Assembly: GCA_016191285.1 (NCBI GenBank)
Contig: JACPPA010000002.1
Span: 1-64,000, forward strand
Reading direction: 5' to 3'
Source of the DNA: Gammaproteobacteria bacterium
Lineage (GTDB): Bacteria > Pseudomonadota > Gammaproteobacteria > Ga0077536
Length of the DNA stretch: 64,000 nt
Part shown: in pieces, positions 1 to 64,000 of the stretch
Layout of the letters: each line of letters begins with the position of its first letter
Position numbering within the stretch: position 1 is the first letter of the stretch
Program-made: the position numbers and the translations under genes
Notes under the pieces: generated by a model
Database searches by the model: none
What the model was told of the DNA's origin: nothing
The model's input: only the letters and a program-made list of their open reading frames with translations

Positions 1-96
1 CGGCGCTTAGGTGTTTTAGGCATTGGCAAATCATGCCAGATTTATCCTTACCTCAAATATGCAGCGAACCCTATGAAAATAGGCTTTACAACTTGA

Positions 97-657
97 GCAT
101 CTACTCATTTTTACCCACACTCAAACCGGAAGAGCCATTTTACTGAATGTCGGCACTTTTCCGGCCGATTCGTAATCTTCGAACGCGAACTGGAGACCAA
201 CACCGCTCTGAAAGCCTTCGCCGCCAATTTCCAACAGCGCTGCGACGACACTGGCGAAATCATCGTCGGCCAGGTCCGGTACAACTCGATGATCCCCTTT
301 GATCTGGGTTGGTCGTCGTTTACGCCCACGCCATTCACGTTCGATCCGCCGACCGGTATCACATTCAACGGCCCGGTGCGATCGAATCCGATTACCGTGG
401 CCGGCATCGTGAATCCGGTGACGATCAGTGTTACCGGCGGGGCGTACAGCATTAATGGCGGCGCGTATACGTCGACCGCGGGGACGGTCCAGAGCGGTGA
501 TGTCGTCATTGCGCAGGTCGTCACTGCGGGAAGCCCTGTTACCCAATCCTGTGCGAGCTTGGATATCGGTGGCGTTACACGCCAGTTTTGTGCGACGACA
601 CCGACAGCGAGCACCGGGAATGCGAAAAAGATCATCCTGGAATTAATTGACGACTAG
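97..657 (+). CDS. Extracellular beta-sandwich repeat-type protein, N-terminus unclear
   Basis: The first in-frame ATG is at 289 and gives 122 aa. The frame is open back to a TGA at 94-96 and reads plausibly as protein there (a stretch like ELETNTALKAFAANFQQ), so the gene may use a rare start or be a truncated copy. The C-terminal 90 residues contain the pattern NPITVAGIVNPVTISVTGG, then YSINGGAYTSTAGTV, typical of Ig-like or choice-of-anchor extracellular domains in secreted bacterial proteins. Two Cys sit near the end. No signal peptide is visible in frame, which supports a missing 5' end. The coordinates cover the open frame rather than a proven start. Confidence 0.45.
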   Translation, partial: ASTHFYPHSNRKSHFTECRHFSGRFVIFERELETNTALKAFAANFQQRCDDTGEIIVGQVRYNSMIPFDLGWSSFTPTPFTFDPPTGITFNGPVRSNPITVAGIVNPVTISVTGGAYSINGGAYTSTAGTVQSGDVVIAQVVTAGSPVTQSCASLDIGGVTRQFCATTPTASTGNAKKIILELIDD

Positions 658-739
658 CATCGCCAATACCTGGCTTTTTAGGATTAAAAGCAGTGATGGC
701 GACTCGTGAGAAGGAAACCCGATAAGCGGAGGACAAACG

Positions 740-1087
740 ATGAAACGATTTAACAGCATATTATTGACACCGTTAATCATGCTCGCGATATCGAGCCCGA
801 CCTTTGCGGGGACAACTACCTCGAAAATTGTCGAGCTGGGGATGATCCCTGCTGCGAATCTCGTATGGGTGCAGATGGCGGGGCCAATCACTACGCCTGC
901 GGCGTGTTCACTCAATCGGCTTTTTGCGATCAGCCTCGGCACGGATGGCGGGCGTTCGACTTATAAGATGGTCTTGGCGGCGCAGGTCCAGAACCTGCCG
1001 GTCACTATTTATGGCACGGGGAGTTGCAAAACCTACTCCGGAATCGAAGACATCCTCTACATATGGTACGACCCGCCGACGAGCTAA
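740..1087 (+). CDS. Small exported protein, possible SubB-like OB-fold
   Basis: 115 aa with a clear signal peptide (charged MKR, hydrophobic core, cleavage expected after TFA at residue 23). A GGAGG-like site lies just upstream of the ATG. The mature part has two cysteines (56 and 96), probably a disulfide. The pattern LVWVQMAG, then AACS, then a Y-x2-VLAA helix, then VTIYGTGSC resembles small periplasmic proteins annotated as similar to the subtilase cytotoxin B subunit (an OB-fold). That resemblance is from memory of the pattern and is an inference; no catalytic subunit is nearby. The role is unknown. Confidence 0.75.
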   Translation: MKRFNSILLTPLIMLAISSPTFAGTTTSKIVELGMIPAANLVWVQMAGPITTPAACSLNRLFAISLGTDGGRSTYKMVLAAQVQNLPVTIYGTGSCKTYSGIEDILYIWYDPPTS

Positions 1088-1330
1088 CGCCGGTCGCAGC
1101 ATTTGCATATTGGGTCAATGGGTCAGCGCCTTTCTTAACGAAGGCGATGATTTAATCGACCTCCCTGTTTCCCAAATGGAGCCTCGCGCTGGACACTGTT
1201 CTGGGGGTGTTGGACATTGCATACTGGACACGTGAACCATCCATAAGGTGCGTCGCGCTCGAAAGACGACTCGCGAGGTCTAGAGAATCGCAAGCGCTCC
1301 TGTCGCGTCGAAGGAACGACTATTCCAAAC
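1088..1330. other. Intergenic region before the polysaccharide cluster
   Basis: A 243-bp gap. I see no gene, tRNA or strong terminator. It should hold the promoter of the downstream polysaccharide operon, but I cannot place -35/-10 boxes with confidence. Confidence 0.4.
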
Positions 1331-2683
1331 ATGGCTGAGAAATTGTCTTCCGAGCAAAACAGGTCGAATGTCGGAGGCTTAAAGTGGGCTACTTCAGCGC
1401 TATTTGCCCTTTCGGTCGTGGGCTATCCTCTCGCCGGGCTCGCAGCGATAATAATCAATACCTCTAGCCGCGCGCTTTCTGTGCCGTTTCGCGGGCTGGT
1501 ACTCGTGATGTCCATTGGCATCCTCGTGCGTACACTTGCCGGTTGGAAAATCACCTGGCTTCAAGCCGGATTGCTGACGTTCTGGCTGGCCTACCTCGGA
1601 CGTATGTTACTAACCGCGCCGGCGGCGCATGACCCCGATGGAAATCAGGCTTCGCTATTCTTCGTGGCGGCAGTTGTTATACCCGCTTTCGCGCAGATGG
1701 TATCAGCGCGGTATTGGTGTGCGCGCCGGGCAACGTTAATGGTGGCGACCCTGGGTACGTTGATCACGTTTCTTGCGCTCGCGCTGCAAATGTTTTCGAT
1801 CGGTGATGAGCGCAATCTTCTGATGGCGACCGGTCGTCTGTCCTACGATACGGTAAATCCAATCACCTTGGGTCACGTTGCAGTCAGTACGCTGACTGCG
1901 TTGTGGTTCACCTTTACGCAGCGGAGCGGACCGCGATTTGGATTCGTACTGATAGTCATTGGCGCCGCGACACTGATTTTGCTCGTCGCGACCGGGTCGA
2001 AGGGACCGATATTGGCATTATTTGCGCTGCTCCTCTGCGGATTTGCGTTTGTTCGTCAGGACCCGATGCCACTAGCGCTAACCGTGACAGCCATTGGGTT
2101 CGTGCTCGCACTGAGTATTCCGACGCTACTCGATAGCGCCGTGAGAGCGGTACTCACACCGAGTGCGCGGGAATCCGATGGGTTATCGTCTGGTTACAAA
2201 GATAGTTCGGAACACAAGCATGCAGTCAGAGAAGACGCCGCGCATCGGCTGATCAACATTCGCGAGGATTGGTCGACCTTGGATCGACTCAAGGTCTGGC
2301 GTGCGGCCGCAAAGCAAATTCGAAGCGCGCCATGGACGGGTACTTCATATATCGAATGGGAGTCGAAATCCTATCCGCACAATCTGTTCATAGAATCAGG
2401 GATGGCGTTGGGCGGCTTCGGCTTGGTCTTAATTGTTATTCTTATCTATTGCGGATTGCGTTCGGCGCGTGAACTAGTCCAATTCCCCTATCCGATTGCA
2501 GCGGCGGTCTTCGTCCAATTCGCGGTCTCTGCGTGCTTTTCCGGCGCGATATACGGTGAAGGACAATTGTGGACTGCGCTGGGCTTGCTTCTGGCTGGAA
2601 AACAAATGTCATCTGCTACACCTCGGGCGCGCGATCGAAGAGTTAAGCGATGCGGCGAGGCTGCCAGAACTCCCTGGGTATGA
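1331..2683 (+). CDS. O-antigen ligase/polymerase-family membrane protein
   Basis: 450 aa, highly hydrophobic, with many predicted membrane spans and one long hydrophilic loop (about residues 275-340) before the last spans. The segment LILLVATGSKGPILALFALLL around residue 215 matches the conserved region of the Wzy_C family (O-antigen ligase WaaL and Wzy polymerases), and the big periplasmic loop is typical of both. It probably polymerises or ligates the polysaccharide made by the following enzymes. WaaL and Wzy cannot be told apart by sequence alone. It overlaps the next gene by ATGA, which indicates translational coupling. Confidence 0.7.
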   Translation: MAEKLSSEQNRSNVGGLKWATSALFALSVVGYPLAGLAAIIINTSSRALSVPFRGLVLVMSIGILVRTLAGWKITWLQAGLLTFWLAYLGRMLLTAPAAHDPDGNQASLFFVAAVVIPAFAQMVSARYWCARRATLMVATLGTLITFLALALQMFSIGDERNLLMATGRLSYDTVNPITLGHVAVSTLTALWFTFTQRSGPRFGFVLIVIGAATLILLVATGSKGPILALFALLLCGFAFVRQDPMPLALTVTAIGFVLALSIPTLLDSAVRAVLTPSARESDGLSSGYKDSSEHKHAVREDAAHRLINIREDWSTLDRLKVWRAAAKQIRSAPWTGTSYIEWESKSYPHNLFIESGMALGGFGLVLIVILIYCGLRSARELVQFPYPIAAAVFVQFAVSACFSGAIYGEGQLWTALGLLLAGKQMSSATPRARDRRVKRCGEAARTPWV

Positions 2684-3762
2684 GGCTATTTCAAAATAGC
2701 GGTATCTCACGGACTTATCGGCACCGACTGAATGCGCTCGCCGATAACTGCGGCAGCTTTTCACAACGCCGTAAGGTATTCCTTTCCGATCGCTACGGCG
2801 CGCCACATTTTCTTGCGCCTGTTCTTGATAGTGTTGAATGGGCATTCTTCACTAATGGAGACGACGAAATCCAGCAACGCATGTGGGCAAGCGAACGTGG
2901 GCTATCACCTGGGTCAGCGCTTGAAGACATTTTGCTCGCACAAATTGAAGACCACCGGTCAGAAATATTCTACAACCTGGACCCCATTCGCTTTGGGTCA
3001 GGCTTCGTCAAACGTCTGCCGAGATGTGTAAAGAAATCGGTTTGCTGGCGCGCTGCACCCGCCAGCGACGTCGACTTGACCGGGTACGATCTTGTCGTAT
3101 CAAATTTCCCGTCAATCAACCGGCAATGGGAAACACAAGGGTGTCGTACCGCGCTATTTTTCCCCGCGCACGACCCGATCTTGGATTCGTATGCTTGCAA
3201 CGTACCGCGACCGATCGACGTGCTTTTTGTCGGTGGCTATACGCGTTACCATCGGCAGCGAGCAAGAGTTCTAGAAAAAGTCGCTGAAATCGCTAACGGA
3301 ATGACCATCGTCTATTGCCTCGATAGTTCACGACCAACTCAGATCGCGGAAAGCCTTATCGGACATCTGCTACCGGTGAAGCACCTCAGAAGGCCGATTG
3401 CGATACGGAAAGTGAGTCGCCCACCAGTTTTCGGTATTGATCTCTATCGGATTCTAAGCCAGAGCAAGATAGTGCTAAACGGTGCAGTGGACATGGCACA
3501 GGCGGAACGAGGCAACATGCGGTGCTTCGAGGCAATGGGCGCGCGGTGCCTGTTACTGTCGGATGCGGGCCGCTATCCGGCGGGTCTAGTCGAGGGGGGG
3601 AATCTGCTCACTTACGAATCCGGCGACGATGCAGTGAAGATAATTCGCGCTTGCCTCAAGCAAGGGGATGTGATGGATCGAATCGCCGCCGCCGGTTATT
3701 CGACTGTATCGAGCATCTACAGTAAAACGGCACAATGGTCGGCGTTTAATCGGTTGCTCTAG
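2680..3762 (+). CDS. Glycosyltransferase (Glyco_trans_1_2 / CgeB-like)
   Basis: 360 aa from the ATG at 2680, chosen because it forms an ATGA overlap with the upstream stop; an in-frame upstream ATG at 2650 is less likely. The centre reads RPIDVLFVGGYTRYHRQRARVLE, and the C-terminal third has YRILSQSKIVLNG, then a MRCFEAMGARCLLLSD segment. That is the signature of GT-B enzymes of the PF13524 type, where the glutamate in the FEAMG segment contacts the donor. Donor and acceptor sugars are unknown. It is followed by a 180-bp gap. Confidence 0.7.
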   Translation: MRLFQNSGISRTYRHRLNALADNCGSFSQRRKVFLSDRYGAPHFLAPVLDSVEWAFFTNGDDEIQQRMWASERGLSPGSALEDILLAQIEDHRSEIFYNLDPIRFGSGFVKRLPRCVKKSVCWRAAPASDVDLTGYDLVVSNFPSINRQWETQGCRTALFFPAHDPILDSYACNVPRPIDVLFVGGYTRYHRQRARVLEKVAEIANGMTIVYCLDSSRPTQIAESLIGHLLPVKHLRRPIAIRKVSRPPVFGIDLYRILSQSKIVLNGAVDMAQAERGNMRCFEAMGARCLLLSDAGRYPAGLVEGGNLLTYESGDDAVKIIRACLKQGDVMDRIAAAGYSTVSSIYSKTAQWSAFNRLL

Positions 3763-3943
3763 ACTTCGTCGACGCGCGGGGATGGAGCGCGCGGCTGAAT
3801 CGTGTTGATGGGCCGCAGACCTAAAATTCGTACCGGCAATGTGCCATGAATATTGCTTGATGCCTCGCCAAAAGCGGCCATCATATGCAGGGTCGCGTAC
3901 AATGCGTCCCACCACGTAACCGAGCCTTGATCTGCAGTCCTAC

Positions 3944-4774
3944 ATGCTATTCGGCGTAAAAGAAGCACTAGATGAATGCTTATTTCCGTGGTATCTGATC
4001 TGCGGACGAAAGCCGTTTGTGCCTGGCTATTACACCGCCAAGCGCCGTGCCATCGAGCGCTCGATTGAACAAAACGCACTTCACCTTCGCGGAGATTTTG
4101 ACCCACAGTACGGGCGATTCATGGACGAACGTGTCGTGGAATATCCGTGGGTGTACACGCAATTGCCGAACCAACCCGGCGCCGTACTCGATGCAGGTTC
4201 CGCTTTGAACTATCGTCACCTCCTGTGCCGACCGCCGATTTCTAACGCTCGGCTGACGATCATGACCTTGGCGCCCGAAAAACGCTGCTATTGGAACCGA
4301 GGTGTCTCGTATGTCTACGGTGACTTGCGCGCTACGAATTTTCAGGATGCCGCATTCAATGCGATTGTCAGTATCTCGACAATCGAACATATCGGCTTGG
4401 ACAACACCTTGCTCTATACGGGTGATGTCACGAAGAAGGAATCCAATAGCGGTGGGTATGAACCGGCCGTTCGAGAGTTTCGTCGCTTGCTAGCGCCGGG
4501 TGGGCTGTGTCTCATCACTGTTCCGTTCGGTCGTCGTGCCGTTCGTGATTGGTTTCAGGTATTCGACCAAGAGATGGTCGACCGAGTCTTGGCGGCGTTC
4601 AACCCAACGGTCGCGACCGTGGAATATTTTGGGTACGGACCTCAGGGCTGGCATCGCGCGACCGCAGAGGTCGTGCGCGATGCGGAATTCTTCGACGTCC
4701 AGACGACCCCCAAACTCGACGCAGATTGGGCCGCTGGGGCGCGCGCCGTCGCGTGTATTCGCATGCAGGCGTGA
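3944..4774 (+). CDS. SAM-dependent methyltransferase (class I)
   Basis: 276 aa. The SAM-binding motif I is [14 protein letters not shown] (about residue 80). Later come a motif like [14 protein letters not shown] and a [20 protein letters not shown] block, as in Methyltransf_11 enzymes of polysaccharide clusters. It probably methylates a sugar or glycan terminus. No strong Shine-Dalgarno precedes the ATG, so the exact start is uncertain. Its stop overlaps the GTG start of the next gene (GTGA). Confidence 0.7.
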
Positions 4775-5343
4775 ATATCGATTATCTGATGCAGCGGTTA
4801 ACGGGGCGCGCGACATGTAGGCTCGAAACTCATGCTCGCCTTGGGCCGAGTGCGCGCATTCGGAATGTCTTTGGTGCTTCAGAACGCATTCTCGTCGGCG
4901 CCAATTCGTATGTTGCAGGGGAACTGCTCGTGTTCCGTCACGGCGGCACAATCGCTATCGGTGAATGGTGCTACGTCGGTGAAGACACAAGGATATGGTC
5001 GGCCGAGAGAATTTCTATAGGCTCACGCGTGTTGATATCGCACAACGTAAACATATTCGACAGCCTCACGCATCCGATCAACCCATCCGAACGCCATGCG
5101 CAGACGCGAGGGATTTTGACGACCGGACATCCGCGTGCGGTGGAGCTCGAAGCGCGGCCGGTCGTGCTTGAGGACGATTGTTGGATTGGCGCGGGGGCGA
5201 TTGTCTTGCGCGGGGTGCGGATTGGTCACGGTGCGATCATTGGCGCGGGCTCGGTCGTTACGCGGGACGTGCCTGCATACGCGATCGTTGGCGGTAACCC
5301 GGCCGAGATCATTAGAGAACTCGCCCCGCATGAGCGAATCTAA
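4771..5343 (+). CDS. Hexapeptide-repeat acyltransferase (LbH family)
   Basis: 190 aa from a GTG at 4771 that overlaps the upstream TGA; the open frame runs further upstream but only as a shadow of the methyltransferase. Imperfect hexapeptide repeats (for example [30 protein letters not shown], and [29 protein letters not shown]) form a left-handed beta helix. The [13 protein letters not shown] segment supplies the active-site His region seen in maltose/galactoside O-acetyltransferase relatives. The likely role is O- or N-acetylation of a sugar in the glycan. It overlaps the next gene by 14 bp. Confidence 0.8.
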
Positions 5344-6190
5344 CGCGTTTGTATCCTGGGAGGATGCGGTGCGCTGGCTTAAGGCGCAGCCGGAGCAGCG
5401 TGCGTTAGTCGAATCGGCGTATTACGACGACCCGCTAATTGTCGCTGCGGAACGGTATTGGGTAAGCGCCGAGTGGGCAGGCATTCGCGCTTATTTGCCG
5501 GACGCGCGGGGCCGCGCGCTTGATGTAGGCTCGGGTCGCGGCATTAGTGCTTATGCCTTGGCCAAAGAGGGATACCGCGTCTCAGCGTTGGAGCCGGACC
5601 CGAGTCCTTACGTCGGCGCCGGCGCTATCCGAATGCTTGCGGAAGAGTCGCAATTGCCGATTGAAGTGTCGGAGTCTGTCGCGGAGAAAGTTCCTTTTAA
5701 CGACCGCCAATTCGATTTGGTGTTCGCCCGCGCTGCGCTCCATCACGCACACGATCTCGGTGGTACTTGCCATGAACTCTTTCGGGTTCTCAAGCCGGGC
5801 GGGAGATTGATCGCGGTCCGCGAACATGTGATCACGCGACGGCGCGATCTCGCCGTGTTTTTGAGTGCGCATCCACTTCACCGACTTTACGGCGGCGAAA
5901 ACGCGTATCTGTTGCTTGAATACACGGCGGCTCTTGAAGCCGCCGGGTTTTACACGCGAGAGGTCCTCGCACCTTTATTGAGCCCAATCAATTACGCGCC
6001 ACAATCGATCACGACTCTTCGTGCCGAGATCATCAGCAAGGTGTCGCGAATTCCGGGTGCCGCGACCGTCCTCCGAGGTCTTCTTGGAAGCGATGCCCTC
6101 ATGCGCGTTGTGTTACGCGGCGGTGCCCTGATCGATAACCGCCCTGGGCGGCTTTACTCGTTCATTTGCGACAAAGCCGCCGCTGATTAA
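5330..6190 (+). CDS. SAM-dependent methyltransferase (class I)
   Basis: 286 aa from the ATG at 5330 (MSESNAF), inside the 3' end of the acyltransferase gene. Motif I is [30 protein letters not shown]. An [15 protein letters not shown] segment and an [18 protein letters not shown] block follow, as in Methyltransf_11. The substrate is unknown but presumably a sugar or lipid-linked intermediate of this cluster. A longer reading from 5135 is a shadow of the upstream gene. Confidence 0.75.
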
Positions 6191-6194
6191 GAGC

Positions 6195-7151
6195 ATGAAT
6201 TCTGTTTGGATTACCGGTGCGCACGGATTCATTGGGGGTCATCTCGCGCGCCACTTGCAGCGCTGCGGATTCCGTGTCGCCGGCGTAGGACACCAATCGG
6301 CAGCGCCACTGGATGGAACGGTTTGGGGGATTTCGTCTTGGTTGAATGGTGACCTCACGCGCAATAATTTGGAGTTGCTGCAGCGTACCGCCGACATTCC
6401 GACGACGATATTCCACCTTGCCGGGGGGGCCTCGGTAGCGAGGGCGCTCGCCTATCCCTACGACGACTTCAATCGTTCGGTACTGTCCACCGCCGAATTG
6501 CTAGAGTGGGCTCGACTACACGCGCCGGAGACGTGCATCGTCGCAGTTTCCAGCGCGGCGGTTTACGGGGCGGGTCATAGCGAGGCTATTTCCGAAGACG
6601 CTGCATTACACCCAATCTCGCCGTATGCGTACCACAAACTCATGATGGAAAATCTTTGTCGGTCGTATGCGGCCAACTTCGGACTGCGGGTCGTCCTGCC
6701 GCGCCTCTTCTCGGTTTATGGTCCGGGACTACAAAAGCAACTCTTGTGGGATATTTGCCAAAAGCTTGCAACGCGAGGCGTAGTCGAACTAGGCGGCACC
6801 GGCACCGAAGCGCGTGACTGGACGAGCGTGCATGACGTTGTTCTGAATCTCGCCAAGGTTGCTGAACTTGCGACGAGCGACGCGCCCGTCGTGAACCTCG
6901 CGACTGGCGTCGCGACATCGGTTAAGGAAATCGCGAACATCGTCATTCAACGTTGGGAAGGCGCGGAATCGTCGGGCAGGGTGCTGTTCAATGGCGCAGA
7001 GCGGCCGGGGGATCCGGTCAGCTTGGTAGCGGACATCACAAGAATGCGAGGATATGGCCTTGGTTACTCGATTCAACCGATGCAGGGAATTGCCGAATAT
7101 GTCGATTGGTATCGCCAGGATTTCGGACAGTCTGATCGACACCAACGCTAA
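6195..7151 (+). CDS. NAD-dependent epimerase/dehydratase (extended SDR)
   Basis: 318 aa. N-terminal Rossmann motif GAHGFIGGHL (GxxGxxG). The catalytic Ser-Tyr-Lys set is visible as VSSAAVYG and a YAYHK segment. The C-terminal part has LPRLFSVYGPGLQKQLLWD and an RDWTSVHDVV segment, typical of nucleotide-sugar 4-epimerases, dehydratases or reductases. It probably makes an activated sugar for the cluster; the exact reaction is not readable from sequence. Its stop TAA shares one base with the ATG of the next gene. Confidence 0.8.
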   Translation: MNSVWITGAHGFIGGHLARHLQRCGFRVAGVGHQSAAPLDGTVWGISSWLNGDLTRNNLELLQRTADIPTTIFHLAGGASVARALAYPYDDFNRSVLSTAELLEWARLHAPETCIVAVSSAAVYGAGHSEAISEDAALHPISPYAYHKLMMENLCRSYAANFGLRVVLPRLFSVYGPGLQKQLLWDICQKLATRGVVELGGTGTEARDWTSVHDVVLNLAKVAELATSDAPVVNLATGVATSVKEIANIVIQRWEGAESSGRVLFNGAERPGDPVSLVADITRMRGYGLGYSIQPMQGIAEYVDWYRQDFGQSDRHQR

Positions 7152-8341
7152 TGCCAGCAACTAAAGTAGCGTTCACGCTAGTCGGCGGCCAGAAGTGGAC
7201 GGGAGGACACAGCTATCTGCTTAACTTATTCGCCGCGATAAAATTCGCATCTCGGTGCACGATACAACCCATGCTATTTGTTGGTGACGATGTGGATCCC
7301 GCCGATTTGGGTGTGTATCGAGAACTACTCGATAACAATGTTGTTCAAGTCGCCGCTTTTCGGCAATCGCGCCGGACCACGCGCTGGATCCGCACCAGTG
7401 CCTTCGGCATCGAGCCGCCAACGTTACGGGAATTCGAGCGCCACGGAATCGACGCGGTCTTCGAAAACGCCGATTTCTACGGCTGGCGCTTCCCGCTCCC
7501 GTGCGTCGCGTGGATCCCGGATTTCCAACATCGGCACCTGCCCCATATGTTCAACCAAAAAGCCTATTGGAGACGCGAGCTAGGGTTTCGTGCGCAGATT
7601 GTTAGTGGACGCACGATCATGTTGAGCAGCAATGACGCTCGGACAGATTGCGAAACCTTCCATCCGTCAACGCGCGGCCGCATTGTAGTAGCGAAGTTTG
7701 CGGTTAAGCCACCCCAAGTCCAACATCGAATCGAGAATACTTTGTTGGAGAAATATCGACTGCCCGCCAATTTCATCTATCTGCCCAATCAATTCTGGAA
7801 GCATAAAAATCACCTTGGCGTTATCGAGGCGCTGCGCTTGCTCAAGGAAGCCAACAAGGAAGTCGTCGTCGCGGCCAGTGGAAATCCCGCCGATCCCAGA
7901 CACCCCACCCACTATCAACAGCTCGTTGAGATAGTTAGTCGGTATAGTCTTGAAAAGAACTTCCGGCTTCTAGGATTAATTCCGTTTGCGGAGGTGGGCG
8001 GCCTCGCCGCGTGCTGTGCCGCGCTGATTAATCCTTCACTCTTCGAAGGATGGAGCACTACGGTTGAAGAAGCGAAAGCACTGGGTACGCCGTTGCTGTT
8101 ATCTGACATCGGCGTACATCGGGAGCAGGCGGAAGTGGCCGCTTTGTATTTCGACCCGCACGTCCCGGGACAAATCGCGAACGTATTGTGGCAGGCGGTG
8201 AGCACGGATGACCCAAGCGATCGTGAGCGTCGTCGAGCGGCGGCAGCACCGGAAGCTGAGCGAAGAGTCGGTGAATATGCCACGCAATTCCAGCATGCAG
8301 TTGAATTCGCCATTGCGCGACATCGTGGATCTCGAGTATGA
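7151..8341 (+). CDS. Glycosyltransferase family 4-like
   Basis: 396 aa. GT-B fold with a C-terminal Glycos_transf_1 domain. FIYLPNQFWKHKNHLGVIEALRLL opens the donor domain, and INPSLFEGWSTTVEEAKALGTPLLLSDIGVHREQ carries the E-x7-E donor-binding motif. This pattern (PNQFWKHKNH) is common in GT4 mannosyl/rhamnosyl transferases of O-antigen loci. Start ATG 7151 overlaps the previous stop by one base. Confidence 0.85.
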   Translation: MPATKVAFTLVGGQKWTGGHSYLLNLFAAIKFASRCTIQPMLFVGDDVDPADLGVYRELLDNNVVQVAAFRQSRRTTRWIRTSAFGIEPPTLREFERHGIDAVFENADFYGWRFPLPCVAWIPDFQHRHLPHMFNQKAYWRRELGFRAQIVSGRTIMLSSNDARTDCETFHPSTRGRIVVAKFAVKPPQVQHRIENTLLEKYRLPANFIYLPNQFWKHKNHLGVIEALRLLKEANKEVVVAASGNPADPRHPTHYQQLVEIVSRYSLEKNFRLLGLIPFAEVGGLAACCAALINPSLFEGWSTTVEEAKALGTPLLLSDIGVHREQAEVAALYFDPHVPGQIANVLWQAVSTDDPSDRERRRAAAAPEAERRVGEYATQFQHAVEFAIARHRGSRV

Positions 8342-8348
8342 CTCCTCG

Positions 8349-9098
8349 ATGAAAGTAACGGTCATCACTGTGGCATTCAACGCCGCGGCCACTATCGGCA
8401 AGACGCTTGAGTCTGTGGCACGTCAGACGCACGCTGAGATTGAACATATCGTTGTTGATGGCGCATCAACAGACGGCACTCAGGTTATCGCCAATGAGTC
8501 TTGTTGGCGGGTGTCGAAATTCGTATCGGAGCCGGATCGTGGGATCTACGATGCGATGAACAAAGGTTTGGCATTGGCAAGCGGGGATGTCGTTGGCTTC
8601 TTGAATGCCGACGATCGATACGCGGATGAAGGCGTGCTGAGTCGTGTGACGCGCATGATTGAACAGGAAAAGCTCGACGGCGTATTCGGTGACGCGGCGT
8701 ACTTTAAGCCAGAGGATCCCACTCGCACCATTCGGCGATATCGATCCGTCAGGTTCTCCGCACGCAGTATCGCGTGGGGTTGGATGCCGGCGCATCCGGC
8801 CTTGTTTCTGCGGCGAAGTGTCTATGAACGGGTAGGCGGATTTCGAACCGATTATCGAATCGCCGGCGACTATGAGTTCGTGGCGCGCGCGTTCACACGC
8901 ACCGATCTTAAAGTTCGCCATATTCCAGAAGTTCTCGTTCGAATGCAGACGGGGGGTGTCAGTACCGCCGGATGGCGAAACACAATCCTGCTAAATCGGG
9001 AGGTGTTCCGTGCCTGCCGGGACAATGGGATCTCGACAAGCACGTTGAGAATATTGTCGAAGTATCCGTTCAAGATTCTTGAGCGGTTATCGCACTAG
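8349..9098 (+). CDS. Glycosyltransferase family 2
   Basis: 249 aa from the ATG at 8349 (MKVTVITVAFN), which places the start of the GT-A fold correctly; an in-frame upstream start at 8208 would lie inside the previous gene. Motifs: VVDGASTDGTQ (nucleotide binding), GFLNADDRY (DxD-equivalent metal site), and GWMPAHPALFLRRSVYERVGGFRTDYRIAGDYEF (acceptor side). It resembles WcaA/PgaC-like GT2 enzymes in polysaccharide clusters. Acceptor and donor are unknown. Confidence 0.85.
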   Translation: MKVTVITVAFNAAATIGKTLESVARQTHAEIEHIVVDGASTDGTQVIANESCWRVSKFVSEPDRGIYDAMNKGLALASGDVVGFLNADDRYADEGVLSRVTRMIEQEKLDGVFGDAAYFKPEDPTRTIRRYRSVRFSARSIAWGWMPAHPALFLRRSVYERVGGFRTDYRIAGDYEFVARAFTRTDLKVRHIPEVLVRMQTGGVSTAGWRNTILLNREVFRACRDNGISTSTLRILSKYPFKILERLSH

Positions 9099-9137
9099 GT
9101 GGACGTTTTATGCAGCTTGAGAACGCGGAGAATACCG

Positions 9138-10094
9138 ATGGCGAATTCGCATGCGGGTGAAGAAGCGATTGCAGAATCTACCGAATCTCGAGCTAACGTC
9201 AACGTAAAAATCGCCACCCTATTAGGTGGCTCGTTGTTAATCGTGTGCTTACTGATAATTGGGTTAATGTTTCTACGCAAGCATTTTATAACACTCGCAA
9301 ACCAGATTTCTGCGGTTAGGACCGAGGTCACGGCAGTTAGGACCGAGGTCACGGCAGTTAGGACCGAGGTCACGGCAGTTAGGACCGAGGTCGCGGCGGT
9401 TAGGACCGAGGTCGCGGCGGTTGGAGCAGAGATTGTTGGGGTTAGAGCAGAGGTCGCTGCAGTTAAGACAGCGATCCCCCCCCCGCTTTACGAAGCACGT
9501 CACCTACAGGTTCGAAAATCTTTTATCTACTGGCAGGCGGCACAAATGGAAGAAGCGTACTCGCTTGTTGTTGGCGACAGCATTACTGAGGGGTTGTACC
9601 TGCCCAAGCTTGACGGCGCGCTCGTAGTGAATGGGGGGATGGGAGGTGCCGGAGTCAGCTCAGTCGAGGAATTACTTAACGAGTATCCAGCACAGCCTAA
9701 ACTCAAAGTAATTGTGATTGCGATTGGTGTAAACGACGCCACCAGGCGTGAATTGCCCATAACTTATTTTACTGATTGGGAGAAGAGTTATGGGACGGTA
9801 TTGACTCGTGCAAAGATGCTTGCTACTCGCGTTGCGATCAGCACCATAATTCCAGTTGAGACAGGGAAATCTTTGGGTGATCGCTATTTTGATCCAAGCG
9901 CGATAGCGCATATGAATTCCGTCATTCGTCAACAGGCTATGAAGTCGGGCGCCACCTTAATAGATAACGATAAATCGTTTGAGGCACTCACGGAACAGGG
10001 TCATTCATACACACTGGATGGTGTGCATTTGAATGCGAAGGGCTATCGAGTTTGGAAGAGCAATATACAGTCTGCTTTTAGTGCGTCGCAGTGA
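9138..10094 (+). CDS. Membrane-anchored SGNH hydrolase with heptad-repeat stalk
   Basis: 318 aa from the ATG at 9138, which has a GGAG seven bases upstream; a GTG at 9099 is possible but less likely. Layout: short cytoplasmic tail, one membrane span (about 24-46), a stalk of tandem heptads with consensus AVRTEVT (59-113), then an SGNH/GDSL domain. The nucleophile is Ser148 in GDSIT, the oxyanion residues lie in GGMGGAG and GVND (Asn199), and the Asp/His pair is Asp294 and His297 in DGVHLN. It is probably an O-acetyl esterase or transferase acting on glycan in the periplasm. The stalk should form a coiled coil and is encoded by a 21-bp minisatellite. Confidence 0.8.
   Translation: MANSHAGEEAIAESTESRANVNVKIATLLGGSLLIVCLLIIGLMFLRKHFITLANQISAVRTEVTAVRTEVTAVRTEVTAVRTEVAAVRTEVAAVGAEIVGVRAEVAAVKTAIPPPLYEARHLQVRKSFIYWQAAQMEEAYSLVVGDSITEGLYLPKLDGALVVNGGMGGAGVSSVEELLNEYPAQPKLKVIVIAIGVNDATRRELPITYFTDWEKSYGTVLTRAKMLATRVAISTIIPVETGKSLGDRYFDPSAIAHMNSVIRQQAMKSGATLIDNDKSFEALTEQGHSYTLDGVHLNAKGYRVWKSNIQSAFSASQ
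9312..9476 (+). repeat. 21-bp in-frame tandem repeat (minisatellite)
   Basis: Seven full 21-bp units and one partial unit. Units 1-5 are nearly identical, differing only at two A/G positions, and units 6-8 are degenerate. Each unit encodes one heptad of the stalk of the SGNH hydrolase, so unit gain or loss keeps the frame and only changes stalk length. Confidence 0.95.
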
Positions 10095-10158
10095 TGTTAA
10101 TTAGGATCGAAGCCAGTAATGCTGCTTTTTATTTGAAGACGTCGTTGGAGGTTCTTGA

Positions 10159-11130
10159 TTGGATCGCGTGACCGTAACTGGTGCGAGTGGTTTTATTGGT
10201 GTGCGACTGTGTGAACGACTCGCTAAGGCGCAGTACTCGGTGACCGCAGCGACCCGCGACACGCGGAGCGTCGCGGGTCGCGCGTCGCGGGTCGTTGCAG
10301 TTGGTGAAATAAGTGCGACGACGCGGTGGACCGAAGCATTGAAGGGAAGTAATGCAGTCATACATCTTGCCGCTAGAGCGCATCAAGCAGACTCGACCGA
10401 TCTGAACATCAGATCTGAATTCTGGCGCATAAATGTCGACGGTACCCGTGCTCTCCTATCGGATGCTGTAAAGACAGGAATTAAACGAATTGTATTCGTG
10501 AGTTCGATCAAAGCAATTGGTGAACGATCTCCGCTCGCAGAAGACGGCTCCCCTGTCGCGATTTCGAGTGATTCTCTCACACAGCCTGAAGGATCATATG
10601 GTGAATCTAAATTGGCAGCTGAGCGGTTACTGAAGGAAGGGTGTAACGCGACTGGAATATCCCTCGTCATTCTGCGGCCGCCATTAGTCTATGGCCCCGG
10701 CGTTCGCGGCAATCTTGCGACACTTCTCAATGGGATCATGCACGGCGTCCCGCTGCCATTCGGTTCAATAAAAAATCAGCGGAGCCTAATTCATCGGGAA
10801 CATTTGATCGATGCGATCATGCTATCGCTCGCGACGAAGTTGACGGGTACGCATATTTTTACGCTCGGCGACTGTGTGCTGTCTACACCCGATCTCGTGC
10901 GGTTTATGGCAGCCGGACTGGGCCGATCGGCGCGCTTGTTACCTTGTCCGATTTCCGTACTCCGCGCCCTAGGTACACTCACACGATCCAGCGCCGCGGT
11001 GTCGCGCTTGACGGAGTCGCTGGTGGTCGATAGCGAAATAATCACCCGTGAACTCGGCTGGCGGCCACGCATCGATTTAACATCGGCCTGGACGGAAATC
11101 GGTGAACAATATCGGCGAAGTGGTTCTTAA
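10159..11130 (+). CDS. NAD-dependent nucleotide-sugar epimerase/reductase (WbpV/WbpK-like)
   Basis: 323 aa with a TTG start at 10159, supported by GGAGG at 10147-10151. Rossmann motif GASGFIGVRLCERL. Catalytic residues lie in VFVSSIKAIGE and the YGESK segment. It sits directly before a WbpL-like transferase and a WbpM-like dehydratase, the same order as wbpV-wbpL-wbpM in Pseudomonas O-antigen loci. By family knowledge it probably reduces the 4-keto product of the WbpM-like enzyme to UDP-QuiNAc or UDP-FucNAc; that assignment is inference from context. Confidence 0.8.
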   Translation: MDRVTVTGASGFIGVRLCERLAKAQYSVTAATRDTRSVAGRASRVVAVGEISATTRWTEALKGSNAVIHLAARAHQADSTDLNIRSEFWRINVDGTRALLSDAVKTGIKRIVFVSSIKAIGERSPLAEDGSPVAISSDSLTQPEGSYGESKLAAERLLKEGCNATGISLVILRPPLVYGPGVRGNLATLLNGIMHGVPLPFGSIKNQRSLIHREHLIDAIMLSLATKLTGTHIFTLGDCVLSTPDLVRFMAAGLGRSARLLPCPISVLRALGTLTRSSAAVSRLTESLVVDSEIITRELGWRPRIDLTSAWTEIGEQYRRSGS

Positions 11131-11158
11131 GGTGATTAGAAAAATCATGGGAAGCATT

Positions 11159-11220
11159 GTGGGAGCCGCTTTAGCGGCGAATCTTGTTCGAACCCCATTC
11201 GCCGCTAAAGCGGCTCCCAC
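11159..11220. repeat. REP-like palindrome, copy A
   Basis: A perfect 24-nt inverted repeat (arms 11159-11182 and 11197-11220, 14-nt loop) with core GAGCCGCTTTAGCGGC. Each arm is itself palindromic, the structure of REP/BIME elements. It lies between two + strand genes. Related copies are at 17045-17132 and 28098-28162. Confidence 0.9.
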
Positions 11221-11238
11221 AATAACAATGCAGCGTAA

Positions 11239-12249
11239 ATGATGTTCTGGACTCTCATCGTCGGCTTTCTTCTTAGCGCAATAAGCGTCACCTACTTGGT
11301 GGGGAAAGTTCGCGAGTGGGCGCTGACGAGATCGCTGTTAGACGTTCCTAATGAGCGGAGCCTGCATGTCGCGCCGACGCCGCGCGGCGGTGGCGTTGCC
11401 ATTCTGCTCGTGGTCTCGATCGTGCAAGCGCTTGCCATCTTAATGGGGAAACTAACTTTCACGACCGGAATGCCGTGGTTACTTGCGACTGTGGCGTATG
11501 GCGCGCTCGGCGCATGGGATGACCATAAATCATTGAGTTCGGGATTCAGACTTCTTTTCCAGTTTGGATTAGCGGCGAGTTACTTGGGCGCGCTCTCGCT
11601 CTCGAACCATTGGCCCTTGAGTCTACTAGGCGCGGCGGCTGCAATCGTGGCGGTGTTCGCAGTGGTATGGACCGTGAACCTCTACAATTTCATGGACGGA
11701 ACGGATGGCATCGCAGGCGTACAAGCACTCGCGGCGGCAGCCGGAGGCGCATGCTTAAGCGCAAACCTTAATCTTCCGGGAATTGCGCTCGTATCGAGCA
11801 GCGTGGCCGGCGCGAGCTTAGGTTTCCTCATATGGAACTGGCAGCCGGCAAAAATATTTCTCGGCGATGTGGGAAGCTATTTCCTCGGTAGCCAGTTCGC
11901 CTTGCTGGCGATCAACACCGCGCTTGCAGGAGTCGAACCTTGGTTTTGGTTAATTCTCCTAGCGCCCTTCATCGTCGACGCGAGCTTAACCTTGCTGCGA
12001 CGAATCGTCCGCGGTGAGTCTTGGCGCTCGGCTCATCGATCGCACGCCTACCAATTGCTCGTGCGACAAGGATGGACCCATCGAGCGGTTGCAGCTTTGC
12101 TGCTCGGCGTAGCGACCGTACTATTGGCCCCCCTCGCTTGGGTTAGTGCCAAAAATCCAGATCTGGGACTGTATGTAACCACGTTGTCGTTTGGCTTAAT
12201 GGCAGCACTATGGTTCGCGATCGTCGCCCGCGCTCGCAGCTTGCTATAA
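11239..12249 (+). CDS. Undecaprenyl-phosphate sugar-1-phosphate transferase (WecA/WbpL family)
   Basis: 336 aa, polytopic, of the MraY/WecA superfamily. Diagnostic cytoplasmic motifs are all visible: AWDDHKSL, NLYNFMDGTDGIAG (the metal-binding NFxDGxDG motif), GDVGSYFLG, and the HRSHAYQ His motif near the C-terminus. It transfers a HexNAc-1-phosphate from a UDP-sugar to undecaprenyl phosphate, starting the lipid-linked glycan. Its placement between WbpV- and WbpM-like genes points to a WbpL role (FucNAc/QuiNAc-1-P). Confidence 0.88.
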   Translation: MMFWTLIVGFLLSAISVTYLVGKVREWALTRSLLDVPNERSLHVAPTPRGGGVAILLVVSIVQALAILMGKLTFTTGMPWLLATVAYGALGAWDDHKSLSSGFRLLFQFGLAASYLGALSLSNHWPLSLLGAAAAIVAVFAVVWTVNLYNFMDGTDGIAGVQALAAAAGGACLSANLNLPGIALVSSSVAGASLGFLIWNWQPAKIFLGDVGSYFLGSQFALLAINTALAGVEPWFWLILLAPFIVDASLTLLRRIVRGESWRSAHRSHAYQLLVRQGWTHRAVAALLLGVATVLLAPLAWVSAKNPDLGLYVTTLSFGLMAALWFAIVARARSLL

Positions 12250-12263
12250 GATCCCGCCCGACC

Positions 12264-14141
12264 ATGAATTCACGCACCACGATTATCGTCCACGACCTCT
12301 GCATGGTGATGCTGGCGTGGTGTCTCGCGCTCTTTGCGCGGTTCAATTTCGTGATGCCGCCGTTTGAGCACTTCGTCAGTGGTTTGAAGGCGCTGCCGGT
12401 TGTCGTTGTCATTCAAGCGCTCATCCTGTGGCGCTTCGGTCTCTACCGTGGCCTGTGGCGCTTCGCAAGTCTGAAAGATCTCTGGAATATCATTCGCAGC
12501 GCGGCGCTCGGTGCGGTGTGTGTCGCTTTAACCCTGTTTTTCATCAATCGATTGGAAGGCATTCCGCGCTCGATTTTGATTCTCTATCCGGTGTTTCTGC
12601 TGCTTTTTCTTGGTGGCCCGCGCCTCTTCTATCGGCTGTGGAAGGACCGCACGCTCAACCTTCGCCAGATTACGAACGGGATTCGCGTTTTAATCGTCGG
12701 CGCTGGGGAAGGCGGTGAAGCTTTGGCGCGTGAAATGCTGCGCGGTGACGCCTACCTTCCGCTGGGGCTAGTGGATGATCGCGCGGCACTTGCCAGACGC
12801 CGGATCCATGGCATCCCCGTGCTCGGTGCGATAGAACGTTTACCGCTGCTGGTAGAGCGTCACCAAATCGATCTGGTGGTGATCGCGATCCCCTCGGCAA
12901 CGAATCTCGAGATGCAGCGCATTGTTGAAATCTGCGAAACCGCCGCGTGTCCCTTTCGTACGCTGCCACACCTGCAGGATATCGTGTCCGGGAAAGTCGG
13001 AATGCGGGCGCTCCGCGAAGTTTCGATCGACGATCTCCTCGGTCGGACTGGCGTGCAGCTCGATTGGCAGTTGATCCAAACCAATCTGGCCGGAAAATCC
13101 GTGCTGGTGACTGGTGGCGCCGGCTCCATTGGGGCTGAATTATGCCGCCAGATCGCGCGGCTTGGCGTCTCGCAGTTGACCGTCTTCGATCAGAGTGAAT
13201 TCAATTTATACACGATCGATCGTGAGCTGCGGAATCTTGCGCCGCATCTGCAAATTGCTTGTGTGCTGGGCGACGTTTGCGATCGAGTAGCCGTCACCCA
13301 GGTGTTTCAGACGGCCAAACCGCAAATCGTGTTTCACGCCGCAGCGTACAAGCATGTGCCGATTGTCGAAGCGCAGATCCGCGCTGGCGTTCATAACAAT
13401 GTCTTGGGCACGGATACCGTGGTCAACGCGGCGGCTGACCATGGCTGCGAAACGATGGTGCTGATCTCGACGGATAAGGCGGTGCGGCCTAGCAGTCTCA
13501 TGGGCGTGACGAAGCGAATCGCTGAATTAACTTGCGAGGCCGCGAATCAGAACTCGCGTACGCGTTTCATTACTGTGCGCTTCGGCAATGTGCTGGGTTC
13601 GACGGGCAGTGTAGTACCGTTATTCCAAAGCCAAATCGCCGCAGGTGGACCAATAACCGTGACGCATCCCGATGCATCGCGATATTTCATGACCATCCCC
13701 GAAGCGAGCCAATTGATTCTGCTGGCGGCAGCGGCTGGCAAAGGCGGCGAAATCTTTGTACTCGATATGGGCAAGCCGGTGAACATCACCTACCTCGCGG
13801 AACAAATGATTAGGCTCTCGGGCCACATACCGGGCGAAGACATCCGCATTGTCTATACGGGACTGCGGCCCGGAGAAAAATTGCACGAAGAACTCTTTCA
13901 CGCTAACGAAGCCCTGGTGCCGACCGCCCACGAAAAATTACTCCTGGCTGGACACACATCAGTTGATGCGAACTACGTTCGAACCTTGATCACCCATCTG
14001 CGCGAAGCGTGTGGGCGCTTTGATGAAGCGTTGATCCGCGATTTGATCCGGACGGCGGTGCCGGAATTCCGCGAGTCCGAGGCGAGTCCATCGAGCGCGG
14101 ATGAAGCCAGGATCATTCAATTTAAACGGAGTACCAAATGA
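12264..14141 (+). CDS. Membrane-bound UDP-GlcNAc 4,6-dehydratase (WbpM/FlaA1-like)
   Basis: 625 aa from the ATG at 12264, 14 bp after the previous stop; an upstream in-frame GTG at 12210 would overlap that gene. N-terminal four-helix membrane domain, then a first Rossmann-like domain ([18 protein letters not shown]), then the SDR catalytic domain starting [18 protein letters not shown]. The catalytic segment reads [17 protein letters not shown], where Met replaces the usual Tyr as in the large WbpM-type enzymes. The product is a UDP-4-keto-6-deoxy HexNAc. It overlaps galU by 4 bp (ATGA). Confidence 0.9.
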
Positions 14142-15022
14142 CGGCGCGTATTCGTAAGGCAGTGTTCCCCGTCGCCGGCATGGGCACGCGGTTTCTCCCG
14201 GCAACCAAGGCGAATCCGAAAGAGATGCTGCCAATCGTCGATAAGCCGCTGATTCAATATGCGGCTGAAGAAGCGGTCGATGCCGGCATCGAGGAATTAA
14301 TTTTTGTTACCGGCCGCGCGAAGCGCTCGATTCCCGATCATTTCGATAAAGCTTACGAACTCGAGGCGGAACTGGAGAAGGGCAAGAAAATTAAGATGCT
14401 CGAGTTAGTGCGCAATATTTTGCCGCCGCACGTCTCCTGCATTTATATTCGGCAAGCCGAACCGCTTGGATTAGGGCACGCCGTGCTCTGCGCAAAACCC
14501 GCGATTGGCAATGAACCGTTCGCGGTGATTCTGGCCGATGATTTAATTGATGGCGGTGGCCGTGGATGTCTTAAGCAAATGGTGGAAGTCTTTTCTCACT
14601 ACAACACGGGCGTGATCGCGGTTCAGCCAATCCCACCGGAAGACACCGACAAATACGGTATTGTCGAAGTGAAGGCGATCGACAAGCGAATCGGCAAGAT
14701 TCAAAGCATCGTCGAAAAGCCGAAACCGGCAGTTGCGCCATCGAATCTGGCTGTCGTCGGACGGTACATATTGCCAGGCGAGATTATGGAGATCCTAGAA
14801 CACACCGAGCGCGGCGCGGGCGGTGAGATTCAGCTCACCGACGCAATCGCCAAGTTACTCAATCGACAGCAGGTGCTGGCCTACGAATTCGAAGGGATCC
14901 GCTACGACTGCGGCTCGAAGTTGGGGTATTTGGATGCCACCATCGATTACGCCTTGAAGCATCCGGAGTTGGCAACCGAATTCGCGGCGTTGCTAAAAGG
15001 GAAAATCGCTAACCTGCAGTAG
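14138..15022 (+). CDS. galU: UTP--glucose-1-phosphate uridylyltransferase
   Basis: 294 aa, full length for GalU. The N-terminal nucleotide-binding signature [20 protein letters not shown] is intact, followed by [19 protein letters not shown] and the catalytic ILADDLI segment. It makes UDP-glucose in the cytoplasm, feeding polysaccharide synthesis. The ATGA overlap with the WbpM-like gene shows it is the last member of the polysaccharide operon. Confidence 0.97.
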
Positions 15023-15078
15023 TAAGGGGCAAGAAGCAGGGGACAGCGCCACACCACATACGCTCCAATTCGAGCCTT

Positions 15079-15191
15079 ACTCCCCCTCTCCCCTCGCGGG
15101 AGAGGGGGAGAGGGGGAGAGGGGGAAAGGATTGGGCGCTGCTTTCCAACGTCGCCCCCTCACCCTAACCCTCTCCCGCGAGGGGAGAGGGA
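15079..15191. repeat. CT/GA-rich inverted repeat element
   Basis: Two copies of a palindromic motif around CTCTCCCCTCGCGGGAGAG, in opposite orientation, with a short GGGGGA tandem tract in the first. Both arms could form a hairpin downstream of galU. A degenerate relative occurs at 17150-17190. This is a second repeat family, different from the GAGCCGC REP family. Confidence 0.8.
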
Positions 15192-15235
15192 ATAAACACC
15201 TGCGCGTCGAAGGGCGGACTGCCCCCTCGCTCTGT

Positions 15236-15478
15236 TTAATTCAACCGATTCAACAAACTGAGCTTTTTGCTCAGTTCAGCTTGTAAGTACAGCAGCGCTC
15301 GTACCGAATGTTCGTCGTCAGGAATGCCTGCCGCCGCGATCAATTCGCGCAGCTCTTCGACTTCTTCCTGCAGCTCAGCTTGTTCGCCACCGACTCCTAG
15401 GACTGGAAAGAATGCTTCTAAGTCCTTGAGTTCGTCCACTAAATCCCGCCAGCCTTCGGACATTACTTTCTGTGTCAT
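15236..15478 (-). CDS. Small acidic helical protein of unknown function
   Basis: 80 aa from the ATG at 15478, which is preceded by a G-rich GAGGGGGG ribosome-binding stretch; an in-frame TTG at 15496 sits inside that stretch and is less likely. The sequence is acidic and helix-prone, with a heptad-like EEVEELRELI core and a SVRALLYLQAELSKKLSLLNRL tail. No cysteine, signal peptide or membrane span. I do not recognise the family. It is divergent from ppnN across an AT-rich region. Confidence 0.6.
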   Translation of the reverse strand: MTQKVMSEGWRDLVDELKDLEAFFPVLGVGGEQAELQEEVEELRELIAAAGIPDDEHSVRALLYLQAELSKKLSLLNRLN

Positions 15479-15496
15479 GGGTAAACCCCCCCTCAA

Positions 15497-15634
15497 TATC
15501 CAATAACGTCGCTTACGTGATTGATCGGATCAGATTTATTATTTTTATCGTTCAAGATTCTGATCTTGATTGAGATTATTATAGGATCATTATAAATAAC
15601 TTCAACCGGCTCAATTTTGAATCTATCCCTCTAA
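15497..15634. promoter_or_regulatory. AT-rich divergent promoter region
   Basis: About 140 bp, much more AT-rich than the rest (long runs of A/T with TATTATAGG-like boxes), between the divergent small gene and ppnN. It contains short imperfect dyads around GATCAGAT and AAGATTCTGATCTTGA. It probably carries both promoters; exact start sites cannot be read. Confidence 0.5.
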
Positions 15635-17035
15635 ATGGGTTGCTCGAGGAATGCATTTGTCGTGACTAACCTGACCATCCCGCATGCCACCGTGGTGCCC
15701 GATTCGGCCCTGGCCATCCTCTCGCAAGGGGAGGTCAACGGCTTATGCACGGCGCGCACTGGGCGCAGCTACGAGTTGTTTCGCCGCTGTGCCTTGGCGG
15801 TAATGACTAGCGGTAGCGAGACCGACGATGCCCGCGAACTCATGGACGCCTACGCCGAATTTGACGTGACGTTTGAGCGAGTCGACCGTGGAATTCGATT
15901 GCATCTGCGGAACGCCCCCGCGCGCGCCTTTGTCGACGGTCAAATGATTCGCGGTGTACAGCAACACTTGTTCGCGGTGCTGCGCGATATCACTTATCTC
16001 TCAAATGAAATCGAGCAACGCGCGCGCTTTGATTTAAGTTCGCCGGCGGCGGTGACCGACACGGTGTTTCATATTCTGCGGCATGCCGGATTGTTTCGAC
16101 CCGGTCCAACGCACGGCGTCGCGGTGTGCTGGGGCGGGCATTCGATAGGACGCGAGGAATACGACTATACGAAGGACGTGGGTTACCAACTCGGCTTGCG
16201 CGCGCTCGATATTTGTACCGGTTGTGGACCCGGCGCGATGAAAGGCCCGATGAAGGGCGCGACCATCGCGCACGCCAAGCAACGCGTTACCGACGGCCGG
16301 TACATCGGCATTACCGAACCCGGCATCATCGCGGCCGAGGCGCCAAATCCTATCGTTAACGATTTGGTGATCATGCCGGACATCGAAAAACGCCTGGAGG
16401 CGTTTATTCGACTTGGCCACGGGATCATTCTTTTCCCCGGCGGGGTGGGGACAGCTGAAGAGCTCTTGTATTTGCTTGGGGTGCTCGCCCATCCCGACAA
16501 TGTCGAGATCCCGCTGCCAGTCATCCTCACTGGGCCGGAGTCGAGCGCGGATTACTTTCGATTGCTGGATGGCTTTGTGCGTTCGGTGTTGGGAGAAAGT
16601 TTTGCGAACCGCTACGAAATCATCGTCGGTGCGCCCGAACGCGTGGCAGCCCGCGTACGTGTTGCGATCGACGCCGTATTGAAATTTAGAGATATCCACG
16701 ATGACGCGGCGTACTTCAATTGGTCGCTCCGTGTCGACTCCGCGTTTCAGCAACCGTTCGCGGCAACCCACGACGCTATGTCGAAACTCGTACTCAACCC
16801 CGCACTTCCCGCCCACGAGTTGGCGTGTAATCTGCGCCGCATTTTTTCTGGCTTAGTAGCCGGGAACGTAAAAGAAGACGGTATTCGTGAGGTTGAAGCG
16901 CGCGGCCCGTTTGAAATCCACGCCGATCCGGCGCTGATGTCGCAGCTCGATGGATTGTTACGCGCGTTCGTGGCCCAAGGGCGAATGCGCCTGGCCGGGC
17001 GCGAATATTCGCCGTGCTACCGTTTGATGCGTTGA
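15635..17035 (+). CDS. ppnN: Nucleotide 5'-monophosphate nucleosidase PpnN (YgdH, LOG family)
   Basis: 466 aa from the ATG at 15635; a GTG at 15662 with GAGGA upstream would give 457 aa, close to the E. coli length. N-terminal DUF4478-like part (SQGEVNGL to AFVDGQMIRGVQQHLFAVLRDI), central lysine-decarboxylase-like Rossmann domain with GCGPGAMKGPMKGA and the PGGVGTAEE signature, then a C-terminal DUF3412-like domain. It cleaves purine and pyrimidine NMPs to base and ribose-5-phosphate and is controlled by (p)ppGpp in E. coli. Confidence 0.92.
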   Translation: MGCSRNAFVVTNLTIPHATVVPDSALAILSQGEVNGLCTARTGRSYELFRRCALAVMTSGSETDDARELMDAYAEFDVTFERVDRGIRLHLRNAPARAFVDGQMIRGVQQHLFAVLRDITYLSNEIEQRARFDLSSPAAVTDTVFHILRHAGLFRPGPTHGVAVCWGGHSIGREEYDYTKDVGYQLGLRALDICTGCGPGAMKGPMKGATIAHAKQRVTDGRYIGITEPGIIAAEAPNPIVNDLVIMPDIEKRLEAFIRLGHGIILFPGGVGTAEELLYLLGVLAHPDNVEIPLPVILTGPESSADYFRLLDGFVRSVLGESFANRYEIIVGAPERVAARVRVAIDAVLKFRDIHDDAAYFNWSLRVDSAFQQPFAATHDAMSKLVLNPALPAHELACNLRRIFSGLVAGNVKEDGIREVEARGPFEIHADPALMSQLDGLLRAFVAQGRMRLAGREYSPCYRLMR

Positions 17036-17044
17036 AATGAGGTG

Positions 17045-17190
17045 TATTCGTCGCTAAAGCGACTCCTACAACGCGGTTCCCACCGAAGATGTCGAGCAAG
17101 TTATTTTGTGGGAGCTGCTTTAGCAGCGAATAACACCGAGGCAATTCGTTTCCCCCTTACCCCAGCCCTACCGCGAGGGGAGAGCGGGTG
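17045..17190. repeat. REP-like palindrome copy B plus CT-rich element fragment
   Basis: Arms around GTCGCTAAAGCGACTCCTAC (17051-17070) and GTGGGAGCTGCTTTAGCAGC (17108-17127) are diverged versions of copy A. Immediately after, 17150-17190 carries a degenerate CCGCGAGGGGAGAG element of the second family. This fills the gap between convergent ppnN and the AttH-like gene. Confidence 0.75.
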
Positions 17191-17222
17191 TGTCGTTTCG
17201 ACGACGCAATTAAAGACACGCG

Positions 17223-18353
17223 TTACGCGTACCCCGCCAACTCGACATAGCCAAACCCCGCCAGCGGAGAACTACCGCGCGAGCCGGTGACTGTCACCGC
17301 ACCCTCCCAATACCGGAAACGCCCACGCCATTCTTGATCGGCCAAGCGCGGGATCACTTCGATTTTGACGTCAAGACTGGCGATTCCAATTCGCCAGCGT
17401 GCAGGATAGGCGATGCCTGTTATTGGGCTAGTCCACTCACGCGTGATCGCGATCTTTGTACTCGCCGCATCAAGTTTGTGTACGCGTCCGTCGGCACCGA
17501 CCCAGGTTCCGGCACTGTGCGGATCGCGCGCGCCGGTGCGTAGGCGCAGGCAATAAAACATCAACGAGCTGCCATCGTCGAATTGCAGACCAAACCAATC
17601 CCAGCCCACCTGGTCTGGAGCTAGCGCGCTGGTTCCCCATTCACGATCGAGCCACGCGCGCCCCTGGACCTTATGTTTGACCGCGCCAATCTGCACGTCG
17701 CCGACGGCCGTCAAATAAGGTACTGAGTAGTAGTACGACGCATTACCGAGGTCGCTGCCTTTTTGCGAAAGACCGTCGTCGCCTTGCAAAACCGGCGATG
17801 CATTAGACGCCACGTCGAGACGCAGCGCGCAGCCATCTTCTGCCGCACGCAACTGCCATCCGTGACGGACCGGAGCAGTGAGCGCACTCCGCCAATCGTT
17901 GATCCATACGGCGGGTGGCTTAAGTGAGGCGCCAGCAATGCCCAAGGCCTCGCGGCTTATCCGTTCAAATTGCATGAACCGTTGTGCTTTTAAATCGGTG
18001 AGCGCGAAATGACCGAGCAGAATTTGCGGACTGCTCCAGGCCGACTCGACAGTGCGGGCCTGTGCGGCGACGGCGAATCGAAAAAAAGTAAGCTGAAAGC
18101 CGAATGCCGCGCCGGCCTCACTGCCAAGATTCCCCGTAAAGTACCACCACTCATGGCGATAGGTTGGGTGCGGACCATGGTCGCGTGGAAATGCAAACGT
18201 GCGGCGCTCGCGCGCACGATCAAACTCTGGATCTAGATCGCGCTCGGCGAGTACTGCGGTGATCGGGGAGTCGGTGCTCGAGGTGGGCGCACGTCGCAGT
18301 AGCCACGCGCTGAGCGGAATTCCGGCAAGCGCCAACCAATGGCGCCTATTCAT
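17223..18353 (-). CDS. Secreted lipocalin-like hydrolase (AttH/CrtC-like)
   Basis: 376 aa with an N-terminal export signal (MNRRHWLALAGIPLSAWLLRR). The mature N-terminus has the hallmark HPTYRHEWWYFTGNL of the predicted secreted hydrolase/CrtC-like lipocalin family (COG5621). Further conserved segments are FFRFAVA, YYYSVPYL and GRAWLDREWGTSAL. It is the distal gene of a minus-strand operon and overlaps the permease by 8 bp, matching the AttEFGH arrangement (ATPase, permease, secreted partner). The substrate is unknown; a lipidic molecule is plausible. Confidence 0.82.
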   Translation of the reverse strand: MNRRHWLALAGIPLSAWLLRRAPTSSTDSPITAVLAERDLDPEFDRARERRTFAFPRDHGPHPTYRHEWWYFTGNLGSEAGAAFGFQLTFFRFAVAAQARTVESAWSSPQILLGHFALTDLKAQRFMQFERISREALGIAGASLKPPAVWINDWRSALTAPVRHGWQLRAAEDGCALRLDVASNASPVLQGDDGLSQKGSDLGNASYYYSVPYLTAVGDVQIGAVKHKVQGRAWLDREWGTSALAPDQVGWDWFGLQFDDGSSLMFYCLRLRTGARDPHSAGTWVGADGRVHKLDAASTKIAITREWTSPITGIAYPARWRIGIASLDVKIEVIPRLADQEWRGRFRYWEGAVTVTGSRGSSPLAGFGYVELAGYA

Positions 18354-20868
18354 TGCGCAGTGCGCGCGCTGGGGAGGTGTGAAGTGCGCGCAGGGTCGGG
18401 TAAATGCCGGCCACTAACGCGGCGCCGAGTAGCGACAGCGCGATTGCTCCCAGTTGCCTCCAGGCTACGGTCGCCGGCATGGTCCAGCCGAACGAATGTA
18501 AGTTGATTACGCGGATGAGATAGACGCCTAAGCCAACGCCCAAGGGCAGCGCAAGCAGGGTAGCTACAACGCCGATCACGAGGGTCTGCGCAAAGACAAT
18601 GCACGCTAGTTCATAACCATTGATGCCCAATGCGCGAAGCGTTCCGTACTGACGCGCTTGTTCGAGTTGCTGCGCCAACAAGGCGCTGACGACGCCGACC
18701 ATCGACACCCCCAGGGTTAAGAAACCAAGGGTCTTGGTGATCACAAAGGTCCGATCGAATACTGCCAGCGCATTGCGTCTTAGTTCGGCATTCGCGTGAA
18801 TTTCGAGCGATGCGTTGGCGGTCGTCAAGGTCTCAACTTGTGCGCGTAGCTTCGCGATCCCCGTTTCTTTCCGCGCATAGACGCCGAGACCCGAGTAACC
18901 GGCGGGTGGCCAATGGCGTGCGTAAGTCGGACGACTTAACGCGACGGCGCCGCGTTCGTTGGCGTAGTCGCGATAGATCCCCGCGATCGTAAAACGCTGC
19001 GGGCCGCGGGGTGTCTCAAGGTTGACGGTTGCGCCGATCGCAAGCTTATTGTGATAAGCAAACGGCTCGGTAACGATGGCGACATCGCTGGTTTCCCAGC
19101 GCGCCCACACGTCGCTCGCGCGGCCTGCGATAAATTGAACGCCGGCGCGCGCAGGCTCCGGCAGATCATAGACAATAAGTGCAACGGGCCCGTTAACCCC
19201 CGGCTTAGTCAAGCGGGTAACACTGCTAACGGCGCGTACTTCGGTCAAGGCAAGTAATTTCGAGCGCAGTTCAGCCAACGCGGATTCTCCCATCTCACGC
19301 GGGGTGTGGTCGGTGTACGCGATATAGATATCCGCGCGCAGTAATTGTGTGAGCCACACCTCGACTGCGGACCGAAAACTCGAAATCATCACCTGCATGC
19401 CCACACTAACCACTGCGGCTACGCACAGTGCGGTGGTCGCGGGTCCGACGCGTCGTCGTTGACGCAGAAGATTCCCGAGCGCGATGCGTTCCGGCCACCA
19501 ACGACGACTTCGAAGCCGCGTCAACAATCCCGCGACGACTAGGGATTGAACACCAGGGATCTGGATCGACACTGCCAGCATGAGCGCCAGCAGCGCGGCA
19601 TAATCTATCCAAAGATTATCCGACGATAGCCGCATCAGGAGCAGCGCAAGCAGTGCGGCAGCGACACTGACGCGCCACGTGCGGGCGGCTGGCGCGTAGA
19701 GCGATGAATCGCGCGCGTGCAGGGCATCCGTTACAGGGACCCGCGTCGCTTCAAGCGCGGGTGATAAGGCAGCGAGCAGCGTCGCTACCACACCGCCAAG
19801 CGCGATCGCGCCCATCGTCGCCGGCGGTAACGAAACCGCGGTAACGGCGACCCGATAGTACAAATCATTGATGGTGCCGGTGACGAGCTGGAGCAGTGCG
19901 TGGGCCAGCGCCACGCCACACGCGACACCGATGATACTGGCTATCACACCCAGTAGTCCCGCTTCCACGAGTACGGCAATTAGCAGTTCGCGACGCGTGA
20001 CACCGAGCGCCCGCAACCCGCCGAACAGCGCTTTACGTTGCACGATTAGGAACGATTCGGTGTTATAGATAAGGAACATTCCGACTACGAGCACTAACAG
20101 ACTTAGCGCGGTGAGGTTGGTTTCGAACGCCCGCGTTAGCGCTTGTTGCTGCACCCTGTCGGCAGCACTATCGCGGAGGACGAGTCCCGCGGGTAACCGT
20201 GCTTGAATGGCGGCGGCGAGCTTGTCGCGGTCAGTCGCAGGGAGCGCGAGGTCGATCGCCGAAAGTTTCCCTGGCTGATTCGCGAGCGCTTGGGCAGTGG
20301 CAATGTCGACGACAATTAAGTCGTCGGGCAAGTCCAGGGCTAGCGTGCGTTCTGGAGCGGCTAGCAAATTCAACTTAGTCTTTCCGCCTTTTACTTGTAA
20401 TTCGACGGTGGTGCCGTGGTTGGATAAAAGCGCGCGGCGGGTTTTCGAATTAACAAGGCCAGTAGCGGGATCGCGCAACAATGGCAGGAGTGAGTTTGAT
20501 TGGTTTGGGGCTCCCCGCGCAGGCAGGGAGCCGTTAATGAGATCCAGTCCTACTACGCGCAAGGCATGCGGCGGCGCGCCAGGTACTTCCGCGTCGAAGC
20601 CAAGTACAGGAAGCGGGCGCAGGGCTGGAAAAGCCAGACTGAGATCAGCGAACACCTGCTCATTTATGAGCCCGTCCTGCGCGACAAGGCGATGGGTTAC
20701 GGCACCGACGAGGACGCGTTCGGTGTAAGACAGCGCTTCGCGCGCACTGCGCTGCGTGAGCTGCACGGCGGTTACCACCGCCACGCCTAACATCACGCCG
20801 AACACGGCGAGTCCGGACTGCCATGGATGTCGAGTGAGGTAACGAAGATTGGCTAACCACAAAAGCAC
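18346..20868 (-). CDS. ABC transporter permease, fused double FtsX type (AttFG-like)
   Basis: 840 aa with two FtsX/MacB-type repeats: an N-terminal span (about 20-40), a large periplasmic domain, a three-helix bundle (about 260-370), further spans, a second periplasmic domain, and a last three-helix block near the C-terminus ending HTSPARALRNE. It probably extracts a lipid or lipoprotein-like substrate from the inner membrane, as LolCE-type permeases do. Partner ATPase lies 5 bp upstream and the secreted hydrolase overlaps its 3' end. Confidence 0.88.
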   Translation of the reverse strand: MLLWLANLRYLTRHPWQSGLAVFGVMLGVAVVTAVQLTQRSAREALSYTERVLVGAVTHRLVAQDGLINEQVFADLSLAFPALRPLPVLGFDAEVPGAPPHALRVVGLDLINGSLPARGAPNQSNSLLPLLRDPATGLVNSKTRRALLSNHGTTVELQVKGGKTKLNLLAAPERTLALDLPDDLIVVDIATAQALANQPGKLSAIDLALPATDRDKLAAAIQARLPAGLVLRDSAADRVQQQALTRAFETNLTALSLLVLVVGMFLIYNTESFLIVQRKALFGGLRALGVTRRELLIAVLVEAGLLGVIASIIGVACGVALAHALLQLVTGTINDLYYRVAVTAVSLPPATMGAIALGGVVATLLAALSPALEATRVPVTDALHARDSSLYAPAARTWRVSVAAALLALLLMRLSSDNLWIDYAALLALMLAVSIQIPGVQSLVVAGLLTRLRSRRWWPERIALGNLLRQRRRVGPATTALCVAAVVSVGMQVMISSFRSAVEVWLTQLLRADIYIAYTDHTPREMGESALAELRSKLLALTEVRAVSSVTRLTKPGVNGPVALIVYDLPEPARAGVQFIAGRASDVWARWETSDVAIVTEPFAYHNKLAIGATVNLETPRGPQRFTIAGIYRDYANERGAVALSRPTYARHWPPAGYSGLGVYARKETGIAKLRAQVETLTTANASLEIHANAELRRNALAVFDRTFVITKTLGFLTLGVSMVGVVSALLAQQLEQARQYGTLRALGINGYELACIVFAQTLVIGVVATLLALPLGVGLGVYLIRVINLHSFGWTMPATVAWRQLGAIALSLLGAALVAGIYPTLRALHTSPARALRNE

Positions 20869-20873
20869 AGCGG

Positions 20874-21536
20874 CTAAGGCGATACCAAGCGCCCGTGGTC
20901 CAACTGAAAAATGCGATCGGCGTTCCGCGCGGCGTCCAGACTATGGGTCGCCACGATCAAAGTGTGACGTCGCGTGCGCACCAAACGTTGCAGCAGTGCG
21001 AGGACTTCGGCGCTGGTTTCTGCATCGAGATTGCCCGTGGGCTCGTCGGCCAGGATGAGATCGGGGGCATGAATCAGTGCCCGCCCAATCGCGACTCGTT
21101 GTTGTTCGCCGCCCGACAGTTGATCGGGGTAACGCCGCGCTCGATTTTCTAGTCCCAAGGCCTCTAGCATTTGCGCGATGCTATCGCCTTCGGCGATTCC
21201 ATTCAGGTCCAACGGCAGCCGCAGATTCTCCGCCACGGTTAACGTGGGGACCAAGTTGTAAGCTTGGAACACGAAACCCAGATGCCGGCGGCGAAACGCG
21301 GTTTGCGCGATATCGTCAAGCCCGTCGAGTTTAATGCCACCGATGGTCAGCGACCCGCTAGTCGGCTGCTCCATGGCGCCGAGCAAATGCAGCAGGGTCG
21401 ATTTGCCAGAACCACTGCGCCCAAGGATGGCGACGAATTCACCGCTAGCGACCTCAAAATTGAGTGCTTCGAAGACTCCCGCGGAAGATCCGGGATAGCA
21501 CATGCCAAGCCCACGGCCGACGATCAACGCGGTCAA
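20874..21536 (-). CDS. ABC transporter ATP-binding protein (LolD/AttE-like)
   Basis: 220 aa, a complete ATPase: Walker A GRSGSGKSTLLHLLG, Q-loop FVFQAYNLVPTLTV, signature LSGGEQQRVAIGRAL, Walker B LILADEPTGNLD and the H-loop IVATHS. MacB/LolD subfamily by the EPTGNLDAET pattern. First gene of the three-gene minus-strand operon with the FtsX permease and the AttH-like hydrolase. Confidence 0.93.
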   Translation of the reverse strand: MTALIVGRGLGMCYPGSSAGVFEALNFEVASGEFVAILGRSGSGKSTLLHLLGAMEQPTSGSLTIGGIKLDGLDDIAQTAFRRRHLGFVFQAYNLVPTLTVAENLRLPLDLNGIAEGDSIAQMLEALGLENRARRYPDQLSGGEQQRVAIGRALIHAPDLILADEPTGNLDAETSAEVLALLQRLVRTRRHTLIVATHSLDAARNADRIFQLDHGRLVSP

Positions 21537-21903
21537 GGGTCTTTCTCCGAGTGCTCGAAATTCTTATTTACAAAGCGAAACACTGCGCGTGAAGTCCTTC
21601 CGTATTTGGCCGGCGTGTCTGCGTAGAGTGCGGGTCGTGACTTCTCTCCTAACTCCCCTTTAAAGCCCCGTTCGAAAGAGCGGGGCCTTTTTTGTCGAAA
21701 TCGATCACCCGTTTGCCCCACGGCGAGCCCGGCCCGGGTCGCATGTCCCACCCGATTTTCACGACATCCATTAAGATACTAACCTAACGCCGCACGCGCG
21801 CCTGCCACGTCTCGTGGAATCGGTCGCCTGCGGAGGTCGGAAGCCGGATAGATCTCACCCCCGGTTAAGGATGCTTGGCGGATACAACTCAAGGGCGCTG
21901 CCT
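21537..21903. other. Non-coding gap with possible small RNA
   Basis: No convincing protein gene. The + strand has a hairpin-capable stretch (arms GAAGTC near 21592 and GACTTC near 21640) leading to a strong intrinsic terminator at 21665-21693, although no + strand gene lies upstream. The rest (21700-21903) should hold the promoter of the cNMP-binding gene. Confidence 0.45.
21665..21693 (+). terminator. Rho-independent terminator
   Basis: Stem GCCCCG (21665-21670) with CGGGGC (21681-21686), loop TTCGAAAGAG, followed by CTTTTTT. The T-tract makes it a + strand terminator; the A-tract on the other side is too short for a strong minus-strand one. Confidence 0.85.
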
Positions 21904-22743
21904 ATGTCGTTTGATTTGGCGATCTTAAAAGAAATTCCGATGTTCAATTTGTTCGATCAAGACGAACTGCGCGAACTGTCGTTGCATATCGAGGAGCGTA
22001 ATTTCGTCGCCGGACAAACCATTTTTAAGGCCGGCGATCCGGGCGGCGAGATGTACGTCGTCGTGTCGGGTTCGGTCGAATTATTTATCGTCGACGCGAC
22101 CGGCAACCGCACCCTAGTCGGGGTCGTCGAGCCTGGTGAAATGTTCGGTGAACTGTCCCTGCTCGACAGCGAACCCCGCTCAGCCAGCGCCATCGCCCGC
22201 GATGCGACGCATGCATGTTGTATCGATCGTAACGATCTCATTCTGTTATTTAGCAAACGGCCGCAAGCGGCGCTTGATATTCTCGCCACGCTCTCAAGAC
22301 GGCTGCGACGAGCCGATGTGATGTTGGCGGATAATATGGCGCAAAACGCCAATTTGGTAATCGAGGAAAAGTTAACAGTCGGGGACAAGATTGCCGACGC
22401 CGTGGCGCGATTCGGCGGTTCGTGGATTTTTATCAATTCATTTTTGTTCGTTCTATTAAGCTGGATTGCACTTAATACCTGGCAATGGTTTGGGTTGAAG
22501 ACCTTCGATCCGCCGCCCTTTATCGGGCTGAATCTCGTGTTGTCGATGCTCGCCGCCTTCCAGGCGCCGGTGATCATGATGAGTCAGAATCGGCAAGATT
22601 CGAAAGACCGGGTGCGCGCCGATATCGAATACGAAGTCAACGTGCGGGCCGAGGTGGAAGTGATGCAATTACATCAGAAAGTCGATCGGATGAAAGAAGA
22701 GGTGATCGATCTCCTAGTCGCCATCAAACAGCGCGCGACTTAA
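21904..22743 (+). CDS. Cyclic-nucleotide-binding domain protein with DUF1003 membrane domain
   Basis: 279 aa from the ATG at 21904 (MSFDLAILKEIPMFNLFDQDEL). Residues 10-125 are a cNMP-binding (CRP-like) sensor fold with GGEMYVVVSGSVELFI and GEMFGELSLLDSEPRSASA, the phosphate-binding cassette. Residues 150-250 form a DUF1003 domain with two membrane spans (WIFINSFLFVLLSWIAL and a second near FIGLNLVLSMLAAFQAPVIMM), then a coiled tail. No DNA-binding domain. It is followed 17 bp later by an MscS channel, so it may act as a ligand sensor in a membrane or osmotic response; this is inference. Confidence 0.85.
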   Translation: MSFDLAILKEIPMFNLFDQDELRELSLHIEERNFVAGQTIFKAGDPGGEMYVVVSGSVELFIVDATGNRTLVGVVEPGEMFGELSLLDSEPRSASAIARDATHACCIDRNDLILLFSKRPQAALDILATLSRRLRRADVMLADNMAQNANLVIEEKLTVGDKIADAVARFGGSWIFINSFLFVLLSWIALNTWQWFGLKTFDPPPFIGLNLVLSMLAAFQAPVIMMSQNRQDSKDRVRADIEYEVNVRAEVEVMQLHQKVDRMKEEVIDLLVAIKQRAT

Positions 22744-22760
22744 GGTAAGGAGCAGAAGCC

Positions 22761-23597
22761 ATGCGACAAGAATTCGACACCTTGCAACGCGTCTACGAAT
22801 CGGCAGTTGCCTTCCTGGTGACTTACTCCTTCCAGTTAATTGGCGCCATGCTAATTCTAGCGGCTGGGTTCATCGTCGCACGGGCGGCGGGTCAAGCCGT
22901 TCTGCGTCTACAGGAACGGCGCAACGTCGACGTCACGCTGCGTCAATTTATCGCCAGCACGACGCGCCTGGTGGTTATCGCGATGTTCGCGATCGTCGCG
23001 ATTGCGAAATTGGGCATCAGCATCACGCCATTAATCGCGGCCGTGGGTGGGCTCGCCGTGGGCGTCAGCTTTGCGCTGCAGGGGCCGGTTTCAAATTATG
23101 GCGCGGGGCTGGTGATCATCCTGACGCGTATGTTTAAAGTCGGCGACACCATTACGGTTCAAGGATACTCGGGCATCGTTGAAGAGATCACGCTCGCGCT
23201 GACCCGCCTGTCGGCCGAAGACGGCGAGGACATCGTCATTCCGAATAAGCATGTAGTCGGCGAAATTCACCGCAACTCCTATCATCGCCACATTATCGAG
23301 GGCGAGTGCGGGATCCCCTATGGCGGTGATCCGCTGCGCGCGGTCACGGTGATTGAACAGACCTTGCGCGAGTCTGCCGCCGTCTGTAATGAGCCGGCCC
23401 CGCAAGTCGGGGTGGACGCCTTTCGCGCCACTAACATCTGCATCGGCTATCGCTACTGGGTCCCGACCCAGCGGCTGTATGAAATAAGACATAGCGTTAA
23501 CGCGGCACTGATTCAGAACTTCACTGCCGCCGGCATCGAGCTGTTACCGCAGCGTGAAGTGCTCTTGGTTAGTCCGCCGGTTCGCAATCCCACGTAG
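22761..23597 (+). CDS. Small-conductance mechanosensitive channel (MscS family)
   Basis: 278 aa, typical small MscS size. AAGGAG lies 10 bases upstream. Three N-terminal spans; pore helix TM3 reads AVGGLAVGVSFALQGPVSNYGAGLVII with the Gly/Ala packing pattern. The beta domain has MFKVGDTITVQGYSGIVEEITLALTRL and VIPNKHVVGE. Co-oriented with and close to the cNMP/DUF1003 gene, probably one transcript. Confidence 0.92.
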   Translation: MRQEFDTLQRVYESAVAFLVTYSFQLIGAMLILAAGFIVARAAGQAVLRLQERRNVDVTLRQFIASTTRLVVIAMFAIVAIAKLGISITPLIAAVGGLAVGVSFALQGPVSNYGAGLVIILTRMFKVGDTITVQGYSGIVEEITLALTRLSAEDGEDIVIPNKHVVGEIHRNSYHRHIIEGECGIPYGGDPLRAVTVIEQTLRESAAVCNEPAPQVGVDAFRATNICIGYRYWVPTQRLYEIRHSVNAALIQNFTAAGIELLPQREVLLVSPPVRNPT

Positions 23598-23645
23598 CGT
23601 CTGGCGCGGCTTCCCGGCGCTGACTGACACAATCCCCTCGCCGAA

Positions 23646-23674
23646 TTGGTGCGTTTCGTGTAACAACGCACCAA
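23646..23674. promoter_or_regulatory. Perfect 10-bp inverted repeat upstream of amtB
   Basis: TTGGTGCGTT (23646-23655), 9-nt spacer, AACGCACCAA (23665-23674). It lies about 100 bp upstream of the -24/-12 element, the usual distance for an enhancer site, and its half-sites resemble NtrC half-sites (GGTGC/GCACC), although in the outward arrangement. Alternatively it is a hairpin after mscS; no T-tract follows. Confidence 0.5.
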
Positions 23675-23770
23675 GGCGGCGCATTGGTCCTCGCATTATT
23701 CGCAATTGGTTCGCGGCGAATCGGTCTTTGCGGTTGCTAAGCGCTTGTTTGATATGCCGCAACTCCCGCG

Positions 23771-23786
23771 TGGCACAGATGCTGCA
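23771..23786 (+). promoter_or_regulatory. Sigma54 (-24/-12) promoter of amtB
   Basis: TGGCAC then ACTGC-like spacing to CTGCA: GG at 23772-23773 and GC at 23784-23785 with exactly 10 bases between. It matches the RpoN consensus TGGCAC-N5-TTGC apart from C for the first T. It lies 75 bp before the amtB ATG, as expected for a nitrogen-regulated ammonium transporter. Confidence 0.7.
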
Positions 23787-23859
23787 ATCGCGCCTTTCAG
23801 TAGCGCGGACAACGTATGCCTCCGCGTTCATCTAAATCAGCACCAATGGGAGACGGCGA

Positions 23860-25299
23860 ATGACCTCGACACTGAACACGCTTAAAGACACCGCGACCAG
23901 GGTTGGTCGCGGTGGAGGCCTCTGGGGCGCGGCTGCGTTGCTATGGATGGTGGCAGGTGTCGCCTGGGGAGCGGATGCCGCACCCCCGCCCGTGCCGAAT
24001 AAGGGCGACACAGCATGGATGCTGATTTCGACCGCACTGGTGTTGATGATGACCGTTCCCGGGCTTGCTTTGTTCTACGGTGGCATGGTTCGTTCGAAGA
24101 ATGTGCTCTCGATTTGCATGCAGGTATTCGTAACGTTCTCACTCTTAACGGTGCTCTGGTGCATTTATGGCTACAGCATCGCCTTCACCCAAGGCAATGC
24201 ATTTTTTGGCGGATTTGATCGGTTTTTTCTACACGGTATAACGCCGGACTCGGTGGTCGGGACGTATAGCAAAGGAGTCGTGATTCCTGAATTCGTCTAT
24301 GTCGCGTTCCAGTGCACGTTTGCGGCGATCACCCCCTGCCTCATCGTTGGCGCCTTCGCCGAGCGCATGAAGTTTTCCGCCGTGCTGTTATTCATGGTGT
24401 TGTGGTTTACTTTTTCCTACCTGCCTATCGCGCACATGGTGTGGTTCTGGGCCGGCCCCGATGCGTATACCGACGCAAACGCGGCTGCGGCTGCGACGGC
24501 CACGGCGGGTTTCGTCTTTCAGAAAGGTGCGCTCGACTTCGCCGGCGGCACGGTGGTGCACATCAACGCCGGTATTGCCGGTCTGGTGGGCGCCCTCATG
24601 CTCGGCAAACGCGTTGGCTACGGCACGACGGCGATGCCGCCGCATAACGTGCCGATGATCATGATGGGCGCCGCGTTGTTGTGGACGGGTTGGTTCGGCT
24701 TTAACGTCGGCTCAAACCTCGAAGCGAGCGGATTTGCGGCGATGGTCTTCGTGAACACTTTTGTGGCCACGGCGGCGGCGGCAGTCTCGTGGACCTTGGC
24801 GGAATGGGCATTCCGTGGCCACCCGACGATGTTGGGCGCGGCCTCCGGCGCGATCGCCGGCCTCGTTGCCATCACTCCCGCCTGCGGCTTTGTGGGACCG
24901 ATGGGCTCGATTGTCATCGGCGTCCTCGTCAGCCTGCTCTGTCTGTGGTCGGTATCCAAGCTCAAACTCTGGCTTGGCTATGACGATTCGTTGGATGTCT
25001 TTGGCGTGCACTGCCTCGGCGGAATTTTCGGGGCCCTCTCGACCGGCGTCTTTTGTTCGCCGACGTTGGGTGGCACGGGGGTCTACGACTATGTCGCGAA
25101 CAAAGTGGGGGACTTCGACATGGCCGCGCAGGTCACGAGTCAGCTTTGGGGGGTGGGGACCACCTTGGTCTGGTCAGCGGTCGTCGCTTTCCTCGCCTAT
25201 AAAATTGTGGATGTGACCATTGGGCTTCGCGTCACCGAAGAGCAAGAGCGCGAAGGTCTGGATACCGTCGAGCACGGCGAACGCGCCTACTCGAGCTAA
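23860..25299 (+). CDS. amtB: Ammonium transporter AmtB
   Basis: 479 aa, long form with an N-terminal signal-like hydrophobic segment (GLWGAAALLWMVAGVAWG) before the 11-helix core. AWMLISTALVLMMTVPGLALFYGGMVRSKNVLS is the family signature. The pore twin-histidines are in TVVHINAGIAGLVGA and VFGVHCLGG. It conducts NH3/NH4+ across the inner membrane. No glnK is adjacent. A -24/-12 promoter upstream and an intrinsic terminator downstream make it a stand-alone transcript. Confidence 0.96.
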   Translation: MTSTLNTLKDTATRVGRGGGLWGAAALLWMVAGVAWGADAAPPPVPNKGDTAWMLISTALVLMMTVPGLALFYGGMVRSKNVLSICMQVFVTFSLLTVLWCIYGYSIAFTQGNAFFGGFDRFFLHGITPDSVVGTYSKGVVIPEFVYVAFQCTFAAITPCLIVGAFAERMKFSAVLLFMVLWFTFSYLPIAHMVWFWAGPDAYTDANAAAAATATAGFVFQKGALDFAGGTVVHINAGIAGLVGALMLGKRVGYGTTAMPPHNVPMIMMGAALLWTGWFGFNVGSNLEASGFAAMVFVNTFVATAAAAVSWTLAEWAFRGHPTMLGAASGAIAGLVAITPACGFVGPMGSIVIGVLVSLLCLWSVSKLKLWLGYDDSLDVFGVHCLGGIFGALSTGVFCSPTLGGTGVYDYVANKVGDFDMAAQVTSQLWGVGTTLVWSAVVAFLAYKIVDVTIGLRVTEEQEREGLDTVEHGERAYSS

Positions 25300-25353
25300 G
25301 GGCAAAACTTGTTACGTTCACCTCAATGAGTGCTTTCTCCTGAGCCTCACATT

Positions 25354-25379
25354 ACGGGCGCTTCGGCGCCCGTTTTTTT
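25354..25379 (+). terminator. Rho-independent terminator after amtB
   Basis: ACGGGCGC-TTCG-GCGCCCG stem-loop with a UUCG-type tetraloop followed by seven T. Confidence 0.93.
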
Positions 25380-25548
25380 GGGCCTGAAATCGAAGTTAAC
25401 AGGGCTTACTAGATATCCTCGCCAAACATCTGAAATAATTGAGATGTCGGTTTCGAGCATTCGCCTCGTATCGAATCCGGACGCGAACCCTGCGGGTGCG
25501 GCGCCGATCGATTCCAGCCGCTAATGGTCCAAGCGAAACAGGTGAGCG

Positions 25549-26316
25549 ATGAAACTTTCCGTACTCATTCCGGCCTACAACGAACGCCAAACCATCGCCG
25601 CCTGCCTCAAGCGGGTGGTCAGTGCGTTACCTGAAGTCGAGAAGGAAATCATCGTCATCGATGATTGTTCGCGTGACGGCACCCGCGAATGGTTAACTGC
25701 AAACCTGCTGAACGTAACCGGTCGTAATTGCGCGGTCGCCATTGGCGACCGCGGCGAGCTGACGCTGGTCCCTGGCGCGGCGCGCGCAGTCGACTTCAGG
25801 CCGCTGTTCCACGAACGCAATCGCGGCAAGGGTGGCGCGCTGCAAACCGGTCTGGGTGCGGTAACCGGCGACGTCATTGTTATTCAAGACGCCGATCTCG
25901 AGTACGACCCTGAGGATTGGGTCGAAATGGTTGATCTGATCGCCGTGCGCAAAGTCGCCGACGTGGTTTACGGTTCGCGCTTTTATGGGCGGCCGCATCG
26001 GGCACTGTATTTTCATCACTTCTTGGCCAATCGACTGATTTCTTTTCTGTTCAATGCGCTCTACGACCAGACGCTGACCGATATTGAAGTCTGCTACAAA
26101 ATGTTTACGCGAGAGGTCTTGGAAACGCTCAACATCACGGCCAACGATTTTGGCTTTGAGGTTCAATTCAGCGCGCAAGTAGCCCGTGCGCGCCGCTGGC
26201 GCATCTACGAGCTCGGCATTAGCTACTACGGACGAACCTATCTGGAAGGCAAGAAAATCAATTGGAAGGATGGGGTGAAGGCGTTGTGGTATTTGCTGAA
26301 GTATCGGTTTGAATGA
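25549..26316 (+). CDS. Glycosyltransferase family 2 (dolichol-phosphate mannosyltransferase-like)
   Basis: 255 aa with AGGTGAG upstream. KLSVLIPAYNERQTIAACL starts the GT-A fold, IVIDDCSRDGTREWL and VIVIQDADLEYDPEDW carry the nucleotide- and metal-binding residues, and the C-terminal DFGFEVQFSAQVARARRWRIYELGISYYGRTYLEGKKINWKDG is typical of DPM1-like enzymes that glycosylate a polyprenyl phosphate. An insert around residues 55-75 is slightly unusual. It overlaps the UPF0104 gene by 4 bp. Confidence 0.88.
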   Translation: MKLSVLIPAYNERQTIAACLKRVVSALPEVEKEIIVIDDCSRDGTREWLTANLLNVTGRNCAVAIGDRGELTLVPGAARAVDFRPLFHERNRGKGGALQTGLGAVTGDVIVIQDADLEYDPEDWVEMVDLIAVRKVADVVYGSRFYGRPHRALYFHHFLANRLISFLFNALYDQTLTDIEVCYKMFTREVLETLNITANDFGFEVQFSAQVARARRWRIYELGISYYGRTYLEGKKINWKDGVKALWYLLKYRFE

Positions 26317-27308
26317 ATTTCATGCGGATCCCGATCAAGAAGAGTTTGCTTGGGCTCAGCGGATTGGCCTTCGGCGCGCTGTTTCTCACGCTCGCGTTAC
26401 GCCAGTTCGATCGCCATCAATTTGAATTCGCGTTAACGACCTTACGTTGGCCGCTGATCGGCGCGGCCTGTGTCTTGTACTGGGTGGCGCTGGGTCTGCG
26501 CGTGTTTCGATGGCGCACGCTCCTCGTGGAGTTGAAGGCGGTGTCCATCATGGCTGTCGCCGAGTCCTTATTGGTCGGCTACGCCGTCAATAATCTGCTC
26601 CCGGCACGGCTCGGTGAATTATTTCGCGCGGATTACGCCAAGCGGCGCCTGGAATTTACGCGGTCAACCTTATTGGGTTCGATAATCGTGGAACGGCTGC
26701 TGGATTTAGTGGCAATCCTAAGCTGTCTTGCGCTCGGTCTCTTGCTGATTCAAACCGTAGTGAATGCCGATCGCCTCACCACCTTCAAAGTGATCGCCGC
26801 CTATGCATTATTAATTGTCGTATTGGGTTTGCTCGGCGTCCGTACACTGACGTCGCGCTCCACCTTCATTACCGAACGGCTGTCGCAAAAGCTGGCGCGC
26901 AGTGCCCTTGATCTGAAAGCAGGGCTGGTATCGTTAAACCGTCGCTCACGAATGGTGGCGATGTGCGCGTCGCTGGCGATTTGGTTGTTTGAGGTCGGTG
27001 CGTTGTGGATGATTTTTCAGGCGCTAAATATCACTTTGACGCCGGGACAGGCGTTGCTACTGATGGGCGCCGCGTCGCTTAGCACGTTGGTGCCGACCGC
27101 GCCGGGTTATGTCGGCACGTATCAATTTGTGTTTGCGCTGGCAATGGGGGCATTTGGTTTGCCCGAAACGCTAGGAGTCGTCGCGTCAACCTTGGTTCAA
27201 TGTTTTCTGTTTGGCTCGGTAACCTTGACCGGCCTCGGCTGTTATTTCGCGCGTACCGTGTTCGCGCTGCGCGACCGACCGGTGACCGATGGTCTCGTCA
27301 ATGGCTGA
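26313..27308 (+). CDS. UPF0104 / lysylphosphatidylglycerol synthase TM-region family protein
   Basis: 331 aa, polytopic. NNLLPARLGELFRADYAKRR (about residue 95) and the STLVPTAPGYVGTYQFVFALAMGAFGLP segment are the conserved blocks of the flippase-like LPG_synthase_TM family (AglD2/GtrA-neighbour proteins). Coupling to a DPM1-like glycosyltransferase suggests a role in lipid-linked sugar handling or flipping. ATGA overlap with the upstream gene. Confidence 0.85.
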   Translation: MNFMRIPIKKSLLGLSGLAFGALFLTLALRQFDRHQFEFALTTLRWPLIGAACVLYWVALGLRVFRWRTLLVELKAVSIMAVAESLLVGYAVNNLLPARLGELFRADYAKRRLEFTRSTLLGSIIVERLLDLVAILSCLALGLLLIQTVVNADRLTTFKVIAAYALLIVVLGLLGVRTLTSRSTFITERLSQKLARSALDLKAGLVSLNRRSRMVAMCASLAIWLFEVGALWMIFQALNITLTPGQALLLMGAASLSTLVPTAPGYVGTYQFVFALAMGAFGLPETLGVVASTLVQCFLFGSVTLTGLGCYFARTVFALRDRPVTDGLVNG

Positions 27309-28083
27309 GCGTCTCGCGTGGCGTTTTCTCGGGGTGGGTAACGCCAGGGCGTCTGAACTCGGCAGCGCTGCTGCGGTACTCGAAATTGACGACCAGCCGG
27401 CGCTGTTGATCGATTGCGGCTCACGTACGCTGGATGATTACGCGAATTATTATGGGACCGGACTCCCGCCAGCGCTGTTTATCACGCATTTGCATCTCGA
27501 TCACATCGGAGGCGTCGAGCAATTATTTTACCGCGCCTATTTTGCGTCCCGGTCGCCCATAAAGTTCTTTGTACCGGCCGCGCTGGTGCCGGCGCTCACC
27601 GAAAAACTCGCCGCATCGCCGTATGTGTTGAGTGAAGGCGGCGCCAATTTTTGGGATGCCTTCCACTTGAATCCGGTGGCCGAGCAATTCTGGTGGCGCG
27701 ACTTGTTGTTCGATGTTTTCCCGGTGCGGCATAGCGGTTATCGCGGCGCGTATGGGTTGGGTTTAAGCGGCGCGTTTTTCTATTCGGGCGATACGCGACC
27801 AGTACCCGAGCTGCTGCCGCGATTCGCGAGTACGAACGAAGTTATCTTTCACGATTGTGCGTTGGCGGGTTCTCCCGCACATACCGGCATTGACGATCTC
27901 AGGCGTGAGTACGACACGGCAACCTTACGCCGCATGGTGATCTATCATTTTGAATCCGCCGCGGCAGCGCAGGCCATAGAAGGAACCGGCTTGCAGGTAG
28001 CCCGACGCGGCGAATGCATCAAGTTAAACAGCACGGCGCTGCGTCCCCGCGGTGATGGCGACGAACTCAATCGAGTCGCGTAA
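27301..28083 (+). CDS. MBL-fold metallo-hydrolase
   Basis: 260 aa from the ATG at 27301 (MAERLAWRFLG), overlapping the previous stop by 8 bp; an ATG at 27289 adds four residues. The metal site THLHLDHIGG (HxHxDH) is intact, with FPVRHSGYRGAYGL, SGDTRPVPELL and IFHDCAL supplying the further ligands as in RNase Z/PhnP-like enzymes. The substrate is not evident. Last gene of the GT2/UPF0104 operon. Confidence 0.85.
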   Translation: MAERLAWRFLGVGNARASELGSAAAVLEIDDQPALLIDCGSRTLDDYANYYGTGLPPALFITHLHLDHIGGVEQLFYRAYFASRSPIKFFVPAALVPALTEKLAASPYVLSEGGANFWDAFHLNPVAEQFWWRDLLFDVFPVRHSGYRGAYGLGLSGAFFYSGDTRPVPELLPRFASTNEVIFHDCALAGSPAHTGIDDLRREYDTATLRRMVIYHFESAAAAQAIEGTGLQVARRGECIKLNSTALRPRGDGDELNRVA

Positions 28084-28097
28084 TTAGTTATGTTTTA

Positions 28098-28162
28098 GTG
28101 GGAGCGGCTTTAGCCGCGAATCCGGCTCTGATTGACGATTCGCCGCTAAAGCGGCTTCCACA
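28098..28162. repeat. REP-like palindrome, copy C
   Basis: Arms GTGGGAGCGGCTTTAGCCGC (from 28098) and GATTCGCCGCTAAAGCGGCT (from 28137) pair with few mismatches around a 15-nt loop. Same family as 11159-11220. It lies between convergent genes (MBL hydrolase and the queuosine transporter). Confidence 0.88.
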
Positions 28163-28226
28163 CCAGGAGCAAACAGAATATGCAAATTCTTTGCGAGCTT
28201 TTATTTGCTTCTATCTCACGTCGCCT

Positions 28227-28946
28227 TCACTGATCCGCCAGTGAGAACGGCGTGAAGTTCGTCGCGCGATCGTAGAAATCCTCTTGTTCGTGCCGCTTCA
28301 ACCAGCCGACCACCCCATAAGTCAAGGGTGTCATCACCACTTCAACGCCGACTTTGAACGCCCAATTAAAGGCGACAACTCGCCACAACGTCTCGCTGTC
28401 CCACGTACCGAGAAAGGCGAGCGGATAGAAGATTAAGCTATCCACCGCTTGGCCGACCAACGTCGAGCCGACGGTTCGCGTCCACAGCAAGCGGCCGTCA
28501 GTCCAGATTTTCATCTTGGCGAGTACGAAGGAATTGACGAAATCGCCGGCCCAAAAAGCGAGGATCGAGGCGCAAACGATGCGCCACGTACTGCCGAAGA
28601 CGGTTTCGAGCGCGGGCTGAATGATGGCGTTATAGGGTTCGCGCGGATTCACCGGCAAATGAATTACTAACCATGCCATCGTCGTCGCGAATAACATGGC
28701 GCCGAAGCCCGCCCAAATGACCTTGCGCGCATGAGCATAGCCGTAAACTTCAGTCAAGACGTCGCCAAAGATGTAACTAATGGGGAAGAAGATATTGCCG
28801 GCGCCAAACACCAAGGCAGTGCCGACCAGCGGTAGTGTAAGCGCACAGGTCTTGGCGGGACCGATCAGATTGGCGCACAGCAATACCGTGACGAATCCTG
28901 TCATCAACAGATCGAAGTAGCGATAAGTGCGCGGAGCGGGACTCAT
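28227..28946 (-). CDS. yhhQ: Queuosine precursor transporter (QPTR/YhhQ, Vut_1)
   Basis: 239 aa, six-span membrane protein. GNIFFPISYIFGDVLTEVYGYAHARKVIWAGF is the family signature, and FWAGDFVNSFVLAKMKIWTDGRLLWTRTVGSTLVGQAVDSLIFYPLAF is the second conserved half. It imports preQ0/preQ1 for queuosine tRNA modification. Its ATG overlaps the stop of the upstream secreted protein gene by 4 bp. Confidence 0.93.
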   Translation of the reverse strand: MSPAPRTYRYFDLLMTGFVTVLLCANLIGPAKTCALTLPLVGTALVFGAGNIFFPISYIFGDVLTEVYGYAHARKVIWAGFGAMLFATTMAWLVIHLPVNPREPYNAIIQPALETVFGSTWRIVCASILAFWAGDFVNSFVLAKMKIWTDGRLLWTRTVGSTLVGQAVDSLIFYPLAFLGTWDSETLWRVVAFNWAFKVGVEVVMTPLTYGVVGWLKRHEQEDFYDRATNFTPFSLADQ

Positions 28947-29443
28947 GGTAGGGTTGAGTTCGAAAGCGCCGTTCGAATCGCGGCGAAGCTGCGCGGCGCC
29001 GCGCGGACACTATCCCGGAAATTTACCGCGACGAAATGATTTGTGCGGACTGCGCAAGCCACGACGCCGGTTGCCATGTCGTGATCGGTGGTTTGCGTCC
29101 AGCGTTTTGCATCAAACGTAAGATCGTGGCTGCGTAAAGTAAAAGTACTTGGTTCGATGAAGAGGTTAGGGTCCGCGCGCAGAAGTTCAACGAGGAATGC
29201 CTCGATGCATACGGTAGTATCGGTATGCGGCAGGCCCGGCGGAAATTCACTCACGGTGATCTGGAGCGCAGCGTTCGGATACATGACGTCGCCACGATAA
29301 CTGAACGTATTTCCAAACGCCGCGCGCGAGATCGTCGGCCCAGACAGAAACGGCGGCGGCGTGAAGCTTGGCGGCTGCGCGCTGTACACTGTCATGCTGT
29401 ACAGCAGTCCCGCAACCAAGAATCGATTCATCGTCAGCAGCAT
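28943..29443 (-). CDS. Exported protein of unknown function
   Basis: 166 aa with a signal peptide (MLLTMNRFLVAGLLYSMTVYSA); M5 (29431) may be the true start. The mature protein has two cysteines (in TTVCIEAF and GVVACAVRTN) and mixed alpha/beta character: FSYRGDVMYPNAALQITVSEFP, then FLVELLRADPNLFIEPS. I do not recognise the family. Co-transcribed with yhhQ by a 4-bp overlap, though this need not mean a shared function. Confidence 0.7.
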   Translation of the reverse strand: MLLTMNRFLVAGLLYSMTVYSAQPPSFTPPPFLSGPTISRAAFGNTFSYRGDVMYPNAALQITVSEFPPGLPHTDTTVCIEAFLVELLRADPNLFIEPSTFTLRSHDLTFDAKRWTQTTDHDMATGVVACAVRTNHFVAVNFRDSVRAAPRSFAAIRTALSNSTLP

Positions 29444-29568
29444 GCGTGGATCCTAGCAGATGATTTTACGGAGTTGCGCGAATTCAATGCGTTGCGGCGG
29501 GCATGATGGTGTGCATATTCACTACGGACTTTCGAGCTAGCTTGTAGCGAAACGGTCGGGGCAAGGGT

Positions 29569-32500
29569 ATGAATCGAACCAAGCTATCGGTACTTCTCAT
29601 CACAGTCGCGTGCGGTGTCCTAATCCCGTGGACGAACGGCGTCGCGCTCACCCTCGCTGAGTTAACAAATCGCATTGCAGCCGCGGAACGCCAGCTGGAT
29701 GACGATGTAGCTAAGCCGGAGGTCCTAAAGGAATTGGCGCAAGCCAAGGCTTATCTCGAGGCCGAACTAGCGCATCAACAGGACGCCGAGCGGTTTCGAA
29801 GTCTCCGAACACGCGCGCCGACAACCCTGAAAGTAGTGCTCGCCGAGCGTGCGAAACTAGACCGCGCCAACGATACCGACGTGCTAACCGCAACAGAACG
29901 CACACTTGATAATGCAGGGCTTGAGCACGTCTTGGAGATTGCGCGCGGCGACCGCGCGGTGCTGGAGAGCAAACTTACCAAACTCGACGTCAAGCTACGT
30001 GAATTGGCGGCGCGACCTGCCGAATTTCCAGCTGAGAAATCGAAGCTCGCCGCACGCATCGCCGAACTTGATACACAAAGAGGCAGTGGTGATGAGCGCA
30101 ATGACACGCCGCTTTCGCAGGCGCACACACTACTGCGCGAGGCTGAACTGGCGGCCCAACGGGCGGCCCTCGAAGCGCTCAATCAAGAGATCTCGAGTCA
30201 AAGTCCGCGGAATGACCTTGCACTGGCGCGGCGTGATCTCACGGCGCTGCAATTAACAAAAGTATCGACTCGAGTTAGGGCGCTCGAGCAACATCTGGTC
30301 GAGCAACGCCAACTCGAGACATCGGGTGCGCAGCAAAGTGCGCTTGCGACCGAGCGCGAAGTGCTTGACGCACATCCACTGCTCCAACAGCTGGCACGCG
30401 AAAATACCGAATGGAGCGCCGAGCTGGGACGGGTGGTCGAGGGGCAGGCACGCGCCATTCAGGCGCGCGCCGAATATGCCGAGCAGCGGCAGCAGATCAA
30501 TGATGAGTACGAACGCGCACGGCAACGCCTCCAAATCGTTGGGACGTCAGCCAGCCTGGGTCGAGTGCTAGTTGATCAACGACGACGATTGCCGCGGGGC
30601 TCTGGACTGCAACGGCAAGCCAAATTGAATTTGGAGCAGCTTTCGCAAATTAACTTACGGCGAATCGAACTCGACGAGCAGTCTCGAATCGTTGGTGAAG
30701 CCGTGAATGATTTGCCGGCGTATTTACGCAGGACAGCGTCGGATGTGGCATCGGATTCCGATCGTGCGCGACAGGTCTTGGCACTGTTGCATCAGCAACG
30801 CGAGCTGCTCGCGAGTGTAGATCGCGGCTATGCAAGCTATCTGCGCGTACTCGATGAGGCCGATTCCGAATTGCAGCAGCTGACGACGAGCAGCGCGGCG
30901 TATCGAACTTTGTTGGACGAAAGACTGCTCTGGATCCCAAACGCGCCGCCGCTTGGCTACGAGTTGCTTACCGAATCAGGCACGGCGATTCGACAAATCC
31001 TGGCGCCGACACGCTGGCGCGCAGCGCTCGCGGATCTACGGGCTGGCGTTCAGTCCAACTGGCTGAGGTTTCTCGCCGCCCTTTTAGGATTAAGCCTCTT
31101 GCTAAAACTGAGGCCGCGCCTGATCCAGGTGCTATCGCGCCTCCGCCTGCAAGCGGATGTTCCGCAGTGTGATCGCGTGTGGACCACGATTTTTGCGCTG
31201 CTGGTGACCTCGCTCCTGGCACTCCCGCTCCCCTTGGCGTTGTGGATGATGGGTGAAGGTTTAAGGGGGAGTTATGCGGCCGGGGAATTATCCCTGGCGC
31301 TTGGGCAGACGTTGCGCTTGATGGCGCTACTCGCGTTCGTCGGAATGTGGTGGGGAGCGGCCTTGCGTGATGACGGGATCGTCGTTGGTCATTTCGACGT
31401 GAATTTGACCACCGCGGCGCGCTTGCGTCGCGGATGGATGCGCTTCATTCAAGGGTTTATTCCGCTGTATAGCGTGGCGCTTGCGTTCGAGTGGTTGGGG
31501 AGTGTGCCGGTTGAATATGGACTGCGGCGCGCCGCGTTTTTGGCCGCGATGGCAGGTGCGGCCACCTTTGGTTATTGGCTAGCGCGCAAAGGCGGGCCGC
31601 TGTGGGCCGTACCCACAGGGCAGGAGTTAACGCCGTGGACGATGCGCATCCGATTTCTGATCGCCTTGTTACTGTTGTTAAGTCCACTCGCATTGATGGC
31701 GTTATCGGCGACAGGTTACCACTACACAGCCATGGAGCTTTCTCAATACTGTCTGCTGACCTGGTTGGTCTGCAATGGCGCCTACGTGTTTCACGCACTC
31801 ACGCAACGCTGGTTACGCATTACCGCCGCGCGGTTTGCCGCGACTCAAGTCGCGAGTGCAGCGGCTGAACCTCAGCCCTCGGTTGGGAGTGGAATTTTGG
31901 CGACCTTCAATGCGCAAGCAGATCTAGTACTGCGCAACGTTATTGGATGGTCCGTTGCATTCGGCCTATATTTTGTCTGGCGTGACGTGTTTCCTGCCTT
32001 GACGATTTTTGACCAGATCAGTCTTTGGGATATTCATACACAAGACCTCAAGGGGCAGCCCCAGATCCAATCGATTACGATTGCGAACGTCGCCGTTTCC
32101 ATCGTGATCGCGGCCGTTACGATGCTCGCCTCGCGGAATGTGCCGGGCGTGATCGAAATCGGGATCCTGCAGCGCTTCCGTCTACATCACGGTAGTCGTT
32201 ACGCGATTACCAGTCTCTGTCAGTATGTGATTGTTGCAGTGGGCGTCAGTCTTGCCTTACGTACCCTCGGCTTACGTTGGTCACAGGTGCAATGGCTAGT
32301 CGCCGCTCTCGGTGTGGGGCTCGGATTTGGATTGCAGGAAATCTTCGCGAACTTTATTTCCGGTCTAATTCTGTTATTTGAGCGCCCCATCCGTGTTGGT
32401 GACGTCGTAACCATCGGTGAAATGACCGGCACGGTGAATCGAATTCAGATTCGCGCCACCACCATTCGCGATGCTGATAACAAAGAAATCGTCGTCCCCA

Positions 32501-32913
32501 ACAAAACCTTCATCACCGAACGCTTTGTGAATTGGACGCTGAGTGACCAAGTGACGCGTGTTGTCGTGACGCTTGGTATCGCGTACGGCGCAGAGGTAGA
32601 ACAGGCTATTCGCTTGTTACTTGAGATCGCGCATGCACATCCCAAGGTGATGCGCACACCGGCGCCACAGGCGGCGCTTACTGGATTTGGTGACAGTGCG
32701 CTGCTGATCGAACTTCAGGTTTATACCGAAGAGTTGCAGCATCGCACTGACGTCCGACACGAACTGAATGCCGAAATATATCGCGCGTTCGCGACCCACG
32801 GGATCGAGCTGGCTTATCCGCAACGCGATTTGCATTTGCGCTCACTGCCAGCCAGCGTCGAGCGAGTGTTGGACGCCGCGCTGCGGTCTAAACCTTCCGC
32901 TACCGGAAACTAG
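29569..32913 (+). CDS. Large mechanosensitive channel (MscK/MscM, KefA-like)
   Basis: 1114 aa with a cleavable signal peptide (to about residue 27), a long periplasmic helical domain rich in heptads (30-480), a multi-span membrane domain (about 500-880) and a C-terminal MscS module. The MscS pore and beta domain read ALGVGLGFGLQEIFANFISGLILLFERPIRVGDVVTIGEMTGTVNRI and IVVPNKTFITERFVNW. It opens under membrane tension; MscK in E. coli also senses K+. It is convergent with ridA and overlaps it by 4 bp. Confidence 0.93.
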   Translation: MNRTKLSVLLITVACGVLIPWTNGVALTLAELTNRIAAAERQLDDDVAKPEVLKELAQAKAYLEAELAHQQDAERFRSLRTRAPTTLKVVLAERAKLDRANDTDVLTATERTLDNAGLEHVLEIARGDRAVLESKLTKLDVKLRELAARPAEFPAEKSKLAARIAELDTQRGSGDERNDTPLSQAHTLLREAELAAQRAALEALNQEISSQSPRNDLALARRDLTALQLTKVSTRVRALEQHLVEQRQLETSGAQQSALATEREVLDAHPLLQQLARENTEWSAELGRVVEGQARAIQARAEYAEQRQQINDEYERARQRLQIVGTSASLGRVLVDQRRRLPRGSGLQRQAKLNLEQLSQINLRRIELDEQSRIVGEAVNDLPAYLRRTASDVASDSDRARQVLALLHQQRELLASVDRGYASYLRVLDEADSELQQLTTSSAAYRTLLDERLLWIPNAPPLGYELLTESGTAIRQILAPTRWRAALADLRAGVQSNWLRFLAALLGLSLLLKLRPRLIQVLSRLRLQADVPQCDRVWTTIFALLVTSLLALPLPLALWMMGEGLRGSYAAGELSLALGQTLRLMALLAFVGMWWGAALRDDGIVVGHFDVNLTTAARLRRGWMRFIQGFIPLYSVALAFEWLGSVPVEYGLRRAAFLAAMAGAATFGYWLARKGGPLWAVPTGQELTPWTMRIRFLIALLLLLSPLALMALSATGYHYTAMELSQYCLLTWLVCNGAYVFHALTQRWLRITAARFAATQVASAAAEPQPSVGSGILATFNAQADLVLRNVIGWSVAFGLYFVWRDVFPALTIFDQISLWDIHTQDLKGQPQIQSITIANVAVSIVIAAVTMLASRNVPGVIEIGILQRFRLHHGSRYAITSLCQYVIVAVGVSLALRTLGLRWSQVQWLVAALGVGLGFGLQEIFANFISGLILLFERPIRVGDVVTIGEMTGTVNRIQIRATTIRDADNKEIVVPNKTFITERFVNWTLSDQVTRVVVTLGIAYGAEVEQAIRLLLEIAHAHPKVMRTPAPQAALTGFGDSALLIELQVYTEELQHRTDVRHELNAEIYRAFATHGIELAYPQRDLHLRSLPASVERVLDAALRSKPSATGN

Positions 32914-33305
32914 CCGCTACCGATAACCGCGATACATTTTATTTCGACGATGAGTCCGGGCATCGCAAGCGCTGAGATCCCAATGCCGGTCCATGCCGGC
33001 ACTCGATTCCTGAAATAGCGATCCTTGACCTGCATGAACAACGCAAGGTCGCGCATGTCGGTATGAAAGGTTGTCATTTCGACTACATCGTCAAACGACG
33101 CACCGGCCGCGTCTAATATCTTCGCCACGTTGTCGAAGGCCTGGATCATTTGCGCTTCCGCGCCTTGAATCGCCCTTAGTTCTTCATCCCGTCCGAGTTG
33201 ACCGGCGATATAAAGCGTGCCATCGACGAGCACGCCGGGTGCGTAATGGAAACGCTCGCGGAGATTCTCCATTCCGCGTGGAATAATTTCGTGACGGGTT
33301 GGCAT
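32910..33305 (-). CDS. RidA/YjgF family protein
   Basis: 131 aa. VDGTLYIAGQLGRDEE matches the conserved N-terminal block, and the final AMPGLIVEIKCIAVIG carries the typical LPGxLVEIE-type end; the usual arginine of catalytic RidA in the -RxxVQV- region is not obvious, so it may be a Rid subfamily without classic imine deaminase activity. The 3' end overlaps mscK. The region directly upstream of its start on the minus strand is the hairpin array. Confidence 0.85.
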   Translation of the reverse strand: MPTRHEIIPRGMENLRERFHYAPGVLVDGTLYIAGQLGRDEELRAIQGAEAQMIQAFDNVAKILDAAGASFDDVVEMTTFHTDMRDLALFMQVKDRYFRNRVPAWTGIGISALAMPGLIVEIKCIAVIGSG

Positions 33306-33660
33306 GACGAGCTCCGTGTTACCGTTAGAATGAAGCGTAATGGCCCAATGCGTTGGGGCCGGGGGCGCGAATAGGACGCGACCGAATTTCGGTCACGCAA
33401 CTTATTGTAGAAGTTAGGGAAGCTCTGCAAAAAGCAGAGCTTCCCGCGGCACAGGGAGGTGCCGCCATTTTCGATGGTTGCAAACCATTGAAAATGAAGG
33501 GAAGCAAAAATCATACTTTTTGCTTCCCGTACTCTGAATAAGTCCAGGATGGAAATATTCTGGACTTTGTACTCGACGCGCGAATTCAAAGTCTCGTTCT
33601 TGTCGAAACTATCAATCTCTGATAGTTCTATCTAGACAGACGACCACAAGAGGCCATGCC
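33306..33660. other. Array of back-to-back hairpins (no protein gene)
   Basis: From 33342 to 33567 nearly every base belongs to a stem-loop: 33342-33360 (bulged), 33380-33394 (GACCGAA/TTCGGTC), 33417-33445 (12-bp perfect stem, AAAAA loop), 33446-33465 (7-bp perfect), 33466-33496 (14-bp with one G-T), 33499-33528 (12-bp perfect) and 33540-33567 (8-bp perfect). The third, fourth and fifth abut without a gap and the sixth starts two bases later. Stems 3 and 6 share the GGGAAGC end. Open frames through it on either strand do not look like protein. It lies between divergent ridA and parD. See findings. Confidence 0.85.
33607..33632. promoter_or_regulatory. Dyad operator upstream of parD
   Basis: AACTATCA (33607-33614), 5-nt spacer, TGATAGTT (33620-33627), with a further overlapping GATAG/CTATC pair to 33632. 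Alternating CTATC/GATAG half-sites just before an RHH antitoxin gene are typical of autoregulatory toxin-antitoxin operators. Confidence 0.6.
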
Positions 33661-33933
33661 ATGCCGTCAAGCTATGTCATCGGTAAACATTTCGAGGCGT
33701 TCATCAAGACCCAAATTCAGCAAGGATGCTATGCCAGTACTAGTGAAGTCATCCGCGATGGGCTGCGCACGCTGGAAGATCGCGACAAATTTCGCGCGAT
33801 GAAACTCGACGCTTTGCGCGGCGAAATTCAGAAGGGCGCCGATAGCGGCGCAAGCATCCCTGCCAAGGAGGTCTTTGCTAAGGTACGCGCGCGCATTGCT
33901 CGGAAAACCACGGGCTGCTCGGATAAACAGTGA
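33661..33933 (+). CDS. parD: ParD-like ribbon-helix-helix antitoxin
   Basis: 90 aa, usual size for ParD/CopG-type antitoxins. AGAGG lies about 10 bases upstream. N-terminal RHH: the strand SYVIGKHFEAFIKTQIQQG, then YASTSEVIRDGLRTLEDRD, the hallmark of this family. The C-terminal half should wrap the toxin. The toxin frame that starts at GTG 33930 (GTGA overlap) is broken, so this antitoxin is probably an orphan. Confidence 0.88.
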   Translation: MPSSYVIGKHFEAFIKTQIQQGCYASTSEVIRDGLRTLEDRDKFRAMKLDALRGEIQKGADSGASIPAKEVFAKVRARIARKTTGCSDKQ

Positions 33934-34012
33934 AGGTTGTTTTTCGCCAGCGGCTAAGGATGACTTGATGGAGACTGCGATTTACAGCCACTTCGACAAA
34001 GCTCCGCCGTGA
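33930..34012 (+). pseudogene. parE toxin remnant (frameshifted, truncated)
   Basis: A GTG overlapping the parD stop starts VKVVFRQ, a normal ParE beginning, then goes out of frame and stops. In the frame shifted by one base the ParE reading resumes as AAKDDLMETAIYSHFDKAPP and stops at 34010-34012. Compared with a normal ParE of about 95-100 aa, only the first 25-30 residues are left, with one frameshift. Confidence 0.7.
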
Positions 34013-34488
34013 CTGCCTCGAAACCTGACGTCTGTTCGCATATCAGCCTCCCTGGTGTGAAAGATGCGATCACCTCGCTACCGCGGCCGGAGGCTCGATT
34101 CTTGGCCACCCCCAAGATGCGATGGTTGAAAATCTTGCGCTCGAAAACCGGGAATCGGCCGCACCCGAGCGACGCCTTCGGGACGTTCAGGCTCACTCGA
34201 CCATTCAACGTAGGAAGTGTCGGAAGGTCGCCCAAGATTCACAACTGCGGACGCGTAAAACTTTAGAAGCTGCCGCTTGCTCAAGCGCAAACGTGGCTGG
34301 CCCATACCGTCGATAGGTCCGCCGAACGCCCCGCCCGGCGCCTGCCGTCGACAACCGCGGCCACTGAGAACTTCCGGCATAACCGGCGCCTTTGGCATTC
34401 GTAGTGGACTGGTCCATGGTGTAGTTGATCGCATTCACCGCGCCAGTGCCCGAGAGCCGTACAATATGCGAGGACCAACCACGGAGAC
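34013..34488. other. Gap with no recognisable gene
   Basis: About 475 bp after the parE remnant. Several overlapping open frames exist on both strands but none shows a family motif, export signal or convincing ribosome-binding site. It looks like decayed sequence in the accessory patch. Confidence 0.4.
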
Positions 34489-34800
34489 ATGAAAACCATG
34501 AGCGCCAAGCCCATTACTACGCGGCCCGGCTGTGACCTCTACGACCACGCGCTCGATTGGCTGCCCTTTGCTGGCATTGAGAACCTCGAACTCACACTGT
34601 GCGATATCGACGAAGAACGCCAAGTGGTCGATAGCGAAGGCGGCGGCCCGGACGGCGCGGTTGTCTTCTACAGCATGCGCTGTGACGGCGCGCGCGACGT
34701 GCTCGAAATCATGGACGAAGCTGCCACTGTGCAGGCGACGTTGACTATGGATGACGTTCGCGCGGCGTGGGCAGCGCAGCGGCAAGCCCAGTTGACCTGA
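34489..34800 (+). CDS. Small acidic protein of unknown function
   Basis: 103 aa from ATG 34489; ATG 34498 (MSAKP) is an equally possible start with GGAG 11 bases upstream. Acidic, soluble, with NLELTLCDIDEERQVVDSEGGGPDGAVVFYSMRCDGARDVLEIMDEA. Two cysteines, no membrane span or export signal. I do not recognise the family. It is flanked by decayed genes, so it may be accessory. Confidence 0.5.
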   Translation: MKTMSAKPITTRPGCDLYDHALDWLPFAGIENLELTLCDIDEERQVVDSEGGGPDGAVVFYSMRCDGARDVLEIMDEAATVQATLTMDDVRAAWAAQRQAQLT

Positions 34801-34960
34801 CGAGCGTCCGCCTAGTCAGTGGTCAACGAGCCTCAGCGTCTCTTTAGCGGAAAACTGAGAGTCAACCGGGAGCGGCTCAGTAGGGTCGAACCCGGAAGTT
34901 CGCGCAAGATGCCTGGTAACGGACGATCGTTACGCCCGAACAACGTCTACTACGCCCTTG

Positions 34961-35545
34961 TCAGTTCTCTACCACCGCGAACGCTCGCACAGGAAAGGTT
35001 CCGAATCCTTTGATCTTCACCGGCACCGCGAAAAATTTCGCGCCACGTTCCGGCACAGCATCGAGTCCGCAGAGGTGTTCGACAATCGGAATGTCCGCAC
35101 CGAGCAAAGTAGAGTGCACGGGGCGTTCGCCGGTATCGGTGCCGTCAATATTGTGGGAATCGATACCGACGAGCACGGCGCCAGCGTCCCGCAACCATTG
35201 CGCCAGCCGGCCAGTGAGGTGCGGAAACCCTTCGAAGTAGCCGTCGGTTCGCCAGTGACGCGCCCAATCGGTATGAATGAGCACGGCCTTGCCCCTGACA
35301 TCCGCCGCCGCAAAGGGCAGAACGTCGATCGCCCGGTTGTCAGACGGTTCTATGCGTGCGATCAGACAGCTCAGATTCGCGAGCGACGTCAGGGGTAAAT
35401 CGGAGAGGTCGGCGCCATCTGCGCGATGGAAGGGGCTATCCATATAGGTTCCTGTATTGGCTACCATCTCGATGCGGCCGATCTGAAATTCTGTGCCCGC
35501 CGAATAAAGTTTGCGCGAGGCCTCGCGCGACAAATAGTCACAGAT
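34961..35545 (-). pseudogene. Cyclase-family (kynurenine formamidase-like) gene truncated at its 5' end
   Basis: About 195 residues in frame, from ICDYLSREASRKLYSAG to the stop. It matches the PF04199 cyclase family: the metal-site region is NTGTYMDSPFHRADG, followed by VLIHTDWARHW and LVGIDSHNIDGTD, so the core is intact. The normal N-terminal 30-40 residues (a DLSHTIEDGM-type strand with TYKGLPAP) are missing, because the frame runs at about 35545-35557 into sequence that codes on the other strand for a recombinase. No proper start codon remains; the TTG at 35533 is internal. Confidence 0.75.
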
Positions 35546-35548
35546 GGC

Positions 35549-35855
35549 CGGGTCAAGGGCAATTGTCCTGAGCCTTATATCCGCGAGGAATTGCTCGAGG
35601 CGCGGCTCACCGAGTTGCTTAATCAGCTCCGGTTCGACGACGAGGTGCTTGCGTGGGTATCAAGGCCCTGAAGCTGAGTCACGACGATGAGAAGCGATAC
35701 CATGAAGATGCGATCCGTCGGATACAGACCGAATACGATCGTCTGCAAACGCGCATCGACGTGATGTATATCGACAAACTCGGTGGCCGAATCGATCTCG
35801 ACTTTTTCGAGCGGATGGCGAAAGGGAGAAGCTCTCGCGAAGTGCAGAACCACGG
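35549..35855 (+). pseudogene. Large serine recombinase remnant (C-terminal part)
   Basis: Two frames read as one recombinase fragment. First: KGNCPEPYIREELLEARLTELLNQLRFDDEVLAWVS, the zinc-ribbon end and following helix. Then, after a one-base frameshift near 35665, ALKLSHDDEKRYHEDAIRRIQTEYDRLQTRIDVMYIDKLGGRIDLDFFERMA, the coiled-coil part of large serine recombinases. Both the catalytic N-terminus and the C-terminus are gone. It cuts into the cyclase gene on one side and stops just before tRNA-Asn on the other. Confidence 0.75.
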
Positions 35856-35867
35856 AATTTTGATATT

Positions 35868-35943
<76 letters not shown>

Positions 35944-36060
35944 GTAGTTCGGCGCGGGGTATGGTACTGGCGACCCTGCGGATGGTCAATGTAATCGGGA
36001 TCCTATTCGCTTGAGTCTATGAATGCCGCAATCTTCATCATGATTGCGTAACATCCGCCG

Positions 36061-38088
36061 ATGGATAAACGTTTCGAATTAAAGTCTGGATTTGCGCCTG
36101 CCGGCGGGCAGCCGGCCGCGATTGAAAAATTAATTACTGGCATTGAAAGCGGCCTCGCCCATCAAACCTTGCTCGGGGTGACCGGCTCGGGTAAGACCTT
36201 TACCGTTGCCAACGTCATTCAGCATGTGCAGCGTCCCGCGCTGGTGCTAGCTCCGAACAAGACGCTCGCCGCGCAGCTGTATGGTGAGATGCGCGAATTC
36301 TTTCCAGACAACACCGTCGAATATTTTGTGTCGTACTACGACTATTACCAACCTGAAGCGTACGTCCCGTCGTCTGACACTTATATCGAAAAAGATGCAT
36401 CAATTAATGATCACATCGAGCAGATGCGACTGTCGACGACCAAGGCGCTGCTCGAACGCTCGGACGCGATTATTGTCGCGACCGTGTCGGCGATTTATGG
36501 CTTGGGCGATCCGGGCACCTACCACGCGATGGTGCTGCATTTACGCCGCGGCGATCGCATCGATCAGCGTCAATTGCTGAAGCGTCTGACTGAATTGCAA
36601 TATGTGCGCAATGAGTTGGAGCTCGCACGCGGTACGTATCGCGTGCGCGGCGAAGTGATCGATATCTATCCTGCCGAATCCGAGCGCGATGCGATTCGCG
36701 TGCAAATGTTTGACGATGAGATCGAGGCGCTGTCGCTCTTTGATCCCCTAACTGGCGAAGTTCAGCGCCAGGTCCCGCGTTTTACGGTCTATCCCAAATC
36801 GCACTATGTCACGAGCCGCGAGACGATCTTAGGTGCGATCGACGCCATCAAAGATGAGTTGCGGAGCCGCCTGCAGCAATTACGCGATCTGGGCAAACTC
36901 GTCGAAGCACAACGGCTCGAGCAACGCACCCGATTTGACATCGAAATGATGGCTGAAATTGGCTACTGCTCCGGCATCGAAAACTATTCGCGGCATTTGT
37001 CCGGGCGCAAACCCGGCGAACCGCCGCCAACTTTGTTTGATTACTTGCCCGCCAATGCCTTGCTGATTGTCGATGAAAGTCACGTCACGATTCCGCAGCT
37101 CGGCGGTATGTATCGTGGCGACCGCGCGCGCAAGGAAAACCTCGTTGAGTACGGCTTCCGTTTGCCGTGCGCGCTCGATAACCGGCCGCTACGCTTCGAT
37201 GAGTGGGAGAAACTCGCGCCGCAAATGATTTTTGTATCGGCAACTCCTGGGCATTACGAGGCAGACCATGCCGGACAGGTGGTCGAACTCGTGGTGCGGC
37301 CAACCGGACTGATTGACCCGCACGTCGAAATTCGGCCCGCGGCGCACCAGGTGGATGACTTGCTCTCCGAAATTAATCTGACCGCGGCGCGTGGCGAGCG
37401 CGTGCTGGTGACGACCTTAACCAAGCGCATGGCGGAAGATCTCACGGACTACCTCGCCGAACACGGGGTGCGGGTGCGTTATCTGCACTCGGATATTGAA
37501 ACCGTGGAGCGCGTCGAGATCCTGCGCGATCTGCGGCTCGGTGAATTCGATGTCCTGATCGGGATCAATCTACTCCGCGAGGGATTGGATTTGCCGGAAG
37601 TCTCGTTGGTCGCGATCCTCGATGCGGACAAGGAAGGATTTCTGCGCTCCGATCGGTCGTTGATCCAAACCGTCGGTCGCGCCGCACGCAATCTCGAAGG
37701 GCGGGCAATCATGTATGCCGATCAAATGACCGGTTCGATGCGCCGCGCGCTGGACGAAATGGATCGGCGGCGGGCGGTGCAAATCGCGTATAACACCGAA
37801 CATGGCATCACCCCGATTGGGATCAATAAGGCGGTTTCGGACATCATGGAAGGGGCCTACGCGGCGCCGGGCGGACCACGCCGGCAGAGTGGGCGTAAAG
37901 ATGCGGCCGCGGATCGCGCCTACGTCGCCATGAGCGAAGTGCAATTGCTCGATCATATTAAAAAACTGGAACGCGATATGTATGCGCGAGCGCGGGATCT
38001 CGAGTTCGAAGCAGCCGCACACATTCGTGACGAGATCCAAACCATCAAGGCCACTTACTTAGCAATCCCGAGTCGAGCGACGGCCTAG
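36061..38088 (+). CDS. uvrB: Excinuclease ABC subunit B
   Basis: 675 aa, full length. Walker [16 protein letters not shown], the damage-probing beta-hairpin [21 protein letters not shown], helicase motif [14 protein letters not shown], the ATP-dependent motif [15 protein letters not shown], and a C-terminal UVR domain ([28 protein letters not shown]) for UvrC binding. It verifies lesions in nucleotide excision repair. It stands alone before tRNA-Val. Confidence 0.97.
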
Positions 38089-38141
38089 CTTCTAGTCTGA
38101 CCGCAAGAATTCGGCTATCCTTCGCCGCCTAAATTGACGAC

Positions 38142-38218
38142 AGGCGCGTAGCTCAGCTGGTTAGAGCACCACCTTGACATGGTGGGGGTCGTTGGTTCGA
38201 GTCCAATCGCGCCTACCA
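38142..38218 (+). tRNA. tRNA-Val (GAC)
   Basis: 77 nt with encoded CCA. Acceptor AGGCGCG pairs with CGCGCCT, discriminator A. The anticodon loop CTTGACATG gives anticodon GAC, and the T-arm has GGTTCGAGTCC. Confidence 0.95.
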
Positions 38219-38296
38219 AACATCCCGTTGAAACTGCACGCCTCTGTGCGCTTTGATCGGTTAAACGACCCCTCGTAGCGGTCACCGAGGAACTCG

Positions 38297-40222
38297 ATGC
38301 CTACCATTACACTTCCCGACGGCAGCAGGCGCCGGTTTGAACAATCGGTTTCGGTATTCGACGTGGCGAAATCGATTGGTTCGGGCCTGGCCAAAGCTGC
38401 GATCGCCGGTCGCCTGAACGGTTTCCTGGTCGATACGAGTCATCAAATTCACGCTGACGCGGCATTGCAAATCGTCACCGCTCAAGAGCCAGAAGGCATT
38501 GAAACCATTCGGCATAGCACCGCGCATCTGCTTGCTCACGCCGTAAAGACCTTATTCCCTAGCGCGCAAGTGACGATTGGGCCCGTGATCGAAGATGGCT
38601 TTTACTACGACTTCGCGTTTGAGCGCTCGTTCACGCCGGAGGATTTGGCGGCCATCGAAGCGAAGATGAAGCAATTGGCCGAAAGCGATATTCAAATCGT
38701 GCGCACCACCCAACCGCGTGATGCGGCGGCCACCTACTTCGAATCACTGGGTGAACATTACAAGGCGGAAATCATCCGCTCGATTCCGGCCGGCGAAGAT
38801 ATTTCGCTCTATCGGCAAGGCGATTTCACCGATCTGTGTCGTGGACCGCACGTCCCGAGCACGGGCCAGTTAAAAGCCTTTAAGCTGACAAAAATTGCCG
38901 GTGCTTATTGGCGTGGGGATTCGCGCAATCAAATGTTGCAGCGGATCTACGGCACCGCGTGGCCTGATTCGAAATCGCTGGCCGACTATCTCCATCGTTT
39001 GGAAGAGGCCGAAAAGCGCGATCACCGCCGTGTGGGTCGGCAATTGGATTATTTTCATTTTCAGGACGAGTCGCCCGGCATGGTGTTCTGGCACGAGCGT
39101 GGCTGGCTGCTCTGGCAGCAGATCGAGCAGTACCTACGTCGCGTGCTGACCGCACAGGATTATCGCGAAGTACGTTGTCCGCAAATTCTCGACTCGAGTC
39201 TGTGGAAGCGTTCCGGGCACTGGGAGAACTTTCACGAAAACATGTTCGTGACGGAATCGGAGGAGCGCGAGTTCGCGATCAAGCCCATGAACTGTCCTGG
39301 GCACGTGCAGATCTTCAATCAAGGGATCAAGAGCTACCGTGACTTGCCGCTACGTCTCGCGGAATTCGGCTCCTGTCACCGTAATGAACCCTCGGGTGCC
39401 CTACACGGACTGATGCGGGTGCGAGCTTTTACCCAAGATGATGCGCACATTTTCTGTACCGAAGACCAAATCCAACCGGAAGTGTCCGGCTTTATCGATC
39501 TTCTGAAGCGGGTCTATGCCGACTTTGGTTTCCATGATTTGTTGATCAAGCTGTCGACACGTCCGGCCAAGCGCGTTGGGGCGGATGAGACCTGGGATCG
39601 GGCCGAACAAGCGCTCGCCTTGGCGCTGAACGAAAAGGGCTTGGCGTGGGCGTTGCAACCCGGTGAGGGCGCCTTCTACGGTCCGAAAATTGAATTCTCG
39701 TTGAAGGACTCGATCGGTCGCGTCTGGCAGTGCGGCACTATTCAGCTCGATTTCTCGATGCCAACGCAGCTTGGCGCGGAATATGTGGCCGATGACAACT
39801 CGCGGCGTGTCCCCGTTATGCTCCATCGCGCGATCTTGGGTTCGCTCGAGCGCTTCATTGGGATCTTGCTCGAGCATCATGCCGGCTTGCTACCCACCTG
39901 GCTAAGCCCGGTCCAGGTTTCGACGCTCTCAATCGCCGAACGCTTTGCTGAATATGTCCAAGAGGTTTCAGAATCCCTGAAAAATCAAGGATTCCGAGCC
40001 ATTTCGGACTTGAGAAACGAGAAGATCGGGCTTAAGATTCGCGAGCACACTTTGCAGCGGATCCCGTACCTGCTAATTATTGGCAAGCGGGAAGTGGAAA
40101 ATCGCACGGTTGCGGTACGCACGCGTGGCGGGGAGGATCTGGGCGTAATGACGATTGCTCAATTCGCTGAGCGCCTTGCACTAGACGTAACGCGGCGCGG
40201 TGCCGACACCCAGGAGGATTGA
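38297..40222 (+). CDS. thrS: Threonine--tRNA ligase
   Basis: 641 aa. TGS domain at the N-terminus, editing domain with [14 protein letters not shown] and the [10 protein letters not shown] motif, then the class II core with [11 protein letters not shown] (zinc Cys), [23 protein letters not shown] (motif 2) and a C-terminal anticodon-binding domain. First gene of the translation block; its TGA is 3 bp before the infC start. Confidence 0.98.
40212..40217 (+). promoter_or_regulatory. Ribosome binding site fixing the infC start
   Basis: A perfect AGGAGG eight bases before ATC 40226-40228. No ATG, GTG or TTG lies at a suitable distance in the infC frame, so the rare codon is the start. Confidence 0.85.
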
Positions 40223-40225
40223 GTT

Positions 40226-40744
40226 ATCGTTTCGGAAAAGAAGAATCGCGTCAACGATGAAATAACGGCCCCGGAAGTTCGTTTGATTGGCGCGAATGGC
40301 GAGAATGTCGGCATCGTTCCTATCGCCGAAGCCCACCGGCAAGCAGTTGAAAGCGCACTAGACTTAGTCGAAATCGTACCGACCGCCGAACCTCCGGTGT
40401 GTCGCGTGATGGATTTCGGCAAGTTCCTGTTCGATTTGAACAAGAAGAAACACGCCGCGAAGCGCAAGCAGAAACAGATTCAAATCAAGGAAATCAAGCT
40501 GCGCCCGGCGACCGATGACGGCGATTACGATATCAAGATGCGCAATATCAAGCGCTTCTTGGAAGAAGGTGACAAGGTCAAAATCACGTTGCGTTTCCGC
40601 GGACGGGAAATGGCCCACCAAGAACTGGGTGCGCAAATGCTCGAACGCGTCGAAAGCGATTTAACGCCGATCGCCGTCGTTGAACAGCATGCGAAGTTAG
40701 AAGGGCGCCAGATGGTCATGCTCGTCGGACCCAAGAAGCACTAA
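40226..40744 (+). CDS. infC: Translation initiation factor IF-3, rare AUC start
   Basis: 172 aa starting at ATC 40226 (read as [13 protein letters not shown]), the expected IF-3 N-terminus. An ATT inside the gene at 40283 would drop the conserved RVNDEI start. IF-3N block [18 protein letters not shown], linker rich in Lys, and IF-3C block [18 protein letters not shown]. It binds 30S subunits and discriminates against non-standard starts, so a rare start codon gives autogenous control, as known for E. coli infC (AUU). Confidence 0.95.
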
Positions 40745-40794
40745 GTGCCAAATCAATTGTTGCCGAATACCTAATTGAGATAGAGACCTTTCAC

Positions 40795-40992
40795 ATGCCG
40801 AAACTAAGAACTAACCGTGGCGCCGCCAAGCGATTTGCTAAAACCGGCGCGGGACATTTCAAACGTCGCCATTCGCATAAGCGGCACATCCTGACTTCAA
40901 AGAGTGCGAAGCGAAAGCGCCAGCTGCGTGGTAATGCGCTGGTTGCGCATGCTGACGAGCGGGAAGTTCAGCAACTGCTCCCTAACTCGTAA
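40795..40992 (+). CDS. rpmI: 50S ribosomal protein L35
   Basis: 65 aa, very basic. [45 protein letters not shown] is the full L35 signature. Between infC and rplT as usual. Confidence 0.97.
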
Positions 40993-41009
40993 GCAACGGA
41001 AGATTTATC

Positions 41010-41369
41010 ATGGCAAGAGTTAAACGCGGCACCATCGCCCATGCGCGCCACAAAAAGGTTCTTAAACGCGCTAAGGGCTATTACGGTCGGCGCAAAAACG
41101 TTTTTCGAGTGGCGACGCAAGCCGTAACTAAAGCGGGGCAGTATGCCTATCGTGACCGCAAACAACGTAAGCGCGAGTTTCGGGCGCTGTGGATAGTGCG
41201 AATCAATGCCGCCGCGCGGGCGCAGGGACTGAGCTACGGACGCTTCATCAATGGCTTGCTGCGTGCCGAAATCGAGCTCGACCGCAAGGTGTTGGCAGAT
41301 CTCGCGGTGAACGATAAGAACGCCTTTGCGGAGCTTGTCGACCGAGCTAAAGCTGCCTTAGCCGGTTAG
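41010..41369 (+). CDS. rplT: 50S ribosomal protein L20
   Basis: 119 aa. [35 protein letters not shown], then [26 protein letters not shown], standard L20. In E. coli L20 represses rpmI-rplT translation; no such operator is readable here. Confidence 0.97.
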
Positions 41370-41372
41370 TAA

Positions 41373-42398
<1,026 letters not shown>

Positions 42399-42422
42399 CG
42401 TCGACCAATCCCCGTTGCCCCG

Positions 42423-44804
42423 ATGAAAGTATCGACGGAATGGTTATCCGAGTGGGTGCCGCTTGCACTGTCACTATCGGCGTTGAGCGAACGCCTAACG
42501 ATGGCGGGTCTGGAGGTCGAGGCGATCGAGTCGATCGCTGCCGGCATCGAAGGCGTCGTCACGGCGAAGATTGTCCACGCCGCGCCGCATCCGAATGCGG
42601 CCCGCCTCCAAGTCTGCCAAGTTGATGCCGGCACGCGCGGCACATTCACCGTTGTGTGCGGTGCGCCGAATGTGCGGCCGGGACTGGTCGGTTGCTTGGC
42701 TCTGCCGGGGGCAGTGGTGCGCGACGGACAACAAATTTCAATCACCACCATTCGCGGCGTTGAATCGCACGGCATGCTGTGTTCGGCGCGCGAGCTTGAT
42801 CTCGGCGACGCACAAGACGGCATCCTCGAGTTACCGTCGACGGCCGTGATCGGCAGCGCGTTATCAACGATGATTGCGTTGAACGATTCGGTGCTGGATC
42901 TCAACTTAACGCCGAATCGCGGCGACTGCTTATCGGTCCTAGGGATCGCGCGTGAAGTTAGCGCACTGACCGGCGCGGGACTGCGTGGCCCGAGTATCGT
43001 GCCAGTCCCCGCCAGCTCTGAACGGGCCTTGCCTATTGCGCTTTTGGCAGACAGTAGCTGCCCGCGCTATGTCGGACGGGTTATCGAACACGTGGATGTC
43101 ACCGTCGCCACCCCGACCTGGATGGTTGAGCGATTACGCCGTTGTGGTGTCCGCTCGATCAACGTCGTTGTTGATGTGACGAATTACGTGATGCTTGCGC
43201 TCGGCCAGCCGCTGCATGCGTTCGACCTCACGACGCTAACCGGCGGTATTCGCGTACGCCAAGCTGGATCCGGCGAACGCTTGATCCTGCTCGACGGGAG
43301 TAGTTTGGAGCTTGATGCCGAGGCGCTCGTCATCGCCGATCATCAACAGGCGGTGGCTTTGGCCGGGGTGATGGGGGGACAGACGAGTGGAGTTCAAACC
43401 GCCACCCAGCATATTTTTCTCGAAAGCGCGTATTTCGCTCCGATTCCGCTGGCTGGCACCGCACGTCGTTATAAATTGCACACGGACGCTTCGCATCGGT
43501 TTGAACGCGGCGTCGATCCGACCGGTCAGGCGCGCGCCGTGGAGTATGCGACCCGCTTAATCATCGATGTTTGCGGTGGAAGTCCGGGACCAACGACCGA
43601 CGCGACACTCGCGACCGCCATCCCGCGCCCCACCAGTATTACGTTTCGGTCAACCCAGACGGCCCAAGTTCTGGGGATCGAAATCGCCGCGGACGAAATG
43701 CACGAATTGCTCACCCGCCTCCAGTGCTCGATTCAGCGCGAATCAATCAAACCATGGCAGGTGACGCCCCCGGCCCATCGCCCCGATCTGGTTCGTGAGG
43801 TCGATCTAATCGAAGAAATCGCACGCTTAAGGGGTTATCACACACTGACGGAAAGCCGCCCCGCAGTGCAACTCAGTCTGAATTTGCCACCATCTGCCGC
43901 GACGCAGAAGCGGAAAATTCGCCACCACTTGCAAGCCGCCGGCTATTTCGAAGCCATCACCTATAGTTTTATCTCTGATGAGCAGTGGCAGCGCTTCGCC
44001 GACGCGCAAGCCATCCCGTTGACCTTGGCAAACCCGATCTCTCAAGAGATGAAAGTGATGCGCAGTTCGCTGTGGCCCGGGCTGATTGCAGCGGCCCGCC
44101 ACAATTTGCATCGGCAGCAGGCGGGCGTGCGCCTGTTTGAAATCGGGATGGTATTTGCTCTGGCGAACGGTGAATTATTGCAACGCACGCGAATCGCGGG
44201 GCTGATCGCTGGATTAGCCCAGCCCGAGCAATGGGGCTGCGGCCCACGCGAAGCTGACTTCTTTGATGTTAAGCACGACGTAGAGAATCTCCTTCGCGCC
44301 TGCGGCGTTAAGGAAGTTGAGTTCGGGTCGGCCATCGTGGCCGGCCTGCATCCTGGACAGACCGCACGCGTGATCGCGTTTGGACAGGTTCTAGGCGTGC
44401 TCGGGGCGCTCGATCCGCGGCAATCTAACGCCTTGGATAGGCAAGGAAATCTATTCTTATTCGAGCTTGATCTCGAAGCCTTGCCCAAGGCGCCGGTGAC
44501 GTGTTACCGGCCAGTGTCCCGGTTCCCATCCGTGCGTCGTGACCTAAGCGTGGTAGTGGCTGAATCGGTAACCGCTGAAATGCTGACCAAGACCGTTAAA
44601 GCGGCTGCGGGCGAGCACTTACGCGACCTTCAGTTGTTTGATGTGTATCGGGGGCAAGGTGTTGATTCGGACAAAAAAAGCCTTGCTTTGGGCTTGATTT
44701 TTCAAGACTCATCGAGCACTCTTACGGACATTCAAGTCGAAGTCGCCGTGGCGAACGTTGTCGCGCGCCTAGCGCATGATCTCGGGGGGCGGTTAAGGAC
44801 CTAA
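42423..44804 (+). CDS. pheT: Phenylalanine--tRNA ligase beta subunit
   Basis: 793 aa. tRNA-binding EMAP-like domain (about 40-150, with [18 protein letters not shown]), B3/4 editing domain (about 200-380), B5 domain, catalytic-like B6/7 and a C-terminal ferredoxin-like anticodon-binding domain ([19 protein letters not shown] onward). Two bp before ihfA, so co-transcribed. Confidence 0.97.
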
Positions 44805-44806
44805 TT

Positions 44807-45109
44807 ATGGCGTTGACGAAGGCGGACATGGCGGAGCGTCTGTTTGAAGACCTCGGGCTGAACAAGCGCGAAGCTAAGGAACTCGTCGAAGCGTTTTTCG
44901 AGGAGATCCGGGCGTCGCTTGAGCTGGGACGCCAAGTCAAGCTGTCGGGATTTGGTAACTTCGATCTTAGAAAAAAAAATCAACGTCCAGGGCGCAATCC
45001 TAAAACCGGCGAAGAGATCCCAATCTCGGCCCGGCGTGTCGTGACCTTCAGGCCCGGCCAAAAACTGAAAGCTAGAGTAGAAGCCTATGCTGGAAGCATC
45101 GAACAATAA
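44807..45109 (+). CDS. ihfA: Integration host factor subunit alpha
   Basis: 100 aa. [38 protein letters not shown] and the DNA-binding arm [41 protein letters not shown] with the intercalating Pro. It bends DNA and often assists sigma54 promoters, two of which are in this window. Confidence 0.97.
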
Positions 45110-45443
45110 CGTCCTGCCCGCGATCCCCGGCAAGCGCTATTTCACCATCGGTGAAGTAAGCGATCTATGCGCGGTAAAGCCGCATGTCTTACGCTACTGG
45201 GAGCAGGAGTTTCCGCAGCTCAAGCCCATCAAGCGGCGCGGTAATCGCCGTTATTATCAGCGCCAAGACGTGATATTGATTCGCCAGATCCGCAGCTTGT
45301 TGTATGAACATGGGTTTACCATCGGCGGCGCCCGCCAGCGGCTGTCGGGTGATGAAGTGAAGGCGGACAGCAGCATGAGCCAGCAGATCGTCCGCCAGCT
45401 GCGAATCGAACTCGAGGAAGTCCTGGACATCCTACGGCGCTGA
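45087..45443 (+). CDS. MerR-family transcriptional regulator
   Basis: 118 aa; its ATG lies inside the 3' end of ihfA (23-bp overlap). [72 protein letters not shown]. It has no C-terminal metal-binding cysteines. This gene is the standard neighbour of ihfA in many gammaproteobacteria; its target is unknown. Confidence 0.9.
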
Positions 45444-45568
45444 GGGCGCATGCTGATTCGCGCTAAGCGCGTCGCCCGGGGGGCCGGCCTCCGTCTCCGT
45501 CGGTGTGAAATCTTTCCTGTGAGCTTTGTCGCCAAGCCGCTACAATGGCGGGCGTTTTTTGATCATGT

Positions 45569-45645
45569 CGGGGCGTAGCGCAGCCTGGTAGCGCACCGCA
45601 ATGGGGTTGCGGGGGTCGCGAGTTCGAATCTCGCCGCCCCGACCA
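45569..45645 (+). tRNA. tRNA-Pro (GGG), element attachment site
   Basis: 77 nt with encoded CCA. Acceptor CGGGGCG pairs with CGCCCCG, discriminator A. Anticodon stem CCGCA/TGCGG with loop ATGGGGT gives anticodon GGG. A TACAAT -10-like box lies at 45541-45546. Its last 20 nt plus two following A are repeated at 56763-56784. Confidence 0.95.
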
Positions 45646-45647
45646 AA
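45626..45647 (+). repeat. attL: left direct repeat of the integrated element
   Basis: The 22-nt 3' end of tRNA-Pro (T-arm half, acceptor, CCA and AA), from GAATCTCG to CGACCAAA, identical to 56763-56784. It is next to the integrase, as usual for tRNA-targeting tyrosine recombinases. Confidence 0.9.
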
Positions 45648-45819
45648 ATTAAGTCCAGTAGCATTCAGAATATTTCTAAAAACCCCTTTGGGATCCGTGA
45701 TGTATGGAGATATCAGTCGGCCGGATAGTCTGAAGTAGCGTGGTAGCATTCTAGGGTATCCGTGCGCCAACCCTGGTAAAAATCGTGATAACTAATTCCG
45801 CTCGACAAGAGTTACCACG

Positions 45820-47094
45820 ATGGCCAAAAATCTGTTGTCCGCCGCCGTGTGTAAGAAAGCTAAGAGCAATGGTGCAGCAATCCGCAAGCTCCACGATGGC
45901 GATGGACTTTATTTGTGGATGTACCACGACGGCCGGAAGTATTGGCGCATGCGGTACTGGCGAGCAGGTAAAGAAAAATCCCGCTCGGTTGGGGTCTACC
46001 CCAGAGTCACGCTGAGCGAAGCGCGCATCAAGCGCGACGAGCTATGCAATCAACTAGACGCGGGTCTCGATCCCTCCGCCGAGCGCAGGGCCATCAGCCT
46101 GCGTAAAAAGCTCTCCGCCGAAAACTCCTTCGAGGCGGTGGCACGAGAGTGGTACAACAAACAGCTTCATATCTGGGTGCAGCACCATGCGCAAGACATA
46201 AAGCATCGCCTTGAGTCCAATATTCCCCCCTCCTGGGCAAACGCCAGATCGATCAAATTGAAGCGCCAGAGTTGTTGCGCGCGATACGCAAGATAGAGGC
46301 GCGCGGCGCATTCGACCTTGCCCACCGGGTATTACAAGTATGCGGGCAAGTATTTCGCTATGGCATCGCGATTGGGGGTTGTGCGCGCAACCTGTCTGCT
46401 GAGCTGTGCGGTGCGCTGACGCCGCACGTGAAGAAACATCAAGCCGCCGTGCGCGCTGCGGAACTACCCGAGCTGCTGCGAGCGATTGCCAAATACAACG
46501 AAGTGGGGGACAAGCAAACTCGTCTGGCCCTGCAACTGCTGGCGCAAACTTTTATTCGTACCAATGAACTGATTGGCGCGAAGTGGGTGGAATTCGACTC
46601 GGATAAAGCCCTTTGGATTATTCCGGCGGAGCGCAGCGCATGAAGAGGCGAACCGATCCCGTAGTTAAGCTCAGCCGGCAAGCGCTTGCCATGTTGGCTG
46701 ATCTGAAAGAGATATCTTGCGGCAGTCGATACGTATTCCCCGGTAGAGATCGAGACAAACCGCTCAGCAACAACACAATGTTATTTGCGTTGTACCGATT
46801 GGGTTATAAGGGCCGGATGACTGGCCGCGGCTTGCGCGCGGTGGCGTCCACGATACTCAATGAAACCGGTTTTGACCCTGATGTCATCGAGCGCCAGCTT
46901 GCGCACTGTGAACGAGATGAAGTAAGGGTGCGTACAACCGGGCGGAATACCTCTCAGAGCGCAAGCGCATGATGCAACACTGCGCAGATTATCTCGATTC
47001 GATCGAAGCAGGAGCGAAAGTCATACTGCTTGTTTATGGCGATAATGTCGGTGGCGATAAGCCGCTTCTTCCGTGCGGGCTTCGGCAGCTCTAG
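45820..47094 (+). pseudogene. P4-type tyrosine integrase, three frameshifts
   Basis: An otherwise complete integrase of about 420 residues split over frames. Part 1 (from 45820): MAKNLLSAAVCKKAKSNGAAIRKL, then DGLYLWMYHDGRKYWRMRYW, the Arm-binding DUF4102 domain, and the start of the core-binding domain. Frameshift 1 falls in a C-run near 46229. Part 2 continues QIDQIEAPELLRAIRKIEARGAFDLAHRVLQ to WIIPAER. Frameshift 2 is a small duplication (AGCGC) near 46636. Part 3 has MKRRTDPVVKLSRQALAML and the catalytic GLRAVASTILNE and IERQLAHCERDEVR. Frameshift 3 (lost G near 46928) precedes the tyrosine part AYNRAEYLSERKRMMQHCADYLD. Confidence 0.9.
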
Positions 47095-47581
47095 CGAATT
47101 GCTGCTCGCGGCGATGGCGAAATCCTGCATGATTATCTGAAACAGTAACGCTCGTTTCACGCCACCATGAGCATAGTCCGTTTCATGCGCTGCTTGGATC
47201 ATTGATGCAGATCAAATCGTCGCGCGACGAGTTCCTTAGGCTCCATCCTGACGACGCTTGGTGAATGCCACGCGCGGTCATTTTTCTACTCGGGTTCGAC
47301 CCCTCATGACGCTGCCCGAAGGACGGGCGTGGCGCAATCGAGAATGGCTGCGTATTCCGGCGAAGCCGGCTACGATTCGTTGAAAAAGTGCTCGAATAGG
47401 GGCCGCTCGACGCTGAATTGCGTACTAGAATGACGGGCATATTCACCAGTGAGTATGCCGCCCATGATGAGTCGTATCCGCGCTGATGATCCGAAATCCA
47501 AAAACGAAGATCCCTGCACGAATCCCGTCGTAGCTCGCTTCACCAGCCTGTCCATCAACCGAAGTTCATTTAGGAGTAGAT
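47095..47581. other. Non-coding gap inside the island
   Basis: About 490 bp between the integrase remnant and the HiPIP gene. No recognisable gene. A TTCCGGCGAAGCCGG hairpin-like motif lies near 47355. The last part should contain the HiPIP promoter; AGGAG precedes its ATG. Confidence 0.4.
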
Positions 47582-47920
47582 ATGGAAAAGCCCACTAATC
47601 GCCGCGCCTTTTTCAAGGATTGTCTCGTCACCGTCGCGGCGGTGTCTGTCGGACAACTTGCGCTCAACCGCGTTGCGTATGCGGTGGAGCTGCCACATGT
47701 TGACGAAAGCAGTCCGCAGGCTGTCGGTCTCGGTTACAAGCATGATGCGGCGCTCGTCGACAAGACCAAATTCGCCCGGTTTCAGGAGGGCCAGACTTGC
47801 CGGAACTGTCAATTATATTCGGGTGCTGCAGATACAGAATGGGGGCCTTGTGCGCTCTTCCCAGGTCAGTCCGTGAACGCCAAGGGTTGGTGCAGCGCCT
47901 ATGTGAAGAAGGCGGGCTAG
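47582..47920 (+). CDS. High-potential iron-sulfur protein (HiPIP)
   Basis: 112 aa with AGGAG upstream. N-terminal Tat-like signal (NRRAFFKD, then a hydrophobic stretch to about residue 34), as HiPIPs are exported folded. The [4Fe-4S] ligands are Cys73, Cys76, Cys90 and Cys104 in the spacing C-x2-C-x13-C-x13-C that defines the family. It carries single electrons in the periplasm, for example to a terminal oxidase, a reaction centre, or from iron oxidation (Iro in Acidithiobacillus). No partner is adjacent, but the island also encodes a cytochrome-porin. Confidence 0.93.
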   Translation: MEKPTNRRAFFKDCLVTVAAVSVGQLALNRVAYAVELPHVDESSPQAVGLGYKHDAALVDKTKFARFQEGQTCRNCQLYSGAADTEWGPCALFPGQSVNAKGWCSAYVKKAG

Positions 47921-48701
47921 TTCGCCCCATCGCGCGCGCACCGGACAGTTCCGGTGCTGCGCCGGCTGCCATTGCGACGGGTGACCGTGGTGCGGATGCC
48001 TGTCAGTTTTGAATAGATCCATGTTCGCGACCAGCACGTGGTGAAGATGGCCTTGGAGTCCGCGCAGATGCCGTGTACCGCACTCGACAAGAAAAGCTTC
48101 AGCACCGAATGGCACTTGTTTAAGTGCGGTTTACGCCGGCACCCCGTGCGCCGAGCACTAGGTCCAGTGAAAAATGAATCCGTTATTTGACTGGATTCCT
48201 CCCGGCGAAAGCCGGGAACTCGCCGGCATGACGAAGGGCCAAGATTGCGCATCTTTCCCGGCATTTCAGCTTTTGTAAGCGCCATTCGCTTCAGCACCCT
48301 TTATCGATCCACGCATACCAGTCATCCTTGCGTGTATCGCCTTCGACATGAACGCGACCACCGCTCGTTGAGAGCGTTGGAAACGATCGAGGGATGCCGT
48401 TACGAGCAGTCACCTGATGTGTTTTTAAGAGGCCAGCGCGCTGAGCTTGGTTGCGCCCGAGCTGGTAACGCTGATCGATGATCCCGCTAGACTATCGGAT
48501 AACGTATCGCAAGGACGCGAGGCATGACGCCGTTAGTGGCCGGCAAGGACGCGGACTGTGCGTGTGGGCGAGTATGCCCGTCACCGGCCCGCGCAGACGC
48601 CCCTATATCAACTGGTTGAAACCCACTACCCGGCATTCGTGGCGGAGTTGGCGGCGCACGCAGGCCACGACCGCAGAGCTTCCGCGCACATGCCGCGGCT
48701 C
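47921..48701. other. Gap with repeat and transposase debris
   Basis: About 780 bp. It contains a CCCGGCGAAAGCCGGGAA hairpin with flanking GGATTCC and ATGACG (48192-48231), a short dispersed-repeat type, and an IS91-like transposase fragment at 48558-48690. No intact gene; the long open frames here are antisense to cusA or read through debris. Confidence 0.5.
48558..48690 (+). pseudogene. IS91-family transposase N-terminal fragment
   Basis: The reading EYARHRPAQTPLYQLVETHYPAFVAELAAH matches the zinc-binding N-terminus of IS91-type transposases (RPxxTxLYQLVExHYPAF). The usual zinc cysteines and everything after are missing; the frame then runs into the cusA 3' end. The fragment is only about 40 residues long. 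Confidence 0.7.
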
Positions 48702-51700
48702 CTAGCGCTCGATACTCCGGCTCAATTGCCACTGCTTGACCAGCGCATAAATAGCCGGAATCACGACGAGCGTGAGCACGGTCGAAGAAATCATTCCGCC
48801 GACCAAGGGCGCGGCAATGCGGCTCATGACTTCGGAGCCGGTGCCGGTACCCCACATGATCGGCAAGAGGCCGGCCATGATGGCGACAACGGTCATCATC
48901 TTCGGCCGCACCCGCTCCACCGCACCTTCCATTACGGCATCGTAGAGGTCGGCAACGTTGGTGGCGCGCCCCTCGATCCGCGCTTTCGCCTTCACGCCCT
49001 CCCAGGCATGATCGAGGTAAATCAGCATCACCACACCGGTTTCGGCGGCCACACCGGCGAGAGCGATGAAGCCCACCGCCACCGCCACCGAGAGGTTGTA
49101 GCCGAGCAACCACATCAACCAGACTCCGCCGACCAGCGCGAAGGGCACCGAGAGCATGACGATCAGGGTTTCGGTCAGGCGCATGAAGTTGAGGTAAAGC
49201 AGCAGGAAGATGGCTAGCAGGGTCACCGGAATGACGATTTTCATCTTCTTGACGGCCCGCTCCATGTATTCGAACTGGCCGCTCCAGGTGATGTAGTAGC
49301 CCGCCGGGAATTTCACCTGATCGGCCACCGCCTGGCGCGCATCCGCGACGTAGGAGCCGATGTCCCGGTCGCGAATGTCGACGAAGACGTAGGCGGAGAG
49401 GAGCGCGTTCTCGGTGCGGATGCCCGGAGTGCCTTTGGCGAGGTCCACCGTGGCGATCTGGCCGAGCGGAATCATGCTGCCATCCATGGTCGACACCAGC
49501 ACCTCACGGGCGATTTGCTGCGGGTTGGCGCGCAATTCCCGCGGGTAACGGACCTGTACGCCGAATCGCTCGCGTCCTTCGACCGTAGTAGTCACCCGCT
49601 CACCCCCCAGGGCGGTGCCAATCACCTCCTGTAGATCACCGACTGCCAGACCATAGCGGGCCAGTTGCTCGCGATCCGGTTCGATATTGAGATAAAAACC
49701 GCCGGTGATACGTTCGGCGAAGACCGAAGTCGTCCCCGGCACGGTTTTGACCACGGTTTCGATTTCCTTGGCCAGCTTTTCCATCTCGCCCAGATCCTTA
49801 CCGAACACCTTGATCCCGATCGGCGTGCGGATGCCGGTCGACAGCATGTCGATGCGCGCCTTGATGGGCATGGTCCAGGCATTCGATACGCCGGGGATTT
49901 GCAGCGCCTTGTCCAGTTCGCCAATCAATTTGTCGATGGTCATGCCGGCCGGCCATTCCGATTCCGGCTTGAGGTTGATCACGGTCTCGAACATCTCGAT
50001 CGGTGCGGGGTCGGTGGCGGTGTTCGCGCGACCGGCCTTGCCATAGACCGAAGTGACCTCGGGGAAGCGCTTGATGATCTTGTTCTGCGTCTGCAGTAAC
50101 TCTGCCGCCTTGGTGATCGACATGCCCGGGAGTGAGGCCGGCATGTACAACAGCGTGCCCTCGTTGAGCGTCGGCATGAATTCGCTGCCGAGCTTGGATG
50201 CTGGGTAGACCGAAACGCCCAGCGCCAACAAGGCCACCAGGAGAGTCAGCTTCTTCCAGCGCATCACCCCGGTAATGATCGGACGATAAAGCCAGATCAG
50301 GAAGCGATTCACCGGGTTCTTCGCCTCGGGCATGATCTTGCCGCGAATGAACAGCATCATCAGTACCGGCACTAGCGTGAGGGACAACAAGGCCGCACCG
50401 GCCATGGAGAAGGTCTTGGTGTAGGCCAGGGGGGCGAACAGCCGCCCTTCTTGCGCCTCCAGCGTGAAGACCGGCAGGAACGACACCGTAATGATGAGCA
50501 GCGAAAAGAACAGCGCCGGCCCCACTTCTTTGCACGCCGCGATCATCGCCTCGGCGCGATCGTGGACGGAGTGACCCTCCGGCAGCCGCTCCAGATGCTT
50601 ATGGGCGTTCTCGATCATGACGATGGCCGCATCGATCATGGCGCCGATGGCGATGGCGATGCCGCCCAGACTCATGAGGTTGGAGTTCATGCCCAGCGCG
50701 CGCATGGCGATGAAGGCAATCAGCACGCCGACCGGCAGCATCAGGATGGCAACCAGCGCCGAGCGCACATGCAGCAGAAAGATGATGCACACTGCCGCGA
50801 CGATCGCGCTCTCCTCGATCAGCGTTCGCTTGAGCGTTGCGATGGCGCGGTAAATCAGCTCGGAACGGTCATAGACGACCTCGATGGTTACCCCCTCTGG
50901 CAGGCCGGCGGCAACCTCGCCGATCTTGGCTTTGAGGTTGTGGATCACTTCCAGGGCGTTCACGCCGTAGCGGGCCATGGCAATACCGGAGACCACCTCA
51001 CCTTCGCCATTGAGCTCGGTGAGGCCGCGCCGCTCATCCGGCCCGAGTTCGACGCGGGCGATGTCGCGAATCAGCACGGGGGTACCCTTGTCGCTCTTCA
51101 CCACCAGCATTTCCAGATCGCGCGTGCCGCGCAGATAACCCTTGCCCCTTACCATGTACTCGGTTTCGGCCATTTCCACCACCCGTCCGCCGACGTCGCG
51201 GTTGGAGTCGCGAATGACCTGCGAGACCTTGGACAGCGCAATCCCGTAGGCGCGAAGCTTCACCGGGTCTACCGTGACCTGGTAGATCTGGACGAAACCA
51301 CCGATGGAAGCCACCTCGGCGACCCCTTGGGCCTTGGTCAGCTGGTAGCGCAAATACCAGTCCTGGATCGTACGCAGCTCTGCCAGCGTCCTGTTTTTGG
51401 CCAGTACGACGTATTGAAAGACCCAGCCCACGCCAGTGGCATCCGGTCCGAGCGACGGCGTCACGCCCTTGGGCATGCGCCCCGAAACGACATTCAGGTA
51501 TTCGAGAACCCGCGAGCGGGCCCAGTAGATATCGGTGCCGTCTTCGAAAATGAGGTAGACGAACGAGGCGCCAAAGAAGGAGAAGCCTCGCACCACCTTT
51601 GACTTGGGTACGGCGAGCATGGCCGTGGTGAGTGGGTAGGTCACCTGGTCCTCTACCACCTGCGGCGCTTGGCCGGGATACTCGGTGTAGACGATGACCT

Positions 51701-51836
51701 GCACATCCGAGAGATCGGGCAGGGCATCGATCGGGGTGTTAACGACGGCATAGATACCGCCGATGATGACGAACAGCGTGGCGAGCAGAACCAGAAACGG
51801 ATTTCTGCCCGACCATTCGATGATTTTGGCCAGCAT
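48702..51836 (-). CDS. cusA: Cu(I)/Ag(I) efflux RND permease CusA
   Basis: 1044 aa, full-length HME-RND pump. N-terminal MLAKIIEWSGRNPFLVLLATLFVIIGG and NTPIDALPDLSDVQVIVYTEYPGQAPQVVEDQVTYPLTTAML. TM4 reads AIAIGAMIDAAIVMIENAHKHLE, the CusA/SilA form rather than CzcA (which has DFG-type residues). The periplasmic cleft has the methionine-rich LLYMPASLPGMSITKAAELLQTQ region and GRANTATDPAPIEMFETVINLKPESEWP typical of CusA. It exports Cu(I)/Ag(I) with CusB and the outer-membrane channel. Last gene of the minus-strand operon, 12 bp after cusB. Confidence 0.93.
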   Translation of the reverse strand: MLAKIIEWSGRNPFLVLLATLFVIIGGIYAVVNTPIDALPDLSDVQVIVYTEYPGQAPQVVEDQVTYPLTTAMLAVPKSKVVRGFSFFGASFVYLIFEDGTDIYWARSRVLEYLNVVSGRMPKGVTPSLGPDATGVGWVFQYVVLAKNRTLAELRTIQDWYLRYQLTKAQGVAEVASIGGFVQIYQVTVDPVKLRAYGIALSKVSQVIRDSNRDVGGRVVEMAETEYMVRGKGYLRGTRDLEMLVVKSDKGTPVLIRDIARVELGPDERRGLTELNGEGEVVSGIAMARYGVNALEVIHNLKAKIGEVAAGLPEGVTIEVVYDRSELIYRAIATLKRTLIEESAIVAAVCIIFLLHVRSALVAILMLPVGVLIAFIAMRALGMNSNLMSLGGIAIAIGAMIDAAIVMIENAHKHLERLPEGHSVHDRAEAMIAACKEVGPALFFSLLIITVSFLPVFTLEAQEGRLFAPLAYTKTFSMAGAALLSLTLVPVLMMLFIRGKIMPEAKNPVNRFLIWLYRPIITGVMRWKKLTLLVALLALGVSVYPASKLGSEFMPTLNEGTLLYMPASLPGMSITKAAELLQTQNKIIKRFPEVTSVYGKAGRANTATDPAPIEMFETVINLKPESEWPAGMTIDKLIGELDKALQIPGVSNAWTMPIKARIDMLSTGIRTPIGIKVFGKDLGEMEKLAKEIETVVKTVPGTTSVFAERITGGFYLNIEPDREQLARYGLAVGDLQEVIGTALGGERVTTTVEGRERFGVQVRYPRELRANPQQIAREVLVSTMDGSMIPLGQIATVDLAKGTPGIRTENALLSAYVFVDIRDRDIGSYVADARQAVADQVKFPAGYYITWSGQFEYMERAVKKMKIVIPVTLLAIFLLLYLNFMRLTETLIVMLSVPFALVGGVWLMWLLGYNLSVAVAVGFIALAGVAAETGVVMLIYLDHAWEGVKAKARIEGRATNVADLYDAVMEGAVERVRPKMMTVVAIMAGLLPIMWGTGTGSEVMSRIAAPLVGGMISSTVLTLVVIPAIYALVKQWQLSRSIER

Positions 51837-51848
51837 GGTGTTTAGCCG

Positions 51849-53213
51849 TCAGTGAGCGGCGGCAGCCGGTTTGGCGGCCGGGGCAGCGGCGTCCGTTTTC
51901 GCCGGGCTGCCGTGCCCGGTATGACCGCCCATGCCACTCACGGCGGCCTCGAGATTACTCTCGGCGTCGATCAGGAAATTGGCCGCGACTACGACCTGTT
52001 CGCCTTCCTTAACCCCCTCCAGCACTTGCACATAGGGGTCGCTGCGGGGACCGAGCTTGACCTCGCGTGGCTCGAAGCGTCCTGCTTGCACTTGCACGAT
52101 GACGATACGACGCGTACCGCTGTCGATCACAGCCGAATCGGGCACGGCCAGCACCTGCCCGGGGTGACCGACCGACAGTTCCACTTGGGCGAACATCGCC
52201 GGCTTGAGCAACTGCCCCGGATTGGCGAATTCGACGCGGACGGGGACCGTACGGGTCTCTGCCTTCAGCGTCGGATAGACGTAGGTGATCCTGCCTTCGT
52301 AAACCTTGCCTGGATAGGCATTGATTTTGATCTTGGCCTTGGCGCCGGCCTGCACCAGACCGATGTCCTGCTCGAAGACATCAGCGATTACCCACACGGA
52401 TGAGAGATCGGCCACCTGATAGAGGGCTTCGCCGGGCATGAAGCGCATGCCCTGTAGCGCTTTCTTTTCGGTCACGATGCCGGCGACCGGGGAGCGGAAG
52501 GTAAGCGTGCGACGGGCCTCGCCGGAGTTGGCGAGCGCCTTGACCTGCTCCGCGGAAATATCCCAGTTCTCGAGCCGCATCAGGCTCGACTCGGCGAGCT
52601 GCTTCATGCCGCTCAGGGCCTCGCCGCCGGCGTCCTTCATGGCTTGCACACCCTGGGCGGCAATGGCGTATTCGTGTTGGGCGGAAACCAGTTCCGGACT
52701 GTAGACCTCAAACAGCGGCTGTCCCTTGCTGACCGGTTGGCCGGTCACATTGACGTGCAGGCGCTCGACATAACCTTCGAACTTGGGCGAGATGGTGAAG
52801 ATGCGGCGCTCGTCCGGCTCGATGCGGCCCTCCGCCCGGACGATCCTGCCCAAGGCCCGCAGGCTGGCCGCCTCTGTCCTGACGCCCAGCTTCTGGACTT
52901 TCTCGGTGCTGATACTGATCTGGTTGGCGGCCGGCTCGCCGGCCCTATTCCCCTCCGCGTCCGCAAACACCGGGGCGTAGTCCATACCCATCGCATCCTT
53001 CTTCGGCGTCGGCGAAGTGCCGGGCAGGCCCATCGCGTTGCGGTAGTAGAGGATCTTGCGCTCGGTACCTTCGATCGGGGTGGAAGACGCGATGGGTGTA
53101 GCCGTAGCGCCGTGGCTGTCAGCGGTATTCCGGTGGCCGAACCAGTAGCCGCCCGCAGCGGCCACCAGGGCCACCGCGATCACGCCGAGGGCGATGTTCG
53201 CTCCCTGTTTCAT
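51849..53213 (-). CDS. cusB: Cu(I)/Ag(I) efflux periplasmic adaptor CusB
   Basis: 454 aa. N-terminal anchor (IALGVIAVALVAAAGGYWF), then the heavy-metal-binding segment ILYYRNAMGLPGTSPTPKKDAMGMDYAPVFAD, which is diagnostic of CusB. Barrel-sandwich and helical hairpin follow (VYSPELVSAQHEYAIAAQGVQAM), and a Gly/His/Met-rich tail near MGGHTGHGSP that may bind metal. It links CusA to the outer-membrane channel. ATGA overlap with the upstream gene. Confidence 0.93.
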   Translation of the reverse strand: MKQGANIALGVIAVALVAAAGGYWFGHRNTADSHGATATPIASSTPIEGTERKILYYRNAMGLPGTSPTPKKDAMGMDYAPVFADAEGNRAGEPAANQISISTEKVQKLGVRTEAASLRALGRIVRAEGRIEPDERRIFTISPKFEGYVERLHVNVTGQPVSKGQPLFEVYSPELVSAQHEYAIAAQGVQAMKDAGGEALSGMKQLAESSLMRLENWDISAEQVKALANSGEARRTLTFRSPVAGIVTEKKALQGMRFMPGEALYQVADLSSVWVIADVFEQDIGLVQAGAKAKIKINAYPGKVYEGRITYVYPTLKAETRTVPVRVEFANPGQLLKPAMFAQVELSVGHPGQVLAVPDSAVIDSGTRRIVIVQVQAGRFEPREVKLGPRSDPYVQVLEGVKEGEQVVVAANFLIDAESNLEAAVSGMGGHTGHGSPAKTDAAAPAAKPAAAAH

Positions 53214-54484
53214 AGATCCTCTCCCAAGAGTCGTTCGATTTCTGCGAGGCGTATTTGGGCTTCGGCCTTCGCCTTGATCTGGCTCTGCCTGGCCTGACGG
53301 ATCTGTCGCTGGGCATCCAGCATCGTGGCGAAATCCACCTGGCCGGTTTCATAACCGGCAAGCGCCGCCTGAAAGGTTAGTTCGGCCTGCGGCAGCAGGC
53401 TGGTGGTGGTTAGTGCCTCGGTACGGCGGGCAGCGTCGAGGCCCGACAGGTGCTCCGCGAGATCGGCGAACACCTGATTAGCGGCCGCCTCCTTACGCGC
53501 TTGGGCGGCGGCGAGCATGGTCTCTGATTCCTGCTCCTGCGAGCGCCGCGAGGATTGCTGCAAGGGGAGGTTGAGTTCGACCATCAACTCCCATTCCTTG
53601 ACGGAATTCCCATATTGGATGGGTGAGACCCCGACGGTGAAATCGGGGAAACGATTCTTGTAGGCAAGATCGCGGCTCTTTTCGGCGGCCTTGATGCGCG
53701 CTTCTTCCGCAAAAAGCTGTGGATTGCGGGCACGCACGCGATCCTCCAGCGCCGCAAAATCGAGTTTCCCCGGCGCGGGAAGAGCGCGCAGGCGAGCAGA
53801 CTCGGCGAGCGGTGACCCGGCGGGACGGGCGAGCAGCGCATTCATTCGCGCCTGAAGCTGGTGGCGTTCGTTCTCCAGGGCGACCAGTTCGTTTTTCAGG
53901 TTGGTCTGCTCGACCTGCGCCCGAATCACGTCTTGCTGTGCCGCGAGGCCGCCGGCGTAGCGAACCTGGGCAACTTGCTCCAAACGGGCCATGAGATCGA
54001 GAATTTCACGGGTGAGCCGTTCGTTGCGATGTACGTAATAAAGCTGGGCAAAGGTCGACTTGATGCGCGCCGATAGCTCTGCCCACGTTCCCATGGTGCG
54101 GCCCTTGGCACCTTCGGCCTCCAGTGTGGCAATCTCACGCTTGAGGTCACGCTTGCCGAACCAGGGCACGTCCTGCATCAGCAGATAGCGGGTGCTGCCG
54201 ACCCGGCTTGGGGACAGCGTCGGATTCTGTTCCCCGGACTTGGTGATGTCCCGCAGTTCCGCGCGGAATTTCGGATCGGGCAGCGCACCGGCGGGAGTGA
54301 CCCGCTGTCCGGCAGCGTCCGCTTCGAGGCGCATCGCCGCATACTCCGGATTGTGCGCCTTCGCGTATTCCAGAAGGCTGTCTACACTCGCGCCCGGGGT
54401 CATTTCTTGCCCGGGAGCACTGGCGGAGGAGGCCATCAGCATGGCGATCAGGACGACGCCCAGCGAGGTTGTTTTTCGGCTCAT
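53210..54484 (-). CDS. Outer-membrane efflux channel (TolC/CusC family)
   Basis: 424 aa from the ATG at 54484, which gives a normal signal peptide (MSRKTTSLGVVLIAMLMASSASA); the open frame extends to 54556 but that leader looks non-natural. Two OEP repeats: VDSLLEYAKAHNPEYAAMRLEADAAGQRVTPAGALPDPKF, and a second half with LQQSSRRSQEQESETMLAAAQARKEAAANQVFADLAEHLSGLDAARRTEALTTTSLLPQAELTFQAALAGYETGQVDFATMLDAQRQI. No lipobox. It forms the exit duct of the CusABC pump. Confidence 0.9.
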   Translation of the reverse strand: MSRKTTSLGVVLIAMLMASSASAPGQEMTPGASVDSLLEYAKAHNPEYAAMRLEADAAGQRVTPAGALPDPKFRAELRDITKSGEQNPTLSPSRVGSTRYLLMQDVPWFGKRDLKREIATLEAEGAKGRTMGTWAELSARIKSTFAQLYYVHRNERLTREILDLMARLEQVAQVRYAGGLAAQQDVIRAQVEQTNLKNELVALENERHQLQARMNALLARPAGSPLAESARLRALPAPGKLDFAALEDRVRARNPQLFAEEARIKAAEKSRDLAYKNRFPDFTVGVSPIQYGNSVKEWELMVELNLPLQQSSRRSQEQESETMLAAAQARKEAAANQVFADLAEHLSGLDAARRTEALTTTSLLPQAELTFQAALAGYETGQVDFATMLDAQRQIRQARQSQIKAKAEAQIRLAEIERLLGEDL

Positions 54485-54875
54485 CCTGCACCCTGATGTT
54501 TCAAGCGCCGTTTCCGCTAGGCGCATTCGTCTGACGTTGTAGCGCAAATTGGACATTGCGCTCGCATGGGCATTGCGATCTGATCGGGCTTGGCATGCGC
54601 GCCATCAGCCGCATCGGCAACTGTTACGCCCAGAATGCCCGCACGCTGAACTTCCGCCTTGACCCGAGTCAAGCACAGCACCGCCAGGCGTGCCGTTTCG
54701 CAACCCTCGGTGCGGGCGCAGCGCGAACGATTGATCCAAATCAGAGGCACGGCACCGGGCATCGCGGATGATACCGGCGTATTCAGGGCGGGGTGTTAAG
54801 GCGGTATCGAGTCGAATTAACACTGCTTCGCGCGCCGCAATCTATCGTTGTCTTCCATGATGAGAAGGAGCAACC
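54485..54875. promoter_or_regulatory. Divergent regulatory region between cusC and the cytochrome-porin gene
   Basis: 390 bp separating the minus-strand cus operon from the + strand cytochrome-porin. It contains a perfect dyad CTTGAC-CCGA-GTCAAG at 54658-54673 that could be an operator. A cysteine-rich reading frame lies on the minus strand (54517-54762, listed separately). A shared divergent promoter would co-regulate efflux and cytochrome. Confidence 0.5.
54517..54762 (-). CDS. Possible small cysteine-rich protein at the head of the cus operon
   Basis: 81 aa, six cysteines, including a final QCPICATTSDECA and SRCARTEGCETARLAVLCLTRVK. It ends 33 bp before the cusC start. No clear Shine-Dalgarno and no family recognised; codon third positions look only moderately coding-like. 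It may be a metal-binding small protein or a decayed fragment. Confidence 0.3.
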   Translation of the reverse strand: MPGAVPLIWINRSRCARTEGCETARLAVLCLTRVKAEVQRAGILGVTVADAADGAHAKPDQIAMPMRAQCPICATTSDECA

Positions 54876-56273
54876 ATGGCCAATTCCAATCGTTCGCGCA
54901 GTGATTGCCGGCGCGTGCTGACGGCGCTCTTCGCCATGCTTGGCGCGATGATCGCCCTCATGTTCGCCCTACCCAGGACAGTCCAAGCCGTGCCGGCGTT
55001 CGCGCGCCAGACCGGCGCCTCATGCAATCTCTGTCATACCCAGGCGTTCGGTCCTTCACTGACGCCGTACGGGCGCACCTTCAAGCTCCATGGCTACGTC
55101 GACGGCGCTGCACCGAATCCAGTACCGCTCGTGAGTGGTACGATCATGGGCTCCCTCACCCACACGGATCGGGGCATTCCCAACGGTCCAGCCCCGGGCT
55201 ACGGCGACAACGATAATTTCACGATGGACCAAGCGTCGATCTTTATTGCCGGCCGCGTCCTGCCCCACCTCGGGGTGTACAGTCAGATCACCTACGATGG
55301 GGTCGCCGCGAAGGTCGCGCTCGACATGACGGAATTGCGCAGTAACTTCGAAACCACGCTGGGCGGTCACGGACTCGACTACGGTGTCATGTTCAATAAT
55401 TCGCCGACCGTACAGGATCTCTGGAATACGACGCCGGTCTGGGGCTTTCCTGTGAATACCTCACCACTCGCACCGACACCCGCCGCGGCGGCACTGGTTG
55501 ACGGGCGCCTCTCCGGACAAGTCGGCGGCGCGACCGCCTACGCCATGTACGCGGACAAGCTCTATGTGGAGGCTGGCGCCTATGCGACCTTCTCCAAGGG
55601 TGTGCAACGGACGTTCGGGACTTTCGCCCCCGACGAGGCTAAGCTCGCGGGCGCGGCCCCGTACTGGCGGGTCACGCTGCAGAACGATCCCGGCGCGTGG
55701 GGCGGCCATTACTTTGCAGTGGGGCATTACGGCCTGTACGCCGATGTCTATCCGGGGCGCATCACCGGTAGCGGCACCGATAGCATCACGGATCTAGGCT
55801 TCGACGCGACGTATCAATATCTGGGGACGATGCTGCATATCTTCGAAGTGCGCTCGACCTATCTCTGGGAGGAACAGCACAATCGCGCGAGCCAGGCCCT
55901 TGGCAACAGCACCAATCTGACGGACTACCTCAATACCTTCCGTCTCAATGGCACCTACACGTTTCGTCAGACTTATAGTGTCGTCATCGCCTATCAGAAC
56001 ACGTGGGGAACACGCGACAACGGACTCTACGCCGCGGGTCCAATCGGGGGCAGCCGCACGGGTCGGCCCGACAGCGATGCCTTCATCGCCGAACTGGATT
56101 ACGTTCCGTTCGGTAAAGTGCAGTCTTACCTCCAGCCGTGGCTTAATCTCAAGCTGACCCTGCAATACATCAACTATCTGAGCTTCAACGGCGCTGATCT
56201 CAACTACGATGGATTCGGGCGGAACGCCGGGGACAACAATACATTGCTTGTGAACGCCTGGTTTCTATTTTGA
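54876..56273 (+). CDS. One-heme cytochrome fused to an outer-membrane beta-barrel (Cyc2-like)
   Basis: 465 aa with AAGGAG upstream. Signal peptide to about residue 38 (QA-VP), then PAFARQTGASCNLCHTQAFGPSLTPYGRTFKLHGY: one c-type heme motif at Cys50-x2-Cys53-His54, in the exact setting (FARQTG..C..CH...L.P.GR.FK..GY) seen in Cyc2-type iron oxidases and relatives. The remaining 400 residues alternate in beta-strand style with many Tyr/aromatic girdle residues and end in an aromatic Phe (NAWFLF), as outer-membrane barrels do. It could pass electrons across the outer membrane. Whether it oxidises iron is not proven; related proteins occur in non-iron-oxidisers. Confidence 0.8.
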   Translation: MANSNRSRSDCRRVLTALFAMLGAMIALMFALPRTVQAVPAFARQTGASCNLCHTQAFGPSLTPYGRTFKLHGYVDGAAPNPVPLVSGTIMGSLTHTDRGIPNGPAPGYGDNDNFTMDQASIFIAGRVLPHLGVYSQITYDGVAAKVALDMTELRSNFETTLGGHGLDYGVMFNNSPTVQDLWNTTPVWGFPVNTSPLAPTPAAAALVDGRLSGQVGGATAYAMYADKLYVEAGAYATFSKGVQRTFGTFAPDEAKLAGAAPYWRVTLQNDPGAWGGHYFAVGHYGLYADVYPGRITGSGTDSITDLGFDATYQYLGTMLHIFEVRSTYLWEEQHNRASQALGNSTNLTDYLNTFRLNGTYTFRQTYSVVIAYQNTWGTRDNGLYAAGPIGGSRTGRPDSDAFIAELDYVPFGKVQSYLQPWLNLKLTLQYINYLSFNGADLNYDGFGRNAGDNNTLLVNAWFLF

Positions 56274-56762
56274 CGCAGCGCGGCGGCGCGTGCTGTGGAC
56301 GTCGTCGCGCTATTCTGGACCATGAGTTGGCAATCCTACGTCGCCGGCAAGTTGAGCACCGTACCGGCCTATCGCGTAGCACGCTGTATCAGTACATCAA
56401 AGATGGTTGCTTCCGGAAACCCGTACCGCCGCGCTTGCGGCTGGCTGCGCTGAGATCGACTGGAAAGTAATCAGTACGAACGAACGGTAAGGTTGGTTAA
56501 CGGAGGAAGTCCCTGACCGTCCGTAGCCGACCCTTACAGGCCCGCCGCCTAGGAAGCTCAGTAAAGTCGAAAAGTGCCTCTTGTTTCATCCGGAGCAGTT
56601 CAGTGCCGCGTATACTGCTCAGAAATTAGGCGTCGAGTCGATTACAGCGTATCCCCAAATATTGCAGGCAATCGCAAAGAGGTATTGAAGCCATAATCGT
56701 GGTAACTATGAAATTCTACAAAGGAAAGATCTAGTATTAACAATAATTTATGATTCTGTTGT
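56274..56762. other. Right end of the island: alpA debris and non-coding sequence
   Basis: The first 230 bp hold the alpA remnant. The rest (56510-56762) is AT-richer, with no recognisable gene, and runs up to the right attachment repeat. Confidence 0.5.
56318..56505 (+). pseudogene. AlpA-family regulator remnant
   Basis: Reads [35 protein letters not shown], the helix-turn-helix of AlpA/excisionase-like regulators of P4-type islands. After a frameshift near 56435 the expected end resumes weakly as AAGCAEIDWKVI (normally VGWxxSEIDxW). No good start codon; nearest is TTG 56327. Confidence 0.7.
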
Positions 56763-56784
56763 GAATCTCGCCGCCCCGACCAAA
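56763..56784 (+). repeat. attR: right direct repeat of the integrated element
   Basis: A 22-nt exact copy of the tRNA-Pro 3' end (GAATCTCG to CGACCAAA), with no tRNA body upstream of it. It marks the right border of the island. Confidence 0.9.
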
Positions 56785-56846
56785 TTACCTCCTGAACTTC
56801 GATGAGCGGGTCTTCGACCGAAGATCGGCACCGAGGGTCGATCAGC

Positions 56847-57392
56847 ATGGTTCCGAACAAATTGCTTCTGAGTGTGTCGCCGAAATTGATCAGCAGCAAT
56901 TTTGGTTATCGCGAGCGGTGCCCCTACGTCTGGATTTCCGCGCTCGCAATTTTGGGTGTGGGCCTGATCGCCTGCGATTCCCACCGCGACGGCTTGACCC
57001 TGTTCCAGGCCGGTGAATTTGCGGCTGCACATCGGCCGCTTGAACTCGCTGCCATGGCCGGTGATCTCAACGCACAAAATCTCCTTGGAATTCAGTACTA
57101 CTTGGGTTTGGGTGTGCCGCGCAATCTGCAAGTCGCACGTGAGTGGTTCCAAAAAGCCGCACGACGCCAACATCCGAGCGCCCAGAAAAATCTCGGGCTG
57201 CTGTACTTACGCGGGTTCGGCGTCACGCAAGACTATCATCAAGCCTACGGCTGGCTGCACGCCGCCTTCGCGCAGGGCGAGACTAGTGCCGCCGACTATT
57301 TGAATTTGATGACGGATAATCTAACGCCCAGCCAAATGCACCAAGCGCAGCTCCGCATAAATGCGGAGATTGCTCGAGAATCTAGCCATTAA
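56847..57392 (+). CDS. Sel1-repeat lipoprotein
   Basis: 181 aa from ATG 56847 (MVPNKLLLS); an ATG at 56802 adds 15 residues. Hydrophobic leader ending in the lipobox LIAC-DS, so probably lipid-anchored. Tandem Sel1/TPR-like repeats: AQNLLGIQYYLGLGVPRNLQVAREWFQKAAR, then AQKNLGLLYLRGFGVTQDYHQAYGWLHAAFAQG. A protein-interaction scaffold of unknown partner. First chromosomal gene right of the island. Confidence 0.85.
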   Translation: MVPNKLLLSVSPKLISSNFGYRERCPYVWISALAILGVGLIACDSHRDGLTLFQAGEFAAAHRPLELAAMAGDLNAQNLLGIQYYLGLGVPRNLQVAREWFQKAARRQHPSAQKNLGLLYLRGFGVTQDYHQAYGWLHAAFAQGETSAADYLNLMTDNLTPSQMHQAQLRINAEIARESSH

Positions 57393-57481
57393 GGCCGCTA
57401 TAGAATCCGAGGCATGTGACGTAACAAAGTGCTTGGCTATTTTTCAGATACCTTCGCAAGTTGATTTAGAGACAGCAATTT

Positions 57482-59314
57482 ATGTGTGGAATTGTCGGCG
57501 CCGTAGCGCAACGTTTTGTCGCTCCGATCCTGTTGGAAGGCCTCAAACGGCTTGAATACCGTGGCTACGATTCGGCCGGCATGGCGGTCATTTCGCTCAG
57601 CCAAAACATCGAACGGCGGCGCGTGCTCGGCAAGGTCGTCGGCCTGGAGCAGGAATTGATTACCTCACCCTTGGAAGGCGCTATCGGTATCGCCCATACC
57701 CGGTGGGCAACGCATGGGGAGCCGAGTAAGCGTAACGCGCATCCGCACGTGGCTGGTGATTTAGTGGCGTTGGTGCATAACGGCATCATTGAGAATCATG
57801 CAGAACTACGCCGTCGACAAACCGCGGATGGCTACGACTTCACGTCGGAAACCGACACTGAAGTCGCGGTTAACCAAATTCATGGTTTTCTACGAGGCGG
57901 TGATGACCTGTTAGCTGCAGTCCAAAAGACCGCGCTGGTGCTCGACGGTGCGTTCGCCTTGGGTGTGATAGCGAAGAGCGAGCCGAATCGATTAATTGCC
58001 GCGCGGCGCGGGAGTCCCTTGGTGATAGGCCTTGGCATCGGCGAGAACTTTATCGCGTCCGATGTGTTTGCGCTGTTGCCGGTGACGCAGCGCTTTATCT
58101 TCCTGGAAGACGGCGATATCGCGGACGTTCGACGCAACGAAGTACTCATTTACGACGCTAGCGGTCAACGGGTCGAACGCGCGCAATCGATTTCGAACCT
58201 CGCGGCGGATGCGGCGGAGAAATCGGGTTACCGCCACTTCATGCTGAAGGAAATCTACACCCAGCCGCGGGCGCTGGCGGAAACCCTCGAAGGCCGCATC
58301 GTCGGCGGCAAAGTCACCGACGAATGTTTTGGACGCGATGCGGACAAGCTGTTTGATCGCGTTAAATCGATCACGATCGTGGCCTGCGGCACTAGTTATC
58401 ACGCGGGAATGGTCGCCCGCTATTGGTTTGAAGCCCTCGCCGGAATTCCCTGTACGGTCGAAGTCGCCAGCGAATTTCGCTATCGCAAAACAGTCGTCAC
58501 CGAGGGCGCGATATTCGTGACGATTTCGCAATCCGGCGAAACCGCGGATACCTTGGCGGCGCTCCGCGAAGCCAAAAAATCGGGTTATGCGTCGACGCTT
58601 GCCATCTGTAATGTTCCCGAAAGTTCGTTAACGCGTGAATCGGAACTGGTATTGATGACGCGCGCGGGGCCTGAGATCGGCGTGGCGTCGACCAAGGCGT
58701 TCACTACTCAATTAGCGGCGCTGATGCTGCTGGTCGTTGCCTTGGGCCGTCGTCACGCGATGACACCCGAACAGGCAGCTCACCTCGTTAGCTGTCTAGA
58801 AAGTTTGCCCGGTAAAGCGAATGTCGTCCTCGAGCTCAATGCAGCGATCGAGACCTTGGCCGAGGACTTCGTCAACAAACATCACATGCTGTATCTGGGA
58901 CGTGGCTCGATGTATCCCATCGCCATGGAAGGCGCGTTAAAACTTAAGGAAATTTCGTATATCCACGCCGAAGCCTATCCCGCTGGTGAACTTAAGCACG
59001 GTCCCTTGGCGTTGGTCGATGACGAAATGCCCGTGATCGCGATTGCTCCCAATAATGACTTGCTTGAAAAGCTCAAATCCAATCTTGAAGAAGTGCGAGC
59101 GCGCGGCGGCGAACTCTATGTGTTCGCGGATTCACGCGTCGAAGTGCCAAACAAGCCGGGCTTCCATGTAATCCCGATCCCTAGCGTGGACGACGTTATT
59201 GCGCCGATTATCTACAGCATTCCGCTGCAACTGTTGGCCTACCATGTGGCCGTGCTCAAGGGCGCGGACGTCGACCAGCCGCGCAACCTCGCGAAATCCG
59301 TGACTGTGGAGTAA
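57482..59314 (+). CDS. glmS: Glutamine--fructose-6-phosphate aminotransferase
   Basis: 610 aa, full length. Cys2 (after Met) is the Ntn nucleophile in [12 protein letters not shown]; glutaminase domain with [11 protein letters not shown] and [11 protein letters not shown]; two SIS domains ([33 protein letters not shown]); C-terminal NLAKSVTVE. It makes glucosamine-6-P for UDP-GlcNAc, the precursor of peptidoglycan and of the HexNAc sugars in the polysaccharide cluster. Confidence 0.98.
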
Positions 59315-59344
59315 CTCGAGCAGCGATCGAGGACATCGCGACCC

Positions 59345-60700
59345 ATGGCAGACCAAATCACCACCGGAACCGTACTAATTGTTGATGACGATGAGGACAT
59401 GCTGCGCCTCGTTGCGACCTGGCTTAACCACGCCGGCTATGCGACGCACACGGCAACCACCGGCGCAGATGCACTAACCCGCATTGCGATTTCACGTCCC
59501 GATGTGGTCATCACCGATCTTTTTATGGAAGGGATGAACGGGTTAGCGTTACTGACCAAGATCCACGCGTCAAATCCGTTGCTTCCCGTCATCATGTTGA
59601 GTGGGCAGGCGCAGATCCCCGATGCGGTGCAAGCCACGCATCTCGGGACCGCGGCGTTTCTGACCAAGCCGATCGCGAAAGAACAACTGCTAAAAGAAGT
59701 GCGACAGCATCTAGCCACGGCGACGGTACGGCGTGGACGGAAAGGGATCTTCGCTGAACGGCTCATTCACCGGAGCGCGCTCATCTCGGAATTGATCGAA
59801 CAAAGCGAACTCCTAGCTCAGAGCGACGTGTCGGTTTTCATCGCCGGCGAGACCGGCACGGGCAAGGAAGTCCTCGCGCACGCCATTCATGACGCAAGCC
59901 CACGGCGCGAGCGGCCGTTTATCGGCATTAACTGCGGCGCGATCCCCGAGCAGCTCCTGGAATCTGAATTATTCGGACACGAGAAGGGTGCGTTTACCGG
60001 TGCGCATAATCGTCACGATGGGCTATTTTTAGCGGCGGATGGCGGGACTTTATTTCTGGATGAGATCGGCGACATGCCGCATGGTCTGCAGGTTAAATTG
60101 CTCCGCGTTTTACAAGACCTCCAAGTTCGACCGGTGGGCTCGACCAAGAGCGTTCCGATCAATGTGCGGGTGATTTCAGCAACGCATCATGATCTGGAGG
60201 CGCTGGTCAAAGCCGGCGAATTTCGCGACGATCTCTATTATCGGCTCAATGTTATTCCATTACGCATGCCGAGCCTCGTCGAGCGCCGTGAAGATATTGC
60301 ATTGTTACTCGAACATTTTCTTGCTCGCCATGCCGAAAAGGTCCATGGGCTTAAGAAACGATTCGAGCCCGACGCACTTGAATATCTCACGGCCGCCGCA
60401 TGGCCAGGTAATGTCCGTCAGTTGATGAACGCGGTTGAACTCTGCGCCACGCTGACCGCCGGCGGGATAATTCCGCTGGCGATGGCGATGCGGGCGTTGC
60501 GCGAAGAGTCGGGGAGCATGCAAACGCTTAAGGAAGCCCGCGAGGACTTCGAGAAAAAATATCTCATCAGTGTCATGCGCGTCGCCAACGGGAACGTCGC
60601 GACGGCGGCGCGAATTGCCGGCAGAAATCGCACCGAATTCTACAAACTGTTGGGGACGTATGGGATTGAAGCCGGTGAATTTCGCGCGGCTGCTGAATGA
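59345..60700 (+). CDS. Sigma54-dependent response regulator (GlrR/AtoC-like)
   Basis: 451 aa. Receiver domain (1-120) with acidic pocket VDDDED and phosphoacceptor Asp58 in ITDLFMEGMNG; the IPDAVQATHLGTAAFLTKPI stretch resembles GlrR (QseF). AAA+ domain with Walker A GETGTGKE, the sigma54-contact loop GAFTGA, and Walker B TLFLDEIGD. C-terminal Fis-type HTH (GNVATAARIAGRNRTEFYKLLGTYGI). It activates RpoN promoters. Downstream Hpt and hybrid-kinase genes likely phosphorylate it. Confidence 0.9.
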   Translation: MADQITTGTVLIVDDDEDMLRLVATWLNHAGYATHTATTGADALTRIAISRPDVVITDLFMEGMNGLALLTKIHASNPLLPVIMLSGQAQIPDAVQATHLGTAAFLTKPIAKEQLLKEVRQHLATATVRRGRKGIFAERLIHRSALISELIEQSELLAQSDVSVFIAGETGTGKEVLAHAIHDASPRRERPFIGINCGAIPEQLLESELFGHEKGAFTGAHNRHDGLFLAADGGTLFLDEIGDMPHGLQVKLLRVLQDLQVRPVGSTKSVPINVRVISATHHDLEALVKAGEFRDDLYYRLNVIPLRMPSLVERREDIALLLEHFLARHAEKVHGLKKRFEPDALEYLTAAAWPGNVRQLMNAVELCATLTAGGIIPLAMAMRALREESGSMQTLKEAREDFEKKYLISVMRVANGNVATAARIAGRNRTEFYKLLGTYGIEAGEFRAAAE

Positions 60701-60733
60701 TCGATGGTTGCGGAAACCGCGGGGAGGCCTGCC

Positions 60734-61036
60734 ATGAGCGCGCGTATCGTTGTCAAGATTGATCCTGATATAGAGGACTTGATTCCCGGATTCCTGGCGA
60801 ATCGCCGACGCGACGTGGATTCGCTAAAGTCGCTGGTCGCTAATGAGGATTATGCCGCGGTGCGGGTCATCGGTCATTCGATGAAAGGCGCCGGCGGCGG
60901 TTATGGCTTCGATGTCATTACTGAAATCGGTGACACGATCGAATCCGCGGCGCTGCGGGTGGACGGCGACGCGATCATGGCCGCAGCGGCGGAGCTCGCG
61001 GATTATCTGGCGCGGGTCGAACCTGTTTACGATTGA
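60734..61036 (+). CDS. Free histidine phosphotransfer (Hpt) protein
   Basis: 100 aa from ATG 60734, with GGGGAGG seven bases upstream. Four-helix Hpt domain: phospho-accepting His48 in [18 protein letters not shown]. It probably shuttles phosphate from the second receiver of the following hybrid kinase to the upstream response regulator, since the kinase itself lacks an Hpt domain. Its TGA overlaps a TTG start of the kinase. Confidence 0.88.
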
Positions 61037-63594
61037 ACACGGATCTCCACCAGATTGTCTCTTCCGCGGTCATGCCGACCAGCCCGCGGCAACCGTCGAT
61101 TTGGTTCTTCTATTCCGTCGCCCTGGCCTTGGGACTCGCGTTTTCGAGCGCGTTACTGCTGCTCGCGTGGAATAATGCGATCAATGCCGAAACCCGCGCG
61201 TTTGCCTTTGAGTCGCTATCGATTGACGACGTGACGCGCGCGCGCGTACAAGCCGCGGACGATTCGCTCTACGCGCTCGGCAGTTTTCTCCAAGCCGCGG
61301 CCGCCGCGTCAAATGCGGATGGGTTTCGCGTGTTCTGTAGCGATCTCCTCAAGCATTACAACTTTATCCAAGGGGCGATTTGGTTCCGCGCCGGCGCCCC
61401 CGGATCCGGAAAGTTCAAACAATACAACAGCTGCTCATCCTCCTCCGCGACGCCCTATCCGGAAGAATTATCGCTGGACTCGCATAATCAATACGCCCGC
61501 GATCTGGAATCCGCGCTGGAAACCGACGCCGCCATCCCGGTGTCCTTTGCGGAACAGACTCTATCCGCGAGCCAATACGTGCTTGCGCGACGCGTACTGC
61601 GCGCAAGTGCTTCGGCAAACGATATCGCGGGTGTAGTGCTTCTAGTGATTGATGCAGCACGCCTTACTGAACAAGCAGTATCCGACCCGGCTCTAGGCAT
61701 CGATATCTACCTTGAATCCGAAGGCCTCGGCGGCCGACGGTTGTTGCTGCGTAAGTCTCAAGACCGATCGCACGCGCGATTAATCCTCAAGGGACTGACG
61801 GAAACTAGCCAGGTGCGCTTTGACCGTTACTCGGTACGCTTAAACACCAGCCGTGATCTGTACTGGGCCGATCTCGATCGCGCGTTGATTTTCACCGCGC
61901 TGGTCTTGAGCGCGGGCGTTACGCTGCTATTAGTGGCGTTGGCGCGAGCTAAAGAATTGCAGACGCGCGAACTGGCCGCGCGTAATCGCGTGATCGAAGA
62001 TCAGGTCCAGCGGCAAACTCAGGAACTCGCCGTGGCCCGCGACCAGGCGTTGGCGGCGTCCAAAGTTAAGTCCGATTTTCTGGCCAGCATGAGCCACGAA
62101 ATCCGTACGCCACTAAACGCGATTATCGGCATGGCGGAGTTGCTCGGCGACACCCCGTTGTCCGGGGAGCAGGAACGTTACGTCGGGGTCTTTAAGAACG
62201 CCGGCGAGGCGCTGCTCAGTTTGGTCAATGACATTTTGGATCTGTCGAAGATCGAGGCCGGCCAGTTGCGGTTGGAAGAAATTGAATTTGAACCGCGCGA
62301 ATTGTTGGAGCAGGCCGCCGATATTTACGCGCTAAAAACCGCGGCCAAGGGACTGGAACTTGCGGTAAATGTCGCGGGTAACGTGCCGCCTGTTGTCGTC
62401 GGTGATCCGGCGCGTCTGCGGCAAATCGTGCTGAATCTCGTCGGCAATGCGATTAAATTTACCGAGCAGGGTGAAATTGTCGTGGCGGCGGAGGTCGTGA
62501 CTACGACTGCGACAAAGCTCCGCCTGCGGGTCACCGTAACGGACACCGGGATTGGTATTCCGCGCGACAAATGCGACGCGATTTTCGGCAGTTTTACGCA
62601 GGTCGATTCATCGACCACGCGTAAATATGGCGGGACCGGTTTGGGGCTTGCGATCTCCAAACGTCTGGCCGAAATGATGGGCGGCACTATCTGGGTCGAC
62701 AGCGTCGTTGGCGAGGGCAGCGTCTTTAGTTTCGAAATCGATCTCACGCGAACCACGGCAACCAATCTGCGCGTGGTCGCGCAACCGCAGATCGCGGGTG
62801 TTCCGATCCTGGTGGTCGACGACAATGCGACTAACCGGTTGATCTTAAGTCAGACGCTCGCGGCACTTGGCGCGCGCGTCACCGAGGCGACGAGTGGACG
62901 GGATGCCGTGCGTGCCTTTCAAAAGGCGCGCGAGGCGAAGTCGAACTTCGAATTTATTTTGTGTGATTCGCAAATGCCCGAGATGGACGGTTTTGCGGCG
63001 ATCGAGGCGATCCTGGCGCTCGGTGGTGTCGCGCGCAGTGTGGTGATGCTGACCTCGTCGAATTTGCAGCAGGATGTTGAGCACGCCAAGGCGCTTGGCC
63101 TCGGTGGATACCTGGTTAAGCCGATCAAGCGTAACGATTTGTTCATCGCTTTAGTCCGTGTGCGCGCGACGGAAGCGAAGATAACCCAGACGATGTCCAC
63201 TGCGGCGGCGGCAGGTGTTGCGCGTCGGTCAATTTTATTAGTGGAGGACAATTCCGATAACCGCCTGTTGATCCAAGCCTACTTAACCCGTGAACCGTAC
63301 GATCTCGATACCGCCGAAGATGGCGCGGCAGCACTGGTGCGGTTCCAAGAACGACGCTACGACTTGGTGCTGATGGATGTCCAGATGCCCATCATGGACG
63401 GGCACGAGGCGACTCGCCAGATTAGGCGTCTCGAACATCAAACCGGTCGGCCCGCGATTCCGGTCATCGCGCTTACCGCGCATGCCGTGAAGGAGGAATT
63501 TGATAAGAGTCTACAAGCCGGCTGTACCACTCATCTAACCAAACCCATCAAAAAGCAGATCCTGCTCGAGACCCTCGCTGAGTACTTGCACTAG
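61033..63594 (+). CDS. Hybrid sensor histidine kinase with two receiver domains
   Basis: 853 aa from TTG 61033 (overlapping the Hpt stop); ATG 61072 is an alternative start. Membrane span about 20-42, a periplasmic sensor domain to about 275 (CHASE-like by position, family not recognised), second span about 280-300, coiled coil, HisKA with His355 in [11 protein letters not shown], HATPase with [13 protein letters not shown] and [16 protein letters not shown]1 with Asp645 ([10 protein letters not shown]) and REC2 with Asp782 ([10 protein letters not shown]). Confidence 0.93.
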
Positions 63595-63916
63595 CTGCCG
63601 GACTGCCGGATCGCGGCAGTTGTCGCCGCTGGCCGACAGGCTGCGCCAATTTGAGTTAATGGCCAATCCCCGCCGAGCCCGGAACTGGTCTGCAACCGGC
63701 GGTTTAAGGCGCTCAACCAGCTCACCGCTGAAATTCTAAACCGCTGTTTTAATTAATTTATTAATTCAGATCTGTAATTCGTCACAATCCTTTGCACCGC
63801 CCGCCGCTAGTTATTTTCGGTTGGCACAAGGGTTGCTCCCTTACTTTCAAAGAATTGCTCGCGACCCCGGTTGGTCGGTCCGTGAGCGCATAACCATCGG
63901 CATCCATGGACTGCAT
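63595..63916. other. Intergenic region carrying the -24/-12 promoter
   Basis: 322 bp with no gene. The middle (63735-63785) is AT-rich, as an IHF or upstream activator region would be. A TGCCGGACTGCCGGATCGCGGCA hairpin-like stretch just after the kinase stop could act in termination. Confidence 0.5.
63822..63837 (+). promoter_or_regulatory. Sigma54 (-24/-12) promoter
   Basis: TGGCAC-AAGGG-TTGCT: GG at 63823-63824 and GC at 63835-63836 with 10 bases between, a full match to the RpoN consensus. About 80 bp before the start of the exopolysaccharide gene. Confidence 0.85.
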
Positions 63917-64000
63917 ATGCTGAGAATATTCAGGCACTACATTCCTATTACCTTGCTGCTGCTCGGCGTCGCGGAGACGTTGATTCTGCTGGTCTCGATC
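63917..64000 (+). CDS. Start of an exopolysaccharide sugar transferase (TIGR03013/EpsB-like), partial
   Basis: Only 28 residues are in the window: MLRIFRHYIPITLLLLGVAETLILLVSI. This N-terminal membrane segment resembles the start of the PEP-CTERM/exosortase-associated sugar transferases that begin EPS loci. Cut by the window end, so the catalytic domain cannot be checked. Confidence 0.6.
   Translation, partial: MLRIFRHYIPITLLLLGVAETLILLVSI

Follow-up and report, generated by a model that had tools for sequence, protein, structure and literature searches.

Introduction

Islands inserted at tRNA genes by tyrosine integrases, as presented in extracts of PMC2704930, resemble the locus described here in several respects: a size of about 11 kb, a position at the 3′ end of a tRNA gene, direct repeats, an integrase beside the tRNA and absence from close relatives. 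They differ from it in that here the integrase is broken and AlpA is truncated, and in that the genes identified across the 11 kb include none for conjugation. The Pfam entry for AlpA is that of the CP4-57 regulatory protein, and CP4-57-like cryptic prophages have, as here, an Arm-DNA-bind_3 integrase at the tRNA end and AlpA at the other. We take P4-type satellite elements to have a similar layout, with an Arm-DNA-bind_3 integrase at the tRNA end and AlpA opposite. In contrast to both, no satellite replication or capsid-size genes were identified at our locus, whose cargo consists of metal and electron-transfer genes.

Two further systems are relevant to this cargo. The nearest match in a plasmid search, plasmid p1-T1 of Acidovorax sp. 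T1, has the same cus gene order and families (64%, 69% and 86% identity for CusC, CusB and CusA, respectively); here, however, the operon lies on a chromosomal island, with no mer genes among the identified neighbours. The fused cytochrome-porins of the Cyc2 type, in extracts of PMC8406198 and PMC10654088, have the AXPXFARQT residues, CXXCH, PXL, more than 365 aa and a 16-strand barrel, as does one protein of the island. Unlike in Cyc2 systems, no rus, cox or cyc1 is present among the island's identified genes, and the likeness here is one of sequence and structural model. A topic-based search of the literature on Cyc2, on tRNA-Pro genomic islands and on AlpA or arm-type sites turned up no description of the island among the papers listed.

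Here, we analyze this locus within a 64-kb stretch of DNA (the window). It is almost certainly a tyrosine-recombinase island that inserted at the 3′ end of tRNA-Pro(GGG), its integrase and AlpA genes having since decayed and its metal and electron-transfer cargo having been left behind.

Results

The island is bordered by a repeat of the tRNA-Pro(GGG) 3′ end

The attachment target, tRNA-Pro(GGG), is intact at 45569–45645 on the forward strand (ARAGORN; Rfam RF00005). A 22-bp direct repeat, GAATCTCGCCGCCCCGACCAAA, made up of the final 20 bases of this tRNA followed by AA, occurs exactly at 45626–45647, the core of attL, and again at 56763–56784, the core of attR, both on the forward strand. Counted with one copy of the repeat, the island measures 11,137 bp. 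A search of the genome with positions 45569–45700 yielded two matches besides the query: the 22-bp copy at 56763–56784 and, at 81% identity, tRNA-Pro(TGG). A census of the window's exact direct repeats of at least 18 bp (39 recurrent 18-mers, falling into a few families) gave this repeat as the only one touching the island region. Since both searches confine it to two places, a chance repeat was rejected. The right copy was also rejected as a piece of a second tRNA, as neither ARAGORN nor Rfam called one there. The preliminary description of an island of about 11.1 kb, bounded by a recurrence of the tRNA-Pro 3′ end without a tRNA body, thus stands on exact repeats and on the empty sites described below. 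The crossover would lie somewhere inside the 22-bp repeat.

Relatives have an empty site

To the right of the island lie a Sel1-repeat gene (56802–57392, forward strand; Pfam), the first resident gene on this side, and a glmS-type gene (57482–59314, forward strand), which forms the conserved right flank in 24 relative loci. The labels of the flanking genes (MerR, glmS, IHF) are presumptive, being taken from our reading of the proteins. Among 29 relative loci fetched, tRNA-Pro(GGG) was present in 26. In 24 of these, a glmS gene 58–80% identical to that of the window lies 97–699 bp downstream of the tRNA; the remaining two run off the contig. It had been predicted that an empty site would read tRNA-Pro followed directly by the sequence found after 56784, and this order is indeed seen: tRNA then glmS in 24/26 loci, with a Sel1 match between the two in 10 of the 24. 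Closing up the window at the repeats would give a tRNA-to-glmS distance of 699 bp, the upper limit of the range in relatives. No integrase match was found in the stretch downstream of the tRNA in the 24 loci. None of them is a cargo-less relative with both repeats, no second copy (at least 12 bp of the tRNA's last 22 bases) being present in the 1.25–1.37 kb searched downstream of the tRNA. The empty site was seen in four of five congeners; in the fifth, the contig ends 382 bp past the tRNA. As for the three loci where no tRNA-Pro(GGG) was called, one has no tRNA-Pro within 787 bp downstream of the gene and the contigs end in the other two.

A cus operon with the same neighbours but without the repeats would have argued against these borders. 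All nine island proteins were compared with seven cus loci from elsewhere (L187, L188, L193, L194, L221, L224 and L225), and only the Cus proteins matched. It should be noted that RND relatives were matched in 57/58 genomes and that this neighbour check covered only those loci fetched.

Integrase and AlpA remnants lie just inside the repeats

The integrase is broken into three ORFs (45820–46296, 46272–46643 and 46613–46972, together 45820–46972 on the forward strand), recognized by Pfam and by a full-length relative. As had been proposed, it lies inside the left repeat, the Pfam-matched pieces (Arm-DNA-bind_3, Phage_int_M and Phage_integrase) beginning 172 bp away. It shares 79% DNA identity with a full-length integrase at tRNA-Ser(GGA) in the same genome, and its nearest relatives are located at tRNA-Ser rather than tRNA-Pro. 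The AlpA (excisionase/regulator) remnant, also placed correctly by the preliminary description inside the right repeat, lies at 56261–56467 on the forward strand (PF05930, E 4.4e-9) and spans profile positions 3–33, i.e. 31 of 51; the AlpA-like ORF at 56270–56470 lies 292 bp from the repeat. The locus thus has the direct repeats of a tRNA 3′ end, the empty sites in relatives and the integrase beside the tRNA that characterize tRNA islands, while its split integrase and truncated AlpA fall short of the intact integrase and excisionase of a self-excising island.

A 12-mer, ATCGTGGTAACT, has only two exact copies in the window, just inside the two ends of the island: a candidate left arm site at 45810–45821 (reverse strand) and a candidate right arm site at 56696–56707 (forward strand). 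A motif search added a candidate left site with one mismatch, ATCGTGATAACT, at 45782–45793 (forward strand). The distance to the core is 55 bp for the right copy and 134 and 162 bp for the two on the left. The 5.1-Mb genome contains six copies of the 12-mer, compared to about 0.6 expected and none for the reversed control, and three of these copies are beside the full-length integrase at tRNA-Ser(GGA). The sixth (C14:5664) was considered as the distal end of the tRNA-Ser element and rejected; it is probably there by chance, since no att-like tRNA fragment lies beside it. In a more relaxed form the motif is no border mark: allowing one mismatch, CGTGGTAAC is found 16 times in the window vs. 10.3 times in shuffles, 4/100 of which reach 16. 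We infer that the 12-mer is a putative arm site of the integrase, and this integrase lineage appears to have retained the motif while using another tRNA.

The cargo encodes a HiPIP, a Cus-type pump and a Cyc2-like cytochrome-porin

Rightward of the integrase lie a gene for a 112-aa high-potential iron-sulfur protein (HiPIP; 47582–47920, forward strand; PF01355, E 5.7e-28) and a copy of about 180 bp (48106–48288) of a dispersed repeat that matches at least 43 further stretches of the genome. A reverse-strand operon follows, encoding a CusA/CzcA-family RND permease (48702–51836), a CusB-type periplasmic adaptor (51849–53213; Pfam HlyD_D23, TIGR01730 above cut-off) and a CusC/TolC-type outer-membrane factor (53210–54556; Pfam OEP). 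With TIGR00914 at 1235 bits against a cut-off of 701, and with adaptor and outer-membrane factor in the same operon, this is a CusA/CzcA-type RND pump. The more specific adaptor models both scored under cut-off (158.7 of 390 bits for the CusB model PRK09783, 156.6 of 319.3 for the CzcB/NccB model TIGR00999). The pump would export Cu/Ag-type ions.

The last cargo gene (54876–56273, forward strand) encodes a 465-aa Cyc2-like fused cytochrome-porin with a single CXXCH. Cyc2 proteins are described in extracts of PMC8406198 as having AXPXFAR[Q/K][T/Y] before the CXXCH heme motif, PXL after it and at least 365 aa; our protein has AVPAFARQT, CNLCH and PSL. The spacing, three residues between motif and CXXCH and five between CXXCH and PXL, compares with five and four in that source's extracts, which may count differently. 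Sixteen strands were counted in the AlphaFold model (mean pLDDT 87, falling below 50 at residues 32–39 beside the heme motif). A PDB search with this model returned a list filled with porins (query TM 0.35–0.47 among the 50 matches listed), although OprO/OprP, the comparison made in the PMC8406198 extracts, was not among these 50. The protein may pass electrons across the outer membrane.

At least 595 stretches matched in a survey of porin loci, of which 574 were confirmed and 80 kept, with flanks of at most 10 kb and many cut by contig ends. CusA was matched in only two of the 80 (L125 at 55%, L141 at 23%) and CusB also in two (L125 and L152); no HiPIP, integrase or AlpA match was found in any within these flanks. 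Among 12 porin loci from relatives, CusA was matched in one and HiPIP in none. The locus with the CusA match (L095), a distant one, combines cusC-B-A with a cytochrome-porin, lacks a HiPIP match and has a gene order unlike that of the window. With CusA in only 2/80 and 1/12 porin loci, we rejected the idea that cus and the cytochrome-porin generally form a conserved cassette.

Discussion

The repeats, empty sites, motif placement, broken integrase and gene families that we observe point to the following order of events. A tyrosine-recombinase integrative element would have inserted into the chromosome with the 3′ end of tRNA-Pro(GGG) as its target, its integrase presumably bound to ATCGTGGTAACT-type arm sites either side of the core. 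Recombination over the 20–22 bp common to attP and the tRNA would have kept the tRNA whole and placed a duplicate of its 3′ end at the opposite border. Decay of the genes for integrase and AlpA would have followed, and a genomic dispersed repeat now sits inside. The island would therefore now be fixed in place, barring the action of a related integrase in trans, and what endures of it is the cargo: the HiPIP, the CusCBA-type metal RND pump and the Cyc2-like cytochrome-porin.

The cargo need not have travelled with the element. Compatible with the above, and a possibility we hold tentatively, is that a small integrase/AlpA element came first and the metal genes later, via a transposon or plasmid recombination; the borders would still be those of the element. 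GC content steps from 0.56 in the integrase half, which resembles the rest (0.567) and is not compositionally foreign, to 0.618 in the cargo, vs. 0.546–0.588 for windows of 7.5 kb to the left of the island. Taken as a sign of foreign origin of the island as a whole, the cargo half speaks for it and the integrase half against it. The nearest cus operons found are on plasmids near mer genes, one adjoining a Tn3 transposase; the HiPIP shares 62% identity with a paralogue in the same genome, so that a local source is possible; and cytochrome-porin and cusA seldom co-occur. Against this, no transposase family was found in the nine intergenic ORFs (of 60 listed) searched with Pfam, which gave AlpA and weak helix-turn-helix matches, all in one ORF, and none of the loci examined contained a cargo-less element with these ends.

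Short pieces of a tRNA 3′ end can also form without integration, and the right-hand copy could in principle be a stray duplication of tRNA-Pro rather than an attachment site. This is scarcely credible: remnants of integrase and AlpA lie between the repeats, the 12-mer is found just inside either end, and the empty sites in 24/26 relative loci contradict it. That the island is still mobile, excised in trans by the full-length tRNA-Ser integrase that shares its motif, is unlikely: the 12-mer is identical in the two systems, the integrases share 79% DNA identity and cross-talk among island integrases is reported in the PMC2704930 extracts, but the tRNA-Pro and tRNA-Ser cores diverge beyond the T-loop and AlpA is truncated. 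We thus retain the decayed tRNA-Pro island as the reading of this locus.

As a joint function of the cargo genes, one could imagine a portable metal-redox unit, in which electrons drawn by the porin from reduced metal outside pass to the HiPIP in the periplasm, and the Cus pump removes the toxic ions accompanying that metal. We consider this very unlikely, the more so because HiPIP was matched in 0/80 and 0/12 other porin loci; if it were true, the host would have gained a metal-oxidising trait in one step.

Insertion of an island at a tRNA end is an ordinary kind of event, made clear here by near relatives without the block. The borders are clean in this case, being marked by the two core repeats and by a further motif. 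A full-length sister integrase, accompanied by the identical 12-mer, sits at a different tRNA of this genome, which allows a direct test of whether a single integrase lineage changed its tRNA target. In addition, a Cyc2-like cytochrome-porin is here found on an island of a transferable kind.

An island bordered by a tRNA-Pro repeat and its empty site in relatives

The repeat core GAATCTCGCCGCCCCGACCAAA is exact in both of its copies, at 45626-45647 and 56763-56784. The left copy consists of the last 20 bases of tRNA-Pro(GGG) (45569-45645) followed by AA, and no tRNA was called at the right copy; both points agree with the preliminary description, which had placed a 22-bp repeat of the tRNA-Pro 3' end at the two borders, with no tRNA body on the right. 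A search of the same genome with 45569-45700 returned the query site, the 22-bp right copy and tRNA-Pro(TGG) at 81%.

A comparison with relatives lacking the island had also been proposed. The MerR-like protein encoded to the left of tRNA-Pro was matched in 50 of 58 genomes (our own and 57 others), and we compared the best 30 loci, one being that of the window and 29 coming from relatives. tRNA-Pro(GGG) was present in 26 of the 29, and in 24 of these glmS started 97-699 bp past it, with a Sel1 match in between in 10. The other two loci reach a contig end after the tRNA, L005 (congener G005) at 382 bp and L024 (G035) at 327 bp. Among the three loci where tRNA-Pro was uncalled, the contig ends no more than 90 bp past the MerR-like gene in two; L033 (G023), unlike the 26 loci, has a merR-like gene with no detectable tRNA-Pro in the next 787 bp. 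Queries with the integrase, HiPIP and cytochrome-porin gave no match in the 29 relative loci; the Cus proteins were not among the queries, but the tRNA-glmS gap in relatives is too short to accommodate them. In the 24 loci, the 1.25-1.37 kb downstream of the tRNA contain no further repeat copy (at least 12 bp of the tRNA's last 22 bases). Deleting the island in silico leaves, by arithmetic, 699 bp between the window's tRNA end and glmS. The predicted empty site, tRNA-Pro then glmS with a single repeat, was thus found in 24 of 26 relative loci, including four of the five congeners (G001-G004), and the earlier observation and interpretation of a bordered island are right.

The locus in G005 (L005/L105, contig C49) gave the best MerR match (99%). 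Its tRNA-Pro has the same 5' half and a different T-arm, possibly reflecting another insertion at the same tRNA.

A 12-mer shared with an integrase at tRNA-Ser

The island integrase is broken, because its Pfam domains (Arm-DNA-bind_3, Phage_int_M and Phage_integrase) fall in three overlapping ORFs (45820-46972). Its closest relative among 190 genomes searched is a full-length 408-aa ORF in the same genome (L091:7048-8537, contig C47), starting 173 bp past tRNA-Ser(GGA). The two are 79% identical in DNA over 1,304 bp, upstream motif region included. The C47 contig ends about 1.2 kb past this integrase, the far end of that element presumably lying beyond it. Remnants of the same subfamily likewise follow tRNA-Ser genes in congeners G005 and G003.

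The 64 kb of the window contain the 12-mer ATCGTGGTAACT twice without mismatch, at 45810-45821 (minus strand) and 56696-56707 (plus strand), and a copy with a single mismatch at 45782-45793. At up to two mismatches the window holds 7 matches vs. 2.9 in shuffles, 1 of 100 shuffles reaching 7. The 9-mer CGTGGTAAC, at one mismatch, is scattered across the window (16 vs. 10.3 in shuffles); therefore, only the full 12-mer marks the island ends. The 5.1-Mb genome contains six exact copies of ATCGTGGTAACT (vs. about 0.6 expected by arithmetic, and 0 for the reversed control): two at the island, three upstream of the C47 integrase and one at C14:5664, where no tRNA fragment was found alongside. We infer that the 12-mer is a candidate arm-type site of the integrase. 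The tRNA-Pro and tRNA-Ser 3' ends have the T-loop in common and differ on the acceptor side. A single integrase lineage thus retained the motif beside it while sitting at two different tRNAs.

Decay and other repeats

The AlpA remnant matches only profile positions 3-33 of 51, and an ORF in another frame (56380-56487) looks like the missing tail.

Inside the island, at 48106-48288, sits one copy of a dispersed repeat (about 180 bp, with a short G+C-rich inverted repeat). At least 43 further stretches of the genome match it, some of them possibly fragments of the same copy. We regard the island as old and no longer mobile by itself. Elsewhere in the window lie a tandem repeat (9312-9422; 21-bp unit, several exact 18-mers 21 bp apart) and an exact 19-bp repeat, ATTCGCCGCTAAAGCGGCT, at 11197 and 28138, which contains an inverted repeat.

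Cargo of the island

The HiPIP (47582-47920; Pfam E 5.7e-28) shares 62% identity with another HiPIP of this genome; counting this genome, 25 of 58 have a match. On the minus strand, 48702-54556 encodes a CusA/CzcA-family permease (TIGR00914, 1235 bits vs. a cut-off of 701) together with its adaptor and outer-membrane factor; these families make the export of toxic metal ions the very probable role of the RND pump. Among the plasmid records searched (at most 5000), CusA is closest to that of Acidovorax sp. T1 plasmid p1-T1 (CusA 86%, CusB 69% and CusC 64% identity), the next reaching 76%, including a Methylobacter plasmid where it adjoins a Tn3 transposase. The best outside CusA match in the 58 genomes, in G006 of the same family, is also 76%. 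On p1-T1 (L187) and the Methylobacter sp. YRD-M1 plasmid (L188), merR-merT-merP-GDCCVxC precedes a TolC-adaptor-RND operon that is a relative of the island's cus genes.

The 465-aa cytochrome-porin (54876-56273; AVPAFARQT-GAS-CNLCH-TQAFG-PSL) had no Pfam match at E 0.1 and no NCBIfam match at E 0.001. It has the residues and length of the Cyc2 rule published in PMC8406198, with motif spacings that by our count depart from the paper's wording. An AlphaFold model (36 sequences; mean pLDDT 87, below 50 at residues 32-39) has 16 strands, and its PDB search returned porins (best E 4.6e-10; query TM 0.35-0.47 among the 50 matches listed). Judged by family, it is very probably an outer-membrane protein with a single c-heme. 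Its matches span 23 of 190 genomes, this one counted, with several of the weaker ones confined to the N-terminus, and 9 plasmid records among those listed (32-41% identity). The same paper calls Cyc2 Cluster 3 the most uncertain and wants large parts of Clusters 2 and 3 tested; the 465-aa protein is at most a possible iron oxidiser.

CusA lies near the porin in 2 of 80 loci from named genomes, once at 23% identity, and in 1 of 12 further porin loci from relatives; HiPIP does so in 0 of 80 and 0 of 12. Gene linkage thus lends no support to the idea of a fixed functional unit. In G056, from another family of the class, cusC-cusB-cusA is followed on the same strand by a Cyc2-like cytochrome-porin (L095:1506-8722, contig C25), and the 16 kb of this locus lack any island-integrase match.

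The island adds a new member to a well-known class of element. The parts deserving a second look are the integrase pair, with its shared motif at different tRNAs, and the Cyc2-like cargo.
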